From NCBI RefSeq assembly GCF_016862975.1, contig NZ_BONZ01000080.1, forward strand, positions 1 to 64,000: DNA of 64,000 nt, in the 5' to 3' direction. Below, one piece after another: positions 1 to 64,000 of the stretch. Under the pieces are notes generated by a model. It was not told where the DNA came from, did no database searches, and saw only the letters and a list, made by a program, of their open reading frames with translations. Each line of letters begins with the position of its first letter. Within the stretch, counting starts at the first letter, position 1. Source of the stretch: Rugosimonospora africana. GTDB taxonomy: Bacteria > Actinomycetota > Actinomycetes > Mycobacteriales > Micromonosporaceae. The position numbers were made by a program, and so were the translations under genes.

Positions 1-160
1 CCTCGACGGCCGCGTTGACGGTGCGTTGCTGCTCCGGGGTGAACTGGCCCTGTCAGACGAGTCAACAAACACGACTTTGAGACAGACCGTAGTTGCTCAG
101 GTCGGACTGGGGTGGCATCATCGCCGCCATGATCGTGAGAATCGAGTCCTCCGTCCGCCG

Positions 161-1279
161 GTGAGCGTGACGACCGAGCCCGGATTGCTCGGACCCCAGA
201 ACACTCTGTTCGCACACGCTCTTCGCCTTCATCAGCAAAGTCCTGACGGCGTTCTGCCGCGCGACGGCGAGCCGTATCCCGATGACGAACTCCACCGTCG
301 GCGGCCGCGACCCCAGCCTCCAGAAGATCGGCGACTCGAGGGCGCCGACGTCGCCGCCATCCTCGACAGGCACTTCGCCAAGACCGATGCGCCACCAAGC
401 GAACTCGCCGACGCGTTCCACGACGTCCACGTACCGATCCACCGCAACGAGCACATCGCCGCCGCGGCACTGCGGGCCGACCGGCAGCGAGTGCGGCAAA
501 CCGGCCGGTGGCTGGTACGGCACAGTACGGACCGCTGCGCCGCGACCGTCGGGCTGGCGCTGTTGGTCACAGACTGGGCCGAGGAAGACATTGCGCTGAT
601 CCAAACTATCGGCCTGTTGTCGAACCGGTTTGGGCCGTTGGCCGCGGAGGCGCTGCAACGCCGCCGCGGAGGCGAATCGGCGCTGCTGTGGCTAGCCCAA
701 CGCGTCGCTGGCTGGGGCCGGGTCTACGTCGTCGAGGCGCTGTGCCACCACTGGATGTACGCCTCCCGCGGGTGGTTGCTGCGCCACGCCTGTGATGGCG
801 ACTTCCTCAACGGCTACTTCGCCGGGCGGGTCGCTACCGCCGCTCACCTGCGCGAAGCGATCACAGGTGCCGAGGTTGACGATGACCTGATCGATCACAC
901 CGGCCGACTCCTGAAGATCATGGCCAACTGCGGTGGCATGGGTATGACCCTCGAGCACTATCCACCGGCACCCATCGTCCTGGCTGCACACGCGGCTCAC
1001 CTTGCCCGGCAGGTCCCCACGGTGAACCGGTACGTCAACGCCGCGATCATCGCCGACCACCTGACGGACAAGCCCTCACGCCGATGCGGGTGCACCACCG
1101 AGCAGCGTGACCGCATCGTGCAGCAGTACCTCACGGTGCTCGACCGGCCCGACTGGTGCGACACGGTCCGCGCGGGTCTCGACTCGACCAACGACTACTT
1201 CGTCTGGTTCGCCGGCAACGTGGCGACGCGACTGCACCTTCGCGCGTTCGCTGACCTGAAGGGAGGTGATGATCGATGA
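161..1279 (+). CDS. Unknown helical protein coupled to ankyrin gene
   Basis: I do not recognise this family. The open frame runs from position 26, but the stretch before the GTG at 161 reads as low-complexity Arg-rich sequence, so 161 is preferred (372 aa); no convincing ribosome-binding site decides it. From about residue 70 the sequence looks mostly alpha-helical, with repeated Ala/Leu/Arg-rich helices such as LLWLAQRVAGWGR that could be HEAT-like, and a short Cys pair (RRCGC) near the C-terminus. There is no signal peptide or clear membrane span, so it is probably cytoplasmic. Its stop overlaps the start of the ankyrin gene (ATGA), which implies co-translation and probably a shared function. 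The function is unknown; only the coding assignment and the coupling are supported. Confidence 0.6.
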   Translation: MSVTTEPGLLGPQNTLFAHALRLHQQSPDGVLPRDGEPYPDDELHRRRPRPQPPEDRRLEGADVAAILDRHFAKTDAPPSELADAFHDVHVPIHRNEHIAAAALRADRQRVRQTGRWLVRHSTDRCAATVGLALLVTDWAEEDIALIQTIGLLSNRFGPLAAEALQRRRGGESALLWLAQRVAGWGRVYVVEALCHHWMYASRGWLLRHACDGDFLNGYFAGRVATAAHLREAITGAEVDDDLIDHTGRLLKIMANCGGMGMTLEHYPPAPIVLAAHAAHLARQVPTVNRYVNAAIIADHLTDKPSRRCGCTTEQRDRIVQQYLTVLDRPDWCDTVRAGLDSTNDYFVWFAGNVATRLHLRAFADLKGGDDR

Positions 1280-2457
1280 ACCATGCTGTCGATCAGCAAC
1301 TCATCGAGGCGGTGCAGACCGGTGACGAGGTGGCCGTCGTGCAGGCGCTCACTGACGGGGCGGACCCGAATGCTGCGGCGAGCCGGTACCGGGGGTCGGT
1401 GCTCATCGAGGCAGCGCGCAGCGGCAAGCTGGGAATCGTCGGTCTGCTGGTGGACGCCGGCGCCCGTATCGGACCCTTCGGTTACTTTCACGTGACGCCG
1501 CTGCGCGTCGCTGTGCTCGAAGCACATACGGGCGTGGTGCAGTATTTCATCGCCCAGGGGGCACTCCAGGCGGAGCCCACGACAAGGACGAGCGTCTTGA
1601 CGGAAGCCGTGTCCTACACGCGGCACCGTCCTCGACCGGCGGCCCTTGCCACGCTGCGGGTGCTGCTGGAAGCGGGGGCAACACCACACCCAGGCGAGGA
1701 GGCGCCTCTGATCACCGCAGTCATGCGATCCGTCGCACCTGTGGTCCTGCGTCTTCTCCTGATGAGCGGCGCGAACGTCAACCAGCGGCGCTCCGATGGC
1801 ACGCCGGCGCTCGTCATCGCCGCCCGTCGAGGAGATCATGCTGCGGTGGACGTGCTCCTGCAGGCGGGCGCCGAGGTAGACATTCCCGACCCGCAGGGAC
1901 GGACCGCGTTGATGCACGCGATCGAGCGCAACGAACAACCGGTCATCGCCGCCCTGCTGTTGGCTGGCGCCGCTATCGACACGGTCAGCACCGATGGCAT
2001 GACCGCCCTGGAACTGGCGCGCGGCTGGCAGCACCAGAACGTCCAGTTCATGCTGGGCGAACACCACGCCGGCCTGGACGACGTGCCAATCATCCGCACC
2101 GTCGTCCGGATCACTCCGACCGGTGTCCGGCTCACGAGTGACCCGCGGATGCTGCGCTTGTTGGCCAGCGTCATTGACATCGTTCTGGACGACCTCGGCG
2201 ACGACGAGTGGGCAACTCGGACGGGCGTCGACGCCGATACACCACGGACCGTGGCCCTGCGGCTACGCAACCAGCTCGTGCAGGCGGACAACGCATCGTG
2301 GCAACAGTTGGATGTCACCGCAGGCGAACTCGCTGCCACACGCTCGGCGTTGGTCGAGCTCGCCTACGGCACCACACGCGTCCCGCCCACCGGTACCAGC
2401 AGGCTGGAGGTCGTCGACCTGCTTGAGGAACTCAACCGGCAGCTCGGGCAGTGGTAG
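1276..2457 (+). CDS. Ankyrin-repeat protein
   Basis: This 393-aa protein has about seven ankyrin-like repeats in residues 1-258, recognisable by units such as LIEAARSGKLGIVGLLVDAG, ALVIAARRGDHAAVDVLLQAG and ALMHAIERNEQPVIAALLLAG. The last 130 residues form a separate helical domain I cannot name. Ankyrin repeats bind proteins; nothing here suggests catalysis. A strong GGGAGGTGAT site at 1261-1270, inside the upstream gene, decides the ATG at 1276, and the genes overlap by ATGA. No signal peptide is seen. The coupled upstream protein is the obvious candidate partner. Confidence 0.88.
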   Translation: MNHAVDQQLIEAVQTGDEVAVVQALTDGADPNAAASRYRGSVLIEAARSGKLGIVGLLVDAGARIGPFGYFHVTPLRVAVLEAHTGVVQYFIAQGALQAEPTTRTSVLTEAVSYTRHRPRPAALATLRVLLEAGATPHPGEEAPLITAVMRSVAPVVLRLLLMSGANVNQRRSDGTPALVIAARRGDHAAVDVLLQAGAEVDIPDPQGRTALMHAIERNEQPVIAALLLAGAAIDTVSTDGMTALELARGWQHQNVQFMLGEHHAGLDDVPIIRTVVRITPTGVRLTSDPRMLRLLASVIDIVLDDLGDDEWATRTGVDADTPRTVALRLRNQLVQADNASWQQLDVTAGELAATRSALVELAYGTTRVPPTGTSRLEVVDLLEELNRQLGQW

Positions 2458-2927
2458 GCCGGGCCAAGGCGACGTCTACGGCGATTCGGTGTCGGTGGGA
2501 GCTGAGGATCGGATCTGTAGCAAGGGCCGCTGGGACAGTCGCCGTGCCTCATCTGGCTTGACGCAGAAAGGTGAGGGTGAGGTCGATACCTTCGACCTCA
2601 CCCAGCCAGCGTTCGGTTCGGCTTGCGGTCACCGCGTAAGAAGGCCGCAGTCCAGTTCGTCGAGCCCACTGATCTTCTGTAGCAGCGGTCATCTGGCTTA
2701 CATGATCGACAGGACAGAACCTCGACGCCGAACCAGGGGATTGAACGACATCCCGACGTGGCGCCCTGCCTCGCTGCTCGTCCGCCCGGTCCGCGAAGAA
2801 CGCGGCGCAGGTCGTCCAGGCCGATCCGGCCGGTGACGTTGGCGCCGGGACATGTCCTCGGCGCGGTCTGGGCCGCAGCTCCGGCCGGAACAGGAAATCC
2901 CGATCATGGGCGTTGCCCTTCCAGTTA
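2458..2927. other. Gene-free stretch
   Basis: The 470 bases between the ankyrin gene and the lactonase operator hold no gene I can support. Short open frames exist on both strands, but none has a ribosome-binding site or recognisable protein. They may be decayed coding DNA. The promoter of the downstream lactonase operon probably lies at the right end. Confidence 0.5.
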
Positions 2928-2956
2928 GATGTCGTGTAACTTAATGACACGACATC
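2928..2956. promoter_or_regulatory. Perfect palindromic operator of the lactonase-MarR operon
   Basis: GATGTCGTGT at 2928-2937 and ACACGACATC at 2947-2956 form a perfect 10-bp inverted repeat with a 9-bp AT-rich spacer, ending 35 bp before the lactonase start. MarR dimers typically bind such elements, and a MarR-type regulator is the second gene of the operon, so autoregulation is inferred. Confidence 0.72.
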
Positions 2957-2991
2957 GATTACGACGTCGAGCCTTGAAGGAGCACGTCTTC

Positions 2992-3870
2992 ATGAACTCG
3001 GACCCGATCCGCCGCGTATCCGTGGTCAGTACCGGCACCGTCGCCATTCACCCCGAGCACGTCGGCCCGACGTGGAAGCCGCTGTACTGGTGGCTGTTCA
3101 CGTCGCGGCGGTGGACGCCGCCCCGGCCCATCAACGCCTACGTCATCGAGCACCGCGAGGGCCTCGTCCTGTTCGACACCGGCCAGGACCGCGCCTCGGT
3201 CACCGACCCGAACTACTTCCCCAAGGGGCTCAACGGGCTCGTCTACGACCGCCTCGCGAAGTTCGCCATCGAACCCCACGAAACCCTCAACGCCCGACTT
3301 CACACCCTCGGCCACGACATCGCCGACGTGCACACCGCGGTGCTGTCCCACCTACACCAGGACCACATCGGCGGTCTCCCCGAACTCGCGGGCCGCAACA
3401 CCACCATCGTCACCACCCCGGCCGAGTGGCAGGAGATGATGCGCCCCTCACCCGAACCACGGGGATTCCTGCGCTCACACATCATCCTGCCCCGGCTGCG
3501 GTGGCAGCAGATCCAGCCCGAACCGATCAACGACCCCGACCTCGGTCCCTTCACCAGCGGGCACGACCTGTTCGGCGACGGCGCCATCGTGCTGCTTCCG
3601 ACCCCCGGCCACACACCCGGATCCCTGTCCATGCTGGTACGCCGGCCCGGGCGACCGCCGCTGCTGATGGTCGGCGACCTGACCTACGACGCCCGCCTCC
3701 TCGCGGCAGGCAACATCCCCGGCGCCGGCAACCGCCGACAGATGCGCGACACCATCGGGATGGTCAACACGCTGCGACAGCGACACCCCGACCTCGTCGT
3801 CCTCGCCGCACACGACCCCAACGCCGCCAACCTCCTCGCCACCGTCCAGAACGCATCCGTACAACGATGA
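2992..3870 (+). CDS. MBL-fold lactonase-like hydrolase (AHL lactonase family)
   Basis: A 292-aa metallo-beta-lactamase-fold hydrolase. The zinc motif H120-L-H122-Q-D124-H125 is intact. A downstream PTPGHTPGS supplies the next His and VGDLTYD the bridging Asp, the pattern of N-acyl homoserine lactonases and related lactonases. The N-terminal half has the typical NAYVIEH...LVLFDTGQ strands. The open frame starts at 2929, but AAGGAG at 2977-2982 places translation at the ATG at 2992, outside the upstream palindrome. It lacks a signal peptide and so should be cytoplasmic. It overlaps the MarR gene by ATGA. The substrate could be a signalling lactone or another lactone or ester; family membership is solid, specificity is not. 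Confidence 0.85.
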   Translation: MNSDPIRRVSVVSTGTVAIHPEHVGPTWKPLYWWLFTSRRWTPPRPINAYVIEHREGLVLFDTGQDRASVTDPNYFPKGLNGLVYDRLAKFAIEPHETLNARLHTLGHDIADVHTAVLSHLHQDHIGGLPELAGRNTTIVTTPAEWQEMMRPSPEPRGFLRSHIILPRLRWQQIQPEPINDPDLGPFTSGHDLFGDGAIVLLPTPGHTPGSLSMLVRRPGRPPLLMVGDLTYDARLLAAGNIPGAGNRRQMRDTIGMVNTLRQRHPDLVVLAAHDPNAANLLATVQNASVQR

Positions 3871-4340
3871 CCCCGGCCGAGGAACTGCGATACCTGATCC
3901 TCGCGATCCAACGCGAGGGCAACCGCCTCTACGCCGCCGACCTCCGACCACTGGACCTGACACCCTCACAGGCCGAAACGCTCCGCGTGCTGGCCGATCA
4001 TCAACCGCTGAGCGTGAGCGGGCTGGGTGAGCTGCTGGTCTGCGAGACCGGCGACAACCCCAGCCGACTCGTCGACCGACTCGTCCGGACCGGGCTGATC
4101 AACCGCGAACCCGACCCGACCGACCGACGCCACGTCACCCTCACCCTCACCCCCGCCGGCAGCGAACTCGCCCGCCGGGTGGCCACCGTCGAGGAACGCC
4201 TGCACCACACCATCGAAACCCTCATCACCGGCCAACCCGTCGAACCGACCCTCGCGCTGCTGCGGACGTTGGCCAACGCCTTCCCCGCCGGCCAGGCCCT
4301 CGCCCGTCGGCGGGAACACCGCAAGGGGAGGCCATCGTGA
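3867..4340 (+). CDS. MarR-family transcriptional regulator
   Basis: A 157-aa winged-helix regulator: helical N-terminus, a recognition region around SGLGELLVCETGDNPSRLVDRLVRTGL, and the wing motif DPTDRRHVTLTLTPAG that is diagnostic for MarR. It starts at the ATG overlapping the lactonase stop (ATGA), so the two are co-translated. The likely role is ligand-responsive repression of its own operon through the palindrome at 2928-2956, with the lactonase degrading the inducer; this is inference. The only Cys visible lies in the DNA-binding region (LLVCETG), so redox sensing cannot be excluded. Confidence 0.88.
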   Translation: MTPAEELRYLILAIQREGNRLYAADLRPLDLTPSQAETLRVLADHQPLSVSGLGELLVCETGDNPSRLVDRLVRTGLINREPDPTDRRHVTLTLTPAGSELARRVATVEERLHHTIETLITGQPVEPTLALLRTLANAFPAGQALARRREHRKGRPS

Positions 4341-4422
4341 CCGGCCGGCCGCCCCGACGCGGCTGACGGTCGCGCCACACCACAACCCCGCGACCCACAA
4401 CAATCGAATCAAGGAGCGCATG

Positions 4423-4851
4423 ATGGCACGGTTCAGCAACGACCTTCTGATTCAGCGTCCCGTGGATGCGGTGTTCGCGTACCTGTCCGACCTGGAAAAC
4501 CTGCCGAGATGGAACTACGCGATCCGCCAGACTCGCCGGATAGGTACCGGCCCGATCGGCGTCGGAACAGTCTATCGACAGGTCCGCACCCTGCCCCACC
4601 CGATGGAAGAATCCCTCGAAATCACCGAGTTCGCACCCAACCGCCGCCTCGTCATACACGGCGGGTTGGGCGTGTTCGACGGCAGCCTTACATACCTGCT
4701 AGAGCCGACGAACGACGCCACCCGACTGATTAACGAGATCGAACTCACGGGCCGAGGCGCCCGAGGCGCTCTCGCAGGCATAGCAAAGCATTCCGTCAAA
4801 CAAGCCGTGGCGCAGAACCTGGAAGTATTGCGAAACCTCCTGGAGAGGTGA
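4423..4851 (+). CDS. SRPBCC (polyketide cyclase/dehydrase-like) protein
   Basis: A 142-aa protein of the START/SRPBCC helix-grip fold. The opening FSNDLLIQRPVDAVFAYLSD followed by LENLPRWN is typical of the polyketide-cyclase/dehydrase-2 group, with a later ITEFAPNRRLV strand and a C-terminal amphipathic helix. These proteins bind hydrophobic ligands in a central cavity; no catalytic residues are conserved across the family. AAGGAG at 4411-4416 has better spacing to the second ATG (4423) than to the one at 4420. It follows the MarR gene after 82 bp and probably belongs to the same unit. Confidence 0.82.
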   Translation: MARFSNDLLIQRPVDAVFAYLSDLENLPRWNYAIRQTRRIGTGPIGVGTVYRQVRTLPHPMEESLEITEFAPNRRLVIHGGLGVFDGSLTYLLEPTNDATRLINEIELTGRGARGALAGIAKHSVKQAVAQNLEVLRNLLER

Positions 4852-5136
4852 GGTGCCAGCCGGGTAGGCCAGTGCACCGCCGCCGACCCCGGGCGGGATG
4901 GGTGCGCACGTGCGTGCAAACTGCCCCACACGCTCCTCCCTCACGTGGGTGCCCTGTGATCGTCTCGGACACAAACCGCAGCTCAACGGTCGAACTGAAT
5001 CGGCCTGCAGCGGTGCGGTTTGAGGTCCTGCTCGTGCCCAAGCGCGGTCACCCAGCGGCGGGAGACCGGCACGTGGTCGGCGCGGGTGAGGTAAGCGCCA
5101 GCGTCCGGCCACGGCCGGTCCGGACACATCCGCAAT

Positions 5137-5805
5137 TCAATCGCCGAGCAGTATTGCGGCGACCGCCTCCGGGGCCTCGTGCATCGCGTCGTGTCCGGTG
5201 GGAAGGTCGTGGACCTGCCAGTCGGGATCGGCTTCGAGTCGGGCACGGAGTTCAGCGAACGGCGTCCGGTCTTCCCATCCCGAGCAGTAGACGAACTCCC
5301 GACGGGGCACGCGGCCGGCGGCGCCGGTGAGCCGGATCGTTTGCAGGAACGAGGCGAGGGGATGGGGACGGCGGCGGGGATCGCCGCCGTCCGGCGGTCG
5401 GACCGCGTAGCCGGTAGCCGCGGCGCCGGCAGCAACCACGTCCCGGAAGTACTCGTTCGCTGACGACCACCACGACTCGCCATCGCGCGGTACGAAGGCG
5501 TCGAGATGCACCAGTCGGGAGATCCGACCGTCGGCGCGATCGGCGGCGGCGGCGATCACCATCCCGGCGTAGCTGTGACCGACCAGCGTCGCGCTGGCGA
5601 TGTGGTGGCGGTCGAGGTGCCGCAACACGTCGTCGGCATGCGTGTCGAGGTTGGCGGTCGCGACCGTCGCGGTGTCGTCGTCTGGCGCCAGACCGGTCAG
5701 GGTCAGGGCGTGAACAGTATGACCAGCACGCTCCAGCAGCGGAACCACCGCCTCGAACGCCCAGGAGCCCTTCCAAGCGCCGGGCACAAGGACGAACGTC
5801 GCCAT
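5137..5805 (-). CDS. Alpha/beta hydrolase (EstC/salicylate-esterase-like)
   Basis: A 222-aa alpha/beta hydrolase on the minus strand. It has the oxyanion-loop motif LVPGAWKGSWAF at residues 6-17, the nucleophile elbow GHSYAG with Ser78, and a C-terminal LPTGHDAMHEAPEAV carrying the catalytic His. This arrangement matches the plant methylesterase-like/EstC group of small carboxylesterases. The frame is open from 5895, but GGGAG six bases before the ATG at 5805 sets the start. The 285 bp between it and the SRPBCC gene, which is convergent, hold nothing I recognise. The substrate is unknown; a small ester is expected from family precedent. Confidence 0.87.
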   Translation of the reverse strand: MATFVLVPGAWKGSWAFEAVVPLLERAGHTVHALTLTGLAPDDDTATVATANLDTHADDVLRHLDRHHIASATLVGHSYAGMVIAAAADRADGRISRLVHLDAFVPRDGESWWSSANEYFRDVVAAGAAATGYAVRPPDGGDPRRRPHPLASFLQTIRLTGAAGRVPRREFVYCSGWEDRTPFAELRARLEADPDWQVHDLPTGHDAMHEAPEAVAAILLGD

Positions 5806-6187
5806 GCGTTTCTCCCTCTCTCCAGCCGCGGCATCGAGGCACGCCGCCCCGATGACATGTGGTTCGGTCGGGCGCTGTGCGCGACCGAAGATCACCGCGT
5901 GGAGAAAGTGTCACCGGATCAAGGTGTGGCTTACTACCGTTAGAACGCCAACCAATGCCCGTTTGCCGCCAAGCTTGCCGAATCGCCGGAGTGAGGTCGG
6001 TCGTCTGGCGAGCCGTTCCGTGAGGTGCCGTCTCCGGTTGGCTGGGATCGACCCAGCCGTAGACGCGGGGGAGTGCCGGTGGGTCGATCGCGCCGGTTGG
6101 TCCTGCCTGCAGCCAGACGGTGCCGTCGTGGTTGACCTGCAACAGGACGAGGCCGATGTCGTACTTTCTCGGCGTGTGCCGCACGTT
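5806..6187. other. Degenerate sequence, possible gene fragment
   Basis: About 380 bases upstream of the hydrolase without an intact gene. On the minus strand, about 6199 down to 5945, one frame reads like real protein (for example YDIGLVLLQVNHDGTVWLQ) but lacks a start and runs into the hydrolase upstream region in the wrong context. It may be a relic of an unidentified gene whose 5' end was lost at the junction near 6190. Confidence 0.35.
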
Positions 6188-6567
6188 CAGCGCGATCCGG
6201 ATCGTCGCGGGCGGCGACTGCCTGCTCGCGCCGGGCGCTACCTCGCCGGCTGATCGCCGCCTACGCCGGCCGCGCCATGTCCCCGCCCGCCCGCACGCGC
6301 GGATCCGAACCCGAGGCCGGCCCTGGGCCAAGTCCCGCGCGCCCGCCGGTCAGCCGCGGCGCCCGCGACCTTCGCGGCCTGACCGGTCCCGAACGTGAAA
6401 CGCTGAAGCTCGTCGGTCTCGGCCTATCCAACCAGGAGATCTGCGCACGGCTGCACATCTCGATGCCGACCACCAAGACTCACATCGGTCGGCTGCTCGC
6501 CAAGCTCGGCGCGCGTGACCGCGCCCAGCTGGTGATCGTCGCCTATGAAAACGGTCTGGTCGGCTGA
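6188..6567 (+). pseudogene. Truncated, frameshifted NarL/LuxR-type response regulator
   Basis: The last ~60 residues encoded here are an intact LuxR-type helix-turn-helix: LTGPERETLKLVGLGLSNQE, then ICARLHISMPTTKTHIGRLLAKLGARDRAQ. Just upstream, in another frame, sits AIRIVAGGDCLLAPGAT, the segment that normally precedes RRLIAxYA in NarL-family regulators, and RLIAAYAGRA follows in the third frame near 6245. A frameshift therefore separates linker and HTH, and the receiver domain with its phosphorylatable Asp is missing to the left of about 6190. This is a relic; a short DNA-binding fragment could still be made from an internal start such as 6277. Confidence 0.75.
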
Positions 6568-6689
6568 CGGCCGGCGATGAACGCGGGTGCCGATGGCCGA
6601 ACTTCCGAGCCGCGACGACGCCGAGGCCGTGCGCCCCAACCGCGTGCCGTGCCTTGTAGTCTCGGGCATTGAACATTGGTGGTCGGCCA

Positions 6690-7180
6690 GCGACCCGACG
6701 CTTTTGCGGTGAGCCTTCTGATCGGCGCGTTCAGCGAGACGGGCCGGCGCGACCAGACTCGAGATACGTGATGTGGCGTCCGGTCTTGGAATCGGTGCAC
6801 TGCGCACGCAGCGGGCAGGCGGGTCCGAAGTCGGCCTTGCCGGCGTTGCGGGGTGGCCACTGACCGCACGGATCGGGATCGTGACGCCGCCCGGGCACGT
6901 GACCTGCTGGTATTGCAGGTCGATGTCGAACTGGTCTTTGGTGAACTTCTCGCCCGGCGCGTTGGGTGCTTGCGCTTTCGTCTTGACGTCGATCCCCGCC
7001 TGGGGAGTTGGTCGAGCATCTCGCCGGTGCCGTAAGCGCAGTCGCCGTAGACCGCCGCGGCGTGGGTGGCCGCGGCCTGGTCGTGGCCGGGCTCTAGCAG
7101 GTCGGCGATCAGGTCCGGGGCCGGGTCGGCGTCGCGGTGTTGCCCGCCGTCACCGCGCGGGCTGCTGGCGGTGGCGGTGG
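6690..7180 (-). pseudogene. IS1182-family transposase relic
   Basis: Read on the minus strand, three frames together give pieces of an IS1182-type DDE transposase: VTAGNT, then DADPAPDLIADLLEPGHDQA and AVYGDCAYGTGEMLDQL, then KTKAQAPNAPGEKFTKDQFD with DIDLQYQQVTCPGGVTIPIR. These match the order in intact members, but at least two frameshifts separate them, and both the N-terminal half and the C-terminal domain are absent. No terminal inverted repeats were found. It shows past insertion activity between the response-regulator relic and the next genes. Confidence 0.75.
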
Positions 7181-7224
7181 CGGCCCGACCCGTCGCAGAC
7201 GCGGTAGCGATCCGGTTGTGACGC

Positions 7225-7440
7225 GTGGATCGAACCCGCTATGCAACAGCGCCCGGCTACGTCATCGGCCACCTCGACACCGGCGACGAAGACGCCGGCG
7301 ACATCGACGTCGACGAGCCCGGTATCGCGTTGTGCAGGCTGGACTTTCTCGGCACCGCCGACGACTGGGCCTTCGCCCACTACGATCCGGCCACCGGCAC
7401 CACGTTCCGCGTGCTGGGCTCTGGCGTAAAGCTTGGTTAA
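7225..7440 (+). pseudogene. Unidentified gene fragment
   Basis: A 71-codon open frame reads ATAPGYVIGHLDTGDEDAGD and continues through GIALCRLDFLGTADDWAFAHYDPATG. It looks like genuine protein rather than a shadow frame but has no ribosome-binding site and is short. I take it as the 3' part of a gene truncated by the neighbouring transposase relic. I cannot name the family. The 220 bases after it, up to 7659, hold only a possible promoter. Confidence 0.35.
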
Positions 7441-7541
7441 ACCGGAGATCGAGTCGTCCCCGGTTGCGTATCTGTTGAGGAGTAGCCGGCGTTCCGCGCT
7501 CAGGGCTACCACCTAGGTTCAGGTCGATCTACAACTATTGA

Positions 7542-7571
7542 TTGATGTCAACCTTCAGCGCGGTCGATAGT
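7542..7571 (+). promoter_or_regulatory. Possible sigma-70-type promoter
   Basis: TTGATG, an 18-bp spacer and GATAGT lie about 90 bp before the secreted-protein gene at 7660. The match to TTGACA/TATAAT is fair, and the region is locally AT-rich. Confidence 0.3.
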
Positions 7572-7659
7572 GTGCAGACAATCGTGCGAGGTTGCTGAAG
7601 CAGACTCACCTGTGGCACGCGCAGCGATACCGCTGCTTTCGTTCGTGAGGGGATGTTGT

Positions 7660-8154
7660 ATGACATCTACGTCAGAGCAGCGGGGACAGGCAGCGCGGCC
7701 ACGTCGCCGGAAAGGCATGCGAGCGCGAGCGTTGGTGGCTGTTCCGCTCATGTCGCTACTGGGTTCGATTGCTATCACCGGGACGGCGGCGGCCGCAGCC
7801 ACGCCCACGTCGCCCCAATCCACTGCCGCTCCCCACTCGGTGCTGCCCGTCGGCGCGATCGAGGCCGGGACGGGCATGCAACCCGACACCAATCAGGTGG
7901 GTTGCTACGTCGGCGACGACTTCTGGGACATGAAGATCAGCGGGACTTGGTACTGCTGGGCCAACAACGGCTCGGTCGATATCTACCCAAAGTACTACGA
8001 CGTGTCCAGGATCTACACGCACAACAACTCGGGGACAGTCTGGTACTACAGCCCGACCGGCGGCGTCATCAGCGACAACCTCGCCGATTGGACGAACTAC
8101 GTCTTTGACGGCTACGACCTGGAGGTTACCGGGTTCACGATCACCGGTCGCTGA
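7660..8154 (+). CDS. Small secreted protein, beta/gamma-crystallin-like
   Basis: A 164-aa exported protein. Residues 1-48 form a long signal peptide: basic stretch ARPRRRKGMRAR, hydrophobic core, then TAAAAATP with likely cleavage after an AxA-type site. The mature part of about 110 residues has two Cys (VGCYVGDDFW and WYCWANNG), so one disulfide is possible, and many aromatic and Gly residues in beta-prone segments (TVWYYSPTGGVISDN). This resembles the small beta/gamma-crystallin fold of Streptomyces metalloproteinase inhibitor and killer-toxin-like proteins, but I would not assign a function. GAGGGG before the ATG at 7660 is preferred over the upstream in-frame start at 7570, which would put residues before the signal peptide. 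A hairpin follows at 8222. Confidence 0.8.
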   Translation: MTSTSEQRGQAARPRRRKGMRARALVAVPLMSLLGSIAITGTAAAAATPTSPQSTAAPHSVLPVGAIEAGTGMQPDTNQVGCYVGDDFWDMKISGTWYCWANNGSVDIYPKYYDVSRIYTHNNSGTVWYYSPTGGVISDNLADWTNYVFDGYDLEVTGFTITGR

Positions 8155-8221
8155 TCAGAGCAACACCCTGCTCCCACTGGGTTCACGACGGATGGCCACC
8201 CGCGTGATGCGGCACAACTCT

Positions 8222-8238
8222 GGCCCGGATGACGGGCC
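8222..8238 (+). terminator. Hairpin with T-rich tail
   Basis: GGCCCG, a 5-base loop and CGGGCC, followed by TGTTTCTT, about 70 bp after the secreted-protein gene. It separates that gene from the peptide cassette starting at 8406. Confidence 0.5.
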
Positions 8239-8405
8239 TGTTTCTTGAACGGTGTTTCCGGCGATCTTGTTAGTAGGTTTCAGCGGCCGGGAATCGGTCG
8301 CTGAAGGTAATAGCGAACGCGTTCAACGCTGGCTTCCAGCGCATCGCCGCGTATGCCCAGACGCGGCCTTGTGCTCGTTGGCCGCCCAGAGTGAGTGGAG
8401 GACAA

Positions 8406-8585
8406 GTGATCAAGACGCTGGAGAAGCTCGGGGACCGGCTGCTCGGCCGTGTGGTACCCCAGGTGACCGCCAGGGCCAACCCGCCTCAGTGTCCCTGGTA
8501 CTGCGGCTGCAAATTCGGCTATCTTGCCTACTCCCAAAACGCGATAGGCTCGTGCGGCAGGTGCGGTACCAGCTATACCTGCTGA
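8406..8585 (+). CDS. Six-cysteine precursor-like peptide (59 aa)
   Basis: GGAGG at 8396-8400 precedes the GTG at 8406. The 59-residue product has an amphipathic, Cys-free N-terminus (MIKTLEKLGDRLLGRVVPQV) ending in T-A-R-A at residues 21-24, an AxA signal-peptidase-type site. The remaining 35 residues carry all six cysteines (29, 33, 35, 50, 53, 59) in the pattern CPWYCGC...SCGRCGTSYTC, rich in Gly, Tyr and aromatic residues. It is directly followed by MauE-like, thioredoxin-like, ABC exporter and S26 peptidase genes. I infer a leader-plus-core precursor whose core is oxidised to three disulfides, exported and cleaved after Ala24: a bacteriocin or other secreted peptide. The TARANPPQC junction and gene order are seen; activity and connectivity are unknown. 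A small zinc-ribbon protein is the alternative reading, but the leader and neighbours argue against it. Confidence 0.85.
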   Translation: MIKTLEKLGDRLLGRVVPQVTARANPPQCPWYCGCKFGYLAYSQNAIGSCGRCGTSYTC

Positions 8586-8591
8586 CTGTCG

Positions 8592-9164
8592 ATGGATTAC
8601 GTCGGTCTTGCCTGTGCCGTCGCACTGGCCGGAGTGTTCTTCGTTTCCGTGCGGGGCAAGCTCGGCGGGAGTCGCTTCCGGGTCTTTGTGGCCACGGCGG
8701 GCCCGCTAGACCTTCTCCCGCGGAAATGGCGCGGGAGGGCCGCAACGGCGGCGACGGTGGCCGAGTCGGCCACCGTCGCGGCTTTGGTGGCGGGTGGGGT
8801 CATGGCTGTCCTCGGCGCCGGGCGGGCGGTGTTGCTGCTCGGTTTTCTCGGCGCCGCGGTTCTGCTGCTGGTCTTCACCATCGCCATCGGCGTCCTGCTG
8901 CGGCGGGGCGAGCGTGCGCCCTGCCACTGTTTCGGGGTGCGGGACACGCCGCTGGGGCTCGCCCAGGTCGTGCGCAACGTGCTCCTGCTCGCGCTGGCGG
9001 TCACCGGACCCCTGGCCGCGGGAGGCGGCGGGTACGCCGCCCCGGGGGTCGTGTTGGCGGTGGTCGCCGGTGCACCGATCGCGGCGCTCCTGGTTCTTTT
9101 CGACGATCTGGTCGCCCTGTTCAGGATTGCCCCGCCGCGGGATGCGGTGGGAAACCGTCGGTAG
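8592..9164 (+). CDS. MauE/DoxX-like redox membrane protein
   Basis: A 190-aa integral membrane protein with about four hydrophobic spans. An N-terminal span is followed by a GKL segment, as in MauE (RGKLGGS), and a CHCFG motif lies between the third and fourth spans (RAPCHCFGVRDTPLG), in the place of the CGCFG of MauE. MauE works with MauD in forming the disulfides of the methylamine dehydrogenase small subunit. Here the likely client is the six-cysteine peptide encoded 6 bp upstream, with electrons or disulfides exchanged with the downstream thioredoxin-like protein. The start is the ATG at 8592, six bases after the peptide stop, so the genes are coupled. Family assignment is good; the client is inferred. 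Confidence 0.82.
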   Translation: MDYVGLACAVALAGVFFVSVRGKLGGSRFRVFVATAGPLDLLPRKWRGRAATAATVAESATVAALVAGGVMAVLGAGRAVLLLGFLGAAVLLLVFTIAIGVLLRRGERAPCHCFGVRDTPLGLAQVVRNVLLLALAVTGPLAAGGGGYAAPGVVLAVVAGAPIAALLVLFDDLVALFRIAPPRDAVGNRR

Positions 9165-9180
9165 TCGGTAGGAGCCCTTG

Positions 9181-9723
9181 ATGCTGTTTGTCATCGCCGC
9201 GCTGGTGCTGTTCGGCGCGCTGGTGGTCGTCAACCTGGTCCTCACGCTGGGCATCGTCCGGCGGCTGCGTGAGCACGCGGATCTCATCGGCAAGGCGCTC
9301 AGCGGCGAGGCGGCAGAGGATCCTGACGCAGGCTACTTCATCATGCGGGCCGGATCGCCGTTGCCCGCGTTCTCCGCCACCACAGTGGACGGTGCCGTCG
9401 CGCCGAACACCGGGCCGCTGCTGATCGGGTTCTTCTCGTCGACCTGCTCCGCCTGTGTGCAGCGCCTGCCGGGCTTCATTGAGTACGCCAAGGCATTCGA
9501 CGGCCGCGTGCTGGGGGTGGCCGTCGGCATGCCGAAGGACGTCCGCGGCATCATCGAGGACATGCGTCCGGTGGCCGATGTCGTCACGGAACTGGAAGAG
9601 GGGCCGCTCGCCAAAGCCCTGAAGGTCGAGGGACTGCCAGCGATGGCCACGGTCGACGCGGACGGAATCGTGACGGCGAGTGGGTACCGCCTGGAGGCGC
9701 TATTGACCCATACCACTGTATGA
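9181..9723 (+). CDS. Membrane-anchored TlpA/MauD-like thioredoxin
   Basis: A 180-aa protein with one N-terminal membrane span (residues 2-25) and an extracytoplasmic thioredoxin-like domain. The segment FFSSTCSACVQRLPGF carries the CxxC active site C89-S-A-C92, and the cis-Pro region is EGLPAMATVD. MauD and TlpA family members have this layout and act on disulfides outside the membrane. GGAG ten bases before the ATG at 9181 sets the start. The stop overlaps the ABC gene start (ATGA). With the MauE-like protein it should catalyse disulfide formation or isomerisation in the peptide encoded at 8406. Confidence 0.85.
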   Translation: MLFVIAALVLFGALVVVNLVLTLGIVRRLREHADLIGKALSGEAAEDPDAGYFIMRAGSPLPAFSATTVDGAVAPNTGPLLIGFFSSTCSACVQRLPGFIEYAKAFDGRVLGVAVGMPKDVRGIIEDMRPVADVVTELEEGPLAKALKVEGLPAMATVDADGIVTASGYRLEALLTHTTV

Positions 9724-11585
9724 ACGGTACGAAGGGGCGGCCCGCGCGGCGCGGTGGCACCAGAATCACCGGAGAAGTCGCCGAGGCGCTGGGGGTGGCC
9801 TGGCGCGCCGCGCCGGCGGTGCTGGCCGGCTATGTGGTGGCCAGCGTGCTGGGCGGTCTGGTCCCCGTCCTGGCCACGTGGCTGACCAAGCTCGCGCTCG
9901 ACCGCATCGGTGCCGGCACCGGCGGGGTGCTGGCGCCAGCCGCCGCGCTGGCCGGGTGCGGTCTGCTGGGGGCCATGCTCGCTCAGGCCGCGAAGTATCT
10001 GCGGCTCGAACTCGACCGCCGCGTCGGGCTGCATACCCGCGACCGCCTCTACGCTGCCACCGGGCGGCTGCGTGGGCTGGCCCGGTTGGAGGATCCGGCC
10101 TTCCAGGACCGGCTGCTCATGGCGCAGGAGCACAGCCGCATCGGCCCGACCGCGGTGGTCGAAGGCGTCCTGGGCGCCGCACAGTCGGGCCTCACTCTGG
10201 TCGGCTTGCTGGCCGCGCTGACCACGCTGAACTGGCTGATGGCACCCATCGCAGTGATCGCCGCTCTCCCGGCCTTGGCCACGGAGCTGCGGCTGAGCCG
10301 AATCCGCGCAAAGGCGATGAAGGGAATCACCCCGGCCCAGCGCCGCGAGATGTTCTACGCCGATCTGCTGAGCAGCCTAGAGGCGGCTAAGGAGGCCCGG
10401 CTGTTCGGGCTCGGGCCGCTGTTCCGCCGCCGAATGCTCGCCGAACTCGGTTCTACGAACGCCGTACGCCGGGCCCTGGACCGGCGCGAGTTCGCCGCCC
10501 AGGGCGCCCTCGGCGTGCTGAGCGCGGCTGTCACCGGTGGCGGGCTGGTCTGGGCGGTGCTGGCCGCACGCGCTGGGCGGCTGACGGTGGGAGACGTGTC
10601 CGTGTTCGTCACCGCCGTCGCCGGGGTGCAGGGCGCGCTGGGCACCGTCATCGACCGGCTGGCCGCGGCGCACAACGCCCTGCTGCTGTTCGGCCACTAC
10701 CGCGCCGTGGTGCGGGCGGAGCCGGACCTGACCGAGCCCGCGCAGCCGGTGCCGGTGGGCCCGCTGCGCCGCGGCATCGAGTTCTGCGACGTGTGGTTCC
10801 GCTACAGCGAAGGTCACCCGTGGGTGCTGCAAGGCGTCAATCTGCACATCCCCTTCGGGCGGTCGGTAGCGCTGGTGGGACGCAACGGGGCTGGCAAATC
10901 CACCCTGGTCAAGCTCCTGTGCCGGTTCTACGACCCGACGCGCGGTGCGGTGCTGTGGGACGGCGTGGACCTGCGCGACCTGTCCGTGGCCGAGCTGCGC
11001 CGCCGGATCGGCGCGGTCTTCCAGGACTTCATGTCCTACGAGCTGAGCGCGCGGGAGAACATCGAGCTCGGCGGTGTCGATGGCGCGGACGACATCGGCG
11101 GCGGGCGAGGCGACGGAGTCGAGTTGGCCGCGCGTCGGGCCGGCGTGCACGACCTGCTCTCCGGGCTGCCCCGCGGCTACGACACGCTGCTGTCGCGGAT
11201 GTACTTCGACTCCGAGGACAAGGCCAACCCCGACACCGGGGTGCTGCTCTCGGGCGGGCAGCGGCAGCGCGTCGCGCTGGCGCGGGCGTTCCTGCGCGAC
11301 GCCCGCGACCTGCTGATCCTCGACGAGCCCGCCTCCGGTCTGGACGCCGAGGCCGAGCACGCGATCCACACCGAGCTGGCCGCGCACCGCGCCGGACGCA
11401 CCAGCGTGCTCATTTCGCACCGGCTCGGCTCGGTCCGCGACGCCGACCAGATCGCCGTCCTGGCAGAGGGGCAGGTAACCGAGCTGGGCAGTCACGAGGA
11501 GCTACTTGCCGCCGAGGGCATCTATGCGCGGCTGTTCCGGCTACAGGCCAGCGGATACGACACTCGGGTTGGGGCAACGGAATGA
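9720..11585 (+). CDS. ABC exporter, fused TMD-NBD, no C39 peptidase domain
   Basis: A 621-aa half-transporter with six membrane spans in residues 25-300 and an ATPase domain in 340-610. The NBD has Walker A GRNGAGKST (about 386-393), signature LLSGGQRQRVALARAF (about 508), Walker B LLILDEPASGLD (about 530) and the switch region LISHRLGSVRDAD. It would act as a homodimer exporting the peptide encoded at 8406. Unlike classical bacteriocin exporters it has no N-terminal C39 Cys protease; a separate S26 peptidase gene follows with ATGA overlap and would take over leader removal. ATPase motifs are intact. The cargo is inferred from gene order. Confidence 0.92.
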   Translation: MNGTKGRPARRGGTRITGEVAEALGVAWRAAPAVLAGYVVASVLGGLVPVLATWLTKLALDRIGAGTGGVLAPAAALAGCGLLGAMLAQAAKYLRLELDRRVGLHTRDRLYAATGRLRGLARLEDPAFQDRLLMAQEHSRIGPTAVVEGVLGAAQSGLTLVGLLAALTTLNWLMAPIAVIAALPALATELRLSRIRAKAMKGITPAQRREMFYADLLSSLEAAKEARLFGLGPLFRRRMLAELGSTNAVRRALDRREFAAQGALGVLSAAVTGGGLVWAVLAARAGRLTVGDVSVFVTAVAGVQGALGTVIDRLAAAHNALLLFGHYRAVVRAEPDLTEPAQPVPVGPLRRGIEFCDVWFRYSEGHPWVLQGVNLHIPFGRSVALVGRNGAGKSTLVKLLCRFYDPTRGAVLWDGVDLRDLSVAELRRRIGAVFQDFMSYELSARENIELGGVDGADDIGGGRGDGVELAARRAGVHDLLSGLPRGYDTLLSRMYFDSEDKANPDTGVLLSGGQRQRVALARAFLRDARDLLILDEPASGLDAEAEHAIHTELAAHRAGRTSVLISHRLGSVRDADQIAVLAEGQVTELGSHEELLAAEGIYARLFRLQASGYDTRVGATE

Positions 11586-12031
11586 CGATTGTGCTGGTGG
11601 GACTGGCGGGACTGCTCGTGCTGGCGGCACTGGCCGTCGCGGCGGTGCGCTGGGCGGCCGGCCGCTGGGTCGCGGTCACCGTGACCGGCGACAGCATGGC
11701 GCCCGCGTTCGCCGACGGGGACCGGGTCCTCGTCCGGCGCTCGCCTCTGGAACGACTGACCGTTGGCAACGTGGTCGTCGTCTCATGGCCGACTCTTCAC
11801 CACTCCTACCAGCCCGGATCCGACCGCCCATGGCTGATCAAACGCGTCGCCGCGCTGCCCGGCGACCCCGTGCCGGACTCGGTGTCCGCCGCCGCCGGTC
11901 GTGAGATCCACGTGCCCCCGCGCCATCTCGTCCTGCTCGGTGACAACTCCGAGGGCAGCCTCGACTCCCGAACCTTCGGATGCATTCCCGGCGACCTGGT
12001 CCTCGGCGCGGTTGTCAGACGCCTGCGCTGA
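11582..12031 (+). CDS. S26-family signal peptidase dedicated to the peptide cassette
   Basis: A 149-aa type I signal peptidase-like protein with a single N-terminal span (residues 3-22). It carries the catalytic serine motif GDSMAP (Ser38), the catalytic lysine in IKRVAALPGDP (Lys87), and the C-terminal box LGDNSEGSLDSRTFG. Both dyad residues are present, so it should be active at the outer face of the membrane. It is short compared with housekeeping LepB, as expected of a specialised enzyme, and is the last gene of the five-gene unit. The AxA site at residues 22-24 of the peptide encoded at 8406 is a plausible substrate. Confidence 0.9.
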   Translation: MTIVLVGLAGLLVLAALAVAAVRWAAGRWVAVTVTGDSMAPAFADGDRVLVRRSPLERLTVGNVVVVSWPTLHHSYQPGSDRPWLIKRVAALPGDPVPDSVSAAAGREIHVPPRHLVLLGDNSEGSLDSRTFGCIPGDLVLGAVVRRLR

Positions 12032-12281
12032 AACGCGGGCGGGATGGACACCCAGCGCGAGCCCGGCTGCTCGCGCGGCCACGGCACGCCTGGGATCAGG
12101 GTCGTAGCTTCGAAGTTGAAGAGATGGATGTCGTCGCGGGGCAGTCGGTGGATGTCGCGGATCGACAGTTCGACGACGGCGGGGCGATTCTCGATCAGCA
12201 TCGCTGGCGCGACGGCGTCCACCATTTCCCGCTGCCGGCCGACGGCTGGGGCGCCGCCGCCGACGCCAAGGAGGCCGCCGC

Positions 12282-12813
12282 CTCGCCCCCGACGCCGCGG
12301 AACTGCTCAAGACGTGGCGCAACACCACCAAAATCAAACCCACAAAGCAAACCGTCGACTTGTACGTGGAACTGGCGCACCGCGTCGAAACACTCTGGCA
12401 GATCGCGTACCGCCGCCTCGACATCGCCGAACCGGAGATCCGCCGCTCGATCCCGGTCTGGGAGGCCGGCGAGCTACCGGCCGGCGGCGCCGTGCAACGC
12501 GAACAGATCGAGCGCGCCCTCGCCGACCCGAACGGCGCCTATCAACGACTCCGCCGCGTCCTGGACGCCTGGACGGCCCTGTGGTTCTGGCATCTCACCC
12601 CCGACACCACCACTGTGGACGGTCAGCAGATCGCTCCGCCGACCGTCGCGGAGTGGATCGCCGGCCTGCAGGCACTCCTCGGCCGCAACCCCGATTCGCG
12701 CAAGCGGAAGCCGTCGGGGCCGACTCTCGCCAGCACGGTGAGCTGGGATGAGCTTGACGCGGCCGAAGGCCTGGAACTCGCCTTCGCCGGCGTCACGCCA
12801 GTCGCCGACGTGC
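12282..12813 (+). pseudogene. Relic of a large DNA methyltransferase-type defence gene
   Basis: One frame reads LAPDAAELLKTWRNTTKIKP, then TVDLYVELAHRVETLWQIAYRRLD and VLDAWTALWFWHLTPDTTTVDG through SGPTLASTVSWDELDAAEG. I recognise this as the kind of segment found inside large Eco57I/PglX-type class I DNA methyltransferases of actinobacterial BREX- or DISARM-like defence loci, just before the conserved FHWELDF-type region. The N-terminus and all catalytic motifs are missing, and the frame is interrupted near 12282. It runs directly into a ThuA fragment at about 12814. The family call is from memory and moderately secure. The 250 bp between the S26 gene and this relic hold nothing I recognise. 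Confidence 0.5.
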
Positions 12814-12966
12814 TCCGACCAGGACTACCCGATCTATCACGACGAGAACATCAGGCGCGTCGCCAACGCAACAGCGTGGAGTGCGATCGGCCGGAGCGAC
12901 ACGCGGCAGATTCCGCAGGTGCGCCGTGCGACCGTCCCCGCCTGGGACTCCGAATCTAGTCATTAG
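12814..12966 (+). pseudogene. C-terminal relic of a ThuA-domain protein
   Basis: The segment DQDYPIYHDENIRRVANATA, ending QVRRATVPAWDSESSH, is clearly homologous to the C-terminus of the intact ThuA protein at 30968-31711 ([20 protein letters not shown] ... [12 protein letters not shown]). Only about 50 codons remain, and they abut the DNA-methylase relic in a different reading frame. The missing 5' part was removed by the recombination that joined the two, so this is a precise left boundary of the sugar-utilisation island. Confidence 0.85.
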
Positions 12967-12979
12967 TCGGATGTCTAAG
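12962..12979 (+). promoter_or_regulatory. Operator-like element, copy 1
   Basis: ATTAGTCGGATGTCTAAG resembles the elements at 24031, 24238 and 16768 (core ATCCGATGTCTAG), with 13 of 18 positions shared with the 24238 copy. It lies about 180 bp before the beta-helix gene at 13160 and is a candidate site for the DeoR-LacI regulator at 21467. Confidence 0.45.
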
Positions 12980-13159
12980 GCGAATTCTCGCGCCCTGCTC
13001 TTGCAAAGGTCCCAAAAATAGGGAAGTTCGACGATCTTCTTGACGGATACATCCAATGTTTGGTTGAGTGCTGAGGAGCAGCCAGCGATGTCTGGACAGC
13101 CGACCAAGGAAGGTCGGCGTGAGGGCAGTCGGGGCTCTGAAACCTTCGAGAGGAGCACG

Positions 13160-16100
13160 ATGAAGTCCGCTCGTTCGATCGCCATACTCGCCGGCGGCCT
13201 AGCGCTCGCCTGGATCGTCTCCGGATTGACCGTGCCGAGCAGAGCCGCGGCCGACACTCCAGCCAGCTATTACGTCTCGACAACCGGGAGCGACAGCAAC
13301 GACGGCAGCATCGACGCCCCGTTCGCCACCCTCGCGAAGGCCCGCGACGCCGTCCGCGCGCTGAGCACAGACACGGGGCTGCCTGCCGGAGGCGTCAACG
13401 TCTACCTCCGCACCGGCACGTACACGCAGACGAGTTCCTTCGCCCTTACCGCAGCGGACTCGGGAACTGCCACAGCGCCGATCACATACCAGGCCTACCC
13501 CGGAGAGCGGGTGCGCATCACCGGCGAGAAGCGGCTCAACAGCGGCCTGTTCACCAATGTCACGGATCCTGCGATCCTGAATCGCCTCGACCCGTCCGTG
13601 CGCTCTTCCGTGCTGCAGACCTCACTGAAGCCGCAGGGCGTCACCGACTACGGCACGATTGCGAACTACGCTTACGACAACCCGGCAGTAGCGTCACCGC
13701 CGCAGCTCGTCCAGGGAGACACGCTGCAGACGCTGGCCCGGTGGCCGAACACCGGGTACACAACCATGGGCACCGTTTCGGCTACGACCGGAAACCCAGT
13801 GTTCGCCTACACGGATCCGCGCCCCTCCACCTGGGCCACCCCCAACGACGCCAGGATCGCAGCGTTCCCGAACCAAGACTGGGCATTCCAGACCTTCCAG
13901 ATCGACAACGTAAACACCTCGACCTCGACCATCAGCGCCTCTCCGGCATCCGAGTTCGGCACGAAGACCGGTGCGCGGTACTACTACTTCAACGTCCTCG
14001 AGGAACTGGACACACCGGGCGAGTGGTACCTCGATCGATCGACGGGCATCCTCTACGTAATCCCGGCGACTCCCATCACCCAACAGCCGTACAGCCTGAC
14101 GATGTTGAACACGCCGCTCATGACTATGACCGACACCTCCTACGTGACGGTCAAGGGGCTCAACTTCTCCGGCTCCAACGGAACGGGTGTCGCCATCACC
14201 AATGGAAACCACGTTCTCGTCACCGGGTGCACGTTCCAGGCTCTGGGGTTGAAGGCCGGGACGATGGACGGCGGAAGTTACTCTGGCTTCTCCGACAACG
14301 TTGTGCACGACACCGGAAGCGGCGGCTTTAGCATCGGCGCCGGGAACCTGGCGACGCTCCGGCCCGGCAACCTGTTCGCCACGAACAACGACATCTATCG
14401 CTACGCCACGAGGTATCAGACCTATTCCGCCGCAATCCAGGTGTACGGGGTTGGGAATCGGATCAGTCACAACAAAATCCATGATGCGATCCATCTGGCG
14501 ATCAAGATCTCGGGCAACGACCAGATCATCGAGTACAACGACATCTATAACGTGGTGACCAACACTGCGGACTCCGGGGCGATCTACTCCGGACGCGACT
14601 GGACCCAGCAGGGGACGGTGATCCGTTACAACTACCTGCACGATCTGGGTCAGGGCTCGAACGACGACGTCGGCATCTACCTCGACGACATGGAGAGCGG
14701 CCAGTACGTCTATGGCAACGTCTTCGAGAACCTTCCGACGGCGATCAAACACAGCGGTCGCGACAACAACATCGAGAACAACATCATGATCAACGTCAAG
14801 AAGCCCGTGCTAATCGGCAACTGGGGCTCGGTCTTCGCCGGTCCGGGCGGTCCCCTCGTGACAGAGCTGAAGGCCGTGCCCTACCAGGCCGACCCGTGGC
14901 TGACCCGGTATCCGCACCTGGCCAACATCCTCAACGACCAGCAGACGCTTCCGAAATACAACTCCATCACGAAGAACGTCTACGTCGGATCGGGCAGCCC
15001 GGACATCGTCTCCACGACGAACGGGACCTCGGCCGAGGCCAACATCAACGACTGGCCGACCAAGAGCGTCTCGGACGTCGGCTTCGTGAACGCAGCCGCG
15101 CACGACTACGACCTGACGAGCGACGCGGCAGTCTTCACCAAGGTCCCCGGCTTCCAGGCCATTCCGTTCGGCAAGATCGGCATCGTCGACTCGTCGCAGA
15201 TCGGGACGTTCACCGACCCGGTCGCTGTAGCCAGTGCGCAGCTGCACTTCTCCGACGACGCCATCAGCTCCGCAGGCTCCACGACCGGACGTGCCATGGT
15301 GATGGCCGAAGACGCGCAGGGGGATCTCCTCGACGCATACGCGAACACCACCTTCTCCTCGTCCGATCCTGCGCTCGCGACGATCGCGGCGAGCGGCTAT
15401 CTCAACAACGTGGCGACCGGAACGTCGACGATCAGCGCACAGGTCACCCTGAACGGCGCCACCGTAACGGCGACAAAGAACCGCAACGTCGTCGGCTCGT
15501 TGGTGAAAACCTTCGGCTTCGGCGTCTCGAACCCGGTGGCGACCGTCGGCAGCGACGCGAACATCTCGCCGTCAGTGCTCATGACCGACGGGAGCACGAC
15601 GCCGCTGCCGGACGGCTCGATCATTTACAGCAGCGAGGACCCCACGGTCGCGACCGTCTCCGGCAAAGTCCTGCACCCAGTCGCGCCGGGTATGACCCGC
15701 ATCGTTGGCCAAGCGACCTACAACGGCCAGACGACCCGCTCCACCATCTACATCCTGGTGCAACCTGTCGGCGGAGCACCCCTTCCCTCGGGTTGGTCGC
15801 TGACCAACTACGGCACAGCGAAGGGCGGCCTTGTCTGGAACAACGGGCAGCTGGTCGAGATGAGCGACGGCAAGAACGTCTACGGTACGGCCGACGATTT
15901 CACCTTCGTGCACACGACGGCGACATCCACCCAGACCACCGTCGAGGCCACGGTGGAGGATCTCGCCCAGCTCAACGACAACGTCGCCGCCGGCATCATG
16001 ATCCGCGATCACGACGCCGCGGACTCCAAGGAGGTGAGCCTTCGCGTCACTCCGAGTGCCACCTTCTTCATCTGGCGCACGGACGACGGCGGGGCGACAT

Positions 16101-16384
16101 CGTTCGTCAACCGGACGTCAGGTCAGCTCCCCACCGCCCTCAAGATCGTGCGCAACGGTGACACCTTCACCGGGTACTTCAAGTACGGCACCGACACATG
16201 GGTGCCCGTTGGTTCAGCAACGGTATCGATGGGGAGTACGACGATGGCTGGTACCGCGATGTTCTCCAAGGGACCCAGCACAGCGACGATCGCTCGCTAC
16301 AGCAACGTGATCGTCGATGACACGGCCCTCCACCCGGTGTCGCTCGCGGCCCGAGCGAAGCACCCCACAACACCCCACCACTGA
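13160..16384 (+). CDS. Secreted right-handed beta-helix carbohydrate-active protein
   Basis: A 1074-aa exported protein. The Sec signal peptide (residues 1-32, ending SRAAADT) follows GAGAGGAG before the ATG at 13160; the upstream in-frame start at 13040 would bury the signal. Mature residues open with YYVSTTGSDSNDGSIDAPFA, the N-terminal signature of right-handed beta-helix polysaccharide-degrading enzymes. Beta-helix coils rich in Asn follow (NHVLVTGCTFQ, NNDIYRYAT, NRISHNKIHDA, NIENNIMIN). The next part contains Ig-like BIG2-type repeats (DPALATIAASGYLNNVATGT; DPTVATVSGKVLHPVAPG), then a C-terminal lectin-like/DUF1349-type region with FTGYFKYGTDTWVPVG. It resembles GH141-like and related beta-helix families, but I cannot choose one. 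It probably makes the oligosaccharides that the importer at 24307 takes up. Confidence 0.85.
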   Translation: MKSARSIAILAGGLALAWIVSGLTVPSRAAADTPASYYVSTTGSDSNDGSIDAPFATLAKARDAVRALSTDTGLPAGGVNVYLRTGTYTQTSSFALTAADSGTATAPITYQAYPGERVRITGEKRLNSGLFTNVTDPAILNRLDPSVRSSVLQTSLKPQGVTDYGTIANYAYDNPAVASPPQLVQGDTLQTLARWPNTGYTTMGTVSATTGNPVFAYTDPRPSTWATPNDARIAAFPNQDWAFQTFQIDNVNTSTSTISASPASEFGTKTGARYYYFNVLEELDTPGEWYLDRSTGILYVIPATPITQQPYSLTMLNTPLMTMTDTSYVTVKGLNFSGSNGTGVAITNGNHVLVTGCTFQALGLKAGTMDGGSYSGFSDNVVHDTGSGGFSIGAGNLATLRPGNLFATNNDIYRYATRYQTYSAAIQVYGVGNRISHNKIHDAIHLAIKISGNDQIIEYNDIYNVVTNTADSGAIYSGRDWTQQGTVIRYNYLHDLGQGSNDDVGIYLDDMESGQYVYGNVFENLPTAIKHSGRDNNIENNIMINVKKPVLIGNWGSVFAGPGGPLVTELKAVPYQADPWLTRYPHLANILNDQQTLPKYNSITKNVYVGSGSPDIVSTTNGTSAEANINDWPTKSVSDVGFVNAAAHDYDLTSDAAVFTKVPGFQAIPFGKIGIVDSSQIGTFTDPVAVASAQLHFSDDAISSAGSTTGRAMVMAEDAQGDLLDAYANTTFSSSDPALATIAASGYLNNVATGTSTISAQVTLNGATVTATKNRNVVGSLVKTFGFGVSNPVATVGSDANISPSVLMTDGSTTPLPDGSIIYSSEDPTVATVSGKVLHPVAPGMTRIVGQATYNGQTTRSTIYILVQPVGGAPLPSGWSLTNYGTAKGGLVWNNGQLVEMSDGKNVYGTADDFTFVHTTATSTQTTVEATVEDLAQLNDNVAAGIMIRDHDAADSKEVSLRVTPSATFFIWRTDDGGATSFVNRTSGQLPTALKIVRNGDTFTGYFKYGTDTWVPVGSATVSMGSTTMAGTAMFSKGPSTATIARYSNVIVDDTALHPVSLAARAKHPTTPHH

Positions 16385-16454
16385 CACACCGCTGGATTCA
16401 TGCGGATTGAGGAGTCGTTCTCAATCTGACTTGGCAGCCGGCAGGGTTGGAGCG

Positions 16455-16496
16455 CCTCACCGATCGAGTACGTCACGGCGTACGTGATCGGTGAGG
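16455..16496. terminator. Long hairpin between convergent genes
   Basis: CCTCACCGATC and GATCGGTGAGG pair perfectly, with an inner partial stem around TACG/CGTA. It lies 70 bp after the beta-helix gene and ends within 2 bp of where homology to the FAH-family gene is lost, so it marks a rearrangement breakpoint as well as a probable bidirectional terminator. Confidence 0.65.
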
Positions 16497-16497
16497 A

Positions 16498-16693
16498 TGC
16501 CGACGCGCAGGCCGGTCGTGTCGAGCACCGGCAGGTCCCCTGCGGCGAGGGCGGCGGCAGCGCGAGCGACGCCGTCTCCGGCGAGGTAATCCCCCTGGAT
16601 GTCGGGCGTGAGGCCGGACAGGTCGTAGACGACGCCATCGGCGACGAGCGCGGGGCGTTCGGCGCCCACGGCCCCATAGCGGGCAAGTCCCAT
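16498..16693 (-). pseudogene. N-terminal stub of an FAH-family hydrolase
   Basis: From the ATG at 16693 the minus strand encodes MGLARYGAVGAERPALVADG, then VVYDLSGLTPDIQGDYLAGD and VLDTTGLRVG. This is the N-terminal domain of a fumarylacetoacetate-hydrolase-family enzyme of the 2,4-diketo-3-deoxy-L-fuconate hydrolase type. After 65 residues homology stops at the hairpin, and an unrelated tail leads to a stop at 16457. Intact members have about 280 residues, with the metal-binding catalytic domain in the lost part. Divergent orientation from L-fuconate dehydratase suggests it once cleaved that pathway's product. Confidence 0.75.
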
Positions 16694-16767
16694 CGTGCTC
16701 CTCAATGATCGGATGGCATCCGGGAGAATAGGTACGAAATGCTCGCGTGCCACCTTGTTGACCGCGC

Positions 16768-16785
16768 ATACATCCGATGCCTAGG
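16768..16785 (+). promoter_or_regulatory. Operator-like element, copy 2, over the fuconate dehydratase promoter
   Basis: ATACATCCGATGCCTAGG matches the 24238 element at 14 of 18 positions. A possible -35 (TTGACC) begins just upstream, so a bound protein would cover the promoter spacer and -10 region. A related core in the other orientation (ATCGGATGGCATCCG) lies at 16708-16722. Confidence 0.55.
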
Positions 16786-16831
16786 GTGGACCCGTCACGG
16801 CTCAGGCCGAAGGTACTGCGAAGGAGCATTG

Positions 16832-18115
16832 GTGAGCAGGTTCACGACGTTCGAAACCAGCGACGTCCGATTCCCCACGTCGTTGGCGCTGGACGGCTCC
16901 GACGCGATGAACCCCGACCCGGACTACTCCGCCGCCTACCTGCGCCTCGGCACCGACGCCGGCGACGACCTGCTCGGTCACGGCTTCGTGTTCACCATCG
17001 GCCGCGGCAACGACGTCCAGGTCGCTGCCATCGAGGTACTGCGCGACCACGTCGTCGGGCGTGACGTCGAGGCGACCCTCGCCGACCTCGGCGGGTTCTG
17101 GCGGGAGCTCGTGCATGACTCCCAGCTGCGCTGGCTCGGGCCGGAGAAGGGCGTCATGCACATGGCGGTCGGGGCCGTCGTCAACGCCGTGTGGGACCTC
17201 CGCGCCAAGCGCGAGGGCAAGCCCCTGTGGCAGCTGCTCGCCTCGCTCACCCCGCAGGAACTCGTCGACCTCGTCGACTTCCGGTACCTCAGCGACGCGC
17301 TCACGCCCGACGAGGCGTTGGAGATCCTCGAGAAGGCAGCGCCCGGCCGCGCGGAGCGCGAGATCGCCCTGCTCGCCAACGGCTACCCCGCGTACACCAC
17401 CACCCCCGGGTGGCTCGGGTACGACGACGAGAAGCTCGTGCGCCTGTGCAAGGAGGCCGTCGCTGACGGTTTCTCCCAGATCAAGCTCAAGGTCGGCGCC
17501 GACCAGGCCGAGGACGTGCGTCGGATCGCTCTCGCCCGTGAGGCTGTCGGCCCCGACATCGCCATCGCCGTCGACGCCAACCAGCGCTGGGACGTCGGCG
17601 ACGCCATCGAGTGGGTGGCCGCCCTCGCGCCCTTCGACATCGCCTGGATCGAGGAGCCGACGAACCCCGACGACATCCTCGGCCATGCCGCCATCGCCCG
17701 AGCAGTGGCGCCGATCCCCGTCGCGACCGGCGAGCACGCCGCCAGCCGGGTGATCGTCAAGCAGCTCCTCCAGGCCGAGGCCATCCAGGTGCTCCAGATC
17801 GACGCCACGCGCGTCGCTGGAGTCAACGAGAACATCGCGAACCTCCTGCTCGCCGCGAAGTTCGGCGTGCGCGTGTGTCCGCACGCCGGCGGCGTTGGGC
17901 TGTGCGAGGTGGTGCAGCACCTGTCGATGTTCGACTACGTGGCGGTCTCCGGCACCACGGAGGGCCGTATGATCGAGTTCGTCGATCACCTCCACGAGCA
18001 CTTCGCCACGCCGGCCGTCGTCACCGCAGGCCGTTACCAGACCCCCACGACGCCCGGGGCTGGCGCGGAGATGCTGGCCGCGTCGATCGAGGGAGCGCAC
18101 TATGTCCGTGCCTGA
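16832..18115 (+). CDS. L-fuconate dehydratase (enolase superfamily)
   Basis: A 427-aa enolase-superfamily enzyme that dehydrates L-fuconate to 2-keto-3-deoxy-L-fuconate. AAGGAG at 16821-16826 sets the GTG start at 16832. Catalytic and metal ligands are visible: K218-L-K220 (IKLKVGAD), D248-A-N (AVDANQRW), E274 ([10 protein letters not shown]), E301 (TGEHAASR) and H351 ([17 protein letters not shown]). Together with length and the start motif [20 protein letters not shown] these are characteristic of L-fuconate dehydratase rather than mandelate racemase or glucarate dehydratase. It is followed by an overlapping truncated aldo/keto reductase, formerly the probable sugar-oxidising partner. The metal site and catalytic residues are intact, but downstream and upstream pathway enzymes in this locus are broken. 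Confidence 0.9.
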
Positions 18116-18302
18116 GGTGCCTCGCCTCGGCTTCGGCGCCGCGAACGTCGGCAACCTCTACCGCGAGGTCTCCGACGCCGCCGCCCACGCCATCCTCGAG
18201 GCCGCCTGGGATGCCGGGATCCGCTACTTCGACACCGCGTCGCACCACGGCCTCGGTCTGTCCGAGCGGCGGCTCGGAGCGTTCCTGCGAGAGCACAGAT
18301 GA
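18102..18302 (+). pseudogene. Truncated aldo/keto reductase (L-fucose dehydrogenase-like)
   Basis: A 66-codon frame overlapping the dehydratase end by 14 bp reads [20 protein letters not shown], then AAWDAGIRYFDTASHHGLGL and SERRLGAFLREH. This is the N-terminal part of a short aldo/keto reductase, whose family normally has about 300-330 residues. In relatives the DTAxHYG motif carries the catalytic Tyr; here the position is His (SHHGLG). The frame ends in a TGA that is part of the ATGA start of the next gene, so the deletion brought the DUF2264 gene up exactly to the stub. It is non-functional as an oxidoreductase. Confidence 0.8.
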
Positions 18303-20227
18303 GTACCGTCGCACAGCCCCCGCACTCTCCGCTGCGCACGGGGCAGCGGGCCGCGTTGATCGCCTACGCAGACCGCCTGTTGCGCGGCGCCGCCGCCTTT
18401 GCGTCACCGACCTTCGCTCGGATCACCCCGCCTGGTCCCGAGGGTGGGTACGGCACGGCGATCGATGGCCTTGAGGGCTTTGCCCGCACGTTCCTCCTCG
18501 CCGGTTTCCGCATCGTGGGTGCACGGGGGGAGGACGTCGACGAGCTGATCGCCGACTACACGCGAGGGATCGTCGCGGGCGTCGACCCCGCCTCGTCGGA
18601 GCGGTGGGTGCGGCCCGACGAGCACCGACAGGCGAAGGTGGAGGCCGCCTCGATCGCGCTCATCCTCGACATGACACGCCCGTGGATCTGGGACCGCCTC
18701 GACGTGACGACGCAGCAGCGGGTGATCGACTACCTCTCGCCGGTCGTCGGCGACGACACGTCGCCGCGCAACAACTGGGTCTGGTTCCGCATCGTGGTCG
18801 AGACGTTCCTGCGGTCGGTGGGGGGACCCTGGTCGGCGTCCGACATCGCCGTCGACCTGGCGCGACACGACTCGTTCGCCCGCGATGGCGGCTGGTTCTC
18901 GGACGGGCCCGAGCGGTCGTACGACCACTACGTCGGATGGGCGCTGCACCTGTATCCGGTGCTGTGGTCTCGGATGCAGGGCGCGGACGAGATCGCTCCC
19001 GAACGGTTCGCCGGCGACCGCGCCGCGCTCGACGAGTACCTCCAGGACGCCGTGCACCTGGTCGGCGCGGACGGGTCGCCCCTGATCCAGGGGCGAAGCC
19101 TGATCTACCGCTTCGCGGCTGCGGCGCCGTTCTGGGTGGGCGTCCTCGCGGACGTGCCGTCCGTACCCCACGGCCGGCTGCGCGACGTGGCGATGGGGAT
19201 CGTCGCGCACTTCGATGAGCACGGCATCCCCGATGCCGACGAGCGGCTGACCCTGGGCTGGCATGACGAGTGGCGCCGCCTCGCGCAGGGCTACTCCGGT
19301 CCAGGCTCGCCGTACTGGGCGTCCAAGGGGCTCCTGGGCGTCGCGCTGCCCGCCGACCACCCGGTGTGGCGGATCCCGGCCGAACCCCTGCCCGCGGCGG
19401 ACGCGGACGACCTGCGCATTGTGCCGCCAGCGGGATGGGTCGTGTCGGGAACGGCATCCGACGGCATCGTGCGCGTCGTCAACCACGGGACCGACCACGC
19501 CGCGCCGGACGACGTCGTCGGCGACTCGCCGCTGTACGCACGCCTCGGCTACTCCACCGCCGCGAGCCCGCTGCTGAACGGCGACGCCTGGACCGAGCCG
19601 CTGGAACAGTCGGCCGCACTGATCGACGCACGCGGGCGCGCAACGCACCGCGCCGCGATGTCGTTGCTCGGCATCCGCCGCGACGGCGACGTCGCTGTCG
19701 CCGCATCGACGACCCGCGCACACTGGCTCGACCCGTTCGCCACCCAGGATCGCTACGGGCCGGGGATCGTCGGGGACGTCACCTCCGCCGGTCGGCTGAC
19801 CACCTGCTCGGTGGTTCGCGGTGCCTGGGAGGTGCGCATCACGACGATCGACGACCTCGAGGAGGGAGCGACCGCCGTCGAGTTGCGTGTGGGTGGTTGG
19901 GCGGTCGCGGCCGATGCCGTCGAAAGCACCACGTCACCAACCTTCGCCTCCGCGACGGCGGACGTCGTGAGCACGATCGTCTCCCTCGGCGGGGGCGATG
20001 CCGGCGTTGAGCGCCGTGTCGGCGCGAGCCCGCTCGGCTTCGTCGCCGCCGTCCCGGTGGTCCGCTTCGCGGCGCGTGCAGGCGAGCGGCACGTGGTCGC
20101 CGTTCATCTCGGGGCGACGGTGCCGGCGGCGCCGTACCCGGACGCCGTAGTAGAGGACGACGCCATCACGGTCACCTGGCCGGACGGTGCGCGCACGACG
20201 CACGCACTCGCGTTCACAGCGGGGTGA
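18299..20227 (+). CDS. DUF2264-family protein, probable carbohydrate-active enzyme
   Basis: A 642-aa cytoplasmic protein. The N-terminal ~370 residues carry the DUF2264 signature: PPGPEGGYGTAIDGLEGFAR, LLAGFRIVGARG, NNWVWFRIVVETFLRSVGG, GGWFSDGPERSYDHYVGWAL. These suggest an alpha/alpha toroid like that of six-hairpin glycosidases. The C-terminal ~270 residues are beta-rich, a typical supporting domain of such enzymes. The conserved Asp/Glu in EGFAR and DGPERSYDHY are candidates for catalysis. The family is often found in pectin or fucose-containing polysaccharide loci; its exact reaction is not settled to my knowledge. It starts at the ATG overlapping the aldo/keto reductase stub. Confidence 0.8.
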   Translation: MSTVAQPPHSPLRTGQRAALIAYADRLLRGAAAFASPTFARITPPGPEGGYGTAIDGLEGFARTFLLAGFRIVGARGEDVDELIADYTRGIVAGVDPASSERWVRPDEHRQAKVEAASIALILDMTRPWIWDRLDVTTQQRVIDYLSPVVGDDTSPRNNWVWFRIVVETFLRSVGGPWSASDIAVDLARHDSFARDGGWFSDGPERSYDHYVGWALHLYPVLWSRMQGADEIAPERFAGDRAALDEYLQDAVHLVGADGSPLIQGRSLIYRFAAAAPFWVGVLADVPSVPHGRLRDVAMGIVAHFDEHGIPDADERLTLGWHDEWRRLAQGYSGPGSPYWASKGLLGVALPADHPVWRIPAEPLPAADADDLRIVPPAGWVVSGTASDGIVRVVNHGTDHAAPDDVVGDSPLYARLGYSTAASPLLNGDAWTEPLEQSAALIDARGRATHRAAMSLLGIRRDGDVAVAASTTRAHWLDPFATQDRYGPGIVGDVTSAGRLTTCSVVRGAWEVRITTIDDLEEGATAVELRVGGWAVAADAVESTTSPTFASATADVVSTIVSLGGGDAGVERRVGASPLGFVAAVPVVRFAARAGERHVVAVHLGATVPAAPYPDAVVEDDAITVTWPDGARTTHALAFTAG

Positions 20228-20282
20228 TCCCTCGGCGGCTCGGTCGATGGAGTTCCGAGCGCCGGTGAGAGGCGACGACGTC

Positions 20283-21293
20283 TCAGGCGCCGACGACGAG
20301 ATCGTGCGGGCGCACGGGATGGCGTGGGTCCCCACCCGCGACGAACGCCTCGAGCTCGCTCAGCGCCGCGTCCGTGAGCCGTCGAGCCTCCCTGCCGAGC
20401 GAACCGGCGAGGTGCGGCGTGATGAAGACGTTCGGCAGCGTGAGCAGCTCGGACGAGTCCGGTAGCGGCTCGGGGTCCGTGACGTCGAGGACGGCGTCGA
20501 GCCGCCCGCTGCGGCACTCCCGGAGCAGCGCGTCGTGATCGAGCAGCGAGCCCCGGGCGGTGTTGAGGACGGTGGCGCCGTCGCGCAGTGCGGCGAGCTG
20601 GGCCGCTGCGATCAGGTGGCGGGTGGCGGGGAGCTCGGGAGCGTGCAGGGACAGCACGTCGACCTGGGGCAGCAGCTCGTCGAGGGAGACGACGGTGGCA
20701 CCCGCCGCGGAGACTGCGGCCGCGTCGGCGTAGGGGTCGGCGACGAGGATCTCGAACCCGTCGAAGCGGCGTAGCAGCTCGACCGTTCGCCGGCCGACGC
20801 GGGAGAAGCCCACGATGCCGATGGTGCGGTCGAGGTTCCCGAGCCGGTGCGCGCGCAGCCGGTCGTCCCATTCGCGCTCCGGGGATGTCGTGGACTTCCC
20901 GCTGAACAGGGCGCGCTTGCCCGCGAAGAGGATCGCAGCGAGGGCGAACTCTGCGACCGGGATGGAGTTCGCGTCGGCCGCGGAGGTCAGCCTGATGTCG
21001 CGTGCCCAGAATGCGTCCGAGACGAGCGAGCGCACGCTGCCCGCGGCGTGGAACACGGCACGCAGCCGTGGCATGCGGCCCAACAGCTCGGCGTCGAGAC
21101 GGGACGCCCCCCAGGACGTGATGAGCACCTCGACCTCGGCTAGCTGTTCCTCGGCGACGTCATGCAGTGTCGGCAGCAGCATGAGCTCGGGCACGTCGGC
21201 GAGGAGCCTGAACCGCTCGCGACGGTTGTCGTCGAAAAGCAGTTCGAAGGCATCGGGCGACATTGCCGCGCGTGCCCGGGGGCGAGGGGTCAT
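20283..21293 (-). CDS. D-2-hydroxyacid dehydrogenase (PhoGDH-like)
   Basis: A 336-aa NAD-dependent D-isomer-specific 2-hydroxyacid dehydrogenase. The cofactor motif GIVGFSRVGRR lies near residue 155, the substrate-binding region LNTARGSLLDHDALL near 245 with its Arg, the acid partner in DVTDPEPLPDSS, and the catalytic His in ITPHLAGS near 296. I chose the ATG at 21293; an in-frame ATG at 21311 overlaps the GGAGG that probably serves as the ribosome-binding site. The core ATCCGATG of the island's operator-like element occurs at 21309-21318 (minus strand reading), just upstream. The gene is divergent from the regulator at 21467. It may reduce or oxidise a sugar-derived keto acid. Confidence 0.87.
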   Translation of the reverse strand: MTPRPRARAAMSPDAFELLFDDNRRERFRLLADVPELMLLPTLHDVAEEQLAEVEVLITSWGASRLDAELLGRMPRLRAVFHAAGSVRSLVSDAFWARDIRLTSAADANSIPVAEFALAAILFAGKRALFSGKSTTSPEREWDDRLRAHRLGNLDRTIGIVGFSRVGRRTVELLRRFDGFEILVADPYADAAAVSAAGATVVSLDELLPQVDVLSLHAPELPATRHLIAAAQLAALRDGATVLNTARGSLLDHDALLRECRSGRLDAVLDVTDPEPLPDSSELLTLPNVFITPHLAGSLGREARRLTDAALSELEAFVAGGDPRHPVRPHDLVVGA

Positions 21294-21466
21294 CTCTTCG
21301 CAAACCTCCATCGGATGCGTTCACTTGCGTTCAGAGTTGTGCACAGTAGAGACTGCTTCGAAGCGATTAACAACCGTTCGTTCGAGGTCGGCTGAGATCG
21401 ATCAGACTCGAACACCCAATGGAAGGTTGACATGCGAAACTTGCCGGCGGGTCCGGTGTTGCGGGC

Positions 21467-22567
21467 ATGAGCGGGTCGGAGTCGACGCCGTTGTTCGGGA
21501 TCGCTCGTCGCGAGCGGATCATGGACATGATCCGGACCTCCGGGGCGGTGCGTGTCGTCGACCTGGCGCGCGAGTTCGACGTGTCCGAGCTGACGATCCG
21601 CCGTGACATAGGCGAGCTGGCCGACCGCGGGCTGGTCACGCGGGTGCACGGCGGTGCCACTGTGCGTAGCCGACTGGACAGCACGTCCAGCACCAGCCCG
21701 TCGACCGGTGCGCCACGGTACCGCGTGGCGATCGTCGTGCCGTCGCTCACCTACTACTGGCCGTCGATCGTCAACAGCGCGCGTGCTACCGCTGCCGAGC
21801 TCGGTGTGCAGCTGGTGCTGCGTGGCGCCAGCTACGACGCGGCGGACCAGCGCCGGCAGATCAGCTCCGTGATGAGCTCCGGCGGCATTCAGGGACTGAT
21901 CGTGGCCCCCGAGACCCAGGGCCCCGACGGGCACGCGCTGCTGACCTGGCTGGACGAGCTGCCGATTCCTGTGGTCCTCGTCGAGCGGCAGGTTCCGCCG
22001 TCGCTGGCGCTGGAGAAGGCCGAGTGGGTGACCTCGGACCATGAGTTCGGTGCTGTTCTCGCGGCCACGCACCTCGCATCGCTCGGCCACCGCCGGGTCG
22101 GCATCGTCACGTCGGTGAACTCGCCGACCTCCGCGCGGCTGCGCCGCGGGTGGGATCGGGCGGTGGCCGAGCTCGGCATGGAACCGGTTGTGGACATGAA
22201 CGTGAGCCCTCTGGACTCGGTCGCTGCGCCCGAGCGGACGGGCCTCGCCGGCGAGGTGCTGCAGCGGCTTCGTGACGCAGGCGCGACGGGGATCCTCATC
22301 CACCCGGACCCTCAGGCGATGCTCGTCCAGCAGTACGCGATCGATCAGGGCTGGTCGGTTCCGGGTGACCTGTCGATCGTCGCCTACGACGACGAGATCG
22401 TGGGCAACGCGTCGCCCCCCATCACGTCGCTGAGCCCGGCGAAGGCTCACGTGGGCCGACGGGCCGTGGAGATCCTGTTGACACGGCTGACCGAGGGGCC
22501 CGACCGCCCGGCGGAGCGGGTGCACGTCGTCCCGCACCTGCAGGTTCGCGAGTCCACGGTGAGGTGA
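21467..22567 (+). CDS. Hybrid regulator: DeoR-type HTH with LacI-type sugar-binding domain
   Basis: A 366-aa transcription factor. Residues 14-62 are a DeoR-type winged helix (ERIMDMIRTSGAVRVVDLAR, then FDVSELTIRRDIGELADRGL and VTRVHGGA). Residues 85-366 are a LacI/periplasmic-binding-protein sensor (RYRVAIVVPSLTYYWPSIVN ... DLSIVAYDDEIVGNASPPIT). Most LacI proteins instead carry a short LacI HTH with a hinge helix. It is divergently placed next to the dehydrogenase gene in the middle of the island and is the only regulator there, so it is the natural candidate to read the ATCCGATG-type elements and sense an imported sugar. The direction of regulation cannot be read from sequence. Confidence 0.9.
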   Translation: MSGSESTPLFGIARRERIMDMIRTSGAVRVVDLAREFDVSELTIRRDIGELADRGLVTRVHGGATVRSRLDSTSSTSPSTGAPRYRVAIVVPSLTYYWPSIVNSARATAAELGVQLVLRGASYDAADQRRQISSVMSSGGIQGLIVAPETQGPDGHALLTWLDELPIPVVLVERQVPPSLALEKAEWVTSDHEFGAVLAATHLASLGHRRVGIVTSVNSPTSARLRRGWDRAVAELGMEPVVDMNVSPLDSVAAPERTGLAGEVLQRLRDAGATGILIHPDPQAMLVQQYAIDQGWSVPGDLSIVAYDDEIVGNASPPITSLSPAKAHVGRRAVEILLTRLTEGPDRPAERVHVVPHLQVRESTVR

Positions 22568-22581
22568 TCGTGCTTCGAGCG

Positions 22582-23310
22582 TCAGCAACGGAGGTAGGCG
22601 ATGCTCTGCCCGATCCCGTCGAAGACATCGCCGGCGTAATCGTCGAACTCGACGATCCGGAGCGCGTCGGGAGCTGCGGCCAGGATCCGGTCGATCTCGA
22701 CGATGCCGCGCCCTGCGGGCATCTGTCGCTTCATGTCCCGGCTGAGGTCGCCGTCCTTCACGTGCAGGAAGCGGACATGGCCGGCCAGTGCGTCGATCAG
22801 ATGCACGGGGTCGGCGCCACCGACGGCAGCCCAGTACACGTCGAGCTCGATGCAGACGTCCGGGTCCAGGTGGGCCGCGAAGACCTCGAGGCCCGTGACA
22901 CCGGAGAAGTGTGCCTCCAACTCCCACCAGTGGTTGTGGTAGCCGAGACGGATGCCGTGACGGCGGGCGATCTTTGCGGCCGCGTTGAGCGCCGACGCCT
23001 TGGCGACGATCTGCGCCTCGCTCTCCCAGTGGTTGGCGGTGATCGACGAGTCGATCACCGTCGCGACGCCCAGGTGCTCCGCGGCATCGAGGACGGGATC
23101 GAGGTCGACGTCGATCACGTGCGAGTGCGCGGACGGGGCCGTGACGCCGTTCGCGTGGAGTGCGCCGTGCAGCACGTCGGCGAAGACGGTGAGGTCGTAC
23201 GGCTCCACGTGGCGGTAGCCGAGGTCGGCGACGCGCCGGATCGCGGCGTCCGGGTCGGCGGTGAACGCCTCGCGAACGGTGTACAGCTGCAGCGAGATCT
23301 GGTCGTTCAT
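22582..23310 (-). CDS. Sugar phosphate isomerase/epimerase (xylose-isomerase-like TIM barrel)
   Basis: A 242-aa AP-endonuclease-2/xylose-isomerase-like barrel. The opening ISLQLYTVREAFTADPDAAI, the metal-site segment GIRLGYHNHWWELEAHFSG, the ligand ELDVYWAAVGGADP and the product-side FLHVKDGD are intact and typical. It starts at the ATG overlapping the stop of the SGNH hydrolase gene (ATGA), so both are co-translated, and it ends 14 bp from the convergent regulator gene. It is clearly paralogous to the gene at 34013 (same QLY(T/S)VR opening and YHNH...E motif). It probably isomerises or epimerises a sugar or keto-sugar released in the island's pathway. Confidence 0.87.
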   Translation of the reverse strand: MNDQISLQLYTVREAFTADPDAAIRRVADLGYRHVEPYDLTVFADVLHGALHANGVTAPSAHSHVIDVDLDPVLDAAEHLGVATVIDSSITANHWESEAQIVAKASALNAAAKIARRHGIRLGYHNHWWELEAHFSGVTGLEVFAAHLDPDVCIELDVYWAAVGGADPVHLIDALAGHVRFLHVKDGDLSRDMKRQMPAGRGIVEIDRILAAAPDALRIVEFDDYAGDVFDGIGQSIAYLRC

Positions 23311-23981
23311 CACTCGGTCCCGTCGATCGTCGCGAGCCAGGCGTCCGCAAGCAGACGGTTGCCCTCGGCGGTCGGGTGCACGCCGTCTCCCGCGAGCCGT
23401 TCCGGGCTGGAGCCGCCGACCTGGGTCATCAGCGCATCCGCGGAGACGAGGGTCGCGCCGTACTCGGCTGCCAGGCGGTTCACCACGGCGATCTTGGGCG
23501 CCAGATCCTCGAACCAGTCCGCCTGCCCCGGTTGGACCGGAAGCAGGAACGGCGTGATGAGCACGACCTGCGCCGAGGTCGCGGCTGCCGTGGCGTCGAG
23601 AAGCGATCGATACGTCGCCTCGAACTCCTGCGCCGTCGTCGGTAGTCCGCTGTCGTACCGCCGCCAGGTGTCGTTGATCCCGACGAAGATCGTCAGCACG
23701 TCCGGCGCGAGGTCGACGCAGTCCGTCGTCCATCGCTGCGCAAGGTCACCAGTGCGGTTCCCGCTGATGCCCTGGTTGATCACGCGTGCGTCGATGCTGC
23801 GTTCGACGAGGGCATCGGCGATGAGGCGGACGTACCCGTCGCCGAGCGGATCGGCGCCTGTCACGGTGCGTCCGCTGTCGGTGACGCTGTCGCCGATGAA
23901 CAGCACCCGGTCGCCCGGACGCACGTGCACCCGTCGCCCGGACACGTAGCGGGTCAGGCCCGCTTCGTCCTCTGTGATCAC
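23310..23981 (-). CDS. SGNH/GDSL hydrolase, probable carbohydrate deacetylase
   Basis: A 223-aa SGNH-fold esterase: block I FIGDSVTDSGR (nucleophile Ser), block III GINDTWRR, and block V DGVHPTAEGNRLLADAW with the catalytic Asp and His. No signal peptide is visible, so it should act inside the cell, probably removing acetyl groups from imported oligosaccharides. AGGAG five bases before the GTG at 23981 is preferred to the ATG at 24017. It is the first gene of a two-gene minus-strand unit, divergent from the ABC importer. The two inverted operator-like elements lie in the 325-bp intergenic region. Confidence 0.87.
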   Translation of the reverse strand: MITEDEAGLTRYVSGRRVHVRPGDRVLFIGDSVTDSGRTVTGADPLGDGYVRLIADALVERSIDARVINQGISGNRTGDLAQRWTTDCVDLAPDVLTIFVGINDTWRRYDSGLPTTAQEFEATYRSLLDATAAATSAQVVLITPFLLPVQPGQADWFEDLAPKIAVVNRLAAEYGATLVSADALMTQVGGSSPERLAGDGVHPTAEGNRLLADAWLATIDGTE

Positions 23982-24030
23982 TTTCGCTCCTGCTGTCGTT
24001 GGTGGAGCCGCTGGCATCTCGTCGGATCCG

Positions 24031-24048
24031 ATTGATCCGATGTCTGGC
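24031..24048 (-). promoter_or_regulatory. Operator-like element, copy 3
   Basis: ATTGATCCGATGTCTGGC is an inverted near-identical copy (17 of 18) of the element at 24238-24255, placed 50 bp before the SGNH hydrolase start. The pair flanks the divergent promoter region, as expected for one regulator controlling both units and possibly looping the DNA. Confidence 0.7.
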
Positions 24049-24237
24049 GTCGCCTGATCAGATTATGTCCTTCAGTTTGCCGTGCGCAATCGGCTCGGTC
24101 GACGCCGGCTGAGCCGCTGCGCCGCGCCGCCGTTCGGCACACATACTGGCACTATCAAGCTCTGTGTCGCGTGGATCGCACTGTGGGGCGGCGGCGGCCG
24201 TCGTTGGGTACGGGTGTCACGGAGACCGCTACGGCGG

Positions 24238-24255
24238 GCTAGACATCGGATCAAT
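24238..24255 (+). promoter_or_regulatory. Operator-like element, copy 4
   Basis: GCTAGACATCGGATCAAT is the inverted partner of the 24031 element, about 50 bp before the importer permease start at 24307. Both elements therefore sit at about the same distance from their respective genes. Confidence 0.7.
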
Positions 24256-24306
24256 GGTCATTCATACTCGGTCGCGGCCTGCTCGGTGAAGGAGTCGAAG
24301 AGGACC

Positions 24307-25344
24307 ATGTTGGAGTCGAATGCAAGACACGGACCCGCCGGTGCCACCGCCGTTGAGGTCACCGCCGAGCCGGTGCTGGCCGACGACGCCGCGCCTGCCG
24401 AGAGCTCGCCTCGGCGGGCTGTGCGGGCGCGCAGGCGCGGCAGCCGCGGGAGCGGCGTCTCGCTCTGGCTGATGGCGCTGCCTGGGTTGGCGTTGCTCTT
24501 CGTCTTCGCCTACATCCCCATGGCCGGCATCGTCATCGCCTTCCAGAGCTACAGCGCCGTGGGCGGGGTGTTCGCAAGCCCGTGGGTGGGCCTGCAGAAC
24601 TTCGCCTATTTGTTCTCGACGAGCGACGCCTGGCGGATCACCTTCAACACGGTGTTCATGAACTCGCTCTTCATCGCTGCGAACCTGGTCCTCGCCCTGA
24701 CGATCGCCATCGTCCTCAACGAGCTCCGAGGCCGCTGGGCGTGGCTCAGCAAGTTCTACCAGTCAGTGCTCTTCCTGCCGCACTTCTTCTCGTACGTGAT
24801 CGTGGCGTACTTCGCGCTCGCGTTCCTCGACCCACAGACCGGCCTGTTGAACAAGGTTCTCGGGTTCTTCGGGGCCGCACCGGTCGAGTGGTACTCCACG
24901 CCGGGTGCGTGGCCGGTCATCCTGACCGTCGTCTCCGTCTGGAAGGGCGTCGGCTTCTGGGTCATCGTCTACACGGCGGGGATCCTGGCGATCAGCCCGG
25001 AGCTCTACGAGGCAGCCGAGGTGGACCGCGCGAGCAAGTGGCAGCAGGTCCGGCACATCACGTTGCCCTCACTCACACCGCTCGTCATCCTGAACGTCCT
25101 GCTCTCCGTCGGCGGGATCTTCCGCGCGGACTTCGGACTGTTCTATCTGGTCACGAACAACAGCGCGACGATCTACTCCACGACCGACGTGATCGACACC
25201 TATGTCTTCCGGTCGTTGGTGAACCTCGGCGACATCGGGATGTCGTCCGCAGCGGGCGTCTACCAGTCGATCGTCGGCTTCGTCCTGATCCTCATCGCAA
25301 ACTGGCTCGTCCGACGCCGGCACGCCGACCAAGCCCTCTTCTGA
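24307..25344 (+). CDS. ABC importer permease, LplB/YteP type
   Basis: A 345-aa inner-membrane permease with a ~60-residue polar N-terminal extension and six predicted spans. The binding-protein-dependent loop ELYEAAEVDRASKWQQVRHITLP is the EAA motif that docks on the ATPase. The family (LplB, YteP) imports complex oligosaccharides such as those from pectin. The frame is open from 24082, but AAGAGGA just before the ATG at 24307 and the operator position favour the later start. It is followed after 14 bp by the second permease. No ATPase gene is in the island, so a shared MsiK-like ATPase elsewhere is likely, as is common in actinomycetes. Confidence 0.9.
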   Translation: MLESNARHGPAGATAVEVTAEPVLADDAAPAESSPRRAVRARRRGSRGSGVSLWLMALPGLALLFVFAYIPMAGIVIAFQSYSAVGGVFASPWVGLQNFAYLFSTSDAWRITFNTVFMNSLFIAANLVLALTIAIVLNELRGRWAWLSKFYQSVLFLPHFFSYVIVAYFALAFLDPQTGLLNKVLGFFGAAPVEWYSTPGAWPVILTVVSVWKGVGFWVIVYTAGILAISPELYEAAEVDRASKWQQVRHITLPSLTPLVILNVLLSVGGIFRADFGLFYLVTNNSATIYSTTDVIDTYVFRSLVNLGDIGMSSAAGVYQSIVGFVLILIANWLVRRRHADQALF

Positions 25345-25358
25345 ACCGGGGAACCACC

Positions 25359-26261
25359 ATGTCCACAACCGTCGCAACCCGACAGCCCCACGGGCGCCGG
25401 GCACTGACCCCGATGCAGTTGCTCCTGCATTTCGCGATGCTGCTCTGCGCGCTGTCTTTCCTCATGCCGCTGTTCCTGGTGGTCTCCGCGTCCTTCACGT
25501 CCGAGAAGGCGATCAGCAGCAACGGGTACTCGCTGTTCCCCTCGAAGTTCAGTGTGGCCGCGTACAGGTACGTCATCAGCGACCCGAGTCAGCTGATCCA
25601 GTCGTACGGGGTCTCCATCCTCGTCACCTTCGTCGGCACGGTGCTGTCGGTTCTGGTCATGGCGCTGCTCGGCTACGTGCTCTCGCGGCGAAACTTCAAG
25701 GCGCGCCGGGCCCTGTCGTTCTACGTGCTGTTCACCATGCTCTTCGGCGGCGGGCTCGTGCCGAGCTACATCCTGATGACGAAGTACCTGCACCTGCAGA
25801 ACACGATCTGGGCGCTGATCCTGCCCAACCTGGTCATCCCCTGGAACGTGCTCCTCCTGCGCACCTTCTTCAGCCAGCTCCCGGAGGGCGTGCTTGACGC
25901 CGCTCGGATCGACGGCGCGGGGGAGTGGCGCACGTTCTTCCGGATCGCGTTGCCCATGGCCACACCGGCGATCGCCACGATCGGCATGTTCACGATGCTG
26001 ATGTACTGGAACGACTGGTGGCTCGGTCTGCTCTACATCGACAACCCCGCACTGAGCCCCGTGCAGCTGTGGCTGTACCACATCCTCAGCAGCATCGACT
26101 CGGTCTCGCAGAACCCGATCTTCGCCAGCGGCGGAGCGGTTCCCGTCCAGTCCGTTCGCATGGCCGTCGCCGTTCTGGCGATCGGGCCCATCGTTGCCGC
26201 CTTCGTCTTCTTTCAGAAGTACTTCGTGCGGGGCATCACTCTCGGCGGAATCCGCGAGTGA
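25359..26261 (+). CDS. ABC importer permease, YtcP type
   Basis: A 300-aa permease with six spans and the EAA loop GVLDAARIDGAGEWRTFFRIALP. It has the long extracellular segment with FTSEKAISSNGYSLFPSKFS and the C-terminus KYFVRGITLGGIRE, both typical of YtcP/LplC-type partners. It forms a heterodimer with the product of 24307. GGGGAACC precedes the ATG at 25359. Membrane and docking motifs are complete. Confidence 0.92.
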   Translation: MSTTVATRQPHGRRALTPMQLLLHFAMLLCALSFLMPLFLVVSASFTSEKAISSNGYSLFPSKFSVAAYRYVISDPSQLIQSYGVSILVTFVGTVLSVLVMALLGYVLSRRNFKARRALSFYVLFTMLFGGGLVPSYILMTKYLHLQNTIWALILPNLVIPWNVLLLRTFFSQLPEGVLDAARIDGAGEWRTFFRIALPMATPAIATIGMFTMLMYWNDWWLGLLYIDNPALSPVQLWLYHILSSIDSVSQNPIFASGGAVPVQSVRMAVAVLAIGPIVAAFVFFQKYFVRGITLGGIRE

Positions 26262-26326
26262 GCAAGCGACGTTCGACGTCGCACAGCGTCACCCAGGCAT
26301 CTCAAATAACAAGGGAGCTGTTTCCC

Positions 26327-27796
26327 ATGACCTCGACCATCAGCCGGCGCTCATTCCTCGGCGGCAGCCTCGCCGGCATCGGAACGTTCGTCCTCGCCTC
26401 GTGCACGAGCACCACCACCGCCGCGGGAACGCGCGAGGTCACCTACGAGTACCTCGTTTCCAAGGCCCAGCCCGACCAGGACCTCGTGAACAAGGCGGTC
26501 AACGACCTCCTCAAGAAGCGTGGAATGGGCTTCACCGTCAAGCTCAAGGCTCTCGACACCCAGACCTTCCAGAAGCGCATCCCGCTCGACCTCGCCGCGG
26601 GCAACGCCGGCGACCTGATGTTCACGGCGCCGTGGGCGAACAACTACGCCCTCAACTCGGCGAAGGGCTTCTTCCTCCCGCTCGACGACTACCTCGACAC
26701 CAAGGCGCCGAAGCTCAAGGCGAGCATGAGCGACGAGATGTGGAACGCGGCGCGGATCAACGGAAAGATCTACGGCGCTATCAACCAGCAGCTCTTCCCG
26801 CCGACGTGGGGCTTCATCGCCCGCAAGGACGTCGCGGACAAGTTCGGGTTCGATGCCGAGGCTGTCACGAGCCTGGACGACGCGGAGCCCTTCCTCAAGC
26901 AGATCAAGGGCGACGGCAAGTTCACGCCGATGTACACCGACAACGCCGGCACGGGAATCCCCGCCGAGCAGGCCTTCCTCGGCCTCGACACGTCGTTCGG
27001 CTACGCTGTGGCGATCAAAGCCGACGACCCCAACCTCAAGGTCTTCCGGATGTACGAGAGGGACGAGTTCCGCGAGTTCTGCAAGCGAACCCGCCGGTGG
27101 CGTGAGGCCGGGTACATGGCGGCGACGCCGCCGTCCACGACCGATGCAACCGCCGCGTTCAACAACGGCCAGATCGCCTTCAAGTTCGCTCAGGCGCACA
27201 GGACGGCCGTGTACCCCTTCGAGATCGTGCAGAAGTCGCTCATCGACCCGCTTCTCACGACCGGTGCCGTGGTCGCGACCCTGACGGCCATCAACAAGGA
27301 CGCGAAGAACCCCAAGGACGCCGTCGCCTGGCTCGAACTCGTCAACACGGACAAGGAGCTGTACAACCTGCTCTGCTTCGGGATCGAGGGCAAGCACTAC
27401 CGCCTGGCGGACGCGGCGACCGGATTCGTCGACTTCCCGAACGGCACCGACCTCTACAACCCTCAGTCGGACTGGGTCTTCGGCAACCAGTTCAACGCCT
27501 ACTACCGCGACGAGACGGCCGCCAAGGAAGGACTGTGGGAGAAGCAGAAGGCGATCAACGAGTCGGCGAAGAGGTCCGAGGCCCTGGGGTTCAGCTTCGA
27601 CGGCGCCGCGCTGAACACCGAGAACGCGAACATCACCTCGGTCATGACCCAGTACCTCACCCCGCTGCTGCTCGGCCAGATCGCCAACGTCGATGCGGGC
27701 GTGAACAACCTCAACTCCCGTCTGAAGAGCGCGGGGATCGAGAAGGCCCAGACAGAGCTCCAGAAGCAGCTCGACGCCTGGAAGAAGAACGCATAG
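26327..27796 (+). CDS. Extracellular solute-binding lipoprotein of the ABC importer
   Basis: A 489-aa substrate-binding protein. Its signal, SRRSFLGGSLAGIGTFVLASC, combines a twin-arginine motif with a lipobox (LASC) whose Cys becomes the lipidated first residue. The mature part is an LplA/YtcQ-type large solute-binding protein; NAGDLMFTAPWANNYALNSA and KFTPMYTDNAGTGIPAEQAF are typical. AAGGGAG precedes the ATG at 26327. It completes a permease-permease-binding-protein importer, and its size suits oligosaccharides. A UUCG-capped hairpin follows its stop. Confidence 0.92.
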   Translation: MTSTISRRSFLGGSLAGIGTFVLASCTSTTTAAGTREVTYEYLVSKAQPDQDLVNKAVNDLLKKRGMGFTVKLKALDTQTFQKRIPLDLAAGNAGDLMFTAPWANNYALNSAKGFFLPLDDYLDTKAPKLKASMSDEMWNAARINGKIYGAINQQLFPPTWGFIARKDVADKFGFDAEAVTSLDDAEPFLKQIKGDGKFTPMYTDNAGTGIPAEQAFLGLDTSFGYAVAIKADDPNLKVFRMYERDEFREFCKRTRRWREAGYMAATPPSTTDATAAFNNGQIAFKFAQAHRTAVYPFEIVQKSLIDPLLTTGAVVATLTAINKDAKNPKDAVAWLELVNTDKELYNLLCFGIEGKHYRLADAATGFVDFPNGTDLYNPQSDWVFGNQFNAYYRDETAAKEGLWEKQKAINESAKRSEALGFSFDGAALNTENANITSVMTQYLTPLLLGQIANVDAGVNNLNSRLKSAGIEKAQTELQKQLDAWKKNA

Positions 27797-27805
27797 TCAG
27801 GGGGT

Positions 27806-27833
27806 GTGGCGGGGGCCTTCGGGCCTCCGCCAC
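27806..27833 (+). terminator. UUCG-capped stem-loop after the binding-protein gene
   Basis: GTGGCGGGGGCC, loop TTCG, GGCCTCCGCCAC: a 12-bp stem with one G-T pair and an extra-stable tetraloop, 10 bp after the binding-protein stop. There is no T tract. Such hairpins typically protect the transporter mRNA end and limit transcription into downstream genes. Confidence 0.75.
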
Positions 27834-27856
27834 GTCACCGGAAGAGAAGACGCCGA

Positions 27857-29875
27857 ATGATCCCCAGCCCCCAGCCGACCCGTGCCGTACACCTGGACTT
27901 CCACAACGGTCCAGACGTGCCGGCGATCGGCGCCGACTTCGAGCCTGACGCGTTCGCCCAGACGTTCGCGGAGGCCGGGGTCGAGAGCGTGACGCTGTTC
28001 GCCAAGTGCCACCACGGCCACCTCTACTACGAAACGAACCGGCCGGAACGTCACCCGGGGCTTGCACCCGGGTTCGACCTGCTTGGCTCGCAGATCGACG
28101 CGCTTCACCGCGTCGGGATAAGGACGCCCATCTACCTCAGCGTCCAGTGCGACGAGTACGCGGCGAACCTGTACCCACAGTGGCGGGCGCTCGATGACTC
28201 GCTGGCCGCGGTGAAGTCCGTGTCGGGCGGAGCGTTCGAGGCCGGCTGGCAGATCCTGGACATGTCCAGCCCGTACCAGGACTACTTGAGCGAGCAGATC
28301 GAGGAGGTCGTCGACCGGTACTCGACCGACGACGGCATCTTCCTCGACATGTGCTGGGACCAGCCCAGCGTGAGCACCTGGGCGATCGCGGGCGCCAGGC
28401 GCGCGGGGCTCGACCCGAGCATCCCCGCGGACCGACGGCGTTACGCCGCCCAGGTGTCGCGCCAGTACATGGCGCGCTACGCCGACCTCGTAGGCCGGCG
28501 GACCAGTGCGGGTCGCCGTGCGGGTGTGTGGTTCAACAGCCGGCCGAAGCTGAACCTGCGCGAGGAGAGCACGTACGTCGACCACATCGAGGTGGAGGCC
28601 CTTTCCACCGGCGGATGGGGGTACGCCTACCTGCCCTACGTGGGGCGGTTCGTCCGGTCGATCGGCCTTCCGGCGTTGGCGATGACCGGACGGTTCCACC
28701 GCAGCTGGGGTGACAACGGCGCCCTCAAGCCCCGAGCCGAGCTCCGCTACGAGACCACGTCCGCACTGGCGCAGGGCCTCGGGGTGAGCGTCGGCGACGT
28801 GCTTCCTCCGCGCGGGATGCCGCAGCGTCCGGTCTACGAGCTGATCGGCGACGCGTTCGCGCATCTGCGCCGTTGCGAGCCCTTCGTGGCGCGAGGAGCG
28901 GTGCGCACGGACATTGCGGTGGTCGTGGACCCGGCGCGCGGGGACGACCCGGACATGGCCGGCCTCGGGGCGGTGCGGGCCTTGCAGCAGCTTCGGCAGC
29001 AGTTCGACATCGTTGGCCCCGACAGCGACCTCTCCCCGTACCGGGTCACCGTCGTCCCGGAGACGACAGTGGTCGACGCCGCGCTTCAGAGGCGGCTAGA
29101 GGTGTACCTGGCCGGAGGCGGGTCACTGCTCGTCGCCGGGATGGCGGCCATGGCCGCGGACGGGTCACCCGTGCTACCGCTCGGCGTCGACTTCCACGGC
29201 GAGTCCGAGTTCTCCCGCCCGTTCTTCCGGACCGGCGCCGACAGCGGTTTCGACACCGTCCTCTACGGCCGTCCACTACTCATGTCCGCCCGCGGCAAGG
29301 ATGTGCGCGTCCTGTCCCGGCTCGTCGAGCCGTTCTTCGAGCGTGAGTGGGACCACTTCAGCGGCCACGAGTACACCCCGGCCGACCGACCCACCGACTG
29401 GGCGCTCCTCGCGGTGCGGGGACGGACTGCGACCATCGCCGCACCGATCTTCACCATCTTCGGGGAGTACGGACTGGCCGCACATCGCGACGTGATAGGC
29501 GATGCGCTCGACGCGCTGCTGCCGGAGCCACTGCTGCGAGCGGACGGTCCGGCCCACTTGGAGACCTCGGTCATCGACACCGTGGACGCGCGCGTCGTCA
29601 ACCTCGTGAGCTTCCTGTCGACCCGGGTCGGCACCGACCTCGACGTGGTCAGCGATCCCTTCCCGCTCGTCGACGTCGACCTGGAGGTGCGCATGGACGA
29701 CCCGCCCGCTCAGGTCACGCGCGAACCCGCGGGACAGGCACTTCCGTTCACCTGGGAACGCGGATACCTCCGCACGAGGGTGACGGTCCTCGACGGGCAC
29801 GCTCTCGTCGTCGCACGGCCGGCAGCTGCCGACCGTCGAATCTCACAAGAAGAAGGACATCAGAGGAATGAATGA
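27857..29875 (+). CDS. GHL6/GH29-like cytoplasmic glycoside hydrolase
   Basis: A 672-aa protein without a signal peptide. Residues 5-330 form a TIM-barrel of the hypothetical-glycosyl-hydrolase-6 type: AVHLDFHNGPDVPAIGADFE, GVESVTLFAKCHHGHLYYET, YLSVQCDEYAANLYPQW and TDDGIFLDMCWDQPS. It is reminiscent of alpha-L-fucosidases. The middle part (380-500) resembles the beta-galactosidase trimerisation domain (RRLEVYLAGGGSLLVAG). The Asp in FLDMCWD is a candidate nucleophile. GAAGAGAAGA before the ATG at 27857 sets the start. It probably hydrolyses imported oligosaccharides. It overlaps the next gene by 8 bp. The sugar specificity is not readable. Confidence 0.8.
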   Translation: MIPSPQPTRAVHLDFHNGPDVPAIGADFEPDAFAQTFAEAGVESVTLFAKCHHGHLYYETNRPERHPGLAPGFDLLGSQIDALHRVGIRTPIYLSVQCDEYAANLYPQWRALDDSLAAVKSVSGGAFEAGWQILDMSSPYQDYLSEQIEEVVDRYSTDDGIFLDMCWDQPSVSTWAIAGARRAGLDPSIPADRRRYAAQVSRQYMARYADLVGRRTSAGRRAGVWFNSRPKLNLREESTYVDHIEVEALSTGGWGYAYLPYVGRFVRSIGLPALAMTGRFHRSWGDNGALKPRAELRYETTSALAQGLGVSVGDVLPPRGMPQRPVYELIGDAFAHLRRCEPFVARGAVRTDIAVVVDPARGDDPDMAGLGAVRALQQLRQQFDIVGPDSDLSPYRVTVVPETTVVDAALQRRLEVYLAGGGSLLVAGMAAMAADGSPVLPLGVDFHGESEFSRPFFRTGADSGFDTVLYGRPLLMSARGKDVRVLSRLVEPFFEREWDHFSGHEYTPADRPTDWALLAVRGRTATIAAPIFTIFGEYGLAAHRDVIGDALDALLPEPLLRADGPAHLETSVIDTVDARVVNLVSFLSTRVGTDLDVVSDPFPLVDVDLEVRMDDPPAQVTREPAGQALPFTWERGYLRTRVTVLDGHALVVARPAAADRRISQEEGHQRNE

Positions 29876-30971
29876 GACGCGGTCGGTAGAGACGCGTTCC
29901 GAGGCCCCGCTTCGGATGGGCGTCATCGGGATCGGCTGGGCGGGGCAGCAGCACCTGGAGGCTCTGTCGGCGCGGGCCGATGTTGAGGTGGTGGCGCTCG
30001 CGGGCATGGAGGCCGAGCTGCTTGGCCAGCTGGCAGACAAGCACGGCGTCGCATCACGATACGAGCGCTGGGAGGACCTGCTCGACTCCGCGCAGATCGA
30101 CGCCGTCGTCGTGGCCGTGCCGACCGCGCTGCACGCACCGATCGCCATCGCGGCGCTGGAGCGCGGCCTGCACGTCCTGTGCGAGAAGCCGATCGCAGAG
30201 TCAGCCGAGCGCGCCGAGGCGATGGTGGCCGCGGCACGCAAGGCCGGCCGGGTGCTCGAGATCGCCTTCAACCACCGGCGTCGCGGGGACATCGAGATGC
30301 TCAAGGGCGTCGTCGACCGCGGCGAGCTCGGTAGGATCTACTACGCCAAGGCATGGTGGCTCCGCCGCAGCGGCATCCCGCAGCCGGGCAGCTGGTTCAC
30401 GCGCAAGGAGAGCGCCGGCGGCGGGCCGCTCGTCGACATCGGCATCCACGTCCTCGACTTCGCGCTCCACCTCATGGGCGAGCCCGCGGTGACCGCGGCG
30501 AACGCGACGACCTTTGCCGAGTTCGGTCCTCGCGGCCGCGGCGGGGAGCCCTCGGGCGCGACGGACTTCGTCTTCGACGTCGAGGACTTCGCGACGGCGT
30601 TGCTCCGCCTGGAGAAGGACGCGGCACTCACGATCGAGACGAGCTGGGCGGGATATCGCGCCAAGGCGGACGAGATCGGCGTCACGCTCTACGGCACCGA
30701 GGGTGGTGCAGAGCTGGTGATCACCGGCTACAAGCCAGTCGGCCGCCTCCGGGTGTTCAAGGACGACGTCGGTCCGGAGAAGGAGACGGAGCTCACCGCT
30801 GAGCCGGGGCGGGGTCACGCGGCCGTCGCCGAGACGTTCGTCGCCACCGTGCTGGCGGGACCGGACGCGTGGCCGGCGTACGACGGTTCGCTCGCCCTGT
30901 CGAGGGCGCGGATCATCGACGCCTGCTACGAGTCCGCCCGGACCGCGCAGCAGGTCGAGGTCTCGGCATGA
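29868..30971 (+). CDS. Gfo/Idh/MocA-family oxidoreductase 1
   Basis: A 367-aa NAD(P)-dependent sugar oxidoreductase. The N-terminal Rossmann motif is [16 protein letters not shown]. The conserved [20 protein letters not shown] follows with the catalytic Lys of EKP, and the C-terminal sheet domain contains [20 protein letters not shown]. It starts inside the preceding gene and overlaps the ThuA gene by ATGA. It probably oxidises or reduces a sugar at one carbon as part of an epimerisation or oxidation route with the isomerase-like proteins. It is paralogous to the gene at 34822. Confidence 0.9.
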
Positions 30972-31711
30972 GCGCCCCGATCCGCGTCCTGGTCTGGAAC
31001 GAGAACTTCCACGAGACGATGCAGCAGCACGTCAAGGAGCTCTACCCCGAGGGCATCCACGGAGCCGTCGCCGCGGGGATCCGCGAAAACCTCGGCGACG
31101 CCGTCGTGGTGGAGACCGCGGTCCTCACCGACCCCGAGCACGGGCTCACCGAGGAGCGACTTGCGCAGACGGATGTCCTGCTCTGGTGGGGCCACGCGAA
31201 GCACGACGACGTGTCGGACGAGGTGGTCGCGCGCGTGCACCGTCACGTGCTCGCCGGGATGGGGCTCATCGTGCTCCACTCCGGTCACTTCTCGAAGCCG
31301 TTCATCTCCCTGATGGGGACCACCTGTTCGCTGCAGTGGCGCAGCGTCGGCGAACGGGAGCTGGTCTGGACGGTCGCGCCGAACCACCCGATCACCCGCG
31401 GCGTCCCCAGCCCCCTACCGCTCGCGGCACACGAGATGTACGGCGAGTTCTTCGACGTCCCGACGCCGGACGAGCTGATCTTCATCAGCTCGTTCGAGGG
31501 CGGGGAGGCTTTCCGCTCCGGCATGACCTTCCGCCGTGGACGAGGCCGGATCTTCTACTTCAGCCCGGGTGACCAGGAGTACCCGATCTATCACGACGCG
31601 AGCATCCGTCGTGTCATCGCGAACGCGGTGGGGTGGGCGGCCGGCGACGCTCGCGACCCGAGGGCGGTCCCCGAGGTGCGGCACGCCACGGTGAAGGCCT
31701 GGGATGTCTAG
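30968..31711 (+). CDS. ThuA-like trehalose-utilisation protein
   Basis: A 247-aa protein of the ThuA family (glutamine-amidotransferase-like fold): [55 protein letters not shown] and the C-terminal [20 protein letters not shown]. ThuA-like proteins take part in catabolism of disaccharides through keto-sugars, often with Gfo oxidoreductases, as here. It starts with ATGA overlap. A related C-terminal fragment is stranded at 12814-12966. The end of this gene is followed after 11 bp by the 3' end of a tnpB element, so the operon to the esterase and second isomerase was interrupted. Confidence 0.88.
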
Positions 31712-31722
31712 TGCCGCGTCCA

Positions 31723-33149
31723 CTAACTTTTGCCCGGTTGGGTGTGGGTTGTGGATCCTCGCCGCGGGGTGGCGGTCGAGCGACTCCCCACCGGAGGTGG
31801 TGGGGCGGGCCACGGCTGGCCAACGGACCCTGGTGCCGCCGCTGGGGTGCGGCGGCGTGGGTCACGCCGGGACTGGCCGGCACCGGGGAGGTGTCGGCCG
31901 GCTCGACGGTGCGTGATCACTTCCGGCAGCGGGATGCTGCCGGAGGTAAGGGTTCCGCCGCCCGGGGTGCGGGTGGCGATGATGGCCGCCGCGATCAGGT
32001 CGCGGTGCCCGATGGTGTGGCAGTGCGGGCAGTTCGTGGTCCGGCCCCGGGGTTTGCTGATTCGTGTGTGGCAGGTGGGGCAGGTCGAGGAGGTGCCGCG
32101 TTCGTTGACCAGGTGCACGGTGATGCCGGCGAGCTCGGCCTTGTCCCGCAGCACGTTGATAGCGCGGCCGATCTGCCACTGACGCAGCCGCAGGTTATGC
32201 CGCCTCCCGGCGGGCTGGTCAAGGACGCCGCGGGGGTCGCCGACGGTCAGGGTGCCGACCCGGTGCCGCACCGCCCAACCGATCACGGTCTTGGCGGCTT
32301 CGTGCTGGGCTTGACGGACTCGCCGTCGGTGTCGGTCTTCGACGTGGTGTCGGCGGCGCCGGTACTGCTTCCACCGTCGGGATCCGTGGTGGCCGGGTTT
32401 CGGGGCGCGGGCGGCCACCGCCCGGTTGCGGTGGCGGGTGTCGGTCAGGTGTTGGCGGTGTTCGGCGCGGATCGCCCGCCCGGATACCAGCAGCCCGAGC
32501 CGGTCGGGGCCGGCGAGGGCGTACGGGTGGATGACGCCCAGGTCCACTCCGGCCGCCCGGGCCGGGTCCGGCTCCTGCCCGGGCGGGTAGGCGGCTACCG
32601 GCACTTCCGCGGTGACCTCCAACACGAGCCGACCATCCGCGTACAGCAGGGTCACCGACCTGACCCGCTCCACCGGGTACGGAACCTCCCGGTCCAGGCG
32701 CAGCCACAACGCCGCGCAGCCGGCCGCGGTCGGCACTCGCACCCGGCGCCCGTGGAGGGTGAACGTGCCGTGATACCAGCGCACCGGCATCAACCCGCGC
32801 CGCCGACGGGGAAACCGGGCCTGGACCTCGCCGTCGCGGCGACGTTTAGCCGCCGCGAACCAGGTGTCGGAGAACCGGCGCAACACCGACCGCGCCCCGA
32901 CCGTGCACAGCTCGCCGAACGTGCCCGGACCCGCCACGGTCAACTCACGGCACAGGTCCTGGTAGCCGACCAGCGGGGGGCCTGACGGTGGCGCCGCCAC
33001 TGATTGATCTCCAACACGCAGGCCCACACATCACCCGCGGAACGCAGCAACCCGAAACACCGCCGCCGCTGCGCCCGACTCAGACGCAACCCGACACGGG
33101 CGGTCCGATAGACCACCCGAACTACATCCGGATCCCGACGCCGCGGCAT
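31723..33149 (-). pseudogene. tnpB: TnpB (IS605/IS607-type RNA-guided nuclease), frameshifted
   Basis: The frame from 33027 gives 434 residues: the RuvC-like motif AGVDLGVIHPYAL, QWQIGRAINVLRDKAELAGI, then VNERGTSSTCPTCH with a zinc ribbon (CPTCH...CPHCH) and HRDLIAAAIIATR carrying the last catalytic Asp. The N-terminal part (MPRRRDPDVVRVVYRTARVG ... NQWRRHRQAP) is in a different frame, from about 33149 to 32980. The two join at a run of six G (C on the coding strand) at 32975-32980. Both halves are well preserved, so this is a recent mutation, a sequencing slip or programmed frameshifting. No tnpA lies nearby. The element sits between the ThuA and esterase genes. Confidence 0.85.
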
Positions 33150-33257
33150 ACCAGACAGCCCACCACCCGGGTACGACAAGAATCCGCCGACCACCACGAA
33201 CACACCGCTCACAAGCCATCAACACCGCCCATACAACGAGGGGAAAGGCTCCCTGAC

Positions 33258-33989
33258 ATGGCACTAGCCGGCAGGTCTCCCGGCCTGCGGGTCAGCGATC
33301 CGCAGGCCGGGGACGGGCGCGGGTTCGTCGTCGTGCTGCCCGGCGGCGGCTACCGCGAGCTCGCCGATCACGAAGGCCCACCGGTCGCCGAGTGGCTCGA
33401 GCAGGTCGGCATTCGCGCGGCCGTGCTGGACTACACGGTGAACCCCGCGCCCGTGGCGACCGTGCTGGACGAGGTGCTCACCGCCGTCACCGACGTGCGC
33501 GCGGGGCGGTACGGCGCGGTCGAGGGACCCGTCGGCGTCCTCGGCTTCTCGGCCGGCGGTCACCTCGCCGGTCTCGCCGCGACGGCCACCGCGGACGAGC
33601 TGGGGCCGGGGCGCCGCCGTCCCGACGCCGCCGTCCTCGCCTATCCGCTCGTGTCCATGACCGAACGCGCCCACGGCGCCTCGCGGGACTCGCTGCTCGA
33701 CGGCATCCCACCGGGCGAGCGGGAGGCGCGGGCCCGGGAGCTGTCCGTCGAGCGGAGAGTCGACGCGCTCACGCCCCCGATGTTCGCGTGGCACACGGCG
33801 GATGATCCCGGGGTGTCGGCGAACCATTCGCTGCTCCTCGCCCAGAACATGGTCGACTGTGGGCGCGAGATCGAGCTGCACGTCTATCCGCACGGCGCGC
33901 ACGGTCTCGGCCTTGCCGGGCCGCCGGGCTACGAATGGCGAGAAGGCTGTCTTTTCTGGCTGCGAGCACAAGGGTTCGGTCAGCCGTGA
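33258..33989 (+). CDS. Alpha/beta hydrolase, acetyl-esterase-like
   Basis: A 243-aa cytoplasmic alpha/beta hydrolase of the BD-FAE/acetyl-xylan-esterase type: oxyanion motif LPGGGYRELADHEG, nucleophile GFSAGGHLAG with its Ser, acid in HTADDPGV and His in YPHGAHGLGL. The frame continues upstream into transposon sequence without a start signal; GGGGAAAGG before the ATG at 33258 may be a ribosome-binding site created or retained at the insertion. It should remove acyl groups from sugar substrates. It leads a three-gene unit with the isomerase and oxidoreductase, probably once joined to the ThuA operon. Confidence 0.87.
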   Translation: MALAGRSPGLRVSDPQAGDGRGFVVVLPGGGYRELADHEGPPVAEWLEQVGIRAAVLDYTVNPAPVATVLDEVLTAVTDVRAGRYGAVEGPVGVLGFSAGGHLAGLAATATADELGPGRRRPDAAVLAYPLVSMTERAHGASRDSLLDGIPPGEREARARELSVERRVDALTPPMFAWHTADDPGVSANHSLLLAQNMVDCGREIELHVYPHGAHGLGLAGPPGYEWREGCLFWLRAQGFGQP

Positions 33990-34012
33990 GGTTTCAACAA
34001 GGGAGTCCTGAA

Positions 34013-34825
34013 GTGCGTTCCCCCTCTGTCCAGCTCTACTCGGTGCGCGACGCGGTAGACGAGAATGTCGACGCCGCGATCGCTCGTCTCGCCGAGATCG
34101 GCTTCACGCAAGTCGAGCCGTATGCGTTCCACCAGAACGTCGCGGACCTCAAGCGCGCCCTGACGGCGGCGGGCGTGACCGCCCCGTCCGGCCACGCGCC
34201 GGTCATCGACGCCGAGGCGCCCGAGGTTGTCTTCGATGCGGCCGCCGCGCTCGGCATCCGCACGGTGATCGACCCGTTCATCCCCACCGACCGGTGGCAG
34301 ACGGCCGACGACGTCGCCCGCGTCGCGGCGCGGGCCAACGAGCTCGGCGCTCTCGCGGCGGAGCGCGGCCTCGAGTTCGGCTACCACAACCACCAGTGGG
34401 AGTTCACGAACAAGGTCGACGGACGAACCGTCTACGACCTCTTCGTGAACCAGCTCGACCCGGCCGTCGTGCTCGAGGTCGACACGTTCTGGGCGACGGT
34501 CGGCGGGGAGGACACCCCCGCGCTCCTGCGCCGTCTCGGAGACAGGGTGCGCGCCATCCACGTCAAGGACGGCATCGTCGACGACGACATCCGCGACGTC
34601 CTGCCCAGCAGCGAGAGCGCGCTCATCGTTCCCGAGGCACTGCGGCGCGCCTTCGAGAACCAGAAGCCCGCCGGCCAAGGCGATGTGGACGTCCCCGCGA
34701 TCCTCCGGGCCGCCCCGCGGGCCCTGCGCGTCGTCGAGTTCGACGCCTACGCGGGTGACGTCTTCGCCGGCATCGCCGAGTCCTATGCCTGGCTCGCCAC
34801 GAACGACACGGAGGTGTCCGCATGA
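34013..34825 (+). CDS. Sugar phosphate isomerase/epimerase 2
   Basis: A 270-aa xylose-isomerase-like barrel paralogous to the 22582 gene: SVQLYSVRDAVDENVDAAIA, LEFGYHNHQWEFTNKVDG, VLEVDTFWATVGGEDTP and AIHVKDGIVDD. It has a 20-residue insertion before the C-terminal VVEFDAYAGDVF that the other copy lacks. AAGGGAG ten bases before the GTG at 34013 sets the start; the frame is open further upstream. It overlaps the next oxidoreductase by ATGA, a common pairing in which both act on the same keto-sugar. Confidence 0.87.
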   Translation: MRSPSVQLYSVRDAVDENVDAAIARLAEIGFTQVEPYAFHQNVADLKRALTAAGVTAPSGHAPVIDAEAPEVVFDAAAALGIRTVIDPFIPTDRWQTADDVARVAARANELGALAAERGLEFGYHNHQWEFTNKVDGRTVYDLFVNQLDPAVVLEVDTFWATVGGEDTPALLRRLGDRVRAIHVKDGIVDDDIRDVLPSSESALIVPEALRRAFENQKPAGQGDVDVPAILRAAPRALRVVEFDAYAGDVFAGIAESYAWLATNDTEVSA

Positions 34826-35928
34826 CCACGCAGGGCAACCGCACGGGGATCGGCATCATCGGTGCCGGGAACATCTCGCCGCAGTACCTGAAGAACCTCA
34901 CGTCCTTTGAGGAGGTCGAGGTACGGTTCGTCGCCGACCTCGTCGTCGATCGTGCGGCCTCGAAGGCTGCCGAGTTCGGGGTCGCCGACTTTGGCACGGT
35001 CGAGGATCTCCTCGCGCGGGACGACATCGAGATCGTCGCCAACCTGACGAACCCGGCCGCGCACACCGCGGTCGGTCACCGCATCGTCGCCGCGGGCAAG
35101 CACGTCTGGAGCGAGAAGCCCGTAGCCCTCGACCGTGACTCGGCGAACGAGCTGCTCAAGGCTGCGGAGGCGGCCGGTGTGCGGGTCGCCTGCGCGCCGG
35201 ACACCGTGCTCGGCGCGGGGATTCAGTCCGGTCTGCGCGCGATTGCGCGAGGCGACATCGGTGAGCCGCTGACGGCGACGACGATGTTCCACGTGCCTGG
35301 CCCGGAGTCTTGGCACCCGGACCCCGACTTCCTTTACGCCACCGGAGCCGGTCCGCTGTTCGACATGGGGCCGTACTATGCGACGACCCTCGTGCACGCT
35401 CTGGGCTCGGCCACGCGGGTGCAGGCCGTCTCCTCGAAGTCTCGCGAGCGGCGTGCGATCGGCAGCGGCCCGCGCGCGGGGGAGACGTTCCCGGTCGAGG
35501 TGCCGACACACCACGCGGCGCTGATCGAGTTCGAGGGCGGGCGTTCCGCGCAGTCGACCTTCTCTTTCCAGCACGCTCTGCCCCGGATGGGTTTTGTCGA
35601 GGTCAACGGGACCGAGGGCACGATCAGCCTGCCCGACCCGAACCTCTTCGGCGGGGCTAGCACCCTGTACCGCTACGACCGGAAGGAGCCGGTCACGGTC
35701 GCCGCGGAGGGTGCGGCGGTCGGCCGCGGCACGGGCATCATCGAGCTTCTGCGCGCGATTCGCGCGGGCGTTCCCGAGCGCGCGTCCGGTGCGCTCGGCA
35801 TGCACGTGCTCGACATCCTCTGCGGCATTCGCGACGCCGCCGAGAGCGGCCAGCCCGTCGACATCACGTCGCGGGTCGAGCCCATCGCCCCGCTGCCGGA
35901 GGGATGGGACCCGACGGTCGCGCAGTAG
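34822..35928 (+). CDS. Gfo/Idh/MocA-family oxidoreductase 2
   Basis: A 368-aa oxidoreductase: GIIGAGNISPQYLKNLTSFE as the Rossmann motif, WSEKPVALDRDSANELLKAA with the catalytic EKP Lys, and GAGPLFDMGPYYATTLVHAL in the C-terminal domain. Compared with copy 1 it belongs to a different subgroup (YLKNL; PDTVLGAGIQSG). It is the last intact gene of the island. An IS481-type relic on the other strand begins within 10 bp of its stop. Confidence 0.9.
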   Translation: MTTQGNRTGIGIIGAGNISPQYLKNLTSFEEVEVRFVADLVVDRAASKAAEFGVADFGTVEDLLARDDIEIVANLTNPAAHTAVGHRIVAAGKHVWSEKPVALDRDSANELLKAAEAAGVRVACAPDTVLGAGIQSGLRAIARGDIGEPLTATTMFHVPGPESWHPDPDFLYATGAGPLFDMGPYYATTLVHALGSATRVQAVSSKSRERRAIGSGPRAGETFPVEVPTHHAALIEFEGGRSAQSTFSFQHALPRMGFVEVNGTEGTISLPDPNLFGGASTLYRYDRKEPVTVAAEGAAVGRGTGIIELLRAIRAGVPERASGALGMHVLDILCGIRDAAESGQPVDITSRVEPIAPLPEGWDPTVAQ

Positions 35929-35934
35929 CGTCTC

Positions 35935-36115
35935 TGGGCGGCGTCGGCGGACCCTGTACCTGCGGTCACGTCGGTGGATGTTCAGCGGGGCGGGGTGGAT
36001 CGGTGATCGGTGATCGGTTGCGGCAGTGGCCTGAGTGGTCGGATGTTGGCGATGCCCTGATGCGGCCTGTGTTCGTTGTAGAAGAGTCGGGACTGGCGCT
36101 GAAGCGCAATGGGTA
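35935..36115 (-). pseudogene. C-terminal relic of an IS481-type transposase
   Basis: The minus strand reads RLFYNEHRPHQGIANIRPLR followed by PLPQPITD, the usual end of the integrase core with the NxxRPH motif, and then, in another frame, LNIHRRDRRYRVRR, which resembles the C-terminal tail of the same family. Everything upstream, including the catalytic DDE residues, is missing. It marks the right edge of the sugar island. Confidence 0.75.
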
Positions 36116-36174
36116 TCGAACTGGCCGGTACGCCCGACGACGATGCTGGGCTGCGCCCTGGCCATCGGCTCGCC

Positions 36175-36495
36175 TCAGGCGATGGAGCCGACATAGCGGA
36201 CGACGCTGACCCGGAAGTGCCCGGCGTCCGTAAGCCATGGCGCCTTATAGGTGATCAGCCAAGAGTCCTCGCCCAGTTGGTACACGTCCCTGCGGTGCTT
36301 GCGTCCGGCGGTCTGGGGCTGGTGCTGAAAGGCGATGTTCTGGCCGGTGGCCCGCGCCTGAGTGAGGTCGCCGCCAACCGGCTGTATCAGGGAGATGTGC
36401 CACGCCCCGTTGCGGCGCCTCTTCTCTTCCACGATCACGGCGTATGGCGAAGCGGGCTGCTGCGCGCCAGGATTCTGGGGGGTTTGCGGATGCAT
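36175..36495 (-). CDS. Small hypothetical protein (106 aa)
   Basis: An open frame of 106 codons on the minus strand. Its middle and end (YAVIVEEKRRRNGAWHISLI, LGEDSWLITYKAPWLTDAGH, FRVSVVRYVGSIA) have a natural amino-acid pattern with alternating beta strands, but I recognise no family. There is no strong ribosome-binding site before the ATG at 36495, and the N-terminal 17 residues are Pro/Gln-rich, so a later start is possible. It may be a cargo or passenger gene next to the IS481 relic. Confidence 0.45.
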   Translation of the reverse strand: MHPQTPQNPGAQQPASPYAVIVEEKRRRNGAWHISLIQPVGGDLTQARATGQNIAFQHQPQTAGRKHRRDVYQLGEDSWLITYKAPWLTDAGHFRVSVVRYVGSIA

Positions 36496-36795
36496 TCGAC
36501 CATGATGCCTGGCTGGGCGGTGGTTGGTGGGGCAAGCCCAGCGTTACCGATCCGGCGAGCGCGTATCGCGGCATTATGCGGGTGATCTTCGATCGCCTTC
36601 GCCCTGGCGGGCCGCATAATGCCTGATATGCAGAGTGATCGAGGTGCTGCGCGCCTCCACTATGGAGCCTCGCGATCACCTGCATACCAAACATGAGCGG
36701 ATAACCTGCGTGTCCGTTCGGCGTTGGCGGCGGGGCTGCTGTGCGGTCGCCATCTGGACGTCGAGGCCGCCGGGTTGGAACACGAGATCGTCGTC
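36496..36795. other. Gene-free stretch
   Basis: I see no supportable gene, hairpin or repeat in these 300 bases between the small hypothetical gene and the dienelactone-hydrolase relic. Confidence 0.4.
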
Positions 36796-36923
36796 TTGAT
36801 GTGAACCACGCGTTCTTCAACGACACCGGCCCGAACCGCAACGCCAACGTCGCGGCGCAGGCCCGCGACCGGGTTCCGGACTGGTTCGGCAGGTTTGTCG
36901 AGCGTGGCGGTCAGGGCGGCTGA
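36796..36923 (+). pseudogene. C-terminal relic of a dienelactone hydrolase
   Basis: VNHAFFNDTGPNRNANVAAQ, then ARDRVPDWFGRFV, matches the C-terminal His-containing segment (NHAFFND) and last helix of dienelactone-hydrolase-family proteins. Nothing upstream continues the homology, so only about 40 codons survive. A strong hairpin follows 13 bp after its stop and may be its original terminator. Confidence 0.7.
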
Positions 36924-36935
36924 ACCTGGGCGAAT

Positions 36936-36981
36936 GCCTGGCCAGCCAGGCCCAGGCGAACCTGAGCCTGGCTGGCCAGGC
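36936..36981. terminator. Perfect 16-bp inverted repeat
   Basis: GCCTGGCCAGCCAGGC and GCCTGGCTGGCCAGGC form a perfect 16-bp stem with a 14-base loop. It lies between the hydrolase relic (plus) and the 3' end of the S8 protease gene (minus), 10 bp beyond the latter's stop. It is probably a bidirectional terminator. Confidence 0.75.
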
Positions 36982-36990
36982 CACGTGCGG

Positions 36991-39540
36991 CTAGACGCCG
37001 CCGGACCCTGCTCCGGGCAGCGTCCGCACGACGGTCAGCGTCACATCGCCGTGCTGGTAGGACACCCTGAACATGTGGTGGCCCGCGTTCAGCATCCGCC
37101 GTTCGGGCAGGGAATGGAAGTTGCCCTTGATCGAGTCGCCACTCATGATCGTCAGTACCGTGCCCGGAGTGAGGGGCGCGCGAATGTCCAGGGCGAGTTC
37201 GCCGGCCAGCACCAGGTGACCCGCGGCCCGCACGCTCGTGTAGTCGTGGTTGCCGGAGATGGTGATGGCCAGTCGACCCGCTCGGCTGACGGTCACGTCG
37301 CCGCCGACGTCCAGGACGTTGCCGGGCGCGACGTCGGCGAAGGTGATGGACGCCGCGGACGCCGCTTCCCCGGACGACAGACCGGGCTGCAGCACGCCCC
37401 TGTCGACGTCGATGCTGCCTGCCACAAAACCGCTGCCGCCGAGCGTGCCGCCCCTGACGTCGATCGAGCTTGCATGCGAGCCGGTGATCGAAAGCTTACC
37501 GCCTTCAACCGTCGTGCCGCCCTTATAGGTGTTGTTCCCCGTCATGATCAGCATCCCGGGGCCTTGCTTGACCAGAGAAGCCGTGTAGAGTTTTTTGTCG
37601 ATCTTGTGCTGAATGTAGGCGGCGCGCGCATCCATCCATTCCTTGCGCCACTTGACGGCGTCCTTATAGGCGATCTTGTCGTACAACTCGGGATGGCCGT
37701 TGGTAATAGCTTGGATGTAAGGATCAGCCAAAATGCCCTGAAGCATGAAGGCCTGTTCGTTAAGCGTGCCGTCCGGGTTCAGCACGTTGGGGCTGAACTC
37801 ACCGGCGTAGGTGATGCCATGCCGCTTGTAGCCCGCCAGCCACTGCAGATCTTCCTTTTCCCTTTCCTTGATCGCGATCTGGCTGATGTCGTTCGACCAG
37901 ACGTCCAGGGGCGCTTTATTCATGTTGTAGGTCATGGGGCTCAGGAACTGGCCGGGGCCGTACATGCCCTTGGCCAGATCGGGCATCCCCCAACCCCAGC
38001 GTTCGTCCGGAAGACCATCGGGAGCGGTCCAGGCGATGGATGCCCCGGAGGGGGAGGTCTGCCCGGTGCCGAGGAACCTCACGCCGTCCGACATCTTATT
38101 GTTCGCCGTGGTAAACATCAGGTCACGCACCTGCTTGGCGTCCATGTTCGGATAGCGGGAGAGCAGAACCCCCATCACCGCTGTCGCAACGGGCGTGGCC
38201 GGTGACGTGCCGCTTGAGTTTGAATAGCTACTATCACCAGCGCTGCTCGTGGTACGGACGTTGTTTGAAGGGGTGGACACGACCCACCATTTCGCGAGCC
38301 CTGCCTCGTTATACCCGTACTGCTTTGTGTATTCGGGATTGGTCGCAGTGGGTGGTTGCACCCCGCCGACGGCTACAAACTGATTTTCCGCCAGGGGATT
38401 GAAGAGGGGATACGCCGGGCGAAAATACGGGTTGCTCCAGTCGTTGTTGCCGGCCGACCTTACGTCGACGGTACCGCTGTCCTTGATGGCGTCCCAGATG
38501 GCGTCCATAAAGGACAGTCCAGGATAGTTCGGATTGTATTGCTCGCCGCCTACCGAATAGAATTTCTTGAAGATGAAAAACTGGTACTCCAGATCCTTCA
38601 GGTACTCGTTGGGAATCGCAACCGCGTTTGCCGTGGCGCTGACGCTGTCTTTGCCAGCTACTTGATAAGCGTTGGTGAGGTTGCCGTTGGCTCCAAGATC
38701 GTTTCCGAGGCCATCAAAGCGGGTTCTGTCAAGAGTGTAGACATATTGGCCCCAACTTTCGTTGATGACCTCGGCACCCGCGTCGACCAGGGCCTTATGG
38801 CCTGTGTGAAAGTACAGGTAATCGTGGAAGGGGCCGTGGGACATGTTGTCGGAACCGCCGGTCTTGGCGGCATAGATGTTCGATCCAAAGGCGATGCCGT
38901 GCTGTTCTATACCATCGCGCTTGCCGGAGATAACCCCAAGCATACCGGTCCCGTGCGAGTAGTCACTTGTTCTCGCCTGATCACCGGCCACAGTGAACGG
39001 ATCGCCCGCAGTAAAAGGGTTCGACGGGATTGCCGAGGTACGATACGAGAAGCCGGACGTGGCGTAGACACCCGCCGCACTCACCGAAGCGATCAGCTCG
39101 GTCTGAAATGCTTCGTGTGTAGCCCTGTAGCCCGAATCCATAATGCCCAGCGTGACGCCCTGCCCGCAGTATCCCAGGGCGTAGGCGGTGGACGCGTTTA
39201 CCGCAGCGAGCTGCCACGGGGAATCGACCGCTGTGCCAGGATTAGAAGGATTGTGGCCGGCGAAAAAACCATATTCCGGCGTCTCCCAACTGGCTTTAGC
39301 GGCAGCTAGTTCCCCTGGACTCGTGGCGACAAAGCCGGGGTCTCCCGGGTACGAAAACTGGCCGGGGTCTCTCGGGTCCGCCGGCCCGCCGCCCTTATGG
39401 CCAGGGGCCGATGTCGGACCGGCCTTGGACGATGCCGAGGCGAATCCGGCCGGAACCAATGCGATGCCTACTCCTGCACCAAGGGCGCCTCCCAGCCGCC
39501 GCAGGAACTGCCGCCGATTCACCGACCTCTTGTTGCTCAT
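36991..39540 (-). CDS. Twin-arginine S8 serine protease with autotransporter-type repeats
   Basis: An 849-aa exported subtilisin-like protease. The start is the ATG at 39540, behind GGGAGGAGCCGGAG. The signal NRRQFLRRLGGALGAGVGIA is a twin-arginine type. The triad is visible: Asp near 133 (GIMDSGYRATHEA), His near 194 (DYSHGTGMLGVI) and Ser near 444 (SSGTSPATPVAT), with oxyanion Asn in INESWG. Residues ~690-800 read GNNTYKGGTTVEGGKLSITG and GGTLGGSGFVAGSIDV, the autotransporter-associated beta-strand repeat normally found in Gram-negative passenger domains. There is no C-terminal barrel. Base composition is visibly less GC-rich than that of its neighbours. It follows a MauD/MauE-like pair in the same orientation. 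Confidence 0.88.
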   Translation of the reverse strand: MSNKRSVNRRQFLRRLGGALGAGVGIALVPAGFASASSKAGPTSAPGHKGGGPADPRDPGQFSYPGDPGFVATSPGELAAAKASWETPEYGFFAGHNPSNPGTAVDSPWQLAAVNASTAYALGYCGQGVTLGIMDSGYRATHEAFQTELIASVSAAGVYATSGFSYRTSAIPSNPFTAGDPFTVAGDQARTSDYSHGTGMLGVISGKRDGIEQHGIAFGSNIYAAKTGGSDNMSHGPFHDYLYFHTGHKALVDAGAEVINESWGQYVYTLDRTRFDGLGNDLGANGNLTNAYQVAGKDSVSATANAVAIPNEYLKDLEYQFFIFKKFYSVGGEQYNPNYPGLSFMDAIWDAIKDSGTVDVRSAGNNDWSNPYFRPAYPLFNPLAENQFVAVGGVQPPTATNPEYTKQYGYNEAGLAKWWVVSTPSNNVRTTSSAGDSSYSNSSGTSPATPVATAVMGVLLSRYPNMDAKQVRDLMFTTANNKMSDGVRFLGTGQTSPSGASIAWTAPDGLPDERWGWGMPDLAKGMYGPGQFLSPMTYNMNKAPLDVWSNDISQIAIKEREKEDLQWLAGYKRHGITYAGEFSPNVLNPDGTLNEQAFMLQGILADPYIQAITNGHPELYDKIAYKDAVKWRKEWMDARAAYIQHKIDKKLYTASLVKQGPGMLIMTGNNTYKGGTTVEGGKLSITGSHASSIDVRGGTLGGSGFVAGSIDVDRGVLQPGLSSGEAASAASITFADVAPGNVLDVGGDVTVSRAGRLAITISGNHDYTSVRAAGHLVLAGELALDIRAPLTPGTVLTIMSGDSIKGNFHSLPERRMLNAGHHMFRVSYQHGDVTLTVVRTLPGAGSGGV

Positions 39541-39569
39541 CTCCGGCTCCTCCCGATGGGTCGATATTT

Positions 39570-40175
39570 CTAGCGGACCGGGACGGCCAGCTGCGTCCCA
39601 GCCCCATGATCTACACGCGCTGGTCGAGACAAAATGATGTGCCGTTCTGCCGCGTCTTCCAGGCAGCGGATGTCGACGGCTTTGTTCGGGATACCGACTG
39701 CGGCGACTCGGCCATCGCCGTCGATCACGACGCCATACGGCGTTCCTTGGACCTGGAATCGGCTCTCGAGCGCGGTGGCGCTGGTCGCGCCAATCACCAC
39801 CCAACCGGGTAGAGGCGGAATCGGCGACTGATCCTTGGCATCCCATACCAGCACCCGACCCCACTGGCCCGGATCAAAGGGGTGGATGATCGGGGCAGCG
39901 ACAAGAGACTTGTACCAGGCGCAACCCTCAGACGTGGAGACCATCACCGAACGACCCAGCTGCACGGGTTCGCCCCCGTCGGGCGCTGCGAACTCCAACA
40001 GGGGCGCGGCCTGGCCGATCTCCAGTCCACGGAGGACGCATACGTTGCTTGGCGGCCTTGACGTGATCTCATCCAGCGCGCGGTCCACCCTGGCGAGCAC
40101 GCCCAACACAAGAGTCGTAAGCGCAACGACCATGACTACGAGCGCACCGAAGGCAGCAATCCATGGACCCGTCAT
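39570..40175 (-). CDS. MauD-like membrane-anchored thioredoxin-fold protein
   Basis: A 201-aa protein with one N-terminal span (residues 5-28) and an extracytoplasmic TlpA/MauD-like domain. Recognisable elements are LEIGQAAPLLEFAAPDGGEP, the strand MVSTSEGCAWYKSLVAAP and the cis-Pro region QGTPYGVVIDGDGRVAAVGI. The active-site region has only one Cys (SEGCAW) where MauD has CxxC, so classic disulfide oxidase activity is doubtful. It overlaps the upstream MauE-like gene (ATGA) and ends 30 bp before the S8 protease start, so the three form one unit. Confidence 0.75.
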   Translation of the reverse strand: MTGPWIAAFGALVVMVVALTTLVLGVLARVDRALDEITSRPPSNVCVLRGLEIGQAAPLLEFAAPDGGEPVQLGRSVMVSTSEGCAWYKSLVAAPIIHPFDPGQWGRVLVWDAKDQSPIPPLPGWVVIGATSATALESRFQVQGTPYGVVIDGDGRVAAVGIPNKAVDIRCLEDAAERHIILSRPARVDHGAGTQLAVPVR

Positions 40176-40724
40176 CGCCGCAGCGCCTCCAAACGGTTGT
40201 GCACGCGAAGGCCGACCGTCACCGCCCGCCAGGTCAAGCCAAGTAGCGGCAGCGCGATGAGCGTGGCGAGTGCTGCATCACGCGACAAGCCCGATGTCGC
40301 GCGCCACAACACCTGCAAACCCGAAGGGGGAGGAATAGCGCTGGACAGGCCCGCAAAGATAGCCAAGCCACCGGTCCACGCGACGAGCAGCCAGCTGACG
40401 GGTCTGTCCTCGCCAACACCGCGGCCGCGGGACGGTCGGTGCCCTCGAAGGAGTGCCGATGCCATCGCCAGCCCGAAGGAAGCGAACAGTGCAGCCGCGA
40501 GCCGAAGCATTGATCGTCGGGTACCAACCGCTGATGAGGGCGGCGCCGAGGATGACTTCGACGCCGGGAACGCTCCATGCCAGTGGCTCGACCAAGGCAG
40601 ACGGCGCAAGCCGGGAACCGGCAACGGCCGTTGCGAACCGACGCGGTGCGCGCACCTTTGCGGCGGCAGCCGCGATCAGAAGGAAACCCTGCCACGTCAG
40701 AACGGCGAACTGAAACGGTCCCAC
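40172..40724 (-). pseudogene. MauE-like membrane protein, frameshifted
   Basis: Two frames make one protein. From 40724 comes MGPFQFAVLTWQGFLLIAAA, then SALVEPLAWSVPGVEVILGA and LISGWYPTIN. From about 40510, one frame over, come MLRLAAALFASFGLAMASAL and RPVSWLLVAWTGGLAIF to the end VGLRVHNRLEALRR. Joined, they give a ~180-residue MauE/DoxX-like protein with four spans. The Cys pair usual between spans two and three (CGCF) is absent in the second frame (HRPSRGRGVGEDRPVSW). Either the gene is dead or the sequence has an indel. It overlaps the MauD-like gene by ATGA. Confidence 0.65.
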
Positions 40725-41061
40725 GAGTGCCCCTCCCTATACGGTCACCAAAGCCGTCAGGGGCGCTAGGTGGCCGCGAGCGCTGGGGTTCAGGTCGAAC
40801 CAGGCTGGCCGGCGGTTCCATGGGCTCCCAGGTCCCCTGGGGCGAGACACCCGACATCCGCGGCTCCTCGTGCCAACCTCGTCGTTTGATAGATATCACT
40901 GTCTGACATCACGCACAAGAGATTTTAGATTCAAAAGCTAGTACGGCATCCAGGCCGAGCTGGCACCTCACTCTTCGCCTTGGTCTTGAGTCAGGGCGTT
41001 GCAGTGCCTAGGAATTCGTGGGCAGGCCCGTCGGGCAGCAGGCGTCGGCTGCCGACTCAGA

Positions 41062-41098
41062 CCAGGGACGGGCCTAACCCGTGGATGCCCGTCCCTGG
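41062..41098. terminator. Perfect 12-bp hairpin
   Basis: CCAGGGACGGGC and GCCCGTCCCTGG pair perfectly around a 13-base loop. It is located 250 bp after the sedolisin-like gene; no T tract follows. Confidence 0.55.
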
Positions 41099-41298
41099 CG
41101 TCTGGGCCTAGGCTGCCGGCGTTCAGGGGGCTCGTGAAGCGAAGATTCGATCCATGGCTACGGTGCCTCCCAGAAGCACAGGGCGGAGTTGGTGGCGGTA
41201 GACCGTCCGCGTGACGATGGTGGCCGTGACTTGTGAACCGGGCGGCGTCGGCCAGCAGCGGCGTGAATCGTTGAACCCACCGTCGGTTGAAACCGCGC

Positions 41299-41336
41299 GG
41301 GGTGGGGAGGCCCGGACACCGGGCCGCCCTCACCCC
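41299..41336 (-). terminator. Terminator hairpin of the sedolisin-like gene
   Basis: GGGGTG/CACCCC and GGCCCGG/CCGGGCC form a two-part stem with an ACA loop, ending 10 bp after the stop of the gene at 41346-45695. Confidence 0.65.
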
Positions 41337-41345
41337 GGTAGATGG

Positions 41346-44300
41346 TCAGTAGCGGAACGGGACGAGTTGGGCGCCACCCGGGCCCAGCGTATATCCGGTC
41401 GAGGTGGCCGGGCTGACCTGGAGGTAGCTGCCCATGTCGAGCAGGTATATACGGAAGAAGTTGAACCTTTCGATGCGCTTGAGCAGCGCGCCGTGTTCGT
41501 CGACCACGTCGACGGCGGAGGTGGCGTTGTTGTTCGGCGTCGTCCCGAACATGTCCGGTGGGGACACCTCCTGAACCAGGAACGCCCCGCGCCTCGGGTC
41601 AACGGCCGGGTGCTGGTACCCATTGCCGCCCGGCGATACCGTCGTGCCGGTCTTGCCGGCCAGGTCGTACACCCCGAACGTGTCGGTGCTGGTTACCAGG
41701 GCCTGGTGCGTGGTGGAGTCGACCGCCACGCCGGAGGCGAAGTAGGTCGTGACCGACGGGAATGCGCTGACCTGGCCGGTATCCAGGTGGGCGAGGACGA
41801 TACGGCCGGGGGCGTTCGGGTTGGATCCGTCCACCACGGGAACGACCGCCTCGTTTGCCGCCGTGTCCTGCCCGATGCCACCCGGCAGCGATGACGCGTT
41901 CGGGTCCAGTCCCGGGGTCAAGTCGACCGGCCCGGTGAAAGTGTTGTCGACGATCTGGGAGGTGGCCACCTTAAGCGTCGGCTGGATACCGCCCTGCCCG
42001 GCCAGGATCGCCGTGGCGGAGGAGTCCTGCTGGCCGGCGGCGCAGATCACACCGCCGAGTGAGTCCGGCGGTGTCCACCGACCGCCGGATCTGCCGTCCG
42101 CGACCCGGTCGAGAACGCGGAAGTTGTCGTCGCTGGTGGTCGGGTCGATGTCCTCGTAGAGGCCCACGTCACCGTGGAACTGCCCGGCGCATCCACCGAA
42201 CAGGGTCTGGTACACGTCATGGGACGACCGCGCGACATGAGTGATCTGCTGGTCGGACTGCCGGAACGTCTCCACCGATCCGAGCGTCGCACCGTCGGAG
42301 GTCACCTGGTTGGAGGTGATGAAACCGTCGCTGCCATCGGCGTTGACGCCGAAGCCGGCCGCGACGGTGCCGCCGTCGGCGGCCCGCACCCCGTCCATGG
42401 TGATCGCGCTGACGCCGCTCGCCTCGCCGTCTACCTTGCCTGCTCTGGTCGCAAGCACCCGCACGACGTGGTTCATCGTGGCGTCGAGGCCGACGGCGGC
42501 GGCGTTCAGGTTCACCGTGCCGGTAGGACCGGAAACGGCGCGGTAGAACACCGATCCGCTGTCGTGGCCGTTGGCGTCGCGCTGGCTGCCGTTGGGGTTG
42601 TTGAAGGTGTTCCAGTTGTCGAAGGCGGTTGGCCCGGGTGCGCTGATCTCGATGATCGCGCCATCCGCGTTCTTGACACCCCTCACGTCGTACCGGACCT
42701 GGAAGTCGCCGTTGTACGACGGCTCGGCGTAGTGGCCGAACGGGGAACCTGCCGCCGCGAGTAACGGTACGGCTGGCTGCGCGTCGCCGGTGGGCGCGAG
42801 GCGGGTGAACGCGAACGCGGAGTCGTTGCGGCTGGTCCAGCCGCCGGGTGCGTCCTGGATGCCGACACCGTAGATGCCCGCCCCAGGCAGCGCGGAGACG
42901 GGAATGTCCACGGTTCCCGATGGCGCGGTCAGCGCGACGCTGTACGCGGGTCGGAAGAACAGCCCGGTCGCCGACTCGATGCGCCCTGGCTGGGAGACGA
43001 CCAGCGTGGGTTTGGTCGCCCCGGTCAGGTTGCGTACGTCGTAGGCGACGTGCAGCGTCGAGCCGTGCACGACTGGGTCGACGATCGGCCCGGGTGCGCT
43101 GTCGACGGTGCCGTCGGTGGCGCCGAATGTCAGCGTCGCGTTGGCCCGCGCCGCGATCGTGCCGCCGATGGTCGCGGTGTAGACCAGCGGCACGCTGCGG
43201 ACAGTGGCGGACACGACGGGCAGGCCGGCGGCGGTGAGTATCTCGGTCGGCGACAGCCGCGCCCATGGAGTGCTCGCCAGTGTCGTCTGTGGATCTGTCG
43301 CGGCGGCGAGGCGGTACGTCACGCCGTGGCCGGGTAGTCCGGTCCAGTCCGGCGCGACCGTGATCCAGGCGTCCAGCTGCCGCCCCGCCAGCGAGATGTC
43401 CGCCGGGTCTGTGGTGGTCTGTATGGACCCGCCGAGGGCTGAAGACTGCCGGCGCTGTGCCACCGCGACGCGGGCGGCGTCCGGTGTCGCGGACCATCCG
43501 TGCCGGGCGAACAGCGTCTGCACGGCGTTGCCCACGTCGAGCTGCGGGCCGACTGACAGTGGAACGTCCGATTGCGGCACCGCTGGTAGGGGGGTCGCAG
43601 TCTGGGTCAGGAACCGGCGCACCGCGGCCGGGTCGTGTGACACTCCCCGGTCATGTGTCAGCCGCGCCACCTGCAGTACGACCGCAGCCGCGGCGGCCAC
43701 CTCGGGCGCCGCCGCGGAGGTGCCGCCCTCCAGGTTTACCTGGACGGCTTGGGCGTTACCGCCGAAAGAATGGGAGACGCTGAGCACGTTGTCGCCGGGC
43801 GCGGAGATGTCGACCCGGTCGCCGAATCCGCTGGAATAGTTGCGGGCACCGTTGTACCGGGTGGTGGGGAACGCCTGCTGCGTTTTGAGCGCCGCGTTGC
43901 GCGGGTCGCCGGGCGGAGCGGAGAAGATGTCGTTGAGCGTGGAGCCGCCGACGTCGATGGCGCCGGAGTCCTCCACCCGGGAAATGGCACTGGAGAATGT
44001 GAGGTCGTTGATGTCGGTAACGGCGTGGCCGGGCCCGGGCAGTTCGGTCGCGACCGAGCCGCCCGAGGGTGGTACCGGTGCGTTGGTGGACGTGCGCAGA
44101 CCGTCGTCGGCGGAGACGCACACGACGATCCCGTCCGCGTGCACGATCGAAGCGATGATCGCCTCGGTCAGCGGGTCCTCCTCGAGGTAGCGGCTGGGGA
44201 AGCCGTACTGGTCGAGGCCGAAGGCCAGGGAGGCGGTGATCACATCGGGCCTGGGCGTCTGGTTCGCGGCGGCGAGAAAGGCGGCGTCCACGTCGCTGAC

Positions 44301-45695
44301 CGCTCCCCCGGGGGTACCGGGCACGACCAGCCGGTAGCTGGCGCCCGGCGCGATGCCGAGCAGGTCGGTCAGTCCCGTTCCGGTCGCGTCGACCCGCTGC
44401 CGATCGTGCGGCAGCGGCGCCATCATCGAGAAGTCCAGGCCAACTTCGGTCAGGGCCGGGTCCTGGCCGCAGGTCTCGCCGGTGCCGTCCAGATGTCCCT
44501 TGGCGTCGGAGGTGTAGGTGGGGATCAGCGGCATCGACGGCCAGTCCAGGTAGCGCTGGTTGTTCCGCATGACTGTGGTGGGGCCGTAGTTCGCGGCGTA
44601 GAAGTTGCACGAGTCGGCCTGGTTTGCCGCCGCGGCGGAGTCGGTGAGGTCGCCCAACGACACGTTGGTGATGATCTCCCCCTGGCCCGGCAACTGGCCG
44701 TGGGCGGCCAGCGCGGTGAACGCCGGGATCGTGTCTGTGGCGGGGCGGTTGAGCAGGCTCTGCGCGCTGGAGGTCAGCGTGTAGTTGTCTGGTACGCCTG
44801 ACGCCGTGGCGGCGACCGCCGCGCGTCCCGGGGTACCGGCTGCCGTGGCCCGGCCGGCGGTGGCGGCGGCCGCCGCGGCTTTGACGTCGCCGGCCGGCAG
44901 CGGGACCGCCGGCGTGTTCGCGGTGGTGACCGTCCAGTCGGGCGCGGCGTAGGTGACGTCGGGACTGGCGCGCAGAGCGCTGATCGCGGCCGGCACCGAC
45001 GAGCCGGTCAGGTGCAGCTGGTACGCGTTGGAGAAGTCGAGCAGGGTGCGGCCGAGCCGCTGCGTGGCGGTGGACCGCATACCGGCCAGCCGATCACGTG
45101 GTACCCCGGCGAACAGTCGGTCGGTCCGATCCACGCCCAGTCCCGCGAGGGTCCGGTTGAGACCGGCGGCGCTGGTGTAATTCGGCGTCGCGGCGGACTT
45201 CATCTGGTTCGGGGCGACCGCCTGGTGGTCCGGCGAGCTCACCCCGGTGCGGTAGACCACCACGACCTGCTGCGCGGCGTAGGGCGTCTGGTCGCTGTGG
45301 AGCAGGTCGGTGACGATCTGCTCCTGCGACGGCAGGCTCGCGCCGGACGCGCCGGTGCCCGACGCCTGCTTGCCGGCTGCCGTGCCGGCCGTGCCGCTCA
45401 CGGCGTCCGAGCCAGGCAGCGGCAACCGGACCATCATGACCTGGTCGCCCTTGGCCTGATCACCGCGGTGCACCTCGGCGATGCCATCGGAGTACACCGC
45501 GGCCCACCGGCCACCGGGCAGCGTCAGGTGCCGGTAGACCAACACCGCCCGTGCATCGGCAGCGGGCGCCGGGGGGTGCGCGGCCACCGGACTCGCGTGC
45601 GCCGGCGGGCCACTGGCGAGCAGGATGAGTGCGGTCAGCGCACAGATGACCGCGCCGCTCCGACGGCGTCGGTGAGTGGTCAAGGACTGTGGCAC
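41346..45695 (-). CDS. Giant secreted sedolisin/subtilase-like peptidase
   Basis: A 1449-aa exported protein with a Sec signal (residues 1-35, RRRRSGAVICALTALILLAS). An activation-like N-domain (about 60-300) is followed by the peptidase domain. ALTEVGLDFSMMAPL, near residue 417, fits the Glu-xxx-Asp pair of S53 sedolisins. SLAFGLDQYG (~495) may supply the oxyanion Asp, and LEGGTSAAAPEVAAAAAVVL (~657) carries the Ser in the GTSxxxP motif shared by S53 and S8. I see no S8-type DSG or HGT motif, so S53-like is preferred. The C-terminal ~700 residues are beta-rich (FFRPAYSVALTAPSGTVDIP; DVVDEHGALLKRIERFNFF) and probably extracellular adhesion or propeller domains. It is divergent from a LuxR-type regulator. 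Confidence 0.82.
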   Translation of the reverse strand: MPQSLTTHRRRRSGAVICALTALILLASGPPAHASPVAAHPPAPAADARAVLVYRHLTLPGGRWAAVYSDGIAEVHRGDQAKGDQVMMVRLPLPGSDAVSGTAGTAAGKQASGTGASGASLPSQEQIVTDLLHSDQTPYAAQQVVVVYRTGVSSPDHQAVAPNQMKSAATPNYTSAAGLNRTLAGLGVDRTDRLFAGVPRDRLAGMRSTATQRLGRTLLDFSNAYQLHLTGSSVPAAISALRASPDVTYAAPDWTVTTANTPAVPLPAGDVKAAAAAATAGRATAAGTPGRAAVAATASGVPDNYTLTSSAQSLLNRPATDTIPAFTALAAHGQLPGQGEIITNVSLGDLTDSAAAANQADSCNFYAANYGPTTVMRNNQRYLDWPSMPLIPTYTSDAKGHLDGTGETCGQDPALTEVGLDFSMMAPLPHDRQRVDATGTGLTDLLGIAPGASYRLVVPGTPGGAVSDVDAAFLAAANQTPRPDVITASLAFGLDQYGFPSRYLEEDPLTEAIIASIVHADGIVVCVSADDGLRTSTNAPVPPSGGSVATELPGPGHAVTDINDLTFSSAISRVEDSGAIDVGGSTLNDIFSAPPGDPRNAALKTQQAFPTTRYNGARNYSSGFGDRVDISAPGDNVLSVSHSFGGNAQAVQVNLEGGTSAAAPEVAAAAAVVLQVARLTHDRGVSHDPAAVRRFLTQTATPLPAVPQSDVPLSVGPQLDVGNAVQTLFARHGWSATPDAARVAVAQRRQSSALGGSIQTTTDPADISLAGRQLDAWITVAPDWTGLPGHGVTYRLAAATDPQTTLASTPWARLSPTEILTAAGLPVVSATVRSVPLVYTATIGGTIAARANATLTFGATDGTVDSAPGPIVDPVVHGSTLHVAYDVRNLTGATKPTLVVSQPGRIESATGLFFRPAYSVALTAPSGTVDIPVSALPGAGIYGVGIQDAPGGWTSRNDSAFAFTRLAPTGDAQPAVPLLAAAGSPFGHYAEPSYNGDFQVRYDVRGVKNADGAIIEISAPGPTAFDNWNTFNNPNGSQRDANGHDSGSVFYRAVSGPTGTVNLNAAAVGLDATMNHVVRVLATRAGKVDGEASGVSAITMDGVRAADGGTVAAGFGVNADGSDGFITSNQVTSDGATLGSVETFRQSDQQITHVARSSHDVYQTLFGGCAGQFHGDVGLYEDIDPTTSDDNFRVLDRVADGRSGGRWTPPDSLGGVICAAGQQDSSATAILAGQGGIQPTLKVATSQIVDNTFTGPVDLTPGLDPNASSLPGGIGQDTAANEAVVPVVDGSNPNAPGRIVLAHLDTGQVSAFPSVTTYFASGVAVDSTTHQALVTSTDTFGVYDLAGKTGTTVSPGGNGYQHPAVDPRRGAFLVQEVSPPDMFGTTPNNNATSAVDVVDEHGALLKRIERFNFFRIYLLDMGSYLQVSPATSTGYTLGPGGAQLVPFRY

Positions 45696-45890
45696 ACGAA
45701 CCTCCGGTCGAGAAGGGGCGCCGCAGCGAGGCGACCGCAGCGATCGGCCGTAGGCCGGCGGATCGACCGTAAGAAACGCCGACTTTCAAGGTCAATAATC
45801 GTTGGCGACCAGTAGTTGTCACTGACTTAAACTGATCAAGGATCACGGACGCACTCCTCCACCAAACGGACACCTTCGGCAGGGAGCCCG

Positions 45891-46970
45891 ATGCTCGAAG
45901 GACTCGGTCTTCGCCCGCAGCAGGAACAGGCATACCTTCACCTCCTGGACAACCCACGCCTGTCCGCGGCCGGGCTGGTAGCCCGGCGACCGGAGTGGAC
46001 GTCGGCGCAGGCTGAAGCGGTGCTGCGCAGCCTGGTCCCGCTCGGCCTCGCGGTTCCTAACGACCAGACGGGCGACACCTACGCCGCGATAGCTCCGGAC
46101 GTGGCGCTCGCCGCGCTGGTACGTGCCCGTGTCGATGCGGCGCGCAGCGCGGAGCGGGCCGTACCGGAGCTGATGGCGTTGTTCTGGCAGGGACGACCGG
46201 AGCCGGAATCACTTCATTTCATTGACGTGGTCACCGACGAGCACAGCATCACCGAGCGGTGGTACCAGTTGCAGCGTGCGGCGCAGCGCGAGGTGCGCGG
46301 CTTCGACTGCCCGCCGTACTTCGCCGACCCGACCGACCCCGATCCAATCGAACTGCAACGGCTGGCGGAGGGCGTGTCATACCGCGTCATCTACGCCGAC
46401 GAGGTGCTCGAACAGCCCGGTCGGTGGCGCGACCTCGAAGCAGGCATCGCCGCCGGTGAGCAGGCGCGCGTCGCGCACCGATTGCCGGTGAAGTTGACTC
46501 TGTTCGACGACTTCGCCGCCACACTGCCGGTGAAGGGACAAATGGACGGCGCGGGCGAACGCTCGCGCGCAGTCATCGTTGTGCACCGCTCGCCGCTGCT
46601 GGACGCGCTGTCGGCGCTGTTCGAGGTGTACTGGGACCAGGCCGCTCCGCTCCCGGGCGAGCCGGACGGCGGCGCAACGAGCACGAGCACTGGGTTGTAC
46701 GCGGACGACGCCCGGCTCGTCAGGTTGCTGGCCGCCGGGTTCGGCAACGAGACGATCGGGCGCGCGCTAGGCGTCAGCTCCAGCACCGTGCAGCGCAGGG
46801 TACACGAATTGATGGAGCGGCTCGGCGCCAAGACCAGGTTCCAGGCCGGCCTCATCCTCGGACGACTTGGATCCGTCAGCAAGGGCACGCCCGCCGGCAG
46901 CGAACCGGCGGCAGGGGTGTCCGCGGCAGATGACAGATTGGCCGGGCGGACACGGCGGGCCGCACACTGA
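45891..46970 (+). CDS. LuxR-type regulator with TrmB-like N-terminus
   Basis: A 359-aa regulator. The first 70 residues (MLEGLGLRPQQEQAYLHLLD, then NPRLSAAGLVARRPEW) resemble a TrmB winged helix. The C-terminal LuxR HTH is DARLVRLLAAGFGNETIGRA, then LGVSSSTVQRRVHELMERLG. Between them is a sensor region with a phospholipase-D-like segment (ERSRAVIVVHRSPLLDALSA). This layout is common in actinomycetes. GGGAG upstream of the ATG at 45891 fits. It is divergent from the large peptidase gene with a 195-bp shared promoter region and probably controls it. The 278 bases after this gene hold no supportable gene. Confidence 0.88.
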   Translation: MLEGLGLRPQQEQAYLHLLDNPRLSAAGLVARRPEWTSAQAEAVLRSLVPLGLAVPNDQTGDTYAAIAPDVALAALVRARVDAARSAERAVPELMALFWQGRPEPESLHFIDVVTDEHSITERWYQLQRAAQREVRGFDCPPYFADPTDPDPIELQRLAEGVSYRVIYADEVLEQPGRWRDLEAGIAAGEQARVAHRLPVKLTLFDDFAATLPVKGQMDGAGERSRAVIVVHRSPLLDALSALFEVYWDQAAPLPGEPDGGATSTSTGLYADDARLVRLLAAGFGNETIGRALGVSSSTVQRRVHELMERLGAKTRFQAGLILGRLGSVSKGTPAGSEPAAGVSAADDRLAGRTRRAAH

Positions 46971-47248
46971 GCCTTGGCAGGCCACCGAGCGGCAACCTTT
47001 GCCCTGACGGGCGGGGCAGGGACGTCGGCTGCCGGGCTGAGGGCGGCACCGGCGAGATCGGAGGGTGGCGGTGAAGATTCCAGTGGTCGTGTCGTATCAC
47101 GCCGCCCGGGCGTCGGTGGAGTCGGCGTGTCAACGCGGCGAGGAGTACGTGATTGCGATCATCGCTCTCCTGAGACGCCACCAACGCGACGGCCTCGGCG
47201 CCCCGGTTGTCCAGCCGCTGAGCCCAGCTGAAGAAGGCTGGCTGGTCG

Positions 47249-48238
47249 TCAACTCTCGACGAGTACGGCTTCGGCCAGCCCGCGGTCGATGACGATGCCG
47301 TTGATCAGTCCCGACTTGAGGGTCGCGCGGACAGCGTCGCTCTTGCGGGCATCGAAGGCGATGCCGATTCGGGTCGGCACGGCGCGGAGCTCCTGCTCCG
47401 AGATGCCGATCATGCGTCCGTCGAGGGGAGTGTCGAGGCGTCGTCCCTCGGCGTCGAGCAACAGTCCGACGACTTCGGCGCAGACGCCGAGATCCTGCGC
47501 AGTGTTCCGGTCCTGTTCGGAGGCGGCCTCGTACACAGTGGAGAGACCATCGCCCCACGCGCCGATACCGATGACGCAGACGGTGAGCTTGTCGAAGTGA
47601 GATGCGCATCGGACGAAGTCGGGTTGCTGGCGGTAGATCCGTGAGCCCGCATCGTCGGGACAGACCATCGGTGCGTAGTACAGATAGGCGGGACCGCCGC
47701 CGACCCGGGTGAAGCGGCGGACCGCCTCCATCACATCCCAGGCGTCGATCCGCGATACCGCGCCTGTGATCTGCACGACGGTACACCGGCTGAAGTGGTC
47801 GGGCGGCTCAGGCAGGCCCATCAGCGTACGGGTCGACGAGATACCCAGCACGTCGCGGGCGGTGACGATCTCCTGCAACAGTGCTGTCGCGGCTTGGCCG
47901 ACGCTGCTGCGTAAGGACTGCAGTGCTTCGTCCGGTGCCTCGGTGACGGCGCAGTAGCGCAGCCCGAAGCGGTCCTGCAGTCGACCGGACAGATCGAATT
48001 CGACGTCATCGGGCAACCCGATCTCGATCCGCACCAACCCAGTGGCGACTGCCCGTTCGAGCAAGCGGCCAACCTGGAAGCGGGACAGCCCGAACTCCTC
48101 GGCGATCTGCACCCGCGACTGCCGCTCGAGGTAGTACCGGCGCGCGACGCGAGCCATCAGCATGACCTGGCTCTGCTTCCCGCGAAGCCGGCGACCGTCC
48201 ATCCTGGGCTGGCTCCGCCCCACATTGGATTCGCTCAT
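47249..48238 (-). CDS. SorC/DeoR-family sugar-responsive regulator
   Basis: A 329-aa regulator. Its N-terminal HTH (YYLERQSRVQIAEEFGLSRF, then QVGRLLERAVATGLVRIEI) and C-terminal sugar-phosphate-binding domain (ARDVLGISSTRTLMGLPEPP; KLTVCVIGIGAWGDGLSTVY; ISEQELRAVPTRIGIAFDAR; GLINGIVIDRGLA) are those of the SorC family. Such proteins respond to phosphorylated sugars or polyols. It is divergent from the ABC importer unit starting near 48445. The start codon lies inside one half of a 12-bp inverted repeat shared with the intergenic region. Confidence 0.9.
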   Translation of the reverse strand: MSESNVGRSQPRMDGRRLRGKQSQVMLMARVARRYYLERQSRVQIAEEFGLSRFQVGRLLERAVATGLVRIEIGLPDDVEFDLSGRLQDRFGLRYCAVTEAPDEALQSLRSSVGQAATALLQEIVTARDVLGISSTRTLMGLPEPPDHFSRCTVVQITGAVSRIDAWDVMEAVRRFTRVGGGPAYLYYAPMVCPDDAGSRIYRQQPDFVRCASHFDKLTVCVIGIGAWGDGLSTVYEAASEQDRNTAQDLGVCAEVVGLLLDAEGRRLDTPLDGRMIGISEQELRAVPTRIGIAFDARKSDAVRATLKSGLINGIVIDRGLAEAVLVES

Positions 48239-48351
48239 CTGAGCACTCTAATGCACTGTTGCCGGCATCCGCGACAGCGCCATTGCGCTCAATCGCTGGT
48301 CTGTGTGTTAATCAGTCCGTCCGACGGCGGCAGAAACAATCAGATGAGCGA
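48231..48351. promoter_or_regulatory. Divergent control region with inverted TCGCTCATCTGA
   Basis: TCGCTCATCTGA at 48231-48242 recurs as its exact reverse complement at 48340-48351. The arms overlap the SorC start codon and lie about 95 bp before the importer permease. It could be a SorC operator pair, but part of the match comes from ATGAGCGA, which could also just be two start-like sequences. Confidence 0.35.
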
Positions 48352-48444
48352 TACTGGAAGGTGCCTCATGAGACAACCACCCTGCGGCGAGGCGGGCGCC
48401 GCCGGGCGGCCACAATCCAGGCGGCCACAATCGGTGGTCGCGTA

Positions 48445-49419
48445 GTGGCCGGCATCGCGACTGAGCGGACATTCGAGGCGACGGCGCCGCCGAGCGGATC
48501 CACGGTCAGGTCATCCACAGGCCGCCGGGTACGTCGCGCCGTGCGGAGGCATGGAAAGGAATATCTTCTCTTCGTCGCCCTGGTAGGTCCCAACCTCGCG
48601 CTGATCCTCGTCTTCTCGTACTGGCCGGTGATCTACAACCTCTATCTCAGCTTCACGTCCTGGGACATGATCAGCCCCAACCCGACCTGGGTTGGATTGG
48701 CCGAGTATCGCGAGTTGTTCACGAGCGCTGACTTCGGACACGTGCTGGCCAACACGGGCAAGTTTGTTGTGCTGATCGTGGTCGGTTCGATCGTCGGGGG
48801 ACTGGCAACTGCGCTCATCCTCAATCAACGGCTCGTCGGTCGCGGCATCGTACGCACGGTCAGCTTCGCCCCGCACATCGTGTCCGGAGCCGCGATCGCC
48901 ACGTTGTGGTTGTTCATCCTCGATCCGAGCTTCGGACTGCTGCGGGCCGTGCTTGACCCACTCGGCATCTCCTCGCCGCAATGGACGACCAACTCGCAGT
49001 TGTCACTGTATGCGTTGGTCATGGTCTATGTCTGGAAGGGCATCGGCTTCTGTGCGATCATCTATGTCGCTGGAATGCAGAATCTGCCCGCCGACCTGTT
49101 CGAGGCTGCACGGCTCGACGGAGCGGGTGGGTGGCAGCGCTTCCGGTATGTGACCTTTCCGCTGCTGTCGCCGGTCACCTACTTCCTCGTCGTGACGTCG
49201 ATCATCGGCGCGTTCCAGGCATATGACGTGACGGCGATTATGACCGGCGGTGGTCCGGGGCTGTCGTCGACCACCCTGAGTTGGTTCATCTACCAGAAGG
49301 CGTTCCAGGCCTCCGACGCTGGTCTTGCGGCCGCGGCGGCGATGGTGATGTTGATCATGATCCTCGCGATCACCATTCTCATGACCAAGTATGCGGAGCG
49401 GAAAGTGACGTATCAGTGA
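48445..49419 (+). CDS. ABC importer permease, UgpA/MalF type
   Basis: A permease of about 324 aa with six spans. It opens with KEYLLFVALVGPNLALILVF, has the EAA loop DLFEAARLDGAGGWQRFRYV, and ends ILMTKYAERKVTYQ. The family imports sugars and, as UgpA, glycerol-3-phosphate. The start is uncertain: the frame is open from 48259; GTG at 48445 gives a normal-length polar N-terminus, while GTG at 48361 is the alternative. Its stop overlaps the next start (GTGA). Confidence 0.88.
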   Translation: MAGIATERTFEATAPPSGSTVRSSTGRRVRRAVRRHGKEYLLFVALVGPNLALILVFSYWPVIYNLYLSFTSWDMISPNPTWVGLAEYRELFTSADFGHVLANTGKFVVLIVVGSIVGGLATALILNQRLVGRGIVRTVSFAPHIVSGAAIATLWLFILDPSFGLLRAVLDPLGISSPQWTTNSQLSLYALVMVYVWKGIGFCAIIYVAGMQNLPADLFEAARLDGAGGWQRFRYVTFPLLSPVTYFLVVTSIIGAFQAYDVTAIMTGGGPGLSSTTLSWFIYQKAFQASDAGLAAAAAMVMLIMILAITILMTKYAERKVTYQ

Positions 49420-50276
49420 AGGTCGACATCGAGTCCCGTTCTACCACTTCCCGTCGGCGCGGTTCGAGCAAGATCATCATGTACGCCCTGCTGGTGGTGA
49501 TCGCCGCCGTGTTCATCATGCCGCTCTACTGGTTGTTCAGCTCAGCAGTCAAGCCGAGTGGGGAGATCTACCGCTTTCCCCTGGAGTGGATCCCGCATCA
49601 CCTGCATTGGTCCAACTTCATCAACGCCTGGCACGATGCACCGTTCGGCTCGTTCTTCGTCAACTCGATCATCGTCACCGTGATCGGGACTGCGATCAAG
49701 ATGGTGCTCGCCACCGGCTCGGCCTATGCCTTCACCTTCCTGCCCTTTCCCTTCAAGCGCGTGATCTTCCTACTGTTGCTCGGCGCGCTGATGACGCCGG
49801 GCACGATTACCCTGCTGACCAACTATCTGACGGCGTCCGACCTTGGATGGGTCGACACCTACGCCGGCCTGATCGTCCCTGGTGCGGGCTCGGCGTTCGG
49901 CATGTTCCTTCTCCGGCAGCAGATGATGACGCTCCCGCGCGAGGTCTTCGAGGCGGCCAGAGTGGACGGTGCCGGTCATCTGCGAATCCTGCTGCGACTC
50001 GCTGTGCCGATGTCGCGTCCGATGATGATCACCGTCACGCTGATCTCGGTCATCGAAGTCTGGAACGACTTCATCTGGCCTCTCATCATTACGACCACCA
50101 CCCAGATGCGCACGCTGCCGGTCGGTCTGCTCTACCTCAAGTCACAGGAGGGCTACAACGACTGGGGCGCAATCATGGCCGGGACCGTGATGGTCGCCGC
50201 GCCGATGATCATCGTCTTCCTGCTCGCTCAGAGGTACATCGTCGCAGGCTTCTCCGGTGGGGCGGTCAAAGGCTGA
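49416..50276 (+). CDS. ABC importer permease, UgpE/MalG type
   Basis: A 286-aa permease with six spans. The N-terminal span is followed by the usual SSAVKPSGEIYRFPLEWIPH, the EAA loop reads EVFEAARVDGAGHLRILLRL, and the C-terminus is YIVAGFSGGAVKG. It pairs with the 48445 product. GTG at 49416 overlaps the previous stop. The ATPase gene is not present locally, so a shared ATPase is likely. Confidence 0.9.
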   Translation: MKVDIESRSTTSRRRGSSKIIMYALLVVIAAVFIMPLYWLFSSAVKPSGEIYRFPLEWIPHHLHWSNFINAWHDAPFGSFFVNSIIVTVIGTAIKMVLATGSAYAFTFLPFPFKRVIFLLLLGALMTPGTITLLTNYLTASDLGWVDTYAGLIVPGAGSAFGMFLLRQQMMTLPREVFEAARVDGAGHLRILLRLAVPMSRPMMITVTLISVIEVWNDFIWPLIITTTTQMRTLPVGLLYLKSQEGYNDWGAIMAGTVMVAAPMIIVFLLAQRYIVAGFSGGAVKG

Positions 50277-50309
50277 CGTGTCACCTCGTGCCGTGTGCAC
50301 GACCCGAAT

Positions 50310-50336
50310 TTATCTCGTCAGATGCCCGACAGATAA
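50310..50336 (+). promoter_or_regulatory. Small hairpin before the binding-protein gene
   Basis: TTATCT and AGATAA flank an inner GTC/GAC pair in the 72-bp gap between permease and binding-protein genes, just before the AAGGA site. It could tune relative expression of the binding protein. Confidence 0.35.
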
Positions 50337-50348
50337 GGACTTCTGCTG

Positions 50349-51728
50349 ATGTCAGGACATGTGGTTCCGACCATTTCCGGGACGGCTCTGAGCCGTCGCT
50401 CTCTCCTCGGCCTCGCCGCCGCCGGTGCGCTCGCGAGTCCCGTTCTTGCCGCCTGCTCTCGTGGGGGGGCGGGCGGTGGCGGGTTTGCCCAAGTCGACGT
50501 CAAGGTGCCGGATGCTTACCGCAAGCGCGATCAGAAGGTGGTCCTCTGGACTTCCTGGAACGGGTCGGCGGGAAAGGTACTCAGCGGGTTGGTGGACAAG
50601 TTCAATCAGTCGCAGAACGACATCTACGCTCAGGCGCAGTTCCAAGGTGACTACTTTTCCGCGACATCGAAGGTCACCGCTGCACTGCGGGCAAAATCGG
50701 TCCCCGACATCATGGCGTTCGGGCAGACAGCGTGGCAGATCTTCTTCCTGAACGAAACGCTGGAGGACCTCACGAGTTACGCGGACAACGCGTTCAGGTC
50801 GTCGTTCTACGACAATCTGTTCGGCGCTGGTCTGATCAAGGACAAGCTCTACTGGATCTCGTTCGCGCGGAGCACGCCGATCATGTATTACAACAAGGAC
50901 CTGTTCGCGCAGGCGGGCCTCCCCGACCGCGGTCCGAAGTCCTGGACGGAGCTGCGGGAATGGGGACCGGCGCTGCTGAAGCAGAAGGCGGCTGGAAAGC
51001 CGGTGAAGGTGACCGAGCTCTCCGGCGGTGACAGCTGGGAATTCGAAGCGAGCGTCTGGCAGTTCGGCGGCCGGATCTCGAAGGGCCTCGACGTCACGAT
51101 CAATCAGGGTGGCGCCGTCGAATGCGCGGACTGGATGCGGAAATTGATCTATGACGACAAGATGGCGATGCTCGCCAGCGAATACGGCACCAACTTCAAC
51201 AACGGTCTGGTCGGGGCCTACATGAACTCCACCGGTGCGCTCGCCGGAACCTACGAGGCGGCCAAGTTCCATGTCGGCGTCAGTGAGCTGCCGACGCAGG
51301 TCACCCGTGGCGTACCGACGGGTGGTGGCGGCTTCTCGATCTTCAAGGGTGTGCCCAAAGAGCGTAAGGAGGCCGCCTGGGAAGTGATCAAGTTCCTCTC
51401 CTCTCCAGAATCGGCTGCGACTTGGTCGCTGGGGACCGGATACCTGCCCGTGGTGAAGGCAGCGGTCGAGCAACCGTCTTACAAGGCAGCGCTGAGGAAG
51501 GATCCGAATCGCGGCGTCGCGATCGCCCAGTTGGCGCACACCGGCAATCTCGACGAGGTCGATGCCTATGTGCAGAACGCATCGCCGATCATCTTCGGCG
51601 GGCTTCAGAAGATCTACGGCGACAACCGGCCTGCGCAAGGCGTTCTGGACGATGTCGCCGACCAGCTCAAAGCAGGTGAGAAGAAGATCAAAGCGCAGTA
51701 CGACAAACTCGTCGGCGGCGAGGAATGA
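50349..51728 (+). CDS. Extracellular solute-binding lipoprotein, UgpB-like
   Basis: A 459-aa binding protein with a signal and lipobox (SRRSLLGLAAAGALASPVLA then AC) that anchors it by lipid. The mature part has the family-1 solute-binding layout: KVVLWTSWNGSAGKVLSGLV, FNQSQNDIYAQAQF, SVPDIMAFGQTAW and KEAAWEVIKFLSSPESAATW. UgpB-type proteins bind glycerol-3-phosphate or glycerophosphodiesters, but the fold also serves sugars; the downstream GDPD gene favours glycerophosphodiesters. An AAGGA lies shortly before the ATG at 50349. It overlaps the GDPD gene. Confidence 0.9.
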   Translation: MSGHVVPTISGTALSRRSLLGLAAAGALASPVLAACSRGGAGGGGFAQVDVKVPDAYRKRDQKVVLWTSWNGSAGKVLSGLVDKFNQSQNDIYAQAQFQGDYFSATSKVTAALRAKSVPDIMAFGQTAWQIFFLNETLEDLTSYADNAFRSSFYDNLFGAGLIKDKLYWISFARSTPIMYYNKDLFAQAGLPDRGPKSWTELREWGPALLKQKAAGKPVKVTELSGGDSWEFEASVWQFGGRISKGLDVTINQGGAVECADWMRKLIYDDKMAMLASEYGTNFNNGLVGAYMNSTGALAGTYEAAKFHVGVSELPTQVTRGVPTGGGGFSIFKGVPKERKEAAWEVIKFLSSPESAATWSLGTGYLPVVKAAVEQPSYKAALRKDPNRGVAIAQLAHTGNLDEVDAYVQNASPIIFGGLQKIYGDNRPAQGVLDDVADQLKAGEKKIKAQYDKLVGGEE

Positions 51729-52417
51729 TCATGGCGCGACCGTTCCGCATCACCGGGCATCGAGGGGCTATGGGCTACATGCCCGAAAACACCTTGGCCT
51801 CCTATCGCCAGGCGGTCCAAGACGGGGTCGACGAGATCGAACTCGATCTTCGACTGAGCAAGGACGGCCATATCGTCCTGCTGCATGACTCGACCGTCGA
51901 CCGCACCACGGACGGGCACGGTGCTGTGGAAGATCTGACACTTGCGGAGTTGCAGTCACTCGATGCCGGCGCCGGTGAACGGATCCCGACCTTCGATGAG
52001 GCGCTTGCCGCCATCGATATCACCATCCTGGCCGAGATCAAGGCCGATGCCGTGGTTGAGCCGCTGCGCCGCCTGTTGGCGGCGCGCCCGGAGCTTCGGC
52101 ACCGGATTCAGCCGATGTGCTTCCGTGCGCGAAATCTCGAACCGCTAGTCCGTTCGTTCGACGACGTCCGATGTGCCTTGCTGGCCGACGAGGGGTCGGA
52201 AGATCTCCTCGACCGTGCCGTCGGTCTCGGAGTTGCATGGGTCGGTGTCGGCTGGCCGGGGAGCAGTCCGGAGCTGATCCGAGCCGCGCACGAGAGGGGG
52301 CTGGAATATTGTCTGTGGCCAGCACCGACTCGGGTCGAGGTGGAGCGTGCTCGCGATTGGGGAGCCGACGGAGTCACAACGGATTACCCGGCCGATGTGA
52401 TCGAGGCGCCCGTATGA
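51725..52417 (+). CDS. Glycerophosphodiester phosphodiesterase
   Basis: A 230-aa cytoplasmic GDPD: FRITGHRGAMGYMPENTLAS carries the first catalytic His and the conserved PENT. EIELDLRLSKDGHIVLLHDS has the metal-binding Glu and Asp and the second His, and RTTDGHG follows. It hydrolyses glycerophosphodiesters to glycerol-3-phosphate and an alcohol. No signal peptide is present, so it acts on imported substrate. It starts by ATGA overlap with the binding-protein gene; a second ATG at 51731 is possible. It ends in ATGA overlap with the HAD gene. Confidence 0.92.
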   Translation: MIMARPFRITGHRGAMGYMPENTLASYRQAVQDGVDEIELDLRLSKDGHIVLLHDSTVDRTTDGHGAVEDLTLAELQSLDAGAGERIPTFDEALAAIDITILAEIKADAVVEPLRRLLAARPELRHRIQPMCFRARNLEPLVRSFDDVRCALLADEGSEDLLDRAVGLGVAWVGVGWPGSSPELIRAAHERGLEYCLWPAPTRVEVERARDWGADGVTTDYPADVIEAPV

Positions 52418-53163
52418 ATGCCGAGAGCGGCGGAGCGAATGACACGAGCATCGCGGCAGTGTTGTTCGACATGGACGGCACCTTGTTCGACAGCGAACGG
52501 ATCTGGGATGTCAGCCTGGCCGACCTGGCGCACAAACTGGGTGGGAGGCTGTCCGCCCGAGCGCGGGAGCGGATTGTCGGGAGCAACTTGCTGACCACCG
52601 TACGCATCGTGCAGTCCGATCTCGGGGTCAGTGGCGATGATCAGGATCTGGCGGCATGGTTACTGGACCGAACCTGTCGGCTGTTCGCAGCTGGTGTTCC
52701 GTGGCGACCTGGCGCGCAGGAACTGGTCGCTGCCGTGCGATCGCGGCGGATCCCGGCAGCCCTGGTGACGGGGAGCTTTCGCGTTCTCGTCGACGTGGTT
52801 CTCGATCAGATCCCGGCCGACACATTCGGTCTGGTGATCTGTGGTGACGAGGTCGATCATCCGAAGCCCGACCCCGAGCCGTATGTGACCGCGGCCGGAC
52901 TCCTCGGCGTGAGCCCCGCGAATTGCGTCGCGATCGAAGATAGTCGTAACGGGATCAGGTCGGCTGTCGATGCCGGCTGCTTGGTGATCGCGGTTCCCGA
53001 GGAGCCGCAGCAGCGGGCCGATGATCATGGCGTCCTCGTGCGGGCACTGCCCGAGATCACGGTCGATTGGCTGGACGCCAGGATGCGGCACCACCGCCTC
53101 GTCGCCCTGAACCGCATGGATCACATCGGTGAGCAACAAACGCAGTTTGACCGAATTCCGTAG
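52414..53163 (+). CDS. HAD-superfamily phosphatase
   Basis: A 249-aa HAD hydrolase of the beta-phosphoglucomutase/GPP-like type. Motif I is AAVLFDMDGTLFDSERIWD (nucleophile Asp19, acid/base Asp21), motif II LVTGSFR, and motif III/IV GDEVDHPKPDPEPYVTAAGL and CVAIEDSRNG. In this operon a sugar- or glycerol-phosphate substrate is likely, for instance release of glycerol from glycerol-3-phosphate; this is inferred only from the neighbouring GDPD. ATGA overlap with the previous gene sets the start. Confidence 0.88.
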   Translation: MNAESGGANDTSIAAVLFDMDGTLFDSERIWDVSLADLAHKLGGRLSARARERIVGSNLLTTVRIVQSDLGVSGDDQDLAAWLLDRTCRLFAAGVPWRPGAQELVAAVRSRRIPAALVTGSFRVLVDVVLDQIPADTFGLVICGDEVDHPKPDPEPYVTAAGLLGVSPANCVAIEDSRNGIRSAVDAGCLVIAVPEEPQQRADDHGVLVRALPEITVDWLDARMRHHRLVALNRMDHIGEQQTQFDRIP

Positions 53164-53189
53164 ACACCAACAGATGGGAAGGTCAAGCG

Positions 53190-54341
53190 ATGACGGCAGC
53201 AACCGCGCGCAGTGCACGGAGTCTTCCACGACGTGCGGTCAAGATGATCGCAGTGCTGAGCACGGCTGTGCTCGCTGTGGTCTGCACGGCGAGGTCGGCG
53301 GCAGCCGACACCCTGCCGGCCTCACACAGCTTCGACCTGAGTGCCCAGGTCGCCAAGCAACCGGTGCTGCTCGAGAAGGAGATGCAGCACCCCTATTGGG
53401 GCGGGCCGGTCCAGGCATTCGCGTTCGACGACGTGCATCACTATCTGTTCGTCGTGCAAAACCACAACGTCTACGACACCTACACCGCTGACGGGGTCTT
53501 CCAGGCATACACCGACACGCTGGTGATCAACCGCATCCCGACGACCGGTGCCAACGCAGGACAGGTGATCGACGGCATGACCGTGCCGGACGCGGGACAC
53601 GGCTCGATCGGCGTGGTGCCCGTCGGGTCGGGGTCGCAGATCTGGTTGGAGGGTGACCCGAACGGGCCCGCTGACGGTCCGTGTGCAGGTCAGCATGTCT
53701 GCGATGCGTCCAACAACACGGAGATCTTCGGAACCGAGATCGACAGCTTCATGTACCAGCCGAACGCGATCACCACGACGACTCGGCCGGCCGGCCTCGT
53801 CGCGCATTTCGCCGGCAGCTATCACATCTCCGTTTCGTCAGATCCGGTGCACCAACGACTGGCCATTCGTTATTGGAACGCGTCGCTGAATTCGTTCCGA
53901 GTCGCGGTCTACAACTGGAACGATGTCCGTGATCCGGCGCTGCTGCGGGTGTCCATCCCGCAGACCAGCTTCGCTCAGGGCTTCGTGCTGTATGGCCAGT
54001 ACTACTACGTGCTAAACGGCAAATGCCTGCCGAGTGATGATGGCTGCACGGATTCAACGCAGCTGATCGAGATGAATCTCAACAGCGTCGGGTCATCCGG
54101 ACAAGCGACGGTGAGTCAGAGTGCTCATACAGCGGCGCTCACCACGTCTCTCGAGGGACTGAGCGGTGAGCCGGAGGGGATCGCGACCCATACCGACGCC
54201 AGCGGTAACATCGGCCTCTTCTTCGGCTTCAACTCCCGACTCGTGGCCGATCAGAACCTGCCCAAGGTCGTGAGCATCGTCTGCAAGACCGGCTGGTTGC
54301 CACATGTGGTCACGCCGCAGCCGGAAGGTTGCCCGCTCTGA
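53190..54341 (+). CDS. Secreted propeller-like protein, TagC/P68-receptor-binding-like
   Basis: A 383-aa exported protein with a signal peptide (residues 1-39; VKMIAVLSTAVLAVVCTARS then AAADT). The mature part starts HSFDLSAQVAKQPVLLEKEM and then VQAFAFDDVHHYLFVVQ, which resembles the propeller of TagC/DinC-type proteins and phage P68 receptor-binding proteins, in which (Q)xFAFD...Q recurs. Further propeller-like strands follow (LVAHFAGSYHISVSSDPVHQ; SGEPEGIATHTDASGNIGLF). Four Cys suggest two disulfides. AAGG precedes the ATG at 53190. It is 27 bp after the HAD gene and in the same operon, so a role at the wall in binding or attacking glycerophosphate polymers is plausible but unproven. Confidence 0.75.
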   Translation: MTAATARSARSLPRRAVKMIAVLSTAVLAVVCTARSAAADTLPASHSFDLSAQVAKQPVLLEKEMQHPYWGGPVQAFAFDDVHHYLFVVQNHNVYDTYTADGVFQAYTDTLVINRIPTTGANAGQVIDGMTVPDAGHGSIGVVPVGSGSQIWLEGDPNGPADGPCAGQHVCDASNNTEIFGTEIDSFMYQPNAITTTTRPAGLVAHFAGSYHISVSSDPVHQRLAIRYWNASLNSFRVAVYNWNDVRDPALLRVSIPQTSFAQGFVLYGQYYYVLNGKCLPSDDGCTDSTQLIEMNLNSVGSSGQATVSQSAHTAALTTSLEGLSGEPEGIATHTDASGNIGLFFGFNSRLVADQNLPKVVSIVCKTGWLPHVVTPQPEGCPL

Positions 54342-54422
54342 GTTTCATGGGGCTTTCGGACCCGGTCGCGCTGCCCCGCCCCCGGCCTACGAGCGCTGAA
54401 ACGAGCGCTCCACCGCAGCCGC

Positions 54423-54488
54423 CGGCCCTTGATCATCTCTGGCGTAGCCGCGAAACTTCGCGGATCTAGCAGAGATGGTCAAGGGCCG
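54423..54488. terminator. Large two-part hairpin between convergent operons
   Basis: CGGCCCTTGATCATCTCTG and CAGAGATGGTCAAGGGCCG pair over 19 bp with one mismatch, and the loop contains a second perfect stem CCGCGAA/TTCGCGG. It lies between the propeller gene and the M1 peptidase gene and probably ends transcription from both sides. Confidence 0.8.
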
Positions 54489-54498
54489 ATGCGTAGAA

Positions 54499-56298
54499 CT
54501 AGCTGCAGCTGCCGTCCGCGTTGTAGAAACCGGGACCGGCGAGTCCGGGGCCGGTGAGCTGCGGCCGGTTGGCGCCGCCACCGGGCGGGTACGAGGTGTC
54601 GAACCACTGGGTGAAGAACTCGGACAGGCGCGCCTGGCACGGCTTGCTGCGGTTGGGCAGGAAGTGGGCGAAGCCGTTCTCGAGTTGCCGCTCAGTGATG
54701 CTGCCGCCGCCGTAGTCGCGCTGGATGCGTTGCAGCGCCTTGGCGAAGTTGTCGTGGCCGAGGATTTCGCGTAGCGCGAGGTAGGCGGTGCCGGGCCGGG
54801 TGTAGGTAGGGCTGTTCGAGAACAACGAAGCAGGCGTCGGATCTGACGGTGCGCCCACCCAGAGCGCCCGGGTAGTTGTGTAGTTCGCGTTGAACTGGTT
54901 GACCAGGCTCTGATCGAACGCGGCGTCGCCTGCCGGCGTGCCGGGCCCGCCGGCAGCGGTCTGCGCGGTGCGCGCGTTGAGCAGGTACTGGCCCAGGGTG
55001 GCCATGCCTTCCTTGAAGAACGTCAGGTTCCAGTTGCCTTCGGAGACGTTGTCACCCCACCACTGGTGCATGTTCTCGTGGTAGAACGTGCCCAGTCCGA
55101 TCCGGCCGCCCTGGAAGGTGATCATCGTCTGCATCTCCTCCTCGAAGCTCGCGGAGGGGATGCCGACCAGGACGCCGTCGGAGGTGAACGGGAACGGCCC
55201 GTTGAACTGTGCCTGGAAATCGGTGATGTCCTGCTGCTGGTCCATGATCGCAAGGTTGGTCTGCTTCTGCGCGGCGGGAATCGAGCTGCCCTGGGCCTCG
55301 TAGTAGAGGATCCCGTCGTCGCCCCTGCGCGAGGTCAGGTCGTAGTCGCCGACGCTATTCTCGACCAGGTAGCACGCGATCGTCGCGGCCGAGTGCCAAT
55401 GGAACGTGGTCGAGCCGCCCGGGAAGTTCTTGTCCGGCGCGTTGCCGACGGTCGAGAGCAGCACTCCGTTGGCGATTGCCGTCTTGCCGGCATTGACCGT
55501 GTCGTAGAAGTCGTACGTGGGCTTTGCGCTCGGGTGGTTGTTCAGCGGCATCCAGTCCTCGGTGCCGAGCGGCTCGGTGGTCACGAAACTGCCGTCACCG
55601 GGCGGGTTGTCGGAGCGGAACCAGCCGTCGGTGGTGCCGTCGCCGTCGGTGTGCACGCCGGGTCGTCCCGTGTAATACACGGTGACCTGAAACGTCTCGC
55701 TGGGATGGATGTAGTGGGCGGGCGTGATCACCAGCTTGTTCGCCGGGCACGGCTCGCCGTTCTGGGCGTTGACGTCGTCGCCGGTGACCTGTGGAGCACA
55801 CGCCGGCGGCAGCGGGTTGTTGTCCGGCCCGCCGACGGGGTTCACCTGTGATGCCTGGTGGGCGAGTGGGTTCGGATCGTTCTGGCCGTTCGGGTCGCCC
55901 GGGTAGGTGGGCTGCACAAACCGGAACGAGGCCGGTTTCCCGTTGACGGTGATCGCCTGGATCGTCATGTCCGGGCCACCGTTGGCGTCCACGCCGTGGC
56001 GCTCGAAGTCGAGGCTGAAGTCGGTCAGGCACTGCGTGGCCCGGTCGGTGAGCACGACGTGGTTGCCAGGCAGGAACTGGTTCGACGGGGCGTCGTAGAT
56101 CATGTGCACGTCGGTGTGCAGGCTCGTGTAGCCGCCGTTGCCGGTTTCGGGATAAACGTGGTCGCCGTAGTGCGAAAGCGTACGCAGGCCGGAGCCGCAG
56201 TGCCCCGGGGCGCCGGGCGGCGCGGCCGCCGCGGCGCCGGCGGGGGCCGCGACGGCCGCGACGAGTAATGCCGACGCGGCGGCGAGTCGACGAATCAT
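54499..56298 (-). CDS. Secreted M1-family aminopeptidase-like protein
   Basis: A 599-aa exported gluzincin. AGGAGG before the ATG at 56298 sets the start and a Sec signal follows (MIRRLAAASALLVAAVAAPA). The zinc site FYHENMHQWWG (HExxH) lies near residue 408, and the third ligand Glu follows in LTFFKEGMATLGQY. The exopeptidase GAMEN-type strand is replaced by SASFEEEMQTM. The C-terminus has the usual Tyr of M1 enzymes (YTRPGTAYLALREILG). The N-terminal half is a beta-rich M1 domain with an insertion holding Pro/Asn-rich repeats. It follows the M14-like gene by 40 bp and is probably co-transcribed. Confidence 0.9.
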   Translation of the reverse strand: MIRRLAAASALLVAAVAAPAGAAAAAPPGAPGHCGSGLRTLSHYGDHVYPETGNGGYTSLHTDVHMIYDAPSNQFLPGNHVVLTDRATQCLTDFSLDFERHGVDANGGPDMTIQAITVNGKPASFRFVQPTYPGDPNGQNDPNPLAHQASQVNPVGGPDNNPLPPACAPQVTGDDVNAQNGEPCPANKLVITPAHYIHPSETFQVTVYYTGRPGVHTDGDGTTDGWFRSDNPPGDGSFVTTEPLGTEDWMPLNNHPSAKPTYDFYDTVNAGKTAIANGVLLSTVGNAPDKNFPGGSTTFHWHSAATIACYLVENSVGDYDLTSRRGDDGILYYEAQGSSIPAAQKQTNLAIMDQQQDITDFQAQFNGPFPFTSDGVLVGIPSASFEEEMQTMITFQGGRIGLGTFYHENMHQWWGDNVSEGNWNLTFFKEGMATLGQYLLNARTAQTAAGGPGTPAGDAAFDQSLVNQFNANYTTTRALWVGAPSDPTPASLFSNSPTYTRPGTAYLALREILGHDNFAKALQRIQRDYGGGSITERQLENGFAHFLPNRSKPCQARLSEFFTQWFDTSYPPGGGANRPQLTGPGLAGPGFYNADGSCS

Positions 56299-56338
56299 GA
56301 CGTCCTCCTGTATCCCGGCGGGTTCTTCGCGCGAGCGC

Positions 56339-59300
56339 TCATTGTTGCGGCCGATCACGGTCGGTGGGCAGGTCGGGACGGCCGCCGCTTGGGTGCACCG
56401 GACGGTTGGCGACCTGCGGCAACGCTGCGGCGCTGACCGGCGCGGCGGTGTCGCTCGGGTAGAGCAGCGCGTTCAGCACCAGCCGCTCGCCCTGCACCGT
56501 CCAGGACCGGTACCACGGGTCGAAGCCCAGCATGATCGCGTGCCCGGCGCCGAAGGGCTGGTCGATGACGGCCGGACGTCCCGGCAGGTTGGCGTTGGCG
56601 TTGACCTCGTAGCCGTAGCAGTTGCCGAACCCGGCCGGGCCGCCGCAGTCGCCAGCGGGGCCGAACGTGGCTACTGCCGTCGCCTGCGGGATGCCGCCAC
56701 CGTCTCCACCGAGCGTCGTGGGATCGAAGTTCGGGTCGCCGTTGGACGAGCGGAAGATCCAGCCGCCGGCGTCCATACCCCAACCGGCCGGGTCAGCCGT
56801 GTTCCAGGTCGCGTCGAACGTCGAGCCCGGCGTAGTGATACCGCTGATCGTGTTCGTGTTCACCGTGGTCAGGCCGGCGTTGCGTGCGCTCGTCACGCCG
56901 CCCGTGCTGGTGCCCACGAACGTTCCACCCGCATTGACGAACGCCTGCAGAGCCTGCGCCGGCGTTCCCGCTGTCCCGACCGGCGTGGTTGCCGAGATCG
57001 CCGAGTTCGGATCGACGAGCACCGTGTAGCCGCCGCTTTGCAGTACGCCGTTGGCGAGGTCGGTCGAGGTCAGCTGGCCGATCTGCGATGTCGGGATGCC
57101 CTCGCGCTGGGTGAGGTCGAACATCGCCTCGCAATAGTTGGTGGACCGGCAGTATCCGTCGTCGGTGCCGGGGAACGCCGGGTTGGTGGGGACCGTCGTG
57201 CCGCCGGTGTAGATCGCGATCTTCGGCAGCGTGACGGCGCGGTGCGCGACCGGGTAGCCGGAAAGGCCCGACACCGGCGTCTGCCAGTGAGCCGCGTCGT
57301 CGGCGAGCACGGCCAGCGGCACTCCCGACACGAGCGCCGCGCCGGTGTCGAAGTGCATGCCGTTCGCGTCGAACGCCGTGGTCGCCCGCGACACCGAAGC
57401 GCCCTGCCCGAGCAGTTGGTTCACCATCGCCAGGGCCGCGGCCGAGTCGGTGTTGAACGCGTACACCGACTGCTTCCTCGACGGTGTCGTGCCGAGCTTC
57501 ACGTCGTCGATCGGTTGCAGCTTGGCGTTGTTCGGCAGCGGCTGGGTGAGGAAGCCGTCGCCGGCGAAGCCGCGCAGCAGTGAATACGACCACGTCACGA
57601 CGTCGTAGTTGTAGTTGAACGGGAGGTACGGGTTCTCGCCGAGCACAGCCTGGATCCAGTGCTTGGTGCCCTGATCGAGCGGGATGTACAGCGTGCCTTT
57701 CGGTAGCGTCACCGTGCTCGTACGCACCGGCGACTGTCCGGACGGCGTGTCGACGGCGAAGTCGCCGAACCGGTGCGCACTCGACACGGTTACGTCGTGG
57801 CCGAGCTGGTACACGTGTACTCCGACGGCCTGCAACTCGCCGATCGTTTCGGCGACGTCACCGGTGTGCTTGCCGGGCAGGTAGTAGTAGCCGCACACGT
57901 TGGTGTTCGGTTCCTGGCTGATGGCGCTCTGCCCGATCTCGTACTGGTCGACGACCGGCGGGCTGACCTGGGTGTTCTGCTGCACGGTGCAGTTCTCGCC
58001 CTGGTCGACGGCCTCTGGCCACTGTTTGATCCAAGCGGTCTGCAGCGCGTCCTTGTTGTCGGCGGTGACATTTACCGTCGTGTCTATCGCGAGGTAGTGG
58101 TCGTAGACCTGCTTGCCGTAGCTCTCGTCGTTGCCTTTTTCGTAGGTCATGCCGGCGCCGCCCTGCAGCAGCGAGGGCACGGTGTCGCCGTACTCGGGCA
58201 CGAACATGTCGTACCTGTTGTAGTTGCGGTACTGACCGGTCTGGTCGTTGAACGCGTTCTGGATCGCCGGGCCGATCACGTTCTGGATCGCGTCGAGCGC
58301 CGAATGTGCGATCTCGTGGTGCGCCGCGTCCTGGTCGGGCGGGAAGAAGTAGCCGGACGACTGCTGGTGCGCGTCGATGAAGAACAGCCCGGGGTACTTG
58401 GTGATCGCGCTGATCAGGCCCGCGTTCTCCGGCTGGTGGAACGTGCCACGGTCGCGGTTCGGGTCGAACGACCACGCGGTGGTGCGGTTGTTGTGGTCGC
58501 GGTCGTCGGGTGCGGTGACCGGCTGGATGAACGTGTCCAGGCTGGCCAGGCGCGAGGTGTTGTCGCAGTCGGTGCGGGCGGCCAGTTCGTACAGTTCCTT
58601 GACGGACGCCTCGCCGCCGGCCACCTCGCTGCCGTGCGGGGTGCCGGTGATCCACGCGAACGCCGGCCGCTGGGCAACCTGTGCCAGCGCCTGCTTCGGC
58701 GACGTGGTGCCGTCGATGACGCCGCGCCAGAACGCCTGGTCGTTGCGCCCGGCGTCAAGGTTGGCGATGTTGTTCGGCGTACCGATCACGACGTAGTAGA
58801 AGGGCACGCCGAGCACGCTCGTGCCTTCCTGGACCATCTTGGCCGCAACCCGGCGGCTACCGTGCTTGTTGACGGCGTCGACGACGGCGCGCATGTACGC
58901 GGTGAGCTGTGCGGTCTTCTTCGCCGAGGGGTTCGTGCCGGAGCCGCCGCCACCCGTGACGCCGCTGCCCAGCGTCGTGCCGAAGAACTCGTCGTAGCTG
59001 GGAATGGTCGGGTCGAGCTGCACGGTGCTGCTGCACGATCCGGCGGCGCTCGGCTTTCCCGGGGCGTTCGCGATGGGGTACTCGCCGCCGGCCGAGTCGG
59101 ACTGGTCGCTTGCGCGGTAAGGGCAGAATGTCACCGCGTCGGAGTCCGACACTCCGGCCGGGCAGGCGCTGCTCGCGACCCGGTTGCCGTTGACGGGATT
59201 CTCCGGTACCGGCGGGTTGATCGTGCTCGGCGTGACGATGTCCGGCCACACGGCCGGTCCCGGCGTCGGCAGGCTCACCGTGCCGGTGCGCAGTCCCCAC

Positions 59301-60418
59301 CAGTTGTCCTGGGCGCGCACGGGGGTCGCGGAGTTGGCAGTGGTGCCGTCGGCGGTGGTGTTCAGCACGCCGAACGCGTTGTCGGTGATGTTGCTGCGGG
59401 TGATGCTCGACGCGGCAGCACCGACGAGGCGCACACCCGCGGCAAGGCGCAGATTCTGGTTGTTCTCGGAGTGGTCGCCGAGCGGGTACGGGTCCTTGTC
59501 GGGCGTCGGCGCGTAGACGCTCTGGATCGGTGCCCCTTCACCGTTGACGAGGTTGGACGACACGGTGTCGCTGACCATCTGCACGGCCGCGCCGCCGCTC
59601 ACCCGCACGCCGTCCTGCCCGAACAAGGGGCCGGTAGCGAGCGGCAGCGGTGGCGGGATCGGAGCGCTGCCGCCCGACGCCTGGCAGTCGCCGTCGATGA
59701 CGATCGGGCCGCCCGCCGTCGGGTCGTTGTAGTTCTGGCACAGGTTGCGCCCGGCGATCTGGTCGTTCGTCAGCACGGCTGTATTCCCAGAGCCGTCGAT
59801 CACGACGCCGGCCGCGTTGTAGTGGTCGACACGGGTGTGGTCGATCGTCAGCGCATGTGATCCACCGACGTGGGCGATGCCGAATCCGAACTTGTTGCTG
59901 CGGAACCCACCCGGCACGGTGTATCCGGTCGCGCTCTCGTCGACGTCGACGCCCGTGACGCGCGAACGGGTTATCGAGCCCTGCGCGTTCACGTAGGCGA
60001 CGCCGGCTGTCGCGTTGGCTCCGTTGGCGTCGACGGTGACGCCGATGATGGCGACGTTCGCGCCGACCACGGCAACGACAACACCCTTGCCGCTACGGAT
60101 GTCCGGGCTGCTCTCGGCGAGCTGGGCGCCCTTCCGCGCCTCGATGTGCACCTGGTCGGCGCCGGCTCCGGAGATGGTCAGGTTCTTTCTGATCGTCAGG
60201 GCGTTGCTTCCCCGCGCGCCGTTGCCCTCGACGTAGGTGCCGGCGCAGATCTGCACCGTGTCGCCGGGGTGAGCCGCGTCTACCGCGGACTGGATGGTGC
60301 GGAACGGTCCGTTCGAACAGACCCTGAGGGTGGTTGCTCGCCCTGCGGCATGCCCGGCGGACGCGAAACCCGCGACCGCCAATACCGCGATGGACAGGAT
60401 GCCTAGCTGCCTTCTCAT
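56339..60418 (-). CDS. Secreted M14 carboxypeptidase-like protein with N-terminal beta-helix
   Basis: A 1359-aa exported protein. The ATG at 60418 precedes the signal MRRQLGILSIAVLAVAGFAS. Residues ~30-400 form a pectin-lyase-like beta-helix (GPFRTIQSAVDAAHPGDTVQ; GVTVDANGANATAGVAYVNA; SSITRSNITDNAFGVLN). The M14 domain follows: zinc ligands in TGTPHGSEVAGGEAS (HxxE), substrate-binding Asn-Arg in DPNRDRGTF, the third zinc His in FIDAHQQSSGYFFPP, and catalytic Glu in GGAGMTYEKG. The C-terminal ~400 residues resemble a glutamine-amidotransferase-like domain (GYTVLVDPNSAIS; LQAFVNAGGTFVGTSTGG). Fusion of a beta-helix to a zinc carboxypeptidase is unusual. All catalytic residues are present. Confidence 0.87.
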   Translation of the reverse strand: MRRQLGILSIAVLAVAGFASAGHAAGRATTLRVCSNGPFRTIQSAVDAAHPGDTVQICAGTYVEGNGARGSNALTIRKNLTISGAGADQVHIEARKGAQLAESSPDIRSGKGVVVAVVGANVAIIGVTVDANGANATAGVAYVNAQGSITRSRVTGVDVDESATGYTVPGGFRSNKFGFGIAHVGGSHALTIDHTRVDHYNAAGVVIDGSGNTAVLTNDQIAGRNLCQNYNDPTAGGPIVIDGDCQASGGSAPIPPPLPLATGPLFGQDGVRVSGGAAVQMVSDTVSSNLVNGEGAPIQSVYAPTPDKDPYPLGDHSENNQNLRLAAGVRLVGAAASSITRSNITDNAFGVLNTTADGTTANSATPVRAQDNWWGLRTGTVSLPTPGPAVWPDIVTPSTINPPVPENPVNGNRVASSACPAGVSDSDAVTFCPYRASDQSDSAGGEYPIANAPGKPSAAGSCSSTVQLDPTIPSYDEFFGTTLGSGVTGGGGSGTNPSAKKTAQLTAYMRAVVDAVNKHGSRRVAAKMVQEGTSVLGVPFYYVVIGTPNNIANLDAGRNDQAFWRGVIDGTTSPKQALAQVAQRPAFAWITGTPHGSEVAGGEASVKELYELAARTDCDNTSRLASLDTFIQPVTAPDDRDHNNRTTAWSFDPNRDRGTFHQPENAGLISAITKYPGLFFIDAHQQSSGYFFPPDQDAAHHEIAHSALDAIQNVIGPAIQNAFNDQTGQYRNYNRYDMFVPEYGDTVPSLLQGGAGMTYEKGNDESYGKQVYDHYLAIDTTVNVTADNKDALQTAWIKQWPEAVDQGENCTVQQNTQVSPPVVDQYEIGQSAISQEPNTNVCGYYYLPGKHTGDVAETIGELQAVGVHVYQLGHDVTVSSAHRFGDFAVDTPSGQSPVRTSTVTLPKGTLYIPLDQGTKHWIQAVLGENPYLPFNYNYDVVTWSYSLLRGFAGDGFLTQPLPNNAKLQPIDDVKLGTTPSRKQSVYAFNTDSAAALAMVNQLLGQGASVSRATTAFDANGMHFDTGAALVSGVPLAVLADDAAHWQTPVSGLSGYPVAHRAVTLPKIAIYTGGTTVPTNPAFPGTDDGYCRSTNYCEAMFDLTQREGIPTSQIGQLTSTDLANGVLQSGGYTVLVDPNSAISATTPVGTAGTPAQALQAFVNAGGTFVGTSTGGVTSARNAGLTTVNTNTISGITTPGSTFDATWNTADPAGWGMDAGGWIFRSSNGDPNFDPTTLGGDGGGIPQATAVATFGPAGDCGGPAGFGNCYGYEVNANANLPGRPAVIDQPFGAGHAIMLGFDPWYRSWTVQGERLVLNALLYPSDTAAPVSAAALPQVANRPVHPSGGRPDLPTDRDRPQQ

Positions 60419-60502
60419 CGTCGCCCCCGGGTAGGCCGGCAGAGTACGGAGCACCAGCACGTTATCGTCCTGCGGCTGGCCTCCACAAGATCGGCACTTC
60501 CG

Positions 60503-60865
60503 TCAATGCGCGGAAAGACCGCCGTCGACGAACAACATCTGTCCAGTGATGTATAGGATGTATCCGGACGCGGGGCCTGCCAGTAGGATCGCGACGCCAG
60601 CGAGGTCGTCGGCCAGCCCGTTGCGTCCAACCATCGTGCGTGCCGCCAGGTCGGCCACGCGCAGCGGGTCGGAGGAGAGCCGGGAGTTCAACGGCGTCAT
60701 CACGAAGCCGGGCACGAGCGTGTTGCCGGATGACTCGGTATCGAGACCACTCTTCGGCCTGTGAACGGGCCAGCGATTCCAGTGCGCCCTGGGAGACGCC
60801 GTAGGCGCCGCTCTGCACGAACGCGCGGTGCGCCTGCTGTGAGCTGATGTGCAATGTTCTGTCCA
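60503..60865 (-). pseudogene. 3' relic of a short-chain dehydrogenase
   Basis: Two frames of the minus strand make the last half of an SDR. HISSQQAHRAFVQSGAYGVS and QGALESLARSQAEEW contain the active-site Tyr, but Lys is replaced by Gln (YGVSQ). After a frameshift near 60740 come NTLVPGFVMTPLNSRLSSDP, then GLADDLAGVAILLAG and ITGQMLFVDGGLSAH. The nucleotide-binding N-terminus is absent beyond about 60865. Dead on three counts: truncation, frameshift and loss of the catalytic Lys. Confidence 0.78.
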
Positions 60866-61085
60866 GACGGAGGCCGCGCCGAAATACGCCCCTCGGAGAA
60901 CCGGCCAGCCATACGACCGTGCGCAGGACGAAGCCCGCGACCTGGCCGGAACATGTCCCGACCATCGGGTGTCGGATCGGGACGTTTCCCGATCCGGGAA
61001 GGGGACGGGTTGTTCCGCGTCCCGTCGAGTGCGGTGCTTGGTCCGGCACGCGTTGGTACGTCCAGGGTGCCGGTACGGTGTGCCG

Positions 61086-62279
61086 ATGGAAACCCTGGCA
61101 CAGGTCCGCTCCCCGGCCACGCTCGAGCGGCTGCTCTGCCACCCCAAGCTGCCGTTGATAGCCGGTTGGGACACCGAACGCCCAGCGATTCGGATCTGGG
61201 AGTACACGATCGGGCAGCTGCGCGAGGTCGGCACTGTCGGTGCGGATTCGGCTGTCTATGACACCATCGGCTATGACCGGTTCGCGCGGACGCCCTCCGC
61301 CGCCTGGCATCCGGATAGGCCACAGCTCGTGGTAGCGGACCGCGGCAGCACGGCCTGCTGGACCGCGACCGGCACCTCTAGGCTCGACGGCGTTCCACCG
61401 AGCGAGTACCACCGGGACGTGGCGTTCAGCCCAGATGGCCGGACACTCTGGTTGTCGCCCGCCGGCGGAGAGGAAGGTTGGGAGTCCTCCATCACCCTCG
61501 ACCTCGCCTCCGGCGCAACCGCCACTGGTCCGCGCTGGGACACCGGAGTCGAGGCGTATCCGGGGGGCGGCCTCTTGGCCACACTTCAGAGCGATCAGGG
61601 TGCCACGCTGGTGCTCTTCTCTCGAGACACCGGGCCGGTGCTGCGGCCAGTGCGCCGTGTGTTGGTCCTCGACTGCGATGGCTACGAGACTCCGATCTTC
61701 AGCCCGGACGGGCGGCACTTCGCGGTGCGGGGCAACGCCTACGACAACTCGCTGGAGGTGTTCGAGTTTCCCTCGCTGCGCCGTGTGCTCGGTCTGACAC
61801 TCGGGGAGCCGAGTCCGGGGTACCCGTACCCGCAGGAGTGGCTGGACAGAATGCATGCCTGGTCGCGCCACAACGTGGCGTTCGGGCCGTTGCCGGGGGT
61901 TCTCTGGATCGGGACGCCGGAGGGCGTCGTCATCGAGTTCGACATCGATGGGAAACAGGCAACCGAACATGAGGTGCTGCCCGGGTCGGCGGTGACCGCA
62001 CTGGCCGCAGTCGCTGCTGGTGATCTGATCGTTGCCGGCCGGGATGGCACGCTTCTGGTCCTGTCGGTGGGACGGACCGACCGAGCCGAGTCGTCGAAGA
62101 CCGCGGTGACCGAGTTCCTCGCCGGCACTTCTGAGGCTTCGCTCGTCGACATGGACCAACTCGACCTCACCGACGGAACCCGGACCTGGCGGCCAGGCGA
62201 TCTGGAAACGATCACCGAAGCCTCTGAGAGCGACCCGTCCTGGCTGAAGATCCAGGCCGCCATAAACACGCTTACCTAG
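61086..62279 (+). CDS. Beta-propeller (WD40/PD40-like) protein of unknown function
   Basis: A 397-aa cytoplasmic protein with repeated propeller-type strands: PSAAWHPDRPQLVVADRGST, RDVAFSPDGRTLWLSPAGGE, ETPIFSPDGRHFAVRGNAYD and GVVIEFDIDGKQATEHEV. No catalytic motif or signal peptide is visible. The frame is open from 60849, but upstream codons read as shadow of the SDR relic, and the ATG at 61086 begins the first blade. Protein binding is the likely role. It has no obvious partner nearby. Confidence 0.78.
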   Translation: METLAQVRSPATLERLLCHPKLPLIAGWDTERPAIRIWEYTIGQLREVGTVGADSAVYDTIGYDRFARTPSAAWHPDRPQLVVADRGSTACWTATGTSRLDGVPPSEYHRDVAFSPDGRTLWLSPAGGEEGWESSITLDLASGATATGPRWDTGVEAYPGGGLLATLQSDQGATLVLFSRDTGPVLRPVRRVLVLDCDGYETPIFSPDGRHFAVRGNAYDNSLEVFEFPSLRRVLGLTLGEPSPGYPYPQEWLDRMHAWSRHNVAFGPLPGVLWIGTPEGVVIEFDIDGKQATEHEVLPGSAVTALAAVAAGDLIVAGRDGTLLVLSVGRTDRAESSKTAVTEFLAGTSEASLVDMDQLDLTDGTRTWRPGDLETITEASESDPSWLKIQAAINTLT

Positions 62280-62645
62280 CCTCGACACGGGGCGTTGAAA
62301 CCGACTGCGCGACCGGTGCGCATCGCTGCTTGGCCGGGCAAGGGTCTATCGACGTCACGTACGGCCGCCGCTGATCTCGGCACGAGCGCGCGCCGGGCGA
62401 CCCATCCTTCACCGGGTGCTCCAAGCCGCGCGCGTCACGACAGTTGAGGATGCTAAGCCGATGGGTGATGCTCACCGAATGGTAGTTGGTGGCGACGGTG
62501 TGCGGTGACGCCGCAGCACAGTGACGTCTGGTCCCCGCAACGTCCGCTCATCGGCATGACCACGCGACTCGCGGCAAATGAGGGCGACGGAGGAGCGGTC
62601 GGCCGCTACCCTTCATCGACGATGGCGCTCGAAGGACCACCGCTC
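62280..62645. other. Gene-free stretch
   Basis: About 365 bases between the propeller gene and the next small gene; I see no supportable gene or strong hairpin. The promoter for the gene at 62646 probably lies at its right end. Confidence 0.4.
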
Positions 62646-62933
62646 GTGAGTGACAGATGGCCGCGCCTTGCGGCCGAGCTCACGGCCGCACTCCGTGAGG
62701 CCGGTGAGAGCAACCTGGTGGACCAGGTCGACGGCCTCCGAGTGCATCGGGAGTGCGGCTGCGGCGACGATTTCTGCCAGAGCTTCTACACGCAGCCGCC
62801 GCCGGCCGGGGCCTACGGCCAGGGCCACCGAAACGTCGGTCTCAACCCGTCGCGTCCGGGCATGCTCGTCCTTGACGTCGTCAGTGACGTGATCATGTTC
62901 GTCGAGGTTATCGATCGACCGTCACTTGATTGA
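62646..62933 (+). CDS. Small hypothetical protein with CGCGDDFC motif
   Basis: A 95-aa protein: a helical N-terminus (VSDRWPRLAAELTAALREAG), then a Cys-rich centre (HRECGCGDDFCQSFYTQPPP), then strands (GMLVLDVVSDVIMFVEVIDR). The three closely spaced Cys could bind metal. AAGGA nine bases before the GTG at 62646 favours this start over the ATGs at 62505 and 62622. I do not recognise the family; similar small immunity- or regulator-like genes are common in actinomycetes. The 280 bases after it hold nothing clear. Confidence 0.6.
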   Translation: MSDRWPRLAAELTAALREAGESNLVDQVDGLRVHRECGCGDDFCQSFYTQPPPAGAYGQGHRNVGLNPSRPGMLVLDVVSDVIMFVEVIDRPSLD

Positions 62934-63215
62934 GCGGAAGGACGCGTGTTGGAACCGCTCACAGGTCGGCGGACGGCAGCACCGCTGCCGCGCAGCGTCA
63001 GCGACAGCGGCGGACGTCGTTTGCCACTACACGTTGGGTGACCCGGAAGAGGTCGACGTTTACATGCCCGCAGCGGCATCGGCGCTGGTAGCTCGACGGA
63101 GGCGCGATGACTGGGAAGGAGTGTCCACGTTTCCTACCGTTATGCAGTCATCGCGAACGTCGCACCCCGCTCGGATCGCGTGCTGCATACCCCGATCCAC
63201 TGTCGTAGCGGATCC

Positions 63216-63796
63216 CTAACCGTGGCTCCGCCCGCCCAGCCAGTGCCGGATCGCCGCCGCCACCGCGTCCGCGTGCTCGGTCAACAGCGTGAAGTGATCC
63301 CCGGGCACGTCCACGGTGTCGGCGGGCAGCGGCCAGTGTGGTCGCCAGTCCAGGCCGGCCGGCAGCGCGGCCAGCTGGGCCGTCGGCTGGGTCGCGCGTA
63401 CCAGCAGAGCAGGTACCTCCATCGGCTCTGGGTGCCAGTGCTCGAACAGCCGGAGGTACGCCCCGCCCGCGAGGACGCGGGTGTCATCGGCCAGTGCCAG
63501 GTACTCCTCGGCCGGGCGGGCCGCGCCGCCCTGGATGAGCGCGAGCAGCCGCTCATCCCGCTGCGGGTGCCGTGGGTCGTGCGTCTCGATGAGCACCACG
63601 CCAGCGGGTGGCTCGCCGTCGGCGGTGAGCTGACCGGCGACCGCGTGTGCCACGCCGCCGCCGACGCAGAACCCGAGCAGGACCAGCGGCCGGCCGGCGG
63701 CGGTACGGCGGGCCGACTCGGCCAGCATGCGCACCAGCGTCCGGTGGTCGTCCGGTACGGCGGGGTCGGCGCCGAATCCGGGGTACTCGACGCAGC
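63216..63796 (-). pseudogene. Thioesterase domain of a broken type I PKS, Cys nucleophile
   Basis: The frame gives the C-terminal thioesterase of a modular [23 protein letters not shown], then [33 protein letters not shown] (acid Asp) and DTVDVPGDHFTLLTEH with the catalytic His. The nucleophile elbow is GFCVGG, so Cys stands in place of the usual Ser. It is attached upstream, out of frame, to a ketoreductase fragment, and the ACP between them is missing. An internal ATG at 63734 could give a free domain. It is the 3' end of the PKS reading out of the window. Confidence 0.82.
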
Positions 63797-64000
63797 CACG
63801 GTCCCCAGGCGAGCGACACAGCCGGCAGCCCTTGTGCGGCGCGGTGTGCGGCGAGGGCGTCGAGGAAGGCGTTGGCCGCCGCGTAATTCGCCTGACCCGC
63901 CCTGCCCAGCAGGCCGGACGCGGAGGAGTAGAGCACGAACGCGGAGAGGTCCAGTCCCCGGGTCGCCCGGTGCAGCGCCCAGGCGGCGGCCACCTTCGGC
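63797..64000 (-). pseudogene. Ketoreductase fragment of a type I PKS (continues past window end)
   Basis: The minus strand reads [20 protein letters not shown], then [20 protein letters not shown] and [25 protein letters not shown]: the second half of a PKS ketoreductase domain with its active-site Ser (YSSASG) and Tyr (QANYAAAN). Right after AWGPW the sequence jumps, in another frame, to the thioesterase, so about one ACP plus linkers was deleted. The upstream modules, if any, lie beyond position 64000. Confidence 0.85.

What the first reader, a model, noticed from the sequence alone, without database searches (positions are those of the whole stretch)
8406..12031. Five-gene cassette for a disulfide-rich secreted peptide: candidate undescribed RiPP/bacteriocin-type system
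Seen: a 59-aa peptide with a Cys-free amphipathic leader ending in an AxA site and a 35-aa, six-Cys core; then MauE-like (CHCFG), membrane-anchored CxxC thioredoxin-like, fused ABC exporter and S26 signal peptidase genes, all tightly coupled (6 bp gap, 16 bp gap, ATGA, ATGA). Known: MauE and MauD act in disulfide formation of methylamine dehydrogenase; peptide exporters often carry a C39 protease. Inferred: here oxidation is done by a MauE/TlpA pair and cleavage by a dedicated signal peptidase. I know of no named class with exactly this set, though no search could be run.
Basis: partly seen in the sequence, partly recalled or inferred. Interest (0 to 1): 0.9.

Follow-up and report, generated by a model that had tools for sequence, protein, structure and literature searches.

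The report
Actinomycete disulfide-peptide export cassette
A five-gene cassette in soil actinomycetes appears to make, oxidise, export and trim small cysteine-rich peptides whose front end is conserved while the active part varies widely, which points to a large, almost unstudied family of secreted disulfide peptides, possibly antimicrobials.

Summary
Window 8406-12031 holds a 59-aa precursor (24-aa Cys-free amphipathic leader ending in ARA, 35-aa six-Cys core), then MauE, membrane-anchored CxxC thioredoxin-like, ABC exporter without C39, and S26 peptidase genes, tightly coupled. It belongs to a large family. The leader (M.[RK].[LI]..LGDRLL...VP...A.A) was found in 173 distinct precursors, mostly beside the same machinery, in Streptomyces, Amycolatopsis, Lentzea, Kribbella, Nonomuraea, Micromonospora and others. 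In 297 genomes of one family, precursor and exporter co-occur in 127; 4 have only the precursor, 16 only the exporter, 150 neither. Cores vary in sequence and Cys spacing, yet 169 of 173 have an even number of cysteines (4-12). The MauE CxC, TlpA CxxC and S26 Ser/Lys are essentially invariant. SARP-like regulators lie near about half of the loci. Best reading: a leader-guided, ABC-exported, extracytoplasmically oxidised and S26-trimmed disulfide-peptide system, probably bacteriocin-like. Chemistry and activity are untested. Part of the family was probably flagged before: decRiPPter (2020) names three uncharacterised mauE candidate RiPP families with Cys-rich precursors. No curated family or functional description was found in the searches listed.

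The parts
8391..8405 (+). ribosome-binding region (GTGAGTGGAGGACAA) before the GTG start
   Evidence: sequence
8406..8477 (+). leader peptide, 24 aa, MIKTLEKLGDRLLGRVVPQVTARA, Cys-free, amphipathic, ends in ARA
   Evidence: family alignments; no Sec-like hydrophobic segment, and 2% of its own shuffles reach its hydrophobic moment
8478..8585 (+). core peptide, 35 aa, six Cys, plus stop codon
   Evidence: sequence; family-wide even Cys count
8592..9164 (+). MauE-like membrane redox protein; CxC (CHC) at 8922-8930
   Evidence: PF07291 E 2.3e-19; CxC in 95 of 95 distinct homologues aligned
9181..9723 (+). TlpA/thioredoxin-like protein, N-terminal membrane anchor, CSAC at 9445-9456
   Evidence: AhpC-TSA, Thioredoxin and Redoxin matches below cut-off; CxxC in 113 of 113 distinct homologues aligned; TM-like segment
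9720..11585 (+). fused ABC exporter (transmembrane + ATPase), no C39 peptidase domain
   Evidence: PF00005 1.3e-29; best NCBIfam model is MsbA-related, below its cut-off; homologues in cassettes
11582..12031 (+). S26 signal-peptidase-like protein, one N-terminal TM-like segment; catalytic Ser at 11693-11695, Lys at 11840-11842
   Evidence: PF10502 3e-20 and TIGR02227 2e-20, both over cut-off; Ser in 112 of 112 and Lys in 111 of 112 distinct homologues

Best explanation
This is one copy of a large actinomycete system that makes secreted disulfide-bonded peptides. The conserved amphipathic leader of the ribosomal precursor is recognised by the dedicated ABC exporter (inferred). On the outer face of the membrane the MauE/TlpA-like pair oxidises the core cysteines so that all are paired (inferred; shown are even cysteine number and conserved redox motifs). 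The co-encoded S26 peptidase, active site outside, cuts after the conserved AxA to release the core (inferred; shown are the conserved AxA and Ser/Lys). It replaces the double-glycine leader plus C39 peptidase of ordinary peptide exporters. The released peptide is most likely a bacteriocin- or defensin-like competition factor under specialised-metabolite control (inferred from hypervariable cores, neighbouring SARP-like regulators and multiple precursors per genome).
For: Co-occurrence: of 79 exporter-led loci scanned, 59 have all five genes and 72 a precursor hit; of the other 7, four are cut by contig ends, two have a leader-like peptide, one has none. Of 60 peptide-led regions that I chose down the rankings, 34 of 40 and 19 of 20 have at least two of the four machinery genes. 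Genome level: 127 both, 4 precursor only, 16 exporter only, 150 neither, Fisher p about 1e-59 (genomes are related). Leader: in a 40-row alignment Ala24 is invariant and Pro18 and Ala22 are in 90% or more. Core: even Cys in 140 of 141 distinct precursors of the first set, 29 of 32 new ones of a second set, 102 of 105 Cys-spacing patterns. Catalytic residues essentially invariant. SARP-like regulators near 60 of 128 loci against about 5% expected.
Against: No product, mass, disulfide or activity was measured. Four precursors have an odd Cys number (L128, L190, two at L196). Seven of 60 peptide-led regions lack two machinery genes (L151, L158, L163, L184, L194 none; L160 S26 only; L173 a weak distant ABC only). 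Some loci lack MauE, including the own-genome cassette L012; L087, L115, L140, L182, L195 and L202 show neither redox gene although their cores have four Cys, so local MauE/TlpA is not indispensable. sviE/sviF-type genes proved dispensable for lasso disulfides (PMC9266682, passages). No immunity gene common to the family was recognised, though frames under 100 aa were not compared. The direction of electron flow is not shown. The window cassette has no SARP-like neighbour. The AF2 model of the window precursor is poor (pLDDT 57.5).
Confidence: 0.75

Rival explanations
1. Secreted signalling or developmental peptides: the same export and oxidation, but the core acts as a cell-cell signal or surface peptide in mycelial development and not as an antimicrobial.
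For: Wide spread in mycelial actinomycetes, rare in a thin sample across the phylum (3 of 396 at E 0.001); SARP neighbours do not tell a signal from an antibiotic; no common immunity gene recognised.
Against: Core hypervariability (26% mean identity outside aligned Cys) and several different paralogues per genome are unusual for a signal that must match a receptor; among the recurrent neighbours a histidine kinase-like protein appears at only 5 loci.
Confidence: 0.2
2. Metal-binding (zinc-ribbon or metallothionein-like) peptide with the redox proteins keeping its thiols reduced.
For: Even cysteine numbers and occasional CxxCG motifs would also fit metal ligands; TlpA-type proteins in cytochrome maturation act as reductants (recalled).
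Against: Counts of 6 and 10 are common and not multiples of four; only 29 of 137 cores have two or more CxxC; the cassette has an exporter and a signal peptidase; among 40 precursors the only zinc-finger match is one member at E 0.016.
Confidence: 0.07
3. S26 is not the leader peptidase; the peptide is exported whole or cut by a general signal peptidase, and S26 acts on another substrate.
For: S26 is missing or divergently placed in some loci; general type I signal peptidases also cut AxA sites, and the cinnamycin leader is recalled to end in an AxA-type motif.
Against: S26 present in 71 of 79 exporter-led and 34 of 40 peptide-led loci, with Ser/Lys kept, next to a conserved AxA.
Confidence: 0.15
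4. A thioether or azole RiPP in which the cysteines are modified by an unrecognised enzyme, with the redox pair playing a side role.
For: Cys-rich cores with Ser/Thr are typical RiPP substrates.
Against: No LanB/C/M/K, YcaO or radical SAM family among the cassette proteins or the nine window neighbours scanned; the flanking families were looked at by eye only and none looked like one; even Cys number is not needed for such chemistry.
Confidence: 0.06

Closest known systems
decRiPPter mauE/mauD candidate RiPP families (PMC7794033, 2020)
   Same: Streptomyces clusters with mauE, one also with mauD, and predicted precursors with at least 8 Cys; the authors also infer a role in precursor modification (passages; part of section 7)
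   Different: Named only as candidates in one paragraph; leader, S26, exporter, even-Cys rule, SARP link and spread beyond Streptomyces do not appear in what was read ('signal peptidase', 'S26' and 'thioredoxin' do not occur in the main text); the S2 table of sequences was not open to me, so identity is likely but unproven
Class I lasso peptide clusters with sviE (DoxX) and sviF (thioredoxin-like), PMC9266682
   Same: A membrane redox protein paired with a CxxC thioredoxin-like protein beside a Cys-containing precursor (passages)
   Different: Lasso clusters need B1/B2/C enzymes and have sviD1-D4 transporters; two disulfides in a short threaded core; deletion of sviF or of mslE or mslF did not abolish the product
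Sublancin-type glycocins
   Same: Dedicated thiol-disulfide oxidoreductases for a disulfide peptide (named in the review passages)
   Different: They use a glycosyltransferase and a C39 peptidase-exporter with a double-glycine leader (recalled); neither was found here
Actifensins of Actinomyces (PMC6989792)
   Same: Variable disulfide peptides of 37 aa with a leader and ABC genes; about 6 Da lost (passages)
   Different: Cleavage motif GA followed by Glu, subtilisin-like protease, LuxR regulator; 'thioredoxin' and 'peptidase' do not occur in the main text
Laterosporulins (Brevibacillus)
   Same: Top Foldseek matches of the 8-Cys subfamily model are 6lwy and 4ozk, with 6lwz at rank 10
   Different: E 0.39 or worse and Z 2.4 or less, tied with unrelated proteins at Z 2.3; 4ozk is titled leaderless
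TMcins (PMC13252029)
   Same: Leader removal, disulfide formation and ABC export at the membrane by dedicated proteins (Results, part 1 read)
   Different: Transmembrane product, S2P-type protease, DsbA-family oxidase, a different type of ABC transporter

Membership tests
RiPP (broad sense) | ribosomal precursor with conserved leader and variable core next to processing genes | tested here: met
RiPP (broad sense) | enzymatic post-translational modification of the core | not testable with these tools
   redox genes and even Cys suggest disulfides; no product measured
Double-glycine leader / C39 exporter bacteriocins | GG-type cleavage site | tested here: not met
   Ala at the last leader position in 40 of 40 aligned precursors, AxA in 14 of 14
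Double-glycine leader / C39 exporter bacteriocins | C39 peptidase domain on the exporter | tested here: not met
   no C39 match in Pfam to the window exporter
Sec-secreted peptide | hydrophobic signal-peptide core | tested here: not met
   window leader: no TM-like segment, mean hydrophobicity -0.06
Lanthipeptide, thiopeptide or YcaO RiPP | LanB/C/M/K, YcaO or radical SAM gene | tested here: not met
   none among the cassette proteins and nine window neighbours scanned
Class I lasso peptide | B1/B2/C lasso enzymes | tested here: not met
   none among the cassette proteins and nine window neighbours scanned
Glycocin | glycosyltransferase plus oxidoreductases | tested here: not met
   no glycosyltransferase among the cassette proteins and nine window neighbours scanned
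decRiPPter mauE candidates | mauE homologue beside a precursor of at least 8 Cys in Streptomyces | tested here: inconclusive
   part of the family fits; the published precursor table was not open to me
Defensin-like bacteriocin (laterosporulin, actifensin) | defensin-type fold | tested here: inconclusive
   Foldseek E 0.39, VIA Z 2.4 for one subfamily; window model too poor
Zinc ribbon | two conserved CxxC knuckles | tested here: not met
   29 of 137 cores have two or more CxxC
Methylamine dehydrogenase maturation (mau) | mau structural genes nearby | tested here: not met
   only MauE itself matches in the Pfam scans of the cassette and nine window neighbours

The most novel reading that the evidence does not exclude
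A distinct class of leader-guided disulfide peptides: one exporter-oxidase-signal-peptidase module, keyed by a conserved 24-residue amphipathic leader ending in AxA, delivers almost any core with paired cysteines. It has diversified like a venom-peptide library into a hundred or more disulfide frameworks across mycelial actinomycetes, with a precursor in 131 of 297 sampled genomes of one large family.
Probability: 0.55. Interest if true: 0.85.

Novelty: new variant of a known kind. Interest (0 to 1): 0.76.

Why it matters
If true, actinomycetes carry a large and barely studied reservoir of ribosomal disulfide-rich peptides; in the four annotated plasmid records looked at, all five precursors are called 'hypothetical protein'. 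The leader motif makes them minable, and the module could serve to make disulfide peptides in Gram-positive hosts. It also makes concrete questions testable: how a MauE/TlpA pair oxidises exported peptides, and how a dedicated S26 peptidase replaces C39 in an ABC export route. The Streptomyces clavuligerus plasmid copy (L186) offers a laboratory organism.

Tried and rejected
Zinc-ribbon, mau-pathway, lanthipeptide, lasso and glycocin readings were considered and set aside (membership table).

Fold of the window core: AF2 on A5 gave pLDDT 57.5, unusable. The 8-Cys subfamily model (A6, mean pLDDT 71.1, leader blocks 52, core blocks 79-87) gave laterosporulins as top but non-significant matches; kept only as a lead. 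No PDB sequence matches the precursor profile at E up to 1. PHROGs gave nothing for 5 precursors; NCBIfam and Pfam gave only isolated weak hits among 40 (best E 0.0033 and 0.016). Plasmid tblastn with the window precursor found nothing.

Parity null: background ORFs of the same loci with at least 4 Cys in the last 45 residues are 67% even (1021 of 1525), so 0.67 was used as a stricter null beside 0.5; against it the first set gives p about 2e-23 and the second set 0.002. Related sequences are not independent; counting spacing patterns lessens this. The profiles reward cysteines in certain columns but not parity. The second set was gathered after the rule was seen, partly from genomes already sampled, and one of its rows (from G171) had been in the search profile.

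My first cleavage-site rule cut at the first AxA and was replaced; that second pattern itself mostly demands Ala at -1, so its Ala counts are not independent evidence, and I cite the alignments instead. 4 of the 141 precursors had no site by it (an AxA is visible in them) and were left out of the leader counts. Leader identity was measured without gaps and core identity with gaps, which favours the core.

Rows dropped before counts: one false precursor hit at L122 (3082), except in the distance count, which includes it; L095 (3,053 bases) not scanned; loci shorter than 3,300 bases not scanned; MauE and TlpA pieces under 130 aa and exporter pieces under 500 aa left out. L173's exporter match is weak and distant, and its precursor (6 Cys) is the seventh in the no-redox group; without it 6 of 6 no-redox precursors have 4 Cys against 6 of 151 with MauE or TlpA. 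These share similar cores and are not independent, and absence means absence within the stretch scanned.

The regulator cluster is a blastp component; at least one member (L066) looks by eye NB-ARC-like without the SARP start, so 60 of 128 is approximate. BTAD was confirmed in 7 of 7 members scanned. The baseline comes from nine cassette-bearing genomes, eight of one family.

Literature: ten searches ran. Beyond the papers opened (PMC7794033, PMC9266682, PMC8442711, PMC7168211, PMC13252029, PMC10885120, PMC6989792; outline, passages or parts only) I saw listings. PMC7794033 is the only one seen to connect MauE with precursor peptides in this sense; a few listed papers with one MauE mention were not opened.
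Full report
WHAT IS THERE. The window (contig C80 of an 11.1 Mb genome) holds, on the + strand, a 59-codon gene (8406-8585) and four coupled genes to 12031. Gaps are 6 and 16 bp, then two 4-bp overlaps. Pfam and NCBIfam name MauE, weak thioredoxin-like families, an ABC exporter and an S26 signal peptidase; the precursor matches nothing. The exporter has no C39 match. By simple hydropathy MauE has four hydrophobic segments (one long enough for two helices), the TlpA-like and S26 proteins one N-terminal segment each, and the precursor none.

PARALOGUES IN THE SAME GENOME. The exporter has close paralogues on contigs C30 (57%) and C45 (56%) and a more distant one on C85 (46%). Beside the C30 and C45 copies lie three short frames with the same leader: two in tandem at C30 and one at C45. 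Their leaders follow the window's pattern; the cores differ (window 6 Cys, C45 8, C30 10 and 10). No MauE was found beside the C45 copy in the 10 kb fetched. A further precursor with nine Cys lies on C36, with TlpA-like and S26 genes about 0.7 and 1.4 kb away on the other strand. The C85 copy has a different, longer 8-Cys peptide.

SPREAD. A profile of the four precursors found 13 of 296 genomes of the class at E 0.01. One is the own genome. Ten loci in eight genomes of one family (f18) were judged real by eye from the leader; the hits in the other four genomes (G002, G090, G187, G218) looked spurious. A thin sample of the whole phylum gave 3 of 396 at E 0.001: the own genome, one real-looking locus (G018, L191) and one with stop codons inside. 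So the family is concentrated in some lineages. Exporter homologues also lie on 29 plasmid records, 26 of them Streptomyces, 16 of these S. clavuligerus. The four records that I opened hold cassettes. In the S. clavuligerus record two tandem precursors are annotated 'hypothetical protein', followed by 'MauE/DoxX family redox-associated membrane protein', 'hypothetical protein', 'ABC transporter ATP-binding protein' and 'S26 family signal peptidase'; an S. atratus plasmid adds a BTAD regulator.

CO-OCCURRENCE. In 79 scanned exporter-led loci (80 less one too short) MauE occurs in 65, TlpA in 73, S26 in 71, a precursor hit in 72, and all five in 59. Of the seven without a hit, four are cut by contig ends (L100, L101, L130, L143), two have a 53-aa leader-like peptide (L094, L097) and one (L126) has none. 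In peptide-led regions 34 of 40 and 19 of 20 have at least two machinery genes; I chose these regions down the hit rankings, three came from genomes whose precursors were rows of the profile, and they are not a random sample. In the exporter-led loci and the first 40 peptide-led regions, 118 of 126 precursor hits lie within 1 kb of a machinery gene, median 118 bp (one false hit included; loci without any machinery gene not counted). At genome level precursor and exporter agree in 277 of 297 genomes: 127 both, 150 neither, 4 precursor only, 16 exporter only.

LEADER AND CORE. In a 40-row alignment the Ala at leader position 24 is invariant, and Met1, Leu13, Pro18 and Ala22 are in 90% or more. 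Among the 137 of 141 distinct precursors in which my pattern found a site, the leader is 24 aa in 116; Pro at -7 in 123, Arg at -14 in 111, Asp at -15 in 108; Cys-free in 136. 74 of 116 leaders have a hydrophobic moment within the top 5% of their own shuffles. Cores run from 22 to 51 aa. Mean pairwise identity is 45% in leaders and 38% in cores, 26% once aligned cysteines are left out. Cys makes up 19% of core residues.

EVEN CYSTEINES. In the first set 140 of 141 cores have 4, 6, 8, 10 or 12 Cys; the exception (L128) has 7. A second set gathered afterwards gave 29 of 32 new distinct precursors even; the exceptions are at L190 (9) and L196 (7 and 7). Over both sets 102 of 105 distinct Cys-spacing patterns are even (p about 1e-14 against a null of 0.67). 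Free thiols, or a chemistry using cysteines singly, would not give this; complete pairing would. That is inference from counts, not a measured disulfide.

MACHINERY. Alignments of distinct homologues show CxC in 95 of 95 MauE, CxxC in 113 of 113 TlpA-like, and Ser in 112 and Lys in 111 of 112 S26 proteins. Loci with exporter and S26 but neither redox gene in the stretch (L087, L115, L140, L182, L195, L202) all have four-Cys cores; four-Cys cores also occur with the redox genes. This is consistent with greater need for the oxidases in more complex cores, but the sequences are related, and the genomes may carry the genes elsewhere.

REGULATION AND NEIGHBOURS. A SARP-like regulator lies within 3.5 kb of the hits at 60 of 128 loci; BTAD was confirmed in 7 of 7 scanned. 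Nine genomes hold 336 BTAD matches in about 84.5 Mb, so about 5% would be expected in a 12-kb span. The window cassette has none. The next recurrent families are an ABC ATPase at 10 loci, a MarR/HxlR-like regulator at 7 and a histidine kinase-like protein at 5 (named by eye); the ABC ATPase could be an immunity exporter at those loci. Frames under 100 aa were not compared, so small immunity proteins would have been missed.

STRUCTURE. For an 8-Cys subfamily AF2 predicts a leader helix (residues 4-23, low confidence) and three strands in the core (pLDDT 79-87 in the core blocks). The top PDB matches are laterosporulins, not significant (E 0.39; Z 2.4, with unrelated rows at 2.3). For the window peptide the model is too poor to use.

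HOW IT MOST LIKELY WORKS. Shown: the gene set, its co-occurrence, the leader, AxA, even cysteines and conserved catalytic residues. Inferred: leader recognition by the exporter, oxidation outside by TlpA with MauE passing electrons on, cutting by S26, and a competitive role. Rivals are listed; signalling is the strongest for function and a general signal peptidase for cleavage.

PRIOR WORK. decRiPPter (PMC7794033; part 2 of section 7 read, passages) names three mauE candidate families with precursors of at least 8 Cys, without characterisation. sviE/sviF in lasso clusters are a partial precedent, and dispensable there (PMC9266682, passages). The review of RiPP leader proteases PMC10885120 has no occurrence of 'signal peptidase', 'S26' or 'AxA' in its main text. 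Nothing else was seen in the ten searches; the library holds open-licence PMC papers only.

VERDICT. Real, conserved, widespread, with a plausible mechanism resting on genomic evidence only. Rated a new variant of a known kind (exported leader peptides with disulfides) because the parts are known and one paper flagged what is probably part of it; interest 0.76.

Noticed in passing
L014 (G000:C85), 2644-5879: Divergent cassette (MauE, TlpA, ABC at 46% identity) with an 8-Cys peptide whose leader differs from the family; no S26 hit in the stretch fetched.
   Followed up: partly
L162, 5079-10950: Seven different six-Cys precursors around one cassette, an array of diverging cores.
   Followed up: partly
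L158, L163, L173, L184, L151, L194: Precursors or precursor arrays without a cassette nearby, three of them (L158, L163, L173) next to a SARP-like regulator; possibly served in trans by cassettes elsewhere in the genome.
   Followed up: no
L196, 3683 and 7589: Two precursors of one locus with seven Cys each, exceptions to the even rule; could form a heterodimer.
   Followed up: no
L190 (G000:C36), 6816-6998: Further precursor of the window's own genome, with nine Cys, beside TlpA-like and S26 genes on the other strand; no exporter hit in the 14 kb fetched.
   Followed up: partly
L036, L092, L135, L142, L159, L162, L163, L165, L180, L184: An ABC ATPase of one blastp family lies near these 10 loci; candidate immunity exporter, named by eye.
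   Followed up: no
window 7660-8154: Gene just upstream for a 164-aa protein with a signal-peptide-like start and a weak beta/gamma-crystallin match (E 0.0084, below cut-off); a small protein with a similar start also lies beside the C45 cassette (L012 1572-2045).
   Followed up: no
L187, L188, L189: Cassettes on Streptomyces plasmids with integrase or transposase genes in the same stretch, suggesting mobility.
   Followed up: partly
window 13040-16384: Large protein with a beta-helix domain (PF13229) after the cassette, apparently unrelated to it.
   Followed up: no
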